Virus record (IMG/VR): IMGVR_UViG_3300047491_000380
Span: 1 to 25,723 of that record
Reading direction: 5' to 3' (one strand)
Length of the DNA: 25,723 nucleotides
Source: a virus
Shown: positions 1-25,723 of the stretch, piece by piece
How the letters are laid out: each line of letters starts with the position of its first letter
Position numbering within the stretch: the stretch's first letter is position 1
The notes under the pieces: generated by a model
What the model was told of the DNA's origin: nothing
The model's database searches: none
What the model saw: the letters and a program-made list of their open reading frames with translations, nothing else
Program-made: the position numbers and the translations under genes

Positions 1-1
1 A

Positions 2-373
2 TCTTATTTTATTCAGCAAAGAATTGTTAATACTTTTGGATTTAAAAATTATGGGATATCTCCAGTTGGAAAAGATGGTATAATAACAGAAGTTAGTTTT
101 GAGAATGGCACAGTTCATCCTCATATAGATCCAGAATGGTTTCCAAATACTTACACTGTACATTGCAATTTAATAACTCAAAAACCAGATAGTGGAGGTG
201 TTACCTATATTCAAGGATCACCTTGGGACATTAATGAAAATGATTTATTAATGTATATTGTATCAAAAGCAGAGCATAGTGTTAATAAGATTGTAGGAAA
301 AAAAGAAAGGGTTCTATGGGTCTTTAGTTTTATGCTTAATATTGAGGATATTAAAAACAATTTTTATGACTAA
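2..373 (+). CDS. 2OG-Fe(II) oxygenase, C-terminal part
   Basis: The reading frame is open from the left edge to a TAA at 371-373, so the N-terminus lies outside the window. The visible 123 residues contain HPHIDP, giving the H-x-D pair of the iron-binding facial triad, then AEHSVNKIVGKKER, which supplies the distal histidine and, 11 residues on, the arginine expected to bind 2-oxoglutarate, followed by a hydrophobic beta strand (VLWVFSFML). This matches the double-stranded beta-helix fold of Fe(II)/2-oxoglutarate dioxygenases, several of which are usual in cyanomyoviruses. The substrate cannot be read from the sequence. Its position beside sugar-nucleotide genes suggests hydroxylation of a sugar, lipid or protein in the same pathway (inference). 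The end overlaps the next start (ATGACTAA), so the genes are probably translationally coupled. Confidence 0.75.
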   Translation, partial: SYFIQQRIVNTFGFKNYGISPVGKDGIITEVSFENGTVHPHIDPEWFPNTYTVHCNLITQKPDSGGVTYIQGSPWDINENDLLMYIVSKAEHSVNKIVGKKERVLWVFSFMLNIEDIKNNFYD

Positions 374-776
374 AAAAATTTTTGTAAACGGAACTTTTGA
401 TCTTTTACATCGTGGACACTTAGAGTTATTAAATTATGCAAAATCTCTTGGTGATATTTTATATGTTGGTATTGATACTGATATAAGAGTAAAAGAAAAG
501 AAAGGAATTACAAGACCAATATATAATCAAGAAGAGAGAAAATTTTTTCTTGAGAATTTAAAGTCGGTTGATGAAGTTTATCTTTTTGATTCTGATAAAG
601 AATTGGAGCAGTTGATTAATAATATCAAACCTGATATAATGGTAGTTGGATCCGATTGGAAAGATAAATCTGTTATAGGATCAATGTATGCTTCTAAATT
701 AATATTTTTTGATCGAATAAGTGACTATGCAACGACAAGAACCATTCAAAATATTATTGATGGGGGAAACCTGTGA
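366..776 (+). CDS. ADP-heptose synthase-type adenylyltransferase (HldE C-domain/RfaE2-like)
   Basis: This 136-residue protein is a single nucleotidyltransferase domain of the cytidylyltransferase superfamily. GTFDLLHRGH (residues 9-18) contains the HxGH nucleotide-binding motif, and DYATTRTI near the C-terminus (from residue 120) resembles the S/TTR motif that contacts the triphosphate. Overall it is closest to the second half of HldE, which joins AMP to D-glycero-beta-D-manno-heptose 1-phosphate; a glycerol-3-phosphate cytidylyltransferase-like enzyme is the alternative. The ATG at 366 is chosen because it starts the fold directly (MTKKIFVNGTFD); an upstream in-frame ATG at 342 would add eight residues inside the previous gene. 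The C-terminus overlaps the kinase gene by 50 bases. With the kinase and the HldD-like epimerase nearby, a heptose-nucleotide pathway is the best reading. Confidence 0.8.
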   Translation: MTKKIFVNGTFDLLHRGHLELLNYAKSLGDILYVGIDTDIRVKEKKGITRPIYNQEERKFFLENLKSVDEVYLFDSDKELEQLINNIKPDIMVVGSDWKDKSVIGSMYASKLIFFDRISDYATTRTIQNIIDGGNL

Positions 777-1497
777 AGACATTTACTTATATGGGCAAGT
801 AAATCGAATTAGTCCAGAAGCACCTGTTCCTGTAGTTGAGTATCGACACGAAGAATATTTTTCTGGGATGGCATCCAATGTTAAAAAAAATTTACAAGCA
901 TTCGGATGTTTCGTTAATTTAATTACAAATAAAGAAGAGATAAAAAAGGTAAGAGTAGTCGATCAAGAATCAAATCATCAACTACTCAGAATTGACCACG
1001 ACACTAAAGTTAACCCAATTAAAAATGCTGAAGTTCGTGCGGCATTTTTACACTACACATATGATGCTATAGTTATTTCTGATTATAATAAAGGGTTTTT
1101 ATCAATTGATGATCTTAAATTGATATCACAAAATTTTAATGGTCCCGTTTTTATTGATACTAAAAAGAAAGATTTATATACTGAATCAAATACTTATTTT
1201 AAAATCAACCAGAAAGAATTCGATAGTTTAAAAACTAAACCAGATGATTCCCAACTTATTGTAACACTTGGATCGCAAGGTGCAATGTACGATAATAATG
1301 TTTATCCATCACAATCAGTAAATGTATATGATGTTGTTGGTGCTGGAGATGCTTTTCTTTCTGGATTAGTTTATGGATATTTAATATTTAATGATATGGG
1401 ATCTGCAATATCATTAGCAAATAAAGTTGCTTCTATTGTTGTGCAGCAACCAGGAACTTATTCATTAACTTCTGATGATATTGGGAGTTTACTATGA
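727..1497 (+). CDS. PfkB-family sugar kinase (HldE kinase-domain/RfaE1-like)
   Basis: This is a PfkB/ribokinase-family kinase of about 256 residues. The N-terminal strand FKILLMGETCEDIYLYG (residues 7-23) matches the first strand of HldE kinases. RISPEAPVPVVE follows, as in HldE, then SGMASNV for the substrate-binding GGAANV motif, VISDYNKG, and the C-terminal signature VVGAGDAFLSG with the presumed catalytic base D208. HldE kinase phosphorylates D-glycero-D-manno-heptose 7-phosphate at C1. The protein is shorter than the roughly 310-residue bacterial domain; the gap lies after the SGMASNV region. The ATG at 727 keeps the first strand; a GTG at 721 is also possible, and the ATG at 760 would delete the strand. 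The next gene starts inside the stop codon (ATGATGA). Confidence 0.8.
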   Translation: MQRQEPFKILLMGETCEDIYLYGQVNRISPEAPVPVVEYRHEEYFSGMASNVKKNLQAFGCFVNLITNKEEIKKVRVVDQESNHQLLRIDHDTKVNPIKNAEVRAAFLHYTYDAIVISDYNKGFLSIDDLKLISQNFNGPVFIDTKKKDLYTESNTYFKINQKEFDSLKTKPDDSQLIVTLGSQGAMYDNNVYPSQSVNVYDVVGAGDAFLSGLVYGYLIFNDMGSAISLANKVASIVVQQPGTYSLTSDDIGSLL

Positions 1498-2612
1498 TGA
1501 GGAAAAATAAATCTTCATTAGGAGTTCACGTTTCTCACGATGCCTCAGTTTGTCAATTGACTGATGGTAAAATTGATTGGTTTATTGAGGAAGAAAGATT
1601 AACCAGAACTAAGCATGATGAATTTCCTTATATGAGTCTTACACAATCTGATATTTCTGAAAATATTAGAAAAATTCAGATGTCTTCGTTATATGAACCT
1701 CACAACACTAAAGAAACAGAATTATTTTATAAAACTGCTACAATACTAGTAAAGAAAAATCTCAACAATAAGTATCAAAGTAAAGAATTTGTAAACGAAC
1801 TTGAGTATGAATCATTTACTCAACATCATGTTTTTCATGCAGCTTGTGGATTTTACAATTCTGGATTTACTAGATCTGCTGTTTTAGTTGTTGATGGTAT
1901 GGGTAATCCAGTAAATGATTTGGATGATTATAAAGATCTTCATGAGGTTGAGTCCATTTATAGTTGTTCATATCCAAATTTGTTTTATTTACATACTCAA
2001 AATTATACACCAACTTATCTTAGTGGAATGCAAAAGTATGATTTGACTTTTGGGATAGGGATGGTTTATAATGCATTATCTAATTACTTTGGATTTGGTG
2101 ATTTTGGATCTGGAAAATTAATGGGTTTATCTGCCTATGGAAAACCAGATAAAAAAATTAAACCTTTTTTAAATCCTGATGGGACTTTAGATACATCTTT
2201 GTTTTATAGAACCAGATATGGAATACGATTAATTCCATACAATTATATTAAGTATCCTGAATCCATCAAAAATTTTAATTCATTAGAACAAGACTCAAAA
2301 GAAGCACAAATTTTTTGCAATCTTGCATATAGACTCCAAGAAGATTTTGAGACTTATATGATCAATCTTATTAAAAAAACTTTGGAGATTACAGAAGAAA
2401 ATAATATTGTTTTGACTGGAGGATGTGCTTTGAATTGTGTTGCTAATTACAAATACCTTGAGCATTTGCCAAAGGGTGTAAAATTATATGTGGAACCAAT
2501 CTCAACAGATGCTGGAACTGCTATTGGTCTTGCAAAGTTAGATTATTATGCTGCTACTAAATCTACAACCAAACATCCATTAAAAACATTGTATTTGGGT
2601 CCAGAACGATGA
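1494..2612 (+). CDS. Carbamoyltransferase (NodU/CmcH family), N-terminal domain only
   Basis: The 372-residue product matches the Kae1-like N-terminal domain of NodU/CmcH/TobZ O-carbamoyltransferases: SLGVHVSHDASVC near the start, EEERLTRTKHDEFP, a histidine cluster (QHHVFHAACGFYNSGF), VVDGMGN, KLMGLSAYGKP and LTGGCALNCVAN followed by DAGTAIGLA. It ends at YLGPER, exactly where the family normally continues into a C-terminal YrdC-like domain of about 150-200 residues, which is absent. In characterised members that domain makes carbamoyl-adenylate and the Kae1-like domain transfers the carbamoyl group to a sugar hydroxyl. Here either a partner supplies the activated carbamoyl group or the activity is altered. 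The gene overlaps the kinase stop (ATGA) and a GGGAG ribosome site lies just upstream. Its likely role is decorating the sugar made by this cassette (inference). Confidence 0.82.
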   Translation: MMRKNKSSLGVHVSHDASVCQLTDGKIDWFIEEERLTRTKHDEFPYMSLTQSDISENIRKIQMSSLYEPHNTKETELFYKTATILVKKNLNNKYQSKEFVNELEYESFTQHHVFHAACGFYNSGFTRSAVLVVDGMGNPVNDLDDYKDLHEVESIYSCSYPNLFYLHTQNYTPTYLSGMQKYDLTFGIGMVYNALSNYFGFGDFGSGKLMGLSAYGKPDKKIKPFLNPDGTLDTSLFYRTRYGIRLIPYNYIKYPESIKNFNSLEQDSKEAQIFCNLAYRLQEDFETYMINLIKKTLEITEENNIVLTGGCALNCVANYKYLEHLPKGVKLYVEPISTDAGTAIGLAKLDYYAATKSTTKHPLKTLYLGPER

Positions 2613-2941
2613 AAACCTATTGTATAGACATTGATGGTACAATCTGCGATAAACCAGTTTGTAGAGGGGATTGTAACTATGAGACAAGCGTTGCAAAACC
2701 AGAAAGAATTGCAAAAATAAATCAGTTATATGACGAGGGTAATTACATCATATACCTAACTGCAAGAGGGATGGGTAGACATAAAAACTCTCGTATGCTC
2801 GCTTATAGAGATTTCTATGAGTTAACATTTAACCAATTGATCTCTTGGGGATGTAAGTTTCATGAACTGCATATGGGGAAACCTTCCGCCGACTACTACA
2901 TAGATGATAAAGGAATGAGCGACAATGAATTCTTCAATTAA
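2609..2941 (+). CDS. Small HAD-superfamily phosphatase
   Basis: This 110-residue protein has all four HAD motifs: DIDGT (nucleophile D7, acid/base D9), YLTAR (motif II, T51), GKPSADYY (motif III lysine K91) and the acidic pair D99-D100 (motif IV). It lacks a large cap domain, as in C0-type HAD enzymes. In a heptose pathway the missing phosphatase step would be GmhB, but GmhB is longer (about 190 residues) and has a zinc-binding loop that is not evident here, so assignment as a capsule/LPS-type sugar phosphatase is an inference from position. It starts in the carbamoyltransferase stop codon (ATGA overlap) and its own 3' end overlaps the cupin gene by 17 bases, pointing to one transcript. Confidence 0.78.
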   Translation: MKTYCIDIDGTICDKPVCRGDCNYETSVAKPERIAKINQLYDEGNYIIYLTARGMGRHKNSRMLAYRDFYELTFNQLISWGCKFHELHMGKPSADYYIDDKGMSDNEFFN

Positions 2942-3287
2942 ATACGTTCCCAAAGGTTGGGGATATGAAAAATGGATTGCTAACAGTGAAGAGTATTGTG
3001 GTAAATTACTCTTTATTTTAAAAGATAGAAGCTGCTCTTATCATTATCATAAACTAAAAGATGAAACCTTCTATGTTCAGTCTGGTGCTATTCGTCTTTA
3101 CTATGGTGTGAATGATGATTATGATAATGCTAATCACATAGTCCTTGTTAAAGGTGATAAATTTCACGTTCCTCGTGGAGTTCGACATCAAATGGTTGGA
3201 TTAGAAGATGCTGAGGTATTTGAGTTTTCAACTCAGCACTTTGATGAAGATAGTTATAGAATTATTGACGGTGACAAACTTAACTGA
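2925..3287 (+). CDS. Cupin-fold protein, sugar-epimerase/isomerase-like
   Basis: This 120-residue single-domain cupin has motif 1 as SYHYHKLKDETFYVQSG (metal ligands H40, H42, E47) and motif 2 as GDKFHVPRGVRHQM (H88). The N-terminal GWGYEKWIANSEEYCGKLL is typical of the small cupins, related to mannose-6-phosphate isomerase type II C-domains and WxcM-like sugar isomerases, that sit in polysaccharide clusters. A metal-dependent sugar isomerase or epimerase role is likely; the substrate is unknown. The start lies 17 bases inside the HAD gene, and the 3' end overlaps the second oxygenase gene. Confidence 0.75.
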   Translation: MNSSIKYVPKGWGYEKWIANSEEYCGKLLFILKDRSCSYHYHKLKDETFYVQSGAIRLYYGVNDDYDNANHIVLVKGDKFHVPRGVRHQMVGLEDAEVFEFSTQHFDEDSYRIIDGDKLN

Positions 3288-3843
3288 TTTAGTATGTGAA
3301 TTTGAGATCATACCAAAAGAATGGTGTGATGTAATGATCAAATGGTTTCATTTAAATGAAGATCTTCAGAAAGATGGTGCAGTTGATCAGAATAATACTG
3401 GTAAGGTTTTACTCGAATATAAAAAAGCAATCCAGTCAAATCCTTCTCCAGATGACCCAATGTTTGATTTGATTAGTGAAGCGTTTAAAAGATCTTATGA
3501 TGAATATCTAAAAATAGTTCCTGGACCGACAGAAAACGTTTGCTTTAAAGATTATTCCATTAGAATCTATCCTCAAAATGAGGGACATTTTTGTCAGCAT
3601 GTAGATCAATGTGCTGGCAGAACTGTTACTAGATTATTTGCAATGATTTTATATTTGAATGATGTTGATGAAGGTGGTGAGACAGAATTTCCATCTCACA
3701 ATATAAAAATTAAACCAAAGACTGGAAAGGTTTTAATATTTCCTTGTAATTATTTGTTTCCACATCAAGGAAATGTGCCAATATCTGGTCCAAAATATAT
3801 TGCTACTGCTTTTGTCAACTTTGTAGATATTCCTCAATGCTGA
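3244..3843 (+). CDS. 2OG-Fe(II) oxygenase, prolyl-4-hydroxylase-like
   Basis: With the chosen start this is a 199-residue protein whose C-terminal half is a P4Hc-type dioxygenase domain: FCQHVDQC gives ligands H119 and D121, LYLNDVDEGGETEFP is the typical central strand motif, LFPHQG gives the distal histidine H174, and SGPKYIATAF supplies the lysine (K184) that binds 2-oxoglutarate in prolyl hydroxylases. The start is uncertain: ATG 3244 is used, but GTG 3271 would also give a plausible protein with less overlap with the cupin gene, and ATG 3208 would add a 12-residue extension. Likely substrates are a protein residue or a sugar moiety made by the cassette; the sequence does not decide. Its last 29 bases overlap the end of the convergent epimerase gene. 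Confidence 0.75.
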   Translation: MKIVIELLTVTNLTDLVCEFEIIPKEWCDVMIKWFHLNEDLQKDGAVDQNNTGKVLLEYKKAIQSNPSPDDPMFDLISEAFKRSYDEYLKIVPGPTENVCFKDYSIRIYPQNEGHFCQHVDQCAGRTVTRLFAMILYLNDVDEGGETEFPSHNIKIKPKTGKVLIFPCNYLFPHQGNVPISGPKYIATAFVNFVDIPQC

Positions 3844-4609
3844 TGAAAGGATAATCCTGAATCCAGGACACATCTGCACAAGTATAGTTTTGATATTTAC
3901 CAACTAGATGCTCAGGGAAGGGGATGTAACGAATGTCTCCTCCCTCTTTTTTTGCAACACACTCTGCGACGTGTTGGAAAGATACTGGCTTACCTGTTCC
4001 GATGTCGTAGATACCACTTGGTTTATTGTTGTATAAAACTAACCTGGTCAAATCTTTTACACAAACAAAATCACGATATAACTGATCAGAACCCTCAAAG
4101 AGGTTTAGATATCCTTTCTCTCTGATTTGCCAGGTAAACTTACTGACAGGACTTGCCTGATCTTTTTTATGTTCTTCTCCATTACCATAAACATTAAAGT
4201 ACCTGAATCCCTGAATACTTTTAAACTTGTCTATGTTATCTTGTACCCAGTAATCCACCTGCAACTTTGAGATTGCATAGTAATTAAGTGGATTTACACT
4301 ACCATCAGTTTTGTTTCCATAAACAGATGCTGATGATGCATATTTGACTGGAATATTATACTCGATTGCTTTCTCAAATAACTTGATTGAGAAGTCAACA
4401 TTGTATGTGTGAATTTTGTTTATGTCTTTTTCTACCGTACTAGAGATTGCTCCTTGATGAACTATTAGGTGAACTCTTTCCCAATCCGTAAATTCTTCGA
4501 GGAATTTAAAGCAATGACTCATATCAACTTTATATACTTGCTGACTCCACAATGCATCTCTAACAAAATGCTGCCCGATAAATCCTTTATATCCAGTCAG
4601 AAGGATCAT
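3815..4609 (-). CDS. hldD: ADP-L-glycero-D-manno-heptose 6-epimerase-like (HldD family)
   Basis: This 264-residue short-chain dehydrogenase/reductase of the extended class has the Rossmann motif TGYKGFIGQ (G6, G9, G12), SSASVYG, the catalytic Y111-x-x-x-K115 (YAISK), RYFNVYG, LFEGSDQLYRDFVCVKD, GIYDIGTG and IPFPEHLVGKYQ with YTCAD. These blocks follow bacterial HldD/RfaD closely, including the IPFP..L.G.YQ segment, though the protein is about 45 residues shorter than the usual 310. HldD inverts C6 of ADP-heptose. The ATG at 4609 starts the Rossmann strand and has GGGG five bases upstream; a GTG at 4615 is the alternative. It is the only leftward gene of the cassette and converges on the oxygenase gene with a 29-base overlap. 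Function in the cassette is inferred from its pairing with the HldE-like halves. Confidence 0.85.
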   Translation of the reverse strand: MILLTGYKGFIGQHFVRDALWSQQVYKVDMSHCFKFLEEFTDWERVHLIVHQGAISSTVEKDINKIHTYNVDFSIKLFEKAIEYNIPVKYASSASVYGNKTDGSVNPLNYYAISKLQVDYWVQDNIDKFKSIQGFRYFNVYGNGEEHKKDQASPVSKFTWQIREKGYLNLFEGSDQLYRDFVCVKDLTRLVLYNNKPSGIYDIGTGKPVSFQHVAECVAKKEGGDIRYIPFPEHLVGKYQNYTCADVSWIQDYPFISIEEYLQS

Positions 4610-4642
4610 AACCACCCCAATGCTATACTATGTATTCTATCA

Positions 4643-4650
4643 CATAAATA
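4643..4650 (+). promoter_or_regulatory. Late-promoter-like motif (CATAAATA)
   Basis: CATAAATA differs at one base from the T4 late promoter TATAAATA and ends 23 bases before the GTG start of the fibre-like gene, a spacing that suits a T4-type late promoter. Assignment rests on motif and position only. Confidence 0.5.
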
Positions 4651-4673
4651 TTAAAAAAGACATTCATAGATAA

Positions 4674-6173
4674 GTGGCAATAGGAAGACTTGGATCACTA
4701 AAGACATCGAGTAGTGTTGGTATTAATACTTTTGCAATATTATATACGTCTCACGGTGATCTAACAAATGTAAGTATTAACGTAACCAATCAAGGTCTTG
4801 ATGATGCTCTGTTCAGTGTTGGCATTTGCACTGGTGGATTGTCTGGAATTAGGAATTCAGATTATATTGTTGTTGGAAAACGTATAAAACCAAAACAACA
4901 CTCTACAATTACAAACGTAGGTGTCTCTAGCAGTCAATCTATATTTTGTTCATCATCAAAATCTGATATTGGATTTATTGCATATGGGGTTCAGGAGTAC
5001 AGGCAGGGTGTTGCGACACGTTATGGAAAAGAAAATTCTTTAAGATTATCTTTGAGTGAACCTCAAATTAATACTCCATTATCAATTTTTACATCATCTA
5101 GAAAGTCTTTAGTTACGTTAGTTGTAACAAATAATCATTTATCAGATACTGGAATTTTTTCGGTTGGTATTTCATCTGGTGGAGTGACCGAATTCTCTTC
5201 CTCAGATTATATAATCTTTGGAAAATCAATAGGAAAAAATGAAACTTATTTCATTGAAAAAATAGGATTAGGTATTAATCAAAGTTTAATTATTAGAGGA
5301 TCAATTAAAGACTTAGTTTTTAACGCATATTCTTTACCAGCAGATCCAACCGAAGATGCCTTCCCAAGTGAAATATCTGTCAGTGTTGCTACAACGATAA
5401 CTGCATACGGGCAACAAACAGATACTTATGGTTTCTATGGAAATCTTGTAGGAAATGTTTCTGGTAACGTCATTGGGTTAGCTCACACTGGAAATCTTAC
5501 AGGCAATGTAAACTCTTCTGGAGTTTCTACTTTTAGTGGGGGAATACTTGGTAATGTTACTGGTAATCTTACTGGTAATGTTACTGGTAATATTAATTCA
5601 GTTGGTTTAAACACTATTTTTACGGTAAATGTTACTCAAATAAATTCTACAAATTTAAATGTTTCTGGTGTTTCTACTCTTACTGGAAATGTAACAATTG
5701 GTTCAGCATCCAGTATTACAGTTGGAGATACATTTATAAAAAAAGGTGCAATTGGTTTAGGAACCACAACCACAGCAGGACTTAATGCTGGTGTTGGAAC
5801 TGCATCTGGAACAATGGTGTATAATAGTACTGATAATATTGTAGAATATTATAATGGAATATCTTGGGTTTCATCTGGAAACTTTAGTGATATTGATATC
5901 ACAGGAAATGCTAATGTATTATCTTGGCAAAGATTGTGGATAGATACTACACTGACTGCTATTACATTAACTTTACCTGCAGCACCTTATAAAGGAGACA
6001 CAATTAAATTTTTTGATCTTGCTAATACCTTTAATACTAATAACTTGACCATTGATCGTAATGGTCAAAAAATTCAGGGAGATTCTGATAATATGACAGT
6101 CGATATTCAGGGAGCTGCATTTGAATTAGTCTATTCTGGATCAACTTACGGGTGGAAGGTATTTACTGTATAA
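4674..6173 (+). CDS. Fibre-like virion structural protein with internal duplication and GNVTG repeats
   Basis: This 499-residue protein is not assignable to a named T4 gene but looks like a cyanophage tail-fibre/appendage protein. Residues about 18-108 and 133-222 form a tandem duplication: both copies share TNVSINVTNQ/VTLVVTNN, FSVGI..GG, SDYI..GK and a closing FxAY block. Residues about 255-310 are low-complexity GN(V/L)(T/S)G repeats. The C-terminal 100 residues (WQRLWIDTTLTAITLTLP, GDTIKFFDLA, DRNGQKIQG, FELVYSG) resemble the C-terminal domains of other marine phage fibre-like proteins. The start is GTG at 4674. No transmembrane segment or enzyme motif is visible. A role in the virion surface is supported by composition and the late-promoter-like motif. 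It directly follows the sugar cassette, so it could be a target of glycan modification (inference). Confidence 0.65.
   Translation: MAIGRLGSLKTSSSVGINTFAILYTSHGDLTNVSINVTNQGLDDALFSVGICTGGLSGIRNSDYIVVGKRIKPKQHSTITNVGVSSSQSIFCSSSKSDIGFIAYGVQEYRQGVATRYGKENSLRLSLSEPQINTPLSIFTSSRKSLVTLVVTNNHLSDTGIFSVGISSGGVTEFSSSDYIIFGKSIGKNETYFIEKIGLGINQSLIIRGSIKDLVFNAYSLPADPTEDAFPSEISVSVATTITAYGQQTDTYGFYGNLVGNVSGNVIGLAHTGNLTGNVNSSGVSTFSGGILGNVTGNLTGNVTGNINSVGLNTIFTVNVTQINSTNLNVSGVSTLTGNVTIGSASSITVGDTFIKKGAIGLGTTTTAGLNAGVGTASGTMVYNSTDNIVEYYNGISWVSSGNFSDIDITGNANVLSWQRLWIDTTLTAITLTLPAAPYKGDTIKFFDLANTFNTNNLTIDRNGQKIQGDSDNMTVDIQGAAFELVYSGSTYGWKVFTV
4725..5340 (+). repeat. Tandem domain duplication within the fibre-like gene
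   Basis: The protein segment from about 4725-4995 is repeated in diverged form at about 5070-5340. Shared landmarks in order are a TN-x-S/L-x-x-x-V-T-N strand, FSVGI(C/S)(T/S)GG, SSDYI(V/I)xGK, a long beta segment with S(Q)S(I/L)I, and F(I/N)AY. The nucleotide sequences have diverged, so the duplication is old. Confidence 0.65.
5436..5605 (+). repeat. GN(V/L)(T/S)G-coding low-complexity repeats
   Basis: Near-identical 15-base units of the type ggtaatgttactggtaat recur, densest at 5550-5594, and encode the repeated GNVTG/GNLTG pentapeptide. Such repeats are common in cyanophage fibre-like proteins and can change copy number by slippage or recombination. Confidence 0.7.
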
Positions 6174-6179
6174 TAAATA
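6172..6179 (+). promoter_or_regulatory. Late-promoter-like motif (AATAAATA)
   Basis: AATAAATA overlaps the stop of the fibre-like gene and lies about 55 bases before the glutaredoxin start. It is one base from the T4 late consensus. A TATAAT at 6200-6205 is a second possible promoter element for the same gene but has no convincing -35 box. Confidence 0.35.
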
Positions 6180-6184
6180 TTCGA

Positions 6185-6200
6185 AGCATTTTTTAATGCT
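6185..6200 (+). terminator. Small hairpin, possible weak terminator
   Basis: AGCATT-TTTT-AATGCT is a perfect 6-base-pair stem 12 bases after the fibre-like gene stop. Only a weak A/T tract follows (ATAATTTATT), so it may be a leaky terminator or an RNA end-processing structure. Confidence 0.4.
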
Positions 6201-6233
6201 ATAATTTATTAATATTACAAATTTTATTTTAAG

Positions 6234-6470
6234 ATGAACTTTACTGTATATTCAAAAGAGGATTGCCCATATTGCTACAAGGTTAAACAAGTATTGGAGT
6301 TGACAGGAAGTAACTTTGTGGTGTATACTTTGGGAGAGCACTTTACTAAAGACGAGTTTTATGCTGAGTTTGGTAAAGGATCTACTTTCCCACAAGTAAT
6401 TTGTGACGATAAAAAACTAGGAGGGTCTGTTGAGACGATCAAATTCCTTAAAGAACAAAAAGTTGTCTGA
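6234..6470 (+). CDS. nrdC: Glutaredoxin
   Basis: This 78-residue protein has the glutaredoxin/thioredoxin-fold active site C11-P-Y-C14 after the first strand (MNFTVYSKED), the cis-proline segment STFPQV, and the GGSVE motif that binds glutathione. It probably donates electrons to ribonucleotide reductase or reduces disulfides in the infected cell; T4 carries a comparable protein as NrdC. Length and all motifs are normal for a single-domain glutaredoxin, so the family call is firm, while the specific partner is inferred. It sits between a structural gene and a run of small phage genes. Confidence 0.93.
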   Translation: MNFTVYSKEDCPYCYKVKQVLELTGSNFVVYTLGEHFTKDEFYAEFGKGSTFPQVICDDKKLGGSVETIKFLKEQKVV

Positions 6471-6658
6471 TGCATCCATAAATAACAATATCTCGAACAG
6501 AGGTGTAGACTACATTTTATCTGGAGGCAAAGCAAGGAAGTTCACAACTCGCGCAATAAAATTTGGAAGAATATTTAATTTTTTCCGAAGAGAAATTCAC
6601 TTTTATTTTGAAGTGTCTTTGGGAATTAAAAAATAAGAACCCTAAGGAGGGCAGAAAA
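6471..6658 (+). other. 188-base gap with a late-promoter-like motif and no convincing gene
   Basis: CATAAATA at 6477-6484 is a late-promoter-like motif. One frame stays open to 6636 and could encode a basic, aromatic C-terminus (RIFNFFRREIHFYFEV), and a GGAGG lies at 6521-6525, but no ATG, GTG or TTG follows it at usable distance in that frame. The stretch may be a decayed small gene or an untranslated leader for the membrane-protein gene. Confidence 0.4.
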
Positions 6659-6886
6659 ATGTTAGCAGTAAGTTTAGTTTTTGGATCCTTTCTGACTATT
6701 TTGTTTCTTCTAGTGGGGCTCATAACTGGATGGACAGCGAGAGAATATATGATGAATTACCGAGAAGTTCCTAGACCTCATCCCGAAATGTTCGACTCTC
6801 AAGGAAACTTGATTCCAGACGAAGTGATTGCATTTAGATTTGAAAATACCGATTATGACTACGACGAAACCGAAGACGACGAGTAA
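6659..6886 (+). CDS. Small single-span membrane protein
   Basis: This 75-residue protein begins after a strong ribosome site (AAGGAGG at 6644-6650, nine bases before the ATG). Residues 3-25 (SLVFGSFLTILFLLVGLITGW) form one transmembrane helix, followed by a short soluble tail rich in acidic residues that ends DYDYDETEDDE. Family and function are unrecognised; small proteins of this design are common in cyanomyoviruses. The open frame extends upstream to a TTG at 6563, but that start lacks a ribosome site. The acidic C-terminus overlaps the next gene by 32 bases. The cytoplasmic tail could bind a host or phage protein at the membrane (speculative). Confidence 0.75.
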   Translation: MLAVSLVFGSFLTILFLLVGLITGWTAREYMMNYREVPRPHPEMFDSQGNLIPDEVIAFRFENTDYDYDETEDDE

Positions 6887-7466
6887 AACAACTACTCCAA
6901 AGACAACTAAAAAAGCAGCAACTCCTGCGCCAATTCCTCAACTTCCAGCAAATCCTTTTTCTTTTGAAGTTTTGCAGGCTGTTGATAAGCAAAGGACGAA
7001 TGCTCGTAAAGTAGAAGTACTGCAAAAATATAGAGATCCTTCACTGGTATCTCTCTTGATTTGGAACTTTGATGAAAGTATTATTTCTGTGCTTCCTCCA
7101 GGCGAAGTTCCTTATGGTGGTCTGGATGAGCAGAACACCAGTAGTGGGACCTTGAGCAGCAAAATCGAAGACGCTGTTTATAAAATGGGAGAACTTGGAA
7201 CCAGTTCTCTTGGTGCATCTGATCAAGGAAAATCTACAATTAGAAAAGAGTACCAAAAGTTTTATAACTTTGTAAAGGGTGGTAACGATAGTCTGAGTTC
7301 TCTTCGTAGAGAAACTATGTTTATCAATATCCTCAATGGTCTGCATCCACTCGAAGCACAGATTCTTATTTTAGTAAAAGATAAGAACTTGCAATCTAAG
7401 TATAAAATTACCAGGGAGATTGTTGCTGAGGCTTATCCTGATATTAAATGGGGTAATCGTTCGTGA
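6855..7466 (+). CDS. Conserved cyanophage protein (DUF6433-like)
   Basis: This 203-residue protein has a Thr/Lys/Pro-rich, probably disordered N-terminus (residues 1-30, TTPKTTKK type) and a helical globular part beginning at NPFSFEVLQAVDKQR and ending LHPLEAQILILVKDKNLQSKYKITREIVAEAYPDI. It resembles the DUF6433 group found in many T4-like cyanophages, judged by memory of the family rather than a search. Function is unknown. The ATG at 6855 is preferred over one at 6828, because it gives a clean MTTTKPK start; either way it overlaps the membrane-protein gene. The following gene starts in its stop codon (GTGA). Confidence 0.7.
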   Translation: MTTTKPKTTSKTTTPKTTKKAATPAPIPQLPANPFSFEVLQAVDKQRTNARKVEVLQKYRDPSLVSLLIWNFDESIISVLPPGEVPYGGLDEQNTSSGTLSSKIEDAVYKMGELGTSSLGASDQGKSTIRKEYQKFYNFVKGGNDSLSSLRRETMFINILNGLHPLEAQILILVKDKNLQSKYKITREIVAEAYPDIKWGNRS

Positions 7467-7801
7467 GTTCAGTTATTGATAAAGTACAGGAAAAGCATAT
7501 GGATCATTGGACATCAGCAGAAAAAGAAACTTGTAAATCACGCTACGGTTGTGAGATTATGGTTGAGAATGGTTCGTATGCTGATGTCTGTACTAAAGAA
7601 GCACCGAATGATGCTTATATTATTAAGTATCTTGTAGAAGATCAAACTTGTTTTGATCTTACACGAGGAACTAGGTCTAAATTGTTTGATATGTATTGGG
7701 ATAAGTTTCGTGAAAATCTGAAGAGTATTGACTTTGGATATGGGCGATACAATCCAAAGACTTGGGGTTATCAGGCACCCAAAACCAAAAAGCGAAAGTG
7801 A
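7463..7801 (+). CDS. Conserved phage protein of unknown function
   Basis: This 112-residue protein starts at a GTG that overlaps the upstream stop (GTGA), consistent with coupled translation. The sequence is hydrophilic with several charged/aromatic blocks (KHMDHWTSAEKETC, SKLFDMYWDKFRENL) and a basic tail (KTKKRK). Three cysteines are present but no recognised metal-site spacing, signal peptide or membrane segment. I do not recognise the family. It is the last gene before a strong terminator, so it closes the operon that begins around the glutaredoxin or membrane-protein gene. Confidence 0.7.
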   Translation: MSSVIDKVQEKHMDHWTSAEKETCKSRYGCEIMVENGSYADVCTKEAPNDAYIIKYLVEDQTCFDLTRGTRSKLFDMYWDKFRENLKSIDFGYGRYNPKTWGYQAPKTKKRK

Positions 7802-7806
7802 TTTCA

Positions 7807-7840
7807 AAATACCTGGAAAAATTTTTCCAGGTATTTTTTT
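7807..7840 (+). terminator. Strong palindromic rho-independent terminator
   Basis: AAATACCTGGAAAAA followed directly by its complement TTTTTCCAGGTATTT makes a perfect 30-base palindrome (7807-7836), continued by a T run to 7840. In RNA the central A/U part forms the loop and ACCTGG/CCAGGT the stable stem. It lies six bases after the preceding stop codon. Being palindromic with A and T tracts on both sides it may work in both directions. Confidence 0.9.
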
Positions 7841-7855
7841 GTCTGTGAGGTTTTT

Positions 7856-7863
7856 TATAAATA
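7856..7863 (+). promoter_or_regulatory. T4-type late promoter (perfect TATAAATA)
   Basis: TATAAATA is an exact match to the T4 late promoter consensus and lies 21 bases before the ATG at 7885, directly after the terminator. It fits a separately transcribed late gene. Confidence 0.8.
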
Positions 7864-7884
7864 TCTAAAAAGTGTTTAAGGATA

Positions 7885-8913
7885 ATGAAGTCTTTTAGGG
7901 AATTTATTACGGAAGCAGATAAATGGACTGACGCATCAGGTACTCCCGCTTCTGGGGGTGGGATGAGCGTTGATGAAATTGATGCTAGAACTGATTTAAG
8001 TCCTGCTCAAAAAGCAAAATTAAAAGCAAGAAGAACTAAAGTTCCTGGATCGACAGTTAGAGGTACAACTCCTAAACCATCAACAGCTGCTAATGTGACA
8101 AAAGCTCTTAAAGGAGCACAGAATGTTAAAACTGCTGCTGAACTTGGATCTTCAGCACTAAAGGATGCTGGAAGATTTGGAAAACTAAAAGGATTTATTG
8201 GTAAAGCAGCAACTCCAGTACAACTTGCTCTTGATACTGGATTAGAAGCAGCTGCACAAAAACAAAGAGGACGTAGAACAAGATCTGCTCTTGCAATGGG
8301 TGCAACTAAGGCAGCAGGTGGATTAGCAGGTATGAAGGCAGGAGCTGCTGGTGGTGCTGCTATTGGCACCGCATTGGGCGGTCCAGTGGGCACTGCAGTT
8401 GGTGGTGTTGTTGGTGGTATCGGTGGTTATATGGCAGGTTCAGGACTCGCTGGAAAGGCATCTGAGGTGGTTGCAGGTGCTACAGGCAAAGAGAAGGCAG
8501 CGATGGCACAGAAGCAGCGTCAATCGCAAGCAGGTGGCGGTTTGTCGGGTATTGGTGGTAAGACTACCTTTAGTAAGGGTAAAGGTGGAACTGGATTTAT
8601 ATCCACTGGCGTTGGTAAGCAAAGAAAAACGGTACAACTAGATAAGACTTCTGTTGTAAGAGATGCCAAAGGAAAAGAAGCAGTAGGACATCTTGCATTT
8701 AAGGGTGGTAAGGCAGTTTATAAGAGAGCAGCAGATCCAAGCACTCTTGCTAGAACTTCTTCCAATCCATTTGAGAGAATTGGTAGATCACTATTTGCGG
8801 GTGCTTATAAAAAGCAAGATGAAGCGCAAAGACAACAGGCACTTGCGAAAGCAAGACAATCTGATGTTAAGCGTCAGCAAAAACTTGGCGTTAAAATGAA
8901 ACCTGGTGGGTGA
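7885..8913 (+). CDS. Putative internal head (ejected) protein with capsid-targeting peptide and glycine zipper
   Basis: The 342-residue product begins MKSFREFITEA, nearly the same as the capsid-targeting sequence of T4 internal proteins (MKTYQEFIAEA), where the gp21 prohead protease cuts after the I-x-E motif; here the cut would follow E10. Residues about 130-190 are a glycine/alanine-zipper stretch (GGLAGMKAGAAGGAAIGTAL and onward) with membrane-inserting character. The rest is basic, low-complexity and rich in Lys, Gln, Gly and Ala, ending KLGVKMKPGG, as expected for a DNA-associated protein. It has its own perfect late promoter. Packaging with the genome and ejection into the host are inferences from the N-terminus and composition. 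No enzyme motif is visible. Confidence 0.65.
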   Translation: MKSFREFITEADKWTDASGTPASGGGMSVDEIDARTDLSPAQKAKLKARRTKVPGSTVRGTTPKPSTAANVTKALKGAQNVKTAAELGSSALKDAGRFGKLKGFIGKAATPVQLALDTGLEAAAQKQRGRRTRSALAMGATKAAGGLAGMKAGAAGGAAIGTALGGPVGTAVGGVVGGIGGYMAGSGLAGKASEVVAGATGKEKAAMAQKQRQSQAGGGLSGIGGKTTFSKGKGGTGFISTGVGKQRKTVQLDKTSVVRDAKGKEAVGHLAFKGGKAVYKRAADPSTLARTSSNPFERIGRSLFAGAYKKQDEAQRQQALAKARQSDVKRQQKLGVKMKPGG

Positions 8914-8944
8914 TACACATTTTAATATAAAATAGTATAATATT

Positions 8945-8960
8945 GATACATTTTTGTATC
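8945..8960 (+). terminator. Hairpin GATACA-TTTT-TGTATC, possible terminator or operator
   Basis: A perfect 6-base-pair inverted repeat lies 32 bases after the internal-protein stop. There is no T tract behind it, so termination is doubtful; a protein-binding site upstream of the next promoter is equally possible. Confidence 0.3.
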
Positions 8961-8985
8961 TATTGTTACGGTTTTAAGATATTAC

Positions 8986-9015
8986 TTGCATATATACAAT
9001 GGATAGGGGTATAAT
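8986..9015 (+). promoter_or_regulatory. Sigma70-like promoter with dyad at the -10 box
   Basis: TTGCAT (8986-8991) and a perfect TATAAT (9010-9015) are separated by 18 bases. The -10 box lies inside GGGG-N9-CCCC (9006-9022), a dyad that could be an operator. The first downstream start is at 9036, so the leader would be short. This fits a host-polymerase (early) promoter for the small-gene cluster. Confidence 0.7.
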
Positions 9016-9035
9016 ATTCCCCTAACGTTCATCCT

Positions 9036-9242
9036 ATGACTAAAGCACTTTTGCTTTTAGCATGGGTTCCACTTCTTTCTATTTCTACGCCCCAACTTGC
9101 CCAAACTAATCAAGTGACAATAAGTTGCGACGCAGCGTGGGAACTAATGGACATCGTTAAAAACGACGATGTAGTAGATCAAAGAAGAGAAGACCGATTG
9201 CTGTCAGAACTCCGAAAGGATGTTGTGAGACTTAAGTGCTAA
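9036..9242 (+). CDS. Small exported protein with signal peptide
   Basis: This 68-residue protein has a classical signal peptide: a short positive start (MTK), a hydrophobic core (ALLLLAWVPLLSI) and a likely cleavage after QLAQ or similar around residues 20-24. The mature part is a charged helix of about 45 residues with two cysteines (ISCDAAWE near its start and C68 at the end) that could form a disulfide in the periplasm. Family not recognised; secreted peptides of this kind occur in cyanophage early clusters. It is the first gene behind the promoter at 8986-9015 and may act on the host envelope (inference). Confidence 0.75.
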   Translation: MTKALLLLAWVPLLSISTPQLAQTNQVTISCDAAWELMDIVKNDDVVDQRREDRLLSELRKDVVRLKC

Positions 9243-9260
9243 ACTGAATAGGACGGAAGT

Positions 9261-9439
9261 AAGCCGACTCGGAACGGATCGTTCATCTATGGAAGCACTC
9301 ATTCTAACTTGCCTACAAGCACAGTTGATTGCTGGGAGAGTCCAAAAACAGGACATTCCCAAACAAGCAAAGAATGAATTGATTTGGGAGTTAAAACAAA
9401 TTGCTCCCAAAGAGTGCAAAATAGACGCAAAAGCCGACT
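9261..9439 (+). repeat. Direct repeat AAGCCGACT flanking a 50-codon gene
   Basis: AAGCCGACT occurs at 9261-9269, upstream of the small gene at 9289, and again at 9431-9439 at its 3' end. Each copy is followed within a few bases by GGAACG. The first copy runs into a GAACG-GAT-CGTTC hairpin (9272-9284) just before the start codon. The pair may mark a duplicated leader or a recombination footprint. Confidence 0.45.
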
Positions 9440-9441
9440 GA
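9289..9441 (+). CDS. Small conserved protein, 50 residues
   Basis: The frame begins MEALILTCLQAQLIAGRVQK and ends PKECKIDAKAD. It has an amphipathic or weakly hydrophobic N-terminal helix (residues 1-17) with one cysteine, a charged middle, and a second cysteine near the end, like the exported protein before it. The first helix could act as a short signal sequence. No family is known to me. A purine-rich ribosome site is not obvious; the start sits four bases after a 5-base-pair hairpin (9272-9284) that may affect translation. Coding is supported by length, codon use and its place in a tight row of small genes. Confidence 0.65.
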   Translation: MEALILTCLQAQLIAGRVQKQDIPKQAKNELIWELKQIAPKECKIDAKAD

Positions 9442-9481
9442 AGGAACGCTCTTTAACCTCAAAAACTAAGGAGAAAACCTA

Positions 9482-9646
9482 ATGTCACAAGCAACCTATA
9501 GAGGGTGCAAGTATAACACTGACACCCCTAAGCAAGAATATCAACATTGGTATTCTGAAACTCATGCTCCATCCCATCCACAGAATGTATATCGTGGAAC
9601 CGCATATCGTCCATGCAACAACTGGAATTGGGAGGGGGGCAAATGA
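9482..9646 (+). CDS. DUF4278-type small protein
   Basis: This 54-residue protein contains two YRG repeats: TYRGCKYNT near the start and VYRGTAYRP in the second half, the pattern of the DUF4278 family, which is widespread in cyanobacteria and their phages. The function of the family is unknown. A clear ribosome site (AAGGAG, 9468-9473) precedes the ATG. The likely origin is a host gene captured by the phage (inference from family distribution). The next gene starts in its stop codon (ATGA). Confidence 0.75.
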   Translation: MSQATYRGCKYNTDTPKQEYQHWYSETHAPSHPQNVYRGTAYRPCNNWNWEGGK

Positions 9647-9741
9647 AGAAACTTAACTTCCTACAAATCATTAAAGAACAAAAACAAAAAGAAGAGCGTC
9701 GTCATCAAGCACAACTAGCACAACTTGTTGGAGCAAAGTGA
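9643..9741 (+). CDS. Micro-protein, 32 residues, highly charged helix
   Basis: The frame MKKLNFLQIIKEQKQKEERR continues to QLAQLVGAK and would form a single basic amphipathic helix. It overlaps the DUF4278 stop (ATGA) and its TGA overlaps the next ATG, so it is embedded in a translationally coupled row. Existence rests on this spacing and on the GGAGGGGGG ribosome site just upstream; function unknown. Confidence 0.6.
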   Translation: MKKLNFLQIIKEQKQKEERRHQAQLAQLVGAK

Positions 9742-9824
9742 TGTTCGCAGTATTACAAATTACCGCAGGTTGTGCGGTTGTAATTACTTTATTGTCGCTT
9801 TATATACAATTTCTATTTAAATAA
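9741..9824 (+). CDS. Micro-protein, 27 residues, single membrane helix
   Basis: The frame starts in the TGATG junction with the previous gene and encodes a hydrophobic peptide (FAVLQITAGCAVVITLLSLY) that would span a membrane once, ending in a short FLFK tail. GGAG at 9730-9733 is a suitable ribosome site. Tiny membrane peptides of this size in cyanobacteria are often subunits of photosynthetic or respiratory complexes, but nothing here identifies a partner. Confidence 0.55.
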   Translation: MFAVLQITAGCAVVITLLSLYIQFLFK

Positions 9825-9843
9825 AATAGAATCAATACATAAT

Positions 9844-9874
9844 AGAAGGGGGGGTTGACTCTCCTTCTTTTTTT
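9844..9874 (+). terminator. Rho-independent terminator of the small-gene cluster
   Basis: AGAAGGGGG pairs with TCTCCTTCT (nine pairs, including two G-U) around a GGTTGAC-type loop and is followed by a seven-T run. It lies 20 bases after the last micro-gene stop. Confidence 0.75.
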
Positions 9875-9883
9875 GTGTAGAAT
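9855..9883 (+). promoter_or_regulatory. Sigma70-like promoter inside the terminator
   Basis: TTGACT (9855-9860) and TAGAAT (9878-9883) are separated by exactly 17 bases, close to the ideal bacterial promoter. The -35 box is the terminator loop and the spacer contains its T tract, so one 40-base element both ends the upstream transcript and starts the next, 20 bases before the ATG at 9906. Confidence 0.75.
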
Positions 9884-9905
9884 TAAACCAATTAGTAGAG
9901 GAAAA

Positions 9906-10088
9906 ATGACTCCAGAACTTTTAGACAAGTATGCGGACATATTTTTTGAGGGAATCAAATTAAAACTCTCTATACATTTAATTGAGGGGAGAGAAATGTA
10001 TTTTCCATCAAGTGAAGTTGAGGGTATGAAAGAAATAATGAAAGAATGGTTAACTGATTTTTATAATGAATCTAATGGACAAGGATAA
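9906..10088 (+). CDS. Small conserved protein, 60 residues
   Basis: This acidic, helical protein begins MTPELLDKYADIFFEGIKLKL and ends DFYNESNGQG. The ATG at 9906 has a GAGG ribosome site at 9898-9902 and is the first start behind the promoter; an upstream in-frame TTG at 9855 lies in the promoter/terminator and is excluded. No known motif, signal or membrane segment is visible. The 3' end overlaps the next gene by 14 bases. Function unknown; the position at the head of the thyX-phoH operon suggests an early role. Confidence 0.7.
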   Translation: MTPELLDKYADIFFEGIKLKLSIHLIEGREMYFPSSEVEGMKEIMKEWLTDFYNESNGQG

Positions 10089-10245
10089 ACTGAAACTGAT
10101 TGTAAGAAACTTAGAATTACTCGTAGATTCTCTTAAAGCAGAAGTATACTCAGATGTTTCTGCTTATACACCACCTAAAAGAAATACTTCACCCATCACA
10201 GACTATGATGAAATCTTTGAAGATGATGATGGATACCCCGATTAA
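10075..10245 (+). CDS. Small acidic protein, 56 residues
   Basis: The frame begins MDKDKLKLIVRNLELLVDSLKAEVYSD with a regular heptad-like leucine pattern (a short coiled coil or helical hairpin), followed by a proline-containing linker and an acidic tail (DYDEIFEDDDGYPD). A GATGATGATG-type acidic tail is common in small phage proteins that bind host enzymes, but no target is recognisable. It overlaps the previous gene by 14 bases. Confidence 0.6.
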   Translation: MDKDKLKLIVRNLELLVDSLKAEVYSDVSAYTPPKRNTSPITDYDEIFEDDDGYPD

Positions 10246-10247
10246 TA

Positions 10248-10412
10248 ATGTCTAGAGCAAAACAATTGATTAAACTGCTTGAGAGACTCGTCAAGCAAGA
10301 ACACCTATATTCTGGTGAAGAAATTAAAGAACTAAAATCTCAACTTCGTGAGTTAAAAGAACAGTTGAGAGAAATTGAATCATACACATCAAAGGGATTT
10401 GGAAAGAAATGA
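10248..10412 (+). CDS. Small coiled-coil protein, 54 residues
   Basis: MSRAKQLIKLLERLVKQEHL is followed by EEIKELKSQLRELKEQLREIE, a strongly predicted parallel coiled coil with leucines in heptad spacing, ending KGFGKK. It starts two bases after the previous stop and overlaps the thyX start (ATGA), so it belongs to the same operon. Function unknown. Confidence 0.65.
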   Translation: MSRAKQLIKLLERLVKQEHLYSGEEIKELKSQLRELKEQLREIESYTSKGFGKK

Positions 10413-11044
10413 CAGTAAAACTTATCAGTGTGACTCCAGATGCAGAAAAAACAATGGCATTTATTGCACGAGTTAGCAATCCTGCGAATCAAGACAACGA
10501 AAACTATGCCAAGTTGCTTGCTTATTGCATTAAGCATAATCATTGGTCTGTTTTTGAGCAGTCTTCTATGACTCTAGAGATTGAGACGACTCGTGGTATC
10601 GCGGCACAAATTCTTCGTCATCGTAGTTTTACGTTCCAAGAGTTTTCTCAACGTTATGCAGATTCTTCTTTGCTTGCAGAAAAGATTCCAGTTCCAGAAC
10701 TGCGTCGCCAAGATACTAAAAATCGTCAGAACTCAATTGATGATATTGATCCTTTTGTGATTAAGAAGTATGAGATGCTCATCCAAGATCACTTTAGGGA
10801 CGCTATGGCACTGTATCAAACTATGCTTGATGAGGGTATTGCAAAGGAGTGCGCTCGCTTTGTACTGCCTTTAGCAACGCCCACAAGGATCTACATGACT
10901 GGTTCTTGCCGCTCCTGGATTCATTATATTAATCTTCGTTCGGCAAATGGAACTCAAAAGGAGCATATGGACATTGCTCTAGACTGTAAAAAGGTATTTA
11001 CCGAACAGTTTCCTTCAGTATCAGAATCCCTTGAGTGGGTCTAA
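10409..11044 (+). CDS. thyX: Flavin-dependent thymidylate synthase
   Basis: This 211-residue protein carries the ThyX signature RHR-x7-S (residues 70-80, RHRSFTFQEFS) followed by QRY, the flanking HWSVFEQSSMTLEIE, and the C-terminal block LPLATPTRIYMTGSCRSWIHYINLR typical of the family. ThyX makes dTMP from dUMP using FAD, NADPH and methylenetetrahydrofolate, without the DHFR-coupled chemistry of ThyA. Cyanobacteria commonly use ThyX, and phage copies boost dTTP supply during replication. Length and motifs are normal. It starts in the stop of the coiled-coil gene. Confidence in function is high. Confidence 0.95.
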   Translation: MTVKLISVTPDAEKTMAFIARVSNPANQDNENYAKLLAYCIKHNHWSVFEQSSMTLEIETTRGIAAQILRHRSFTFQEFSQRYADSSLLAEKIPVPELRRQDTKNRQNSIDDIDPFVIKKYEMLIQDHFRDAMALYQTMLDEGIAKECARFVLPLATPTRIYMTGSCRSWIHYINLRSANGTQKEHMDIALDCKKVFTEQFPSVSESLEWV

Positions 11045-11070
11045 ATAAAATATCTTGATTTGATAACTTT

Positions 11071-11313
11071 ATGGCTATCTATCCCATTATTCATGTAGAA
11101 ACAGGAGAGAAACGAGTAGTCGAAATGAGCGTTCACGAGATTACTCAATGGTATAAAGACAATCCTGAGTGGAAAAGGGATTGGTCTGAGGGTTGTGCAA
11201 CTCCAGGAGAAGTTGGTGAGTGGAGAGATAAACTCATCAGTCGAAATCCTGGATGGAACGACGTATTACATAAAGCTTCTAAAGCACCTGGTTCTACTGT
11301 AAAGAAAATCTAA
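11071..11313 (+). CDS. Conserved cyanophage protein, FmdB-like C-terminal motif
   Basis: This 80-residue protein begins MAIYPIIHVETGEKRVVEMS and ends NPGWNDVLHKASKAPGSTVKKI. The MAIYPI...TGE start and the NPGWNDVL segment recall small cyanophage proteins distantly like FmdB regulators, but the zinc-binding CxxC pairs of FmdB are missing (only one cysteine). Function unknown. A TCTAAATA motif (11040-11047) lies 23 bases before the start. The next gene, phoH, starts in its stop codon (TAATG). Confidence 0.7.
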   Translation: MAIYPIIHVETGEKRVVEMSVHEITQWYKDNPEWKRDWSEGCATPGEVGEWRDKLISRNPGWNDVLHKASKAPGSTVKKI

Positions 11314-12068
11314 TGGCAACTAGAAAAAGAAAGAACGAATCACCAATTGGAATTGGTATGACTGCTAAGCAGTTAAGAAGAAAAAAACCAATTAATACTG
11401 ACTTTCTCGTTGATATCGAACCTTTGACCGATAATCAAAAACGGTTGTTTGACTCATATGAACAAGGAAAACATCTTGTTGCATATGGATGTGCGGGAAC
11501 TGGCAAAACATTCATTACTCTTTATAATGCGTTATGTGATGTTCTTGATGAAAGAACTCCATATGAAAAAGTTTATATCGTTCGTTCTTTAGTCGCAACC
11601 AGAGAAATCGGATTTCTTCCTGGTAGTCACGACGACAAGGCAGACATTTACCAGATTCCTTATAAGAATATGGTGAAGTATATGTTCCAGATGCCTTCTG
11701 ATGCTGACTTTGAGATGCTTTATGGCAATCTCAAAGCACAAGAAACTATTAAGTTCTGGAGCACCTCATTCCTTCGTGGAACAACACTTGATAACTCAAT
11801 CGTGATTGTAGATGAATTCCAAAACTTGAATTTTCACGAATTAGATAGTATAATTACACGTGTTGGTGAAAATACTAAAATTTGTTTTTGTGGTGATGCT
11901 ACTCAGTCAGATCTAATAAAAACAAATGAAAGGAATGGTATTGTCGATTTTATGAAAATTTTAAGAGCAATGCCATCTATCGATATTATTGAATTTGGAG
12001 TCGATGACATTGTTCGCTCAGGATTTGTCAAAGAATACATTATTGCAAAAATGGAATCAGGTTTTTAA
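11313..12068 (+). CDS. phoH: PhoH-like P-loop ATPase
   Basis: This 251-residue protein has a Walker A motif (GCAGTGKT, residues 59-66), Walker B (IVIVDEFQN, D167-E168), LTDNQKRLFD as the preceding Q-motif-like segment and the GDATQSD sensor segment, all diagnostic of PhoH. PhoH is a widespread marker of marine phages. In hosts it belongs to the phosphate-starvation regulon and acts as an RNA helicase/nuclease-associated ATPase in some relatives; the phage role is not settled. The N-terminus is basic and variable. Start and stop overlap its neighbours by one base (TAATG) on both sides. Confidence 0.95.
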   Translation: MATRKRKNESPIGIGMTAKQLRRKKPINTDFLVDIEPLTDNQKRLFDSYEQGKHLVAYGCAGTGKTFITLYNALCDVLDERTPYEKVYIVRSLVATREIGFLPGSHDDKADIYQIPYKNMVKYMFQMPSDADFEMLYGNLKAQETIKFWSTSFLRGTTLDNSIVIVDEFQNLNFHELDSIITRVGENTKICFCGDATQSDLIKTNERNGIVDFMKILRAMPSIDIIEFGVDDIVRSGFVKEYIIAKMESGF

Positions 12069-12748
12069 TGTTTAAGCATATTGAGTTGGATCTCCCTCAA
12101 CTTGAGAGGGAGACTATAGATGGTGTTCGATATTATAAAGTTCCTACTGAAGAAGAACTTTTAAAGCTAGTTTCGATTACTTCTGTTACGAGTCATATTA
12201 ATCGTGAAATCTTCAATAACTGGCGCAAAAAGATTGGTGAGGATGAGGCGCAAAAGATTACTAAGGCGGCTACTTCTCGCGGCACAGACATGCATTCTCT
12301 TGTGGAGAATTATCTTTACAATAAAGACTTGCCGACTGTTGCGCCGATTGCGGATTTTCTTTTTAAGATTGCGAAAACGGAACTCAATTGTATAAATAAT
12401 ATCTATGCCCTCGAAGGATCCCTATATAGTAAGCAACTGGGCATTGCTGGGACAGTTGACTGTATCGCTGAATATAACGGCGAGTTAGCAATAATCGACT
12501 TTAAGACTTCTAAAAAACCTAAACCACGTGAGTGGATTGAACATTATTTTGTTCAGTGTATGGCATATGGTTGTATGCTATACGAACTGACTGGCATTTC
12601 AGTCAAAAAACTTGTAATTATTATGGCTTGTGAAAATGGAGAATGCGTCGTTTATGAAGAATATGACAAATCAAAGTACATCAAACTCCTCAGCAAATAT
12701 ATTAGAGAATTTGTTAGAGATAAACTTAATGCCTATGGAACCGAATAG
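12068..12748 (+). CDS. PD-(D/E)XK exonuclease, RecB-like
   Basis: This 226-residue protein has the RecB-nuclease core: RGTDMHSLVE (H76, E80), GIAGTVDCIAEYNGELAIIDFKTS (D131, then D144-F-K146) and a Q-motif QCMAYGCMLYE (Q163, Y167), in the order and spacing of the RecB/Cas4/MGME1 group. No helicase domain or iron-sulfur cysteines are present, so it is a standalone exonuclease rather than Cas4. In cyanomyoviruses this position, between phoH and gp33, is usually held by such an enzyme; it probably works in DNA end processing, recombination or host genome breakdown. The call is firm for the fold, less so for the role. Confidence 0.85.
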   Translation: MFKHIELDLPQLERETIDGVRYYKVPTEEELLKLVSITSVTSHINREIFNNWRKKIGEDEAQKITKAATSRGTDMHSLVENYLYNKDLPTVAPIADFLFKIAKTELNCINNIYALEGSLYSKQLGIAGTVDCIAEYNGELAIIDFKTSKKPKPREWIEHYFVQCMAYGCMLYELTGISVKKLVIIMACENGECVVYEEYDKSKYIKLLSKYIREFVRDKLNAYGTE

Positions 12749-12995
12749 AGAACTAGAAGAGGCAATTGAGAATAAGTTTTTAACACCATCTAAATTTTCT
12801 CTCGAAATCGAAAAAATCGTAGCAGAAGAAAATTTTAACTACATTGACGCAATTGTTCATTACTGTGAAATTAATAGTCTTGAAGTAGAATCGGTTACTA
12901 AACTTATTTCCAAACCTTTAAAAGAGCGATTAAAGTGGGACGCTATCCGTCTTAACTTTATGAAAAAAACATCTAAAGCAAAACTTCCGTTATGA
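12729..12995 (+). CDS. 33: gp33, late-transcription sigma accessory factor
   Basis: The 88-residue product contains FSLEIEKIVAEENFNYIDAIVHYCE, matching the pattern of T4 gp33 (EKMVEEFGMSYLEATTAFLEENS), and a C-terminal helical part ending KKTSKAKLPL. In T4, gp33 binds the beta-flap of host RNA polymerase and links it to the sliding clamp, activating late promoters together with gp55. ATG 12729 is preferred; ATG 12735 is equally possible, and a longer frame to 12630 would overlap the exonuclease gene too far. The identification is by pattern and by its position directly before gp59. TATAAATA-type motifs elsewhere in the window agree with a gp33-dependent late programme. Confidence 0.82.
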   Translation: MPMEPNRELEEAIENKFLTPSKFSLEIEKIVAEENFNYIDAIVHYCEINSLEVESVTKLISKPLKERLKWDAIRLNFMKKTSKAKLPL

Positions 12996-13582
12996 GTCCT
13001 TTTGAGACATACCAAACTTATCTTTCTATGAAAAGTCATTTTACGAACAGTAAATATGACTTTTTTAAGTATGGTGGTAAATCTAAAGCTACGCTAACAT
13101 CATTTAATAAAAGAAAAGACAAGTACTGGTTTGAGAAAACGAGTCGAAAGTATTCAGATAAAGAAATTTTAGATTTTTTGTTATCAAATTTCGTAGCAAC
13201 AGATTCACCTAGTAACTTATGGATTGGAGAAATTATCAATTCTGGAGAAAGAACATACGCAGACTGGATGAGAAGACAACAGAGTTTGACTTACTTGTTC
13301 AAAGAACAATCAACGGAATTGTTCTCGGAGACAAAATTAGAGGATGCGTTGAGTTGTTCCAAAGGACATCCACCAGTCCTAAAAAGGTTTCTAAGCGGGA
13401 GATTGTCGCCAGAAACATTCGTAATTTACGACAAAATATTTGGTTTCTCAAAAGATTTTGATAAGAAACTTCTTGATCCTGTGTGGGAAACCGTCAGTTT
13501 AAAAATTAAAAAGTATAATCCGTTTCTAAATATTGACGTATTCCAGTTTAAAAAAATTTTACGGGAAATTATAAATGAGTAA
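12992..13582 (+). CDS. 59: gp59, loader of gp41 DNA helicase
   Basis: The 196-residue basic, helical protein begins MSPFETYQTYLSMKSHFTNS, with YDFFKYGGKSKATLTSFNKRKDKYWFEK, LWIGEII, CSKGHPPVLKRFLSGRLSPET and VWETVSLKIKKYNPFLNID, all hallmark blocks of T4-like gp59. It loads the replicative helicase gp41 onto gp32-covered DNA at forks and D-loops, starting recombination-dependent replication. Length is close to T4 gp59 (217 residues). The ATGA overlap with gp33 and an eight-base overlap with the DUF1825 gene place it in one operon. The two partners gp33 and gp32 are on either side. Confidence 0.92.
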   Translation: MSPFETYQTYLSMKSHFTNSKYDFFKYGGKSKATLTSFNKRKDKYWFEKTSRKYSDKEILDFLLSNFVATDSPSNLWIGEIINSGERTYADWMRRQQSLTYLFKEQSTELFSETKLEDALSCSKGHPPVLKRFLSGRLSPETFVIYDKIFGFSKDFDKKLLDPVWETVSLKIKKYNPFLNIDVFQFKKILREIINE

Positions 13583-13907
13583 CTTTTTCGATTCCGATAT
13601 TATTCAAGAAGAACTGAAAGAAATCAATAAGTTACAAGAGGAGATTTACGGAAGTATTCTCACTTTTGGTAAAATGGACCGTGAAGATAAACTGGAACAT
13701 ATTGAAAAGTTGCAAGTACTCCTTGAAAAGCAACGTGTAATGTATACACGTTTGTCTCTTTCTGACGACCCACAAGCGGTTGAGATGAAAGAGAACCTTC
13801 GTAAATCGGTTGTTCTGATGGGATTCCCACCAGAGACTGATATGAGTATCTTGTTTAACAGTATGAATCAAACCATAGAATCCTTAAAGCAGTACGTTGA
13901 CCGCTGA
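13575..13907 (+). CDS. DUF1825-family protein (cyanobacterial family)
   Basis: This 110-residue helical protein (MSNFFDSDIIQEELKEINKL ... FGKMDREDKLEHIEKLQVLLEKQRVMYTRLSLSDDPQA ... MNQTIESLKQY) follows the layout of DUF1825, a family largely confined to cyanobacteria and their phages: an FFDSxIVQEE start, an FGKxDREGK segment and a final MNxTLExMK helix. Its function is unknown. Constant placement between gp59 and gp32 in cyanomyoviruses hints at replication or DNA-binding partners. It overlaps gp59 by eight bases. The end carries the -35 element of the gp32 promoter within its last codons. Confidence 0.82.
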   Translation: MSNFFDSDIIQEELKEINKLQEEIYGSILTFGKMDREDKLEHIEKLQVLLEKQRVMYTRLSLSDDPQAVEMKENLRKSVVLMGFPPETDMSILFNSMNQTIESLKQYVDR

Positions 13908-13925
13908 GGTCATCCCTGCTATAAT
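13897..13925 (+). promoter_or_regulatory. Strong sigma70-like promoter of gp32 with dyad over the -35 box
   Basis: TTGACC (13897-13902) and TATAAT (13920-13925) are separated by exactly 17 bases. TGACC-GCTGA-GGTCA (13898-13912) is a perfect 5-base-pair dyad covering the -35 box, a candidate operator or factor-binding site. The -35 box sits in the end of the DUF1825 gene, and about 37 bases of leader separate a likely start point from the gp32 ATG. Confidence 0.8.
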
Positions 13926-13968
13926 ATCCAAGTAAATCCCCCGAATCCAATTTATCCGAGGTATACAA

Positions 13969-14892
13969 ATGTCTTTTGCTGATCTTAAGAAGCAATCAAA
14001 ACTGGGATCTCTGACCGCCAAACTGGTCAAAGAAGTAGAAAAAATGAATACTGGTAGCGGTTCTAGTGATGACCGCGTATGGAAACTGGATGTAGACAAG
14101 AGCGGCAATGGTTATGCCGTGATCCGTTTCCTTCCTGCCCCGAACGGTGAGGACCTTCCGTTCGTGAAACTCTACAGTCACGCATTCCAAGGTCCTGGTG
14201 GTTGGTATATTGAGAACTCTCTGACTACTCTGGGTCAGAAGGACCCTGTGTCGGAACTGAACTCCGAACTGTGGAACAATGGCACCGATGCTGGTAAGGA
14301 ACTGGCACGTAAGCAAAAGCGTAAACTGACTTATGTTTCCAACATCTATGTGGTGAAGGATCCTGCTAATCCCGCTAACGAAGGTAAAGTCTTCCTGTTT
14401 AAGTACGGTAAGAAGATCTTTGACAAACTGACTGCTGCGATGCAACCTGAGTTTGAGGATGAGGAAGCAATCGATCCGTTTGACTTCTGGCAAGGTGCTA
14501 ACTTCAAACTGAAGGCAAAGAACGTTGCTGGTTATCGCAACTATGATTCCAGTGAGTTTGCTGCTCCTGCTGCTCTGCTGGACGATGATGATGCAATGGA
14601 AGCAGTATGGAAGAAGCAGTATTCGCTTGCTGAACTCGTCGCTGCTGATCAGTTCAAAACCTATGATGAACTGAAGAAGCGTCTTGAGTATGTGCTGGGT
14701 TCCAAAGGTTCTCGCCGTGTGGATGAAGAAGTTGCTGAAGAAGAAGAGTACACTCGCGGTCCTGTGAAGGATCTTGATGATGATCTTCGGACTGAACTCA
14801 ACAACCTCCAACCGACTCGCCGCGCTGCTGCGGTTGATGAAGATGAGGATGATGATACTCTGAGTTACTTCCAGCGACTCGCTGAAGAGTGA
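13969..14892 (+). CDS. 32: gp32, single-stranded DNA-binding protein
   Basis: This 307-residue protein has the gp32 layout: a basic N-terminal cooperativity region (KKQSKLGSLTAKLVKE), the OB-fold core with AVIRFLPAPNGEDLPFVKLY, GPGGWYIENSLTTLG, ARKQKRKLTYVSNIYVVKDPANP and FKYGKKIFDK, and an acidic C-terminal tail (DEDEDDDTLSYFQRLAEE) that recruits gp59 and other partners. The T4 zinc site (His/Cys around residues 64-90) is absent: there is no cysteine in the whole protein. Codon use is richer in CTG and GC-ending codons than neighbouring genes, as expected for a very abundant protein. A separate promoter (13897-13925) and terminator (14899-14921) make it a monocistronic unit. Confidence 0.95.
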   Translation: MSFADLKKQSKLGSLTAKLVKEVEKMNTGSGSSDDRVWKLDVDKSGNGYAVIRFLPAPNGEDLPFVKLYSHAFQGPGGWYIENSLTTLGQKDPVSELNSELWNNGTDAGKELARKQKRKLTYVSNIYVVKDPANPANEGKVFLFKYGKKIFDKLTAAMQPEFEDEEAIDPFDFWQGANFKLKAKNVAGYRNYDSSEFAAPAALLDDDDAMEAVWKKQYSLAELVAADQFKTYDELKKRLEYVLGSKGSRRVDEEVAEEEEYTRGPVKDLDDDLRTELNNLQPTRRAAAVDEDEDDDTLSYFQRLAEE

Positions 14893-14898
14893 TAAAGT

Positions 14899-14921
14899 GG
14901 GGGCAACCGCCCCCTTTTTTT
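14899..14921 (+). terminator. Rho-independent terminator of gp32
   Basis: GGGGGC-AACC-GCCCCC forms a perfect 6-base-pair GC stem (14899-14914) followed by seven T (14915-14921). It starts six bases after the gp32 stop and reaches the end of the convergent gp53 gene. Confidence 0.95.
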
Positions 14922-15567
14922 ATGCCATTTTATTTCTTGTGTTTTCTGTTCTGATCAGTGTGCGATCAATATATTGGGAGGACTCTGTATAATATGCAAT
15001 GTCTCTAGCGTCAGTTAAGAATTGTTGTAAGTATACTCTCTTGAGAATATCAATATTTCTTTTTGATTCATTCAAGCGAGTTTCATATTCATAGTTAGAA
15101 ATGCCAATGACAGGATATAATGTCTCTGTTTGATTGTCTGGGTTGAGGATAGTAAAAGATCCATCAACAACTTTTCCTGCTGGTAAGATTAAACGATTTT
15201 TAGAATCTTTAACTTCAGTTGTCTCATAAAATCTTACTGCATTTAAATTATCACCGTATTTTTCTTCTGCAAATCTGTAAAGATCTCGACTACTAAGTGG
15301 CCACTGGTCTCTTACATTTGTAATGTTCGCAACCGTTAAAACTACCCAATCTAGTTCTGGTTTATCATATAGTTCTTCGGATACAGTGTCAGGTCTTGCA
15401 CCTTCTGGAATGGTGTATTTGTTAAACAAAACAAATACATTTTTTAAGTCGTCACGAATTTTAAGTCTTCTAAAAATGTTTTTGACACGGACATATTGAG
15501 TTGATGAAACCCTATCTGTTAGTGGTGATTGATATTCTAAATCGGGTAGTTCTCTAAAGTAAGACAT
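14920..15567 (-). CDS. 53: gp53, baseplate wedge subunit
   Basis: The 215-residue protein begins MSYFRELPDLEYQSPLTDRV and continues with NIFRRLKI, VLFNKYTIPEGARPD, PELDWVVLTVANITNVRDQWPL, and NYEYETRLNESKRNIDILKRVYLQQF, matching the gp53 family of T4-like phages. In T4 gp53 joins wedges to the hub in the baseplate and has a LysM-like part. The gene is the last of a leftward operon (gp4, unknown, gp48, gp53) and converges on gp32, ending inside its terminator T tract. One base separates it from gp48 (15568), so translation is probably coupled. Confidence 0.88.
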   Translation of the reverse strand: MSYFRELPDLEYQSPLTDRVSSTQYVRVKNIFRRLKIRDDLKNVFVLFNKYTIPEGARPDTVSEELYDKPELDWVVLTVANITNVRDQWPLSSRDLYRFAEEKYGDNLNAVRFYETTEVKDSKNRLILPAGKVVDGSFTILNPDNQTETLYPVIGISNYEYETRLNESKRNIDILKRVYLQQFLTDARDIAYYTESSQYIDRTLIRTENTRNKMA

Positions 15568-15568
15568 A

Positions 15569-16498
15569 TCAGTAACCTACTCCAATTTGTCCTCTGGTTG
15601 TTTGATAATCTTCAGCATAAATTGGTGTCAGTTCTTGGAATTGCATTCCTAGTGCTATCTGAATTGGTGAACCATCAGCATATGTTGCATATGCTCCTGT
15701 TGCAGTATAATTGACACTTAAGGAAGTTAAGGCACAAACTTTAAATTGATTTAAAAATGGGTGTGGTTTTTTTCCACTATAATATGTTAAATTATAAACA
15801 TCGGGAGACTGAATAAAAATACCTTTTCCACTATCAGCGACTGCACCTTGTTTTTTCGCAGACATTGATGATTTAAAAAGCATAATGATTGCTTTTATTT
15901 CATCTGCTTCCGCTTTTGATCTTGGAGTTAGATTCCAACTAAAAGAATGATTTCTCAAAGTGACTCCACGAAAGAGAAGTTCTTGGTTTTGGTTGAGTAC
16001 AGAACCAGTTTGGCGGGTAACCGCCGCAAATGGGTCTATATTTTCTTGTCCAATTAAAGCATTTACCGCACTTGCTCCAAATCCTTTTGCAATGGCATCT
16101 TGAGTATTTTTATCATTTGCTGCATTCTTTAGACTTTGACCACCCTTCATTACACTATCAAGTATTTTTTGAACAGGGTTATTACTCATTATTGCACTTC
16201 CCAATCCACCTGCAGCAGCAGCGGCAAGGGAATTCATTTTATCTTCACCCCACTCTACACTTCTTCCATCTTCGATGGTGCGGGGTATTGGTAAATAGAC
16301 TGATGCAACACGAGTCTCAAGACTTTTTGTTAGATCCGAATCTGGATCATCGGATGATTTCAGACGAAATTGTTCACTACCTCTGGCACCAAAACCAGGT
16401 GGTTTATAATTAACAACATCAATTTTTAAATAGTCATCAGCTTCTTCTAATCGCTCTCTAGGATAGCGTAATACTGTATATCCTTTTAGCCTTGCCAT
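15569..16498 (-). CDS. 48: gp48, baseplate tail-tube cap
   Basis: The 309-residue protein ends with the tail-tube-type fold seen in gp48/gp54: NQELLFRGVTLRNHSFSWN, LTPRSKAEADEIKAIIMLFK, QFKVCALTSLSVNYTATGAY and IQIALGMQFQELTPIY. The middle (residues about 90-165) is Ala/Gly/Asn-rich and probably flexible. gp48 covers the baseplate hub and begins the tube together with gp54. Position between gp53 and the head/neck gene is the usual cyanophage order. An AATAAATA motif on this strand (16513-16520) lies 15 bases upstream of the start, which could serve as a late promoter. Confidence 0.88.
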   Translation of the reverse strand: MARLKGYTVLRYPRERLEEADDYLKIDVVNYKPPGFGARGSEQFRLKSSDDPDSDLTKSLETRVASVYLPIPRTIEDGRSVEWGEDKMNSLAAAAAGGLGSAIMSNNPVQKILDSVMKGGQSLKNAANDKNTQDAIAKGFGASAVNALIGQENIDPFAAVTRQTGSVLNQNQELLFRGVTLRNHSFSWNLTPRSKAEADEIKAIIMLFKSSMSAKKQGAVADSGKGIFIQSPDVYNLTYYSGKKPHPFLNQFKVCALTSLSVNYTATGAYATYADGSPIQIALGMQFQELTPIYAEDYQTTRGQIGVGY

Positions 16499-16507
16499 TT
16501 ATTTTTT

Positions 16508-16939
16508 TTAATTATTTATTCTGAAATTTGCAAAATTTATACTCTGTAAATCTTTTAGTTCAGAACGAGTTACCTCATAGAGAGAACCAGCGACTTCACT
16601 CCAAGTGTACTGGCGTGGTTGTCCCCAATGAAAATTGATTCCTCTAAATCCCCACTGAAATAAATCAGTAACACCTACAAGAGGATTTTGATCATATTTT
16701 ATATTAGGTGTTTTGGGATTATATACAAAAATATAATATTTTCCAGATGCTGGTGGACCACTGCTTTCTTCCAAGACTTCTAAAAGTTCTAACATAATAT
16801 CATCTGGATCTTCTTTACCATTTAAGTTGTCTATGACTGATCTGACACGATTTTTTGTATCATCAGTATCTGTTGGATATAGATCTTGTTCTGTTGATTT
16901 TTTTGCGTCTTGTCTTTCTTTTAGAGTCTTTCTTGGCAT
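16508..16939 (-). CDS. Conserved T4-like phage protein of unknown function
   Basis: This 143-residue protein is located between gp4 and gp48. The N-terminal 55 residues are charged and probably disordered (MPRKTLKERQDAKK), with an acidic helix DDIMLELLEVLEESSG. The C-terminal 80 residues form a compact aromatic-rich domain (GKYYIFVYNPKTPNIKYDQ, PLVGVTDLFQWGFRGINFHW), rich in beta structure and reminiscent of small beta-barrel adaptor domains. I know related sequences only as uncharacterised phage proteins. The operon suggests a structural or assembly factor for neck or baseplate. Its ATG shares a base with the gp4 stop codon. Confidence 0.75.
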   Translation of the reverse strand: MPRKTLKERQDAKKSTEQDLYPTDTDDTKNRVRSVIDNLNGKEDPDDIMLELLEVLEESSGPPASGKYYIFVYNPKTPNIKYDQNPLVGVTDLFQWGFRGINFHWGQPRQYTWSEVAGSLYEVTRSELKDLQSINFANFRINN

Positions 16940-17376
16940 TAGTTGATACCTAGATCATCTTCTGTGATTATTTTAAATTGCCATTGACGATCTTCACAAA
17001 ATTCTTTCGCCGCTTTCCACTTTGCTTGATTTTTTGCCCACTCAGTGACTTCATATATGTATTGTTTCGTTTTTCTTTTCTGAACTTGTGGTTCTAGTGT
17101 TTGGCGTTTTGGTTTTACCTCAATCAAATATTTTTTAATATGACCTGTACTTTCTTTAACTTTAATATAGAAATCTGGGAAGTATCTATGAATTCTTCCA
17201 TCAAGAGGGGAACGATATGGGAGTGCTAGTTCTTCAGATCCCCATTCTAAAATGTTCTCATTTTTATCACAGTACACCATAAACTTTCTCTCCCACAGAG
17301 ATCTGTAAATGATATTAGTTGGATCTCCCTTGTACTTTTTTGGAAATGATGGTTTATATTTTCCCTTGTATGACAT
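16939..17376 (-). CDS. 4: gp4, head completion protein
   Basis: The 145-residue protein begins MSYKGKYKPSFPKKYKGDPT and contains NIIYRSLWERKFMVYCD, EWGSEELALPYRSPLDGRIHRYFPDFYI and YLIEVKPKRQT. The E...D-F...E-V-K pattern is a PD-(D/E)XK nuclease-like core: W-E near residue 28-29, PDFYI, and EVKPK. T4 gp4 (gene 50/65 locus) is needed to finish heads before tail joining. The match of the DPTNIIYRSLWE block and the size make the call firm; nuclease activity is only suggested. It is the first gene of the leftward operon, with a TCTAAATA box 33 bases upstream on its strand. Confidence 0.88.
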   Translation of the reverse strand: MSYKGKYKPSFPKKYKGDPTNIIYRSLWERKFMVYCDKNENILEWGSEELALPYRSPLDGRIHRYFPDFYIKVKESTGHIKKYLIEVKPKRQTLEPQVQKRKTKQYIYEVTEWAKNQAKWKAAKEFCEDRQWQFKIITEDDLGIN

Positions 17377-17416
17377 CTAAATAATTATACTAAAACACTC
17401 ATAATAGGTATTTAGA
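17376..17416. promoter_or_regulatory. Divergent late-promoter pair (inverted TCTAAATA boxes)
   Basis: TCTAAATA occurs on the plus strand at 17376-17383 and, as its reverse complement TATTTAGA, at 17409-17416. The two 8-mers are 25 bases apart and point toward the rightward gp54-like gene and the leftward gp4 gene respectively. The same 8-mer lies before gp26 (18284-18291) and before the gene at 11071. It resembles a cyanophage variant of the late element TATAAATA. Confidence 0.6.
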
Positions 17417-18277
17417 GTGGTCGCACCTCGAAGAATATCAGATTTTAAACCATTATTTACCAATCTAGCCCAAACTTCTCATTATTTGGTTCAGTTTGGT
17501 ATATCTCAAAACAGAGAGTTGGTAGAATATTTAAAGAAACGCGGTGTGGATTCTAGATTTATTCAAGAGTCTGCTGGATTATTGGTTAGAAATGCCAGTA
17601 TTCCAACAACTGCTTTTGCAACCGCAGAGTCTTATGATTACTTGGGGATAACTGAAAAGGTAGCACATAATCGTCAGTTTACTCAAACTCAGATGGAGGT
17701 TTATGTTGATAGTGAATATAAAACTCTGAAATTTTTTGAGCATTGGATGGAATTCATTGCTAGTGGAGCGCATAATCAATCATTAACTCCTCCTGCAGAA
17801 AAGAAACCAGAAATTCCAATTACTCGAAAGAACTATATTACAAGATTCCAATTTCCAGATTATTACAAATCAAATGCGACTAGAATTATTAAGTTTGAGA
17901 GAGATTATAAGAGACAACTAGAGTATAATTTTGTTGGGTTATTTCCAATGTCAATGAATGAAATTTCTGTTTCCTATCAAGACTCTCAAATAATGACAGT
18001 GGGTGTGAGTTTTATGTATGATCGATATATTGCTGGTCAAAACAGTAGTCTTGCAGAATCTCTTGATAGAAGTAATAACAAAGAAAATCAAACTTATGCA
18101 GATGCATTTAAAAGTGGAAATGTTAGTAATTTAAGTACAGATCAAATTACAAAACTTTATAGAGATGCTGATAAATTTACATTTGCAAGAGACGCTGGTG
18201 TTGATACCTCAAATATTGAGTGGCCAAAATCTTTTGATGCAAATAAAATAACTCAAACAAGTTTTAGAGCCCTATAA
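17417..18277 (+). CDS. gp54-like baseplate tail-tube initiator
   Basis: The 286-residue protein starts at GTG 17417 and has a tail-tube-like architecture: HYLVQFGISQN, LLVRNASIPTTAFATAESYDYLGITEKVAHN, TQMEVYVDSEYKTLKFFEHWMEFI, ITRFQFPDYYKSN and RQLEYNFVGLFPMSMNEISVSYQDSQIMTVGVSFMYDRY. The last block is the pattern of gp19/gp54 tube proteins. Cyanomyovirus annotation usually puts gp54 here, but the T4 similarity is weak, so the specific name is an inference. A C-terminal helical/disordered tail of about 70 residues follows the fold. It is the first gene of the rightward hub operon. Confidence 0.65.
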   Translation: MVAPRRISDFKPLFTNLAQTSHYLVQFGISQNRELVEYLKKRGVDSRFIQESAGLLVRNASIPTTAFATAESYDYLGITEKVAHNRQFTQTQMEVYVDSEYKTLKFFEHWMEFIASGAHNQSLTPPAEKKPEIPITRKNYITRFQFPDYYKSNATRIIKFERDYKRQLEYNFVGLFPMSMNEISVSYQDSQIMTVGVSFMYDRYIAGQNSSLAESLDRSNNKENQTYADAFKSGNVSNLSTDQITKLYRDADKFTFARDAGVDTSNIEWPKSFDANKITQTSFRAL

Positions 18278-18283
18278 AACAGA

Positions 18284-18291
18284 TCTAAATA
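18284..18291 (+). promoter_or_regulatory. Late-promoter-like motif (TCTAAATA) before gp26
   Basis: TCTAAATA lies 27 bases upstream of the gp26 ATG in the 41-base gap after the gp54-like gene. Same 8-mer as the divergent pair at 17376-17416. Confidence 0.5.
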
Positions 18292-18318
18292 TTTTTACTG
18301 AAGTCTTGATAGGTTATT

Positions 18319-19038
18319 ATGCCTTTACCAACAATTTCTACGCCAACTTATGAGTTGGAAATACCATCTACAAAACAAAAAATTAAGTACAGACCATTCT
18401 TAGTTAAAGAAGAAAAAATTCTGATTCTTGCAATGGAATCTGAGGATACAAAACAAATAGCAAATGCAGTTAAAGAAGTTATTTCAAATTGTATCAAAAC
18501 TAAAGGTGTAAAAGTTGAGGAATTAGCAACCTTTGATATTGAGTATCTCTTCTTAAATATTAGAGGTAAGTCTGTAGGAGAATCTGTAGATGTTTTGATT
18601 ACTTGTCCTGATGACGGAACAACTCAGGTTCCTAAAAGTATTAGTCTTGATGAAATTAAAGTTCAAGTAACTGATGATCATTCCAGAGACATTAAGTTAG
18701 ATGATAATTTATCTCTTCGTATGAGATACCCATCGTTAAATGAGTTTATTAAAGCGAATTTTGGATCTGAGACTGCAATCACTGTAGATGATACATTTGA
18801 CTTAATTTGTAGTTGTATTGAGCAAGTTTATAGTGAGGATGAGTCTTGGGCATCAAGTGATTGCACTAAAAAAGAATTGCAAGAATTTGTAGAATCTTTA
18901 ACATCAAGTCAATTTAAAGATGTTGAAAAGTTTTTTGATACAATGCCTAAGTTGTCCCACACAATTAAAATTAAAAATCCAAATACTAAAGTTGAGAGTG
19001 AAGTTCTTCTGGAGGGTCTATCTGCTTTTTTCGCGTGA
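18319..19038 (+). CDS. 26: gp26, baseplate hub assembly protein
   Basis: The 239-residue protein begins MPLPTISTPTYELEIPSTKQ and has the T4 gp26 blocks KYRPFLVKEEKILILAMES, FDIEYLFLNIRGKSVGE and RMRYPSLNEF. A cysteine pair (LICSCIEQVY) lies in the C-terminal half. In T4 gp26 belongs to the hub/spike assembly set with gp51, gp27, gp28, gp29 and gp5. Length is close to T4 gp26 (208 residues). The next gene (gp51) begins two bases after its stop. Confidence 0.88.
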   Translation: MPLPTISTPTYELEIPSTKQKIKYRPFLVKEEKILILAMESEDTKQIANAVKEVISNCIKTKGVKVEELATFDIEYLFLNIRGKSVGESVDVLITCPDDGTTQVPKSISLDEIKVQVTDDHSRDIKLDDNLSLRMRYPSLNEFIKANFGSETAITVDDTFDLICSCIEQVYSEDESWASSDCTKKELQEFVESLTSSQFKDVEKFFDTMPKLSHTIKIKNPNTKVESEVLLEGLSAFFA

Positions 19039-19040
19039 GT

Positions 19041-19208
19041 ATGGCTCATGAAAATCTTGAGTCATACTATAAAACTAATTTTGCCCTAATGCAGCATCAT
19101 AAATATAGTTTGACAGAGCTTGAAAATATGATTCCTTGGGAAAGAGAAATATATGTAACTCTTCTCCAACAATATATTGAGGAAGAAAATTTAAAAAATA
19201 AAAAGTAA
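19041..19208 (+). CDS. 51: gp51-like baseplate hub assembly catalyst
   Basis: This short gene encodes 55 residues, MAHENLESYYKTNFALMQHH then KYSLTELENMIPWEREIYVTLLQQYIEEE. The YSLTELENMIPWEREIYVTLL core is the recognisable gp51 motif, also typical of small chaperones for tape-measure proteins. It lies two bases after gp26 and directly before the tape-measure-like gene, the order expected for a hub-assembly factor. The protein is much shorter than T4 gp51 (249 residues) but this compact form is usual in cyanophages. Confidence 0.75.
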   Translation: MAHENLESYYKTNFALMQHHKYSLTELENMIPWEREIYVTLLQQYIEEENLKNKK

Positions 19209-19212
19209 TTAA

Positions 19213-20835
19213 ATGGCAGTCATTTCCTCGCCTCTAGCTAACTCACTTCAGGGTGGATTAATCCAGCGTGTTTCTGGATCGGCTTTTGGTGGAGGTAGAG
19301 GAATTGGTCCAATAGGATCAAGTAATGTTGGTAGTGATAGAAGTCAAGAACTTTTAGAAAATAATCAATCTACTCTTACATCTATTTCTTCTAGTTTAAG
19401 CACAATTTCGCAAGAAATTGGAGTTTTAAGAAATGGAATAGATTCGATTGCTCTAAAAATATCTCAAGAAAGTAAATTAGAAGAAGCGGCAGCAAGAGCT
19501 GACACAGAATATCAAAAGCGTTTAGCAGAAAGAGCAGTACGTTCTGAAGGAGAACAGAGATTAGAAAACAAGATACAATCTGCTTTATCTGCTCCTGTAC
19601 AAGCAATATCAAATAAAGTTAACAATACCTTTGCTAACGTTGGAAGAGCTATAACAATATTATTAACTGGATGGGGTCTCCAGCAACTTGTTAAGTTAAT
19701 TGATGCGGTAGCTAATAAAGATGTTGACGCTCTCAAGCAAATTGGATTTGATATTCTTAGAACTTTTGCATTTTTAGTTGCTGGTAATGGAGTTCTTTCC
19801 ATAATTAAAGTTGGTATTGGTAGAGTTGTTGGTTTACTTACTGGATTAGCAGCAAGAGTTTCTGGATTTGTTGTTAGTGGATTATTCATTAAACCATTCC
19901 AAGCATTAATTAATGCAATAAAAAATGGTTGGAGTAATGTAAGAGGAACTCGTCCTACTGTCCCAGGTGGTCCAGGTCGAGCACCAGTACCACCTGGGGG
20001 TGGAAAACCTAGTGGTGGTAAATTTAATGTTTTTGGTGGTATTCTTAATGTTGCATCTGGTGCATTAAACTTTTTAAATGGAGAAAATGTTGATGCTGCA
20101 CTTAATGCATTAACTATTTCTCCTCTTGGTGGAAAATTTGGCGCAGCTATTAAAGTCGGTGCTGGCACATTAGTAGCATTGGATGAAATTGCAGAATTTC
20201 TTGGTGGAAACTTAACAGGAGCAGATCCAAAGTTATTAAAACAAAAGAGAGAAGAATTAAAGAAAGCACAAGAGCAATCTAAGGGTCAGCAACAAGCGCA
20301 GACACAACCTGCTGCTCAACCACAAACTCCTTTGATGGGAGAAAAGAAAGACGATAAAGGACAAAAAGGAACAGAAGCAAGTACAGAACCAACACAAGAA
20401 ATAAAACTTCCTCCTTCTGGTGCAGCAGTTCCTCCTGGAATGGAGGGAACTTCTCAAACTACACAAACTCTTACTGTGACTCCACAGACTCCAATGACTC
20501 CTGATTCCAAATCTCTCTCATTGGGTTCTCCTACACCAACTGCAGGAATGCAAGGAACAAAACCAACAGGAGAAGTTCCTGCTCAAACAGCATCTACAGC
20601 AACACCAGCAGATGTTAAACCTGCACCTACTCAATCGGCAAATGTGAAAGCTGAAAGTCTAGGTCCAGAATCAAAACCACCTATAACAGTTGTTGCAACA
20701 GTTCCATCCCCACCACCAGCAGCAAGACCATCTGGAGGTGCTGGAGCAAGTACAAATGTTCCTAAGATTAGATCATCTAATCCTGATAATTTTTATGCTT
20801 TATATTCACAATTTAACTATAATGTGGTAACGTAA
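19213..20835 (+). CDS. Tape-measure-like/hub structural protein (gp28/gp29 position)
   Basis: The 540-residue protein has a Ser/Gly-rich start, a long helical region (residues about 45-135, SQELLENNQSTLTSISSSLS and following) with coiled-coil character, two or three hydrophobic segments (about 145-235: AITILLTGWGLQQLV, AFLVAGNGVLSIIKVGI, VSGFVVSGLFI), and from about residue 345 a Pro/Gln/Thr-rich disordered tail. The SGAAVPPG motif (residues 402-409) recurs in the next protein. Coil, membrane-like helices and place between gp51 and gp27 fit a tape-measure or hub protein that might enter the host membrane. It is not recognisably T4 gp29, so the name is positional. A PGGPGRAPVPPGGG linker separates the parts. 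Confidence 0.6.
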   Translation: MAVISSPLANSLQGGLIQRVSGSAFGGGRGIGPIGSSNVGSDRSQELLENNQSTLTSISSSLSTISQEIGVLRNGIDSIALKISQESKLEEAAARADTEYQKRLAERAVRSEGEQRLENKIQSALSAPVQAISNKVNNTFANVGRAITILLTGWGLQQLVKLIDAVANKDVDALKQIGFDILRTFAFLVAGNGVLSIIKVGIGRVVGLLTGLAARVSGFVVSGLFIKPFQALINAIKNGWSNVRGTRPTVPGGPGRAPVPPGGGKPSGGKFNVFGGILNVASGALNFLNGENVDAALNALTISPLGGKFGAAIKVGAGTLVALDEIAEFLGGNLTGADPKLLKQKREELKKAQEQSKGQQQAQTQPAAQPQTPLMGEKKDDKGQKGTEASTEPTQEIKLPPSGAAVPPGMEGTSQTTQTLTVTPQTPMTPDSKSLSLGSPTPTAGMQGTKPTGEVPAQTASTATPADVKPAPTQSANVKAESLGPESKPPITVVATVPSPPPAARPSGGAGASTNVPKIRSSNPDNFYALYSQFNYNVVT

Positions 20836-20836
20836 T

Positions 20837-22690
20837 ATGGCAATTGTATCAGGATTTACAAAATCAACTGAAGATTTACTACAACAAACTTCGGCAATTA
20901 AGTCTAGTATTTTTGCCACAAAGAAATCTTTCAGCAAAATTAACAAAGTTTTTGAGCGTCGTACTAAAATTAGATCTGAAATTTTTAGAAATAGACAGTT
21001 AGTTAATACTAGAAAAATAGAGGCTCTAAACAGAAAAGAACAAAGAGAAGCACTTGAAGCAGCAAGATTGACAATAAGAAGACCTGGAGCAGCAAGATCT
21101 AGATTAAGTGCTCCTGGAAAGGGATTCTTGGGAAGAATCATGGATTTTATTGGTAGTTTAGCAATTGGTTGGATTTTATCTAATTTACCAACCTGGATAA
21201 AGTGGGGACAAATGTTTTATGCTAGAATGGAATCTTTGTGGACTTCTTTGAGTAATTTTGTAGGAGCAGCTTATCGAGCAGTTGTATCTTTTGGGGATAC
21301 AATAAAAAATGTTTCGATGCAAATTGCAGATTTTAATTTTGCTGCGCTTCCAGGAGAAGTTCAGAAAGGAATGAATGAACTCGAAAAACAATTTGGTTTG
21401 ATGTCTGCAGAATTTGAGAAAGGATTTGGTCTTTTTGATGATTTAAAACTCGAAGATGTAACTCCTCAAGAAACAGCAGAACAAACGCCACAAGAACAAA
21501 GTGGTGCAGCACTTCCCCCATCGTATATGGGACCATCTATGACTGCGACTGGTGGATCAAAAGCTTCTCCTTACATTTATTCTGGTTATGGTCCTAGAAC
21601 AAGACCAACTGCAGGTGCTTCTACTAATCATGGTGGTGTTGATATCTCTGGAGGTCCTTGGCAAGCAGGAACTCCAATATCAGTTATTAAACCTGGAACA
21701 GTTGTCGAAACTAAAGATTTGGGAAAAAGCGGTTGGGGAAAATATGTTGTCATTAAACACGATGATGGAACTTATAGTTTGTATGGGCATTTAAGTCAAA
21801 TTAATGTTAGTCAAGGAACAAGAATTAAGAATGAATCTGGCGCAGCAACTGTAATTGGAAAGGTTGGAAGCACTGGAGTCTCAACTGGGCCTCACTTACA
21901 CTTTGAGTTGGGAAGCGGTTGGAATGGAACTATTACTGGTAAAGTTAATCCTGCATCACAAATTGACAATTATGTAAGAGGTGGTGGAAATGTTAAAGTT
22001 ACTCAAACATCACAACCAGCAACAATTGCAAATCCAACTCCACAACAAACATTGATGGGTCAACCAGCACCTTCTGGGGGGACATTATCAACTGCACAAT
22101 TAGTTTCGCTTGCAAAACAAGTTGGTATGACTAAACAAGTTAATGTTACAGGATATAGTGGTCCTTTGGATGTTCTTATGGGTGCAGTTGCTATGCAAGA
22201 ATCTCGTGGAAAATCCACATCTATGAGATCTGATACTGAAGTGTATGGTCTTTGGCAAATTCGTTGGCCAGTTCATGCTGCTAACTTGAGAAAGATTGGA
22301 ATAACATCCCCACAACAGTTATATGATCCTTTATTAAACGCAAAAGCAGCGAAGATGATTTATGAAAGTCAAGGAATATCTGCTTGGTCTGGTTTTACTG
22401 ATGGTAACTATAAAAAGTTCTTACCAGAAGCGCAAAGAGCAGCAGGAGTTGCACCAGGACAGTTTACTGCTATGCAACAGCAAAATATTCCTGGATCAAT
22501 TACTCCATCAAATGAAGGTGAAGTTGTTTTTGCAGAATTTCCAGCATCTGGCGCGGCAGTTCCACCAGGTTACGGTGGCGGTGGGGGAGGAGGAGTATCT
22601 GTAATTCCTTCAGGATCTGCAAAGAGTGAATCAGAACTGTTAAATACTTTTATCAAAAATAGACTTTTAGTAGAACTCTCATATCTCTGA
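20837..22690 (+). CDS. Hub-associated bifunctional murein hydrolase (LytM/M23 plus transglycosylase-like)
   Basis: This 617-residue protein has a helical N-terminus (residues 1-200) with one hydrophobic segment (FIGSLAIGWILSNLPTWIKW). A LytM/M23 metallopeptidase domain (about 240-375) shows NHGGVDISG (zinc ligands H and D near 265-269), YGHLS and GPHLHFELG (H353 and H355). A third domain (about 425-550) has the lytic-transglycosylase pattern GAVAMQESRGKSTS (catalytic Glu about 455) followed by YGLWQIRW and AAKMIYESQG. Both activities would cut peptidoglycan during DNA injection. A Gly-rich tail carries a second SGAAVPPG motif (571-578). The ATG at 20837 starts one base after the previous stop; the gene ends in a TGATG overlap with gp27. 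T4 places its lysozyme in gp5 instead. Confidence 0.82.
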   Translation: MAIVSGFTKSTEDLLQQTSAIKSSIFATKKSFSKINKVFERRTKIRSEIFRNRQLVNTRKIEALNRKEQREALEAARLTIRRPGAARSRLSAPGKGFLGRIMDFIGSLAIGWILSNLPTWIKWGQMFYARMESLWTSLSNFVGAAYRAVVSFGDTIKNVSMQIADFNFAALPGEVQKGMNELEKQFGLMSAEFEKGFGLFDDLKLEDVTPQETAEQTPQEQSGAALPPSYMGPSMTATGGSKASPYIYSGYGPRTRPTAGASTNHGGVDISGGPWQAGTPISVIKPGTVVETKDLGKSGWGKYVVIKHDDGTYSLYGHLSQINVSQGTRIKNESGAATVIGKVGSTGVSTGPHLHFELGSGWNGTITGKVNPASQIDNYVRGGGNVKVTQTSQPATIANPTPQQTLMGQPAPSGGTLSTAQLVSLAKQVGMTKQVNVTGYSGPLDVLMGAVAMQESRGKSTSMRSDTEVYGLWQIRWPVHAANLRKIGITSPQQLYDPLLNAKAAKMIYESQGISAWSGFTDGNYKKFLPEAQRAAGVAPGQFTAMQQQNIPGSITPSNEGEVVFAEFPASGAAVPPGYGGGGGGGVSVIPSGSAKSESELLNTFIKNRLLVELSYL

Positions 22691-24042
22691 TGTCAACAAA
22701 AAAATCTACATATGAAAAAGCTTTTATAGAATCAAACGATCAAAAAAGGGTCGTTGATATCAAAGGTGGTATCATTTCGTTTGATTATTATGAAGACATT
22801 TTTTCACCAACGATTACTGCAAAAATTAGAGTTGTAAACGACGGTAATAGTATTGAGGCACCAGATAAGCAAGGAACTCCAGATGGTGCTAAACAATCTA
22901 TCTACAATGGTTTACCTTTAAGGGGTGGAGAAAGAGTATCAATAAAAGTCGCTGCTAATTCTGATAAAAATAAACCTTTAGATTTTTCTAAGGTAGATGA
23001 TTATTTTTATGTTTCGAGTATTACAGAAGTTATATCTAATCCACAATCAGAATCATTCTTACTGAATTTAACATCAAGAGAAGCGATCACAAACGAAACA
23101 GTAAGAGTTACAAAAAAATATCCAACTAGTTCGACAATTGATTCTTCTATTAGAAGTATTCTAGAAAATGTTCTAAGAACTAAAAAAATAGGAAAATTGG
23201 ATAAGACTCAAAACAAATATGGATTTATTGGTAATCTGAGAAAACCATTCACTGTTTGCACTTGGTTATCAGCAAAAGCAGTTCCTGGTGATACATCTGG
23301 TGATGGAACAGCGGGATTTGTTTTCTATCAAACGAAAGATGGATTTCAGTTTAGATCTATTGATGGTTTGATGGGGCAAGAATCAAAAGCAACGTATACA
23401 TTATCAGGTGCTCAAGAATCCTACGATGAGGAAGGTGAACAGCAAAATAGTGACTTTAATATTTTAGATTTTACCACTGATAAGAATCAAAATCTGATTG
23501 AGAAATTGAGATTGGGAACATACTCAAGTTATCGTATGTTTTATAATCCACTTACATTTGAGTTTACTGATCCTCAAAAAGGTATCTTTAAACTGGAAGA
23601 TTATGTCAGTAAGGCAAAAAATCTAGGAGATAAACTAAAACTTCCTAAGTTATCTGGTTCTGATGGTAAAGATCTTGGAGATACTCCGACTAGGATTATT
23701 ACTCAATGCCTTGATATTGGAACAATGGAAAAAGATGTATCCACAGATGAGAATGCAGATCCATTTAAATATCAATCTCAGGCACTGATGAGATATAATG
23801 TTTTGTTCACTCAATCTGTCGATATGCTTATTCCTCTGAATACAAATCTCTCTGCTGGAGATATTATTAATTGTCAGTTCCCAAAAATTTCATCAGGTGA
23901 CAAGGAAGAGTATGATCAGGAGCAAAGCGGTCTATATATGATTAAGGAACTATGCCATCATTTTGACTCTGACTCATCTTACACATCGATGAAACTTATT
24001 AGAGATACTTTTGGTAGATACGGAGCTAATAATAAGAAATGA
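22690..24042 (+). CDS. 27: gp27, baseplate hub subunit
   Basis: The 450-residue protein begins MSTKKSTYEKAFIESNDQKR and contains GGIISFDYYEDIFSPTITAKIRVVN, LPLRGGERVSIKV, VSSITEVISNPQSESFLLNLTSREAITNETVRV and NKYGFIGNLRKPFTVCTWLSAKA, the hub fold of T4 gp27 and gpVgrG-like N-terminal domains. gp27 forms the trimeric torus that holds the gp5 spike. Length is near the T4 value (391) with a larger C-terminal part ending IKELCHHFDSDSSYTSMKLIRDTFG. Overlaps of TGATG on the left and ATGA on the right indicate coupled translation with the hydrolase and gp5. Confidence 0.9.
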   Translation: MSTKKSTYEKAFIESNDQKRVVDIKGGIISFDYYEDIFSPTITAKIRVVNDGNSIEAPDKQGTPDGAKQSIYNGLPLRGGERVSIKVAANSDKNKPLDFSKVDDYFYVSSITEVISNPQSESFLLNLTSREAITNETVRVTKKYPTSSTIDSSIRSILENVLRTKKIGKLDKTQNKYGFIGNLRKPFTVCTWLSAKAVPGDTSGDGTAGFVFYQTKDGFQFRSIDGLMGQESKATYTLSGAQESYDEEGEQQNSDFNILDFTTDKNQNLIEKLRLGTYSSYRMFYNPLTFEFTDPQKGIFKLEDYVSKAKNLGDKLKLPKLSGSDGKDLGDTPTRIITQCLDIGTMEKDVSTDENADPFKYQSQALMRYNVLFTQSVDMLIPLNTNLSAGDIINCQFPKISSGDKEEYDQEQSGLYMIKELCHHFDSDSSYTSMKLIRDTFGRYGANNKK

Positions 24043-25723
24043 TCGACGAATCACTACTTAAAAGTAATTTTCTAGGCAGAGACGGATTTCGTTGGTGGAT
24101 CGGTCAGATTCCTCCTATTGGTGCTCAGGGTGGGCAAGCAGGTGGATCTGGATGGGGTAATAGAACTAAGGTTAGAATTTTAGGATATCATCCATATAGT
24201 GAAAAAGAATTACCCAATGAGGATCTACCTTGGGCACAAGTTCTGATTCCTACAACTTCTGGTAGTGGTGCAGCAAACGTTGCAACAGATGTAAAGTTAC
24301 AACCTGGAGATACTGTCTTTGGATTCTTTCTCGATGGCGATAATGCTCAGATTCCTGTAGTTCTATCAACATTTGGAAGAACTTCTCAAGTTCCTTCGAC
24401 AGATTATGAAGGTCCTTTCCAACCTTTTACAGGATACAGTGATCAAATCAAAGAACCTAATGGTGGCGTTCAGAAGAATGAATCTAATGAGCAAAATTCC
24501 GCTTCACAAAAGAGTCCAAGAACAGTCTCTCCAGCACAAGCAAAAAGTATTGGAAACGGTGAGATCTCTTATTTTAGTGCAATCGGAGATAAAGTTCAAT
24601 TAGCATCACCAAGCAAAGGTAATGTAACAAGTAAAATATCAACTGAAATTGGAAATTTAGTTAGTCGAGTACAAAATTTAAACGCTGATATTACAAATAC
24701 ATCTGCTCAGATCCAACAAACGATTAATAGAGAGATTGATATTATTGTTGGAAAAGTTCAGTCTATTGTGAGTGGACTTGTAACTAATATGGTGAACAAG
24801 TTGTTTAAAACTCTTGCACCAATTTTTAATAAAGGTCTAAAACTTTTATACCAATTAGTTTATAATCTTGTTCTTGCTGCTACACAATGTGCTCCTTGTG
24901 CTCACTTAGCAGGAGTTGCAGCACAAAAAGCAATGTCTGCTCCAATCAAAGCAATTCAGAATGCCATTCCTTGTATAAGTAACAATATTATTAATGGATT
25001 GGGTGGAATTATCAAATCAGCACTACAGGGTGTAGTAAATAATGTTCAGAGATTTGTTGCTTGTGCTGCGAATCAATTTACTGGTGCATTAGTAAATGAT
25101 ATTATTGGAAACATTGCTGGCGCAATGCAGGGGTTAATTGGCGCTGTAGGTCCAATTCTTCAGTTCTTTGGTGGATTTAGTATCGAAGGAACTTTACGTG
25201 CAGCAGTGGACGGACTATCTGGTGGGGCCGCTTCTCTTGCTTGCGGTCAAAGTCCATCAGCGGGAAGTGGAGTTACTCAATGGGTAATCGGACAAGGACC
25301 TATTAATGTTCCACCAACACCATTTGGGCAAATACTAGAACAGGCAAATGTTGCTAAGTCTCTTTCTGACAGTGTATTGGGTGGATTTGATATCTTTAAT
25401 TCAGGAACTCGTAGTCCAGGAACAAGAACACCTCTTGGTGGTTGTTTTACAGGACCACCAGTAATTTGTGAACCACCAACCATTAACATATTTGGTGGTG
25501 GTGGGCAAGGATGTTCTGCTGCTCCTATTTTTGGTGCTTACAGTGGAATTGGTCGAGATGCAACTGCAAGTATTATTGGAGTCAGAATTCTTAATCCTGG
25601 ATCAGGATATGAATATCCACCATTCGTTGAGATTTATGATGAATGTGGACAAGGATATGGTGCTCAAGCAAGATCAATTATTAATGATAATGGACAGGTA
25701 ACAGAAATTTATCTAGTTTCTGA
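24039..25723 (+). CDS. 5: gp5-like baseplate hub/spike protein, 3' end outside window
   Basis: An open frame of 561 complete codons runs from ATG 24039 (in the gp27 stop) off the right edge without a stop. Residues 1-130 look like the gp5/VgrG OB-fold: NFLGRDGFRWWIGQIPP, TKVRILGYHP, LPWAQVLIPTTSGSG, LQPGDTVFGFFLDGD, IPVVLSTFG. Residues about 195-240 form a coiled coil, then come Ala/Gly/Ile-rich helices with cysteines (C284-A-P-C287). From about residue 470 there are glycine-rich beta repeats (NPGSGYEYPPFVEIYDE). No T4 lysozyme domain (the E-D-T catalytic pattern) is present in the visible part. The repeats likely build a beta-helical spike. gp5 identity comes from the OB-fold and position after gp27. 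Confidence 0.8.
   Translation, partial: MIDESLLKSNFLGRDGFRWWIGQIPPIGAQGGQAGGSGWGNRTKVRILGYHPYSEKELPNEDLPWAQVLIPTTSGSGAANVATDVKLQPGDTVFGFFLDGDNAQIPVVLSTFGRTSQVPSTDYEGPFQPFTGYSDQIKEPNGGVQKNESNEQNSASQKSPRTVSPAQAKSIGNGEISYFSAIGDKVQLASPSKGNVTSKISTEIGNLVSRVQNLNADITNTSAQIQQTINREIDIIVGKVQSIVSGLVTNMVNKLFKTLAPIFNKGLKLLYQLVYNLVLAATQCAPCAHLAGVAAQKAMSAPIKAIQNAIPCISNNIINGLGGIIKSALQGVVNNVQRFVACAANQFTGALVNDIIGNIAGAMQGLIGAVGPILQFFGGFSIEGTLRAAVDGLSGGAASLACGQSPSAGSGVTQWVIGQGPINVPPTPFGQILEQANVAKSLSDSVLGGFDIFNSGTRSPGTRTPLGGCFTGPPVICEPPTINIFGGGGQGCSAAPIFGAYSGIGRDATASIIGVRILNPGSGYEYPPFVEIYDECGQGYGAQARSIINDNGQVTEIYLVS

Follow-up and report, generated by a model that had tools for sequence, protein, structure and literature searches.

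The first genes of the cyanophage DNA analysed here form a cassette whose five core members match the five steps from sedoheptulose-7-phosphate (S7P) to ADP-L,D-heptose, two of the steps falling, by our assignment, to proteins unrelated to the enzymes of the known pathway. We favour, with some reserve, the reading that the cassette serves to turn S7P of the infected cell into an activated heptose and to attach this to a target. The whole stretch of DNA, hereafter the window, measures 25.7 kb and is an IMG/VR virus fragment from a T4-like cyanomyovirus; at the nucleotide level it matches Synechococcus and Prochlorococcus myoviruses best (about 71–78% identity), and the genes downstream of the cassette (fibre, glutaredoxin, thyX, phoH and ssDNA-binding protein) follow the order of P-SSM2. 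Neighbouring ORFs of the cassette share a few bases, as in an operon, and an inverted epimerase gene closes the block. There is good support for the initial annotation of a heptose-type nucleotide-sugar cassette in a cyanophage: the ORFs are in place, and for three of them a heptose model is the best family match.

In the pathway that we propose, a cupin would convert S7P into D-glycero-D-manno-heptose-7-phosphate in place of GmhA, a PfkB kinase would make the 1,7-bisphosphate from it, a small HAD protein would take off the 7-phosphate in place of GmhB, a nucleotidyltransferase would turn heptose-1-phosphate into ADP-heptose, and HldD would carry out the 6-epimerisation; the transfer would then fall to T4-GC302, a GT9-type heptosyltransferase encoded upstream. 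The known ADP-heptose pathway likewise has five steps, and its kinase, nucleotidyltransferase and epimerase are homologous to those of the cassette; the cassette differs in that HldE is split and in that, as we infer, the cupin stands for GmhA and the small HAD protein for GmhB. Cyanophages affect the S7P pool via their transaldolase, and the proposed pathway would draw on this pool.

Judged by their best family hits, three of the sugar genes have heptose enzymes as their closest families and, since none reaches the curated cut-off, we regard them as divergent relatives of these enzymes. The HldE C-half-like sugar-1-phosphate nucleotidyltransferase (positions 366–776, plus strand; 136 aa; T4-GC304, phrog_7878) scores 112 bits with the NCBIfam model TIGR02199 (cut-off 181.5), the next family outside HldE, glycerol-3-phosphate cytidylyltransferase, giving 72 bits, and has HRGH at its HxGH motif. 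For the HldE N-half-like PfkB kinase (727–1,497, plus strand; 256 aa; T4-GC305), TIGR02198 is by far the best NCBIfam model, at 141 bits against a cut-off of 345, with the bifunctional HldE model second; the protein is about 55 aa short and keeps the motifs RISPEAPVPV, SDYNKG and GAGD. Structural comparison, named in the initial annotation as a check on these two assignments, agreed with it for the kinase, whose best PDB match is the heptose-7-phosphate kinase 4e84, and was ambiguous for the nucleotidyltransferase, whose best PDB match is a CTP enzyme and whose best structural relatives include CTP enzymes; we predict that the sugar made by the latter carries ADP. The HldD-type ADP-heptose 6-epimerase (3,815–4,615; T4-GC308; start probably the ATG at 4,609) had been recognised correctly, and only its strand needed to be changed, to minus. 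It scores 205 bits with TIGR02197 in NCBIfam (cut-off 275; next non-HldD family 39 bits), and its best PDB match is 1eq2 (E 1e-38). With Y113 and K150 corresponding to Y140 and K178 of E. coli HldD, the epimerase has, by residue comparison, the catalytic Tyr/Lys pair of HldD, though its score with the HldD model is below the cut-off.

The small, capless HAD phosphatase (2,609–2,941, plus strand; 110 aa; T4-GC306) shows the HAD motifs DxDGT, TAR, K and DD and has no match to a GmhB model in NCBIfam. A typical GmhB is indeed missing from the window, as first noted, but the phosphatase step is probably filled by this gene, which is predicted to serve from outside the GmhB family. In the related records examined, the name 'phosphoheptose isomerase' sits on the HAD gene, and a gene so named is among the heptose genes listed when SynMITS9220M01 was announced (PMC7378029). 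We reject this label, as the product is a HAD protein and an SIS protein is absent from six phages.

Our candidate for the isomerase is the cupin (2,925–3,287, plus strand; 120 aa; T4-GC307), proposed on account of its metal-site residues, its fold and the operons of Patescibacteria. Its residues H40, H42, K45, E47 and H88 are invariant in 30 aligned relatives and match the metal ligands H75, H77, E88 and H143 and the lysine K86 of Thermofilum D-lyxose isomerase (TsLI); the cupin carries, in other words, the HxH...E...H metal ligands and the lysine beside the glutamate that are expected of a cupin aldose–ketose isomerase. Cupin D-lyxose isomerases match its fold best but, with decarboxylases, CapF and KdgF scoring nearly as well, more than the fold is needed to settle the class. 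Fold, metal ligands and adjacent lysine are shared with the cupin D-lyxose/D-mannose isomerases and the cupin phosphomannose isomerase, and the C1/C2 chemistry of cupin sugar isomerases gives a manno aldose, as proposed for the window cupin; the latter is distinguished by its length of 120 aa, its linkage to an HldE kinase and its predicted substrate, a seven-carbon sugar phosphate. The label 'cysteine dioxygenase' was rejected since only generic cupin models match in Pfam and NCBIfam. The initial annotation had listed the isomerase as missing, and an SIS_2 protein of the GmhA type was found in none of six complete cassette phages, a control search being positive in 14 of 14 genomes; the step itself is probably filled by the cupin, with a predicted activity as the S7P isomerase replacing GmhA. 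Cluster c23 of S-SM2, considered as a GmhA, has no Pfam match and was dismissed. In the literature available to us, searches for a cupin heptose-phosphate isomerase returned nothing relevant.

The stronger argument for a cupin isomerase, compared with the fold, is the genomic pattern in Patescibacteria, where the cupin displaces GmhA in bacterial operons. An HldE kinase is present in 17 of 287 genomes; 12 of these have GmhA, and the remaining five are exactly those in which this cupin adjoins the kinase or is fused to it. In a second set of 353 genomes, we counted 10 cupin–kinase fusions and 11 kinases linked to GmhA, and the two groups did not overlap. According to whole-genome searches, 12 of the 13 cupin-linked genomes lack GmhA and 24 of the 25 other HldE genomes have it (Fisher test on the cupin–GmhA pattern, 6e-8, uncorrected for phylogeny); two of the genomes lacking GmhA, G173 and G225, are single contigs of about whole-assembly size, and one cupin-fusion genome also carries a distant SIS protein. 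The exchange can be followed at the level of gene order: one operon reads cupin–kinase–GmhB–HldE-C (G017) where its sister operons read GmhA–kinase–GmhB–HldE-C, and the place that the cupin takes in G173 and G195 is occupied in G131 by GmhA, itself fused to the kinase. The cupin fusion of G225 is at the opposite end. The phage and HldE-linked cupins form a single clade with support of 100/100, apart from PMI-like cupins. Some members or close relatives of the clade come from genomes, some of them partial, in which an HldE kinase was not found (G001, G003, G005 and G138). Similar cupins of the PMI-like type were set aside as lying outside the phage/HldE-linked clade, and distant cupins in G039 and G224 as lying far from the kinases.

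Comparison with cyanophage genomes, suggested in the initial annotation, confirmed that the cassette is shared: the same genes are present in P-SSM2, P-SSM5, S-SSM7, S-SM2, S-CAM1, S-CAM3, P-TIM68 and Sf-FS3. We compared the neighbourhood in about 90 virus loci and counted the core families in the 56 with enough flank. The recurrent order is nucleotidyltransferase, kinase, a variable slot, HAD, cupin, an optional 2OG oxygenase and the inverted HldD; in 37 of the 56 loci, far beyond chance, a stretch of 8 kb takes in all five core families, and a further 13 are without only the HldD-type epimerase nearby. The cassette occurs in two settings. In the first, it has tail-fibre-like genes on one side and a fibre or gp13 neck gene on the other, and T4-GC302 and a gene for a full carbamoyltransferase lie upstream; the second is a polysaccharide cluster with several glycosyltransferases. 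The window belongs to the tail-fibre setting, and its exact layout is repeated in two loci, L030 and L042. The gene set as such is already known, most of it being shared by P-SSM2, S-SM2 and S-SSM7, whose 'LPS' genes (PMC3037559) are orthologous to those of the window; in P-SSM2, the genes stand in the same order, the epimerase is likewise inverted, and tail fibre and glutaredoxin genes come next. Sullivan et al. 2010 reported that T4-GCs 304, 305, 307 and 308 co-occur and described them as functionally linked LPS genes of unknown function (PMC3037559). While no pathway or acceptor was given there, we assign the steps, correct two record labels and link a GT9 transferase and the slot enzymes to the set; what is new is the candidate cupin isomerase and the GT9-type T4-GC302. 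Genes that have been labelled 'LPS genes' for 20 years in abundant ocean viruses thereby gain a stepwise, testable pathway, which predicts an enzyme class so far lacking in heptose synthesis and suggests concretely how phage fibres could come to carry sugars; two widespread annotations are put right as well.

A glycosyltransferase had also been noted as missing, which is true of the window, but in its relatives the heptosyltransferase-like T4-GC302 lies just upstream, beyond the contig end. T4-GC302 is the gene directly 5' of the cassette in 34 related loci; among the loci fetched, these 34 and the 20 with other glycosyltransferase clusters do not overlap. As the window ends before that position, we infer the gene for its phage from L030 and L042. 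The sole relevant Pfam match of T4-GC302 is PF01075 (Glyco_transf_9), weak at best and over the cut-off in S-CAM1 only; in three complete phages, this gene alone matches PF01075. An AlphaFold model (22 sequences, pLDDT 82) has exclusively GT9 enzymes as its 30 best PDB matches (E 5e-10 to 8e-7), with a Veillonella GT9, WaaF, TibC with ADP-heptose and WaaC among them. The GT9 fold and a C-terminal DSxGQHxA motif are shared with the TibC-type protein heptosyltransferases and WaaC/WaaF, from which T4-GC302 differs by its low identity of 10–13% and its place beside phage tail-fibre genes. On the strength of the model, T4-GC302 is predicted to be a divergent GT9-type heptosyltransferase; its interpretation as a fibre protein was rejected by the fold.

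Since TibC heptosylates an adhesin, a virion protein would be a plausible acceptor for T4-GC302. The most likely acceptor would be a tail-fibre or other virion protein, in the manner of TibC, followed by a host surface glycan. A candidate is the tail-fibre-like virion protein at 4,674–6,173 (plus strand; phrog tail fibre matches), whose family was found in 21 loci adjoining the cassette. Remodelling of LPS, one of the uses first suggested, needs to be narrowed: since the LPS of marine Synechococcus is reported to be without heptose (PMC4515613), ordinary modification of the LPS core is less likely, and synthesis of an LPS core fits less well than a phage-specific glycan, whether on the fibre or new on the host surface. 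DNA modification, also suggested, was discarded as the window contains no gene supporting it. The usual reading of 'LPS genes', in which the same sugar pathway delivers its product to host LPS or exopolysaccharide for superinfection exclusion or receptor masking, seems to us rather unlikely, even though S-SM2, P-TIM68 and about 20 fetched loci have the core among glycosyltransferase genes, the GT9 enzymes WaaC and WaaF act on LPS, and a surface change has been proposed by earlier authors (PMC2984593). Besides the heptose-free host LPS, it is opposed by the tail-fibre context, the window's own, where the block lies between virion genes and no other glycosyltransferase or carrier gene was seen.

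Other alternatives concern the enzymes. The cupin might not be the S7P isomerase but act on another sugar intermediate, as an epimerase or ketoisomerase, or have a regulatory role, heptose-7-phosphate then coming from a host GmhA. Cupins are functionally diverse, fold scores separate their classes poorly and relatives exist without HldE; still, we hold this to be unlikely, as no more than 42 of the 201 genomes in the host-type family have a GmhA-like protein and both the GmhA-complementary pattern and the kinase fusions of Patescibacteria would lack a simple explanation. Less probable again is action on a related but different sugar such as a heptose or octose linked to CDP or a dNDP, the homology to HldE and HldD then holding at the fold level only: the sub-cut-off scores, the shortened kinase and the CTP-type match of the nucleotidyltransferase would suit it, whereas the HldD Tyr/Lys pair, the RISPEAPVPV motif of HldE and the GT9 transferase point to ADP-heptose. 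Sullivan et al. 2010 asked whether such T4-GC genes are functional or 'stuffer DNA' (PMC3037559). Carriage by large-genome phages (PMC3037559) would agree with genomic filler or decaying host DNA without a function in infection, but intact overlapping frames, preserved active-site residues and the same order in very diverged phages make this highly improbable. In its full extent, our own proposal is tentative, and we give it clearly less than an even chance: the cupin would represent a new, non-orthologous class of S7P isomerase common to cyanophages and Patescibacteria and, with the GT9-like T4-GC302, complete a self-contained pathway putting carbamoylated, hydroxylated or halogenated heptose on the phages' own tail-fibre proteins.

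Such decorations, on the sugar or on its acceptor, would be the task of the slot enzymes, namely carbamoyltransferases, 2OG oxygenases, a halogenase and a methylase. Across virus loci, the gene in the slot codes for a short carbamoyltransferase, a 2OG oxygenase or a methyltransferase. In the window, it is occupied by a carbamoyltransferase (1,494–2,612, plus strand; 372 aa) that matches PF02543 at 91 bits and has TobZ as its best PDB match; the initial call is corrected in that the protein consists of the N-terminal Kae1-like domain only. This domain, with the conserved His and Asp motifs of the NodU/TobZ O-carbamoyltransferases, is retained (HHxxHAA and VDG), while the Pfam search gave no PF16861, that is, no C-terminal (YrdC-like) domain; unlike NodU/TobZ, the short type is accompanied by a full-length paralogue in all relatives with enough sequence. 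Of the two 2OG oxygenases initially described, the 2OG-Fe(II) enzyme at 3,208–3,843 (plus strand; start codon uncertain, at 3,208, 3,244 or 3,268) matches PF13640 at 49 bits and is a predicted tailoring enzyme. The other, the 5'-cut ORF at 2–373 (plus strand), was called a possible 2OG oxygenase from an HxD...H motif seen by eye only and gained no Pfam support, neither it nor its full-length relatives having a profile match; in L030 and L042, a gene of its family stands before the adenylyltransferase. A relative of tryptophan halogenases (PF04820, 298 bits) is often found 5' of the nucleotidyltransferase in the virus loci.

The RefSeq and PHROG names carried by two genes of the sugar cassette, and by their relatives in comparison loci L003–L007, are misleading: the HAD protein (window 2609–2941) is named a phosphoheptose isomerase and the cupin (2925–3287) a cysteine dioxygenase. 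The cupin clade may have further roles: in a Prochlorococcus single-cell genome where HldE was not found, a close relative (L016:7992–8339) adjoins genes for a radical SAM protein and an aminotransferase of the DegT type. The HldE-type phage kinase (window 727–1497) is about 55 residues shorter than its bacterial counterparts, a shortening common to the cyanophage family. The sole domain of the carbamoyltransferase (1494–2612) is Kae1-like. The same short type occurs in L002, L003, L011, L030, L032, L042 and L073; a full-length carbamoyltransferase is always near the Kae1-only copy and perhaps supplies it with carbamoyl-adenylate. Within or adjoining the cassette, a tryptophan-halogenase relative is present in the two loci sharing the window's exact layout (L030:3317–4834 and L042:3323–4837) and in 17 further loci.

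Phage-type cassettes were also found on contigs assigned to Euryarchaeota or Planctomycetaceae MAGs (L008, L009, L010 and L020), which are probably misbinned virus contigs. In Patescibacteria, heptose enzymes form varied fusions (L119:4156–5529, L120:1620–2687 and L124:3136–4746), examples being GmhB with the nucleotidyltransferase half of HldE and GmhA with the kinase.

Elsewhere in the window, a large tail protein (20837–22690) combines, as judged by eye, M23 peptidase-like and lytic-transglycosylase-like segments.
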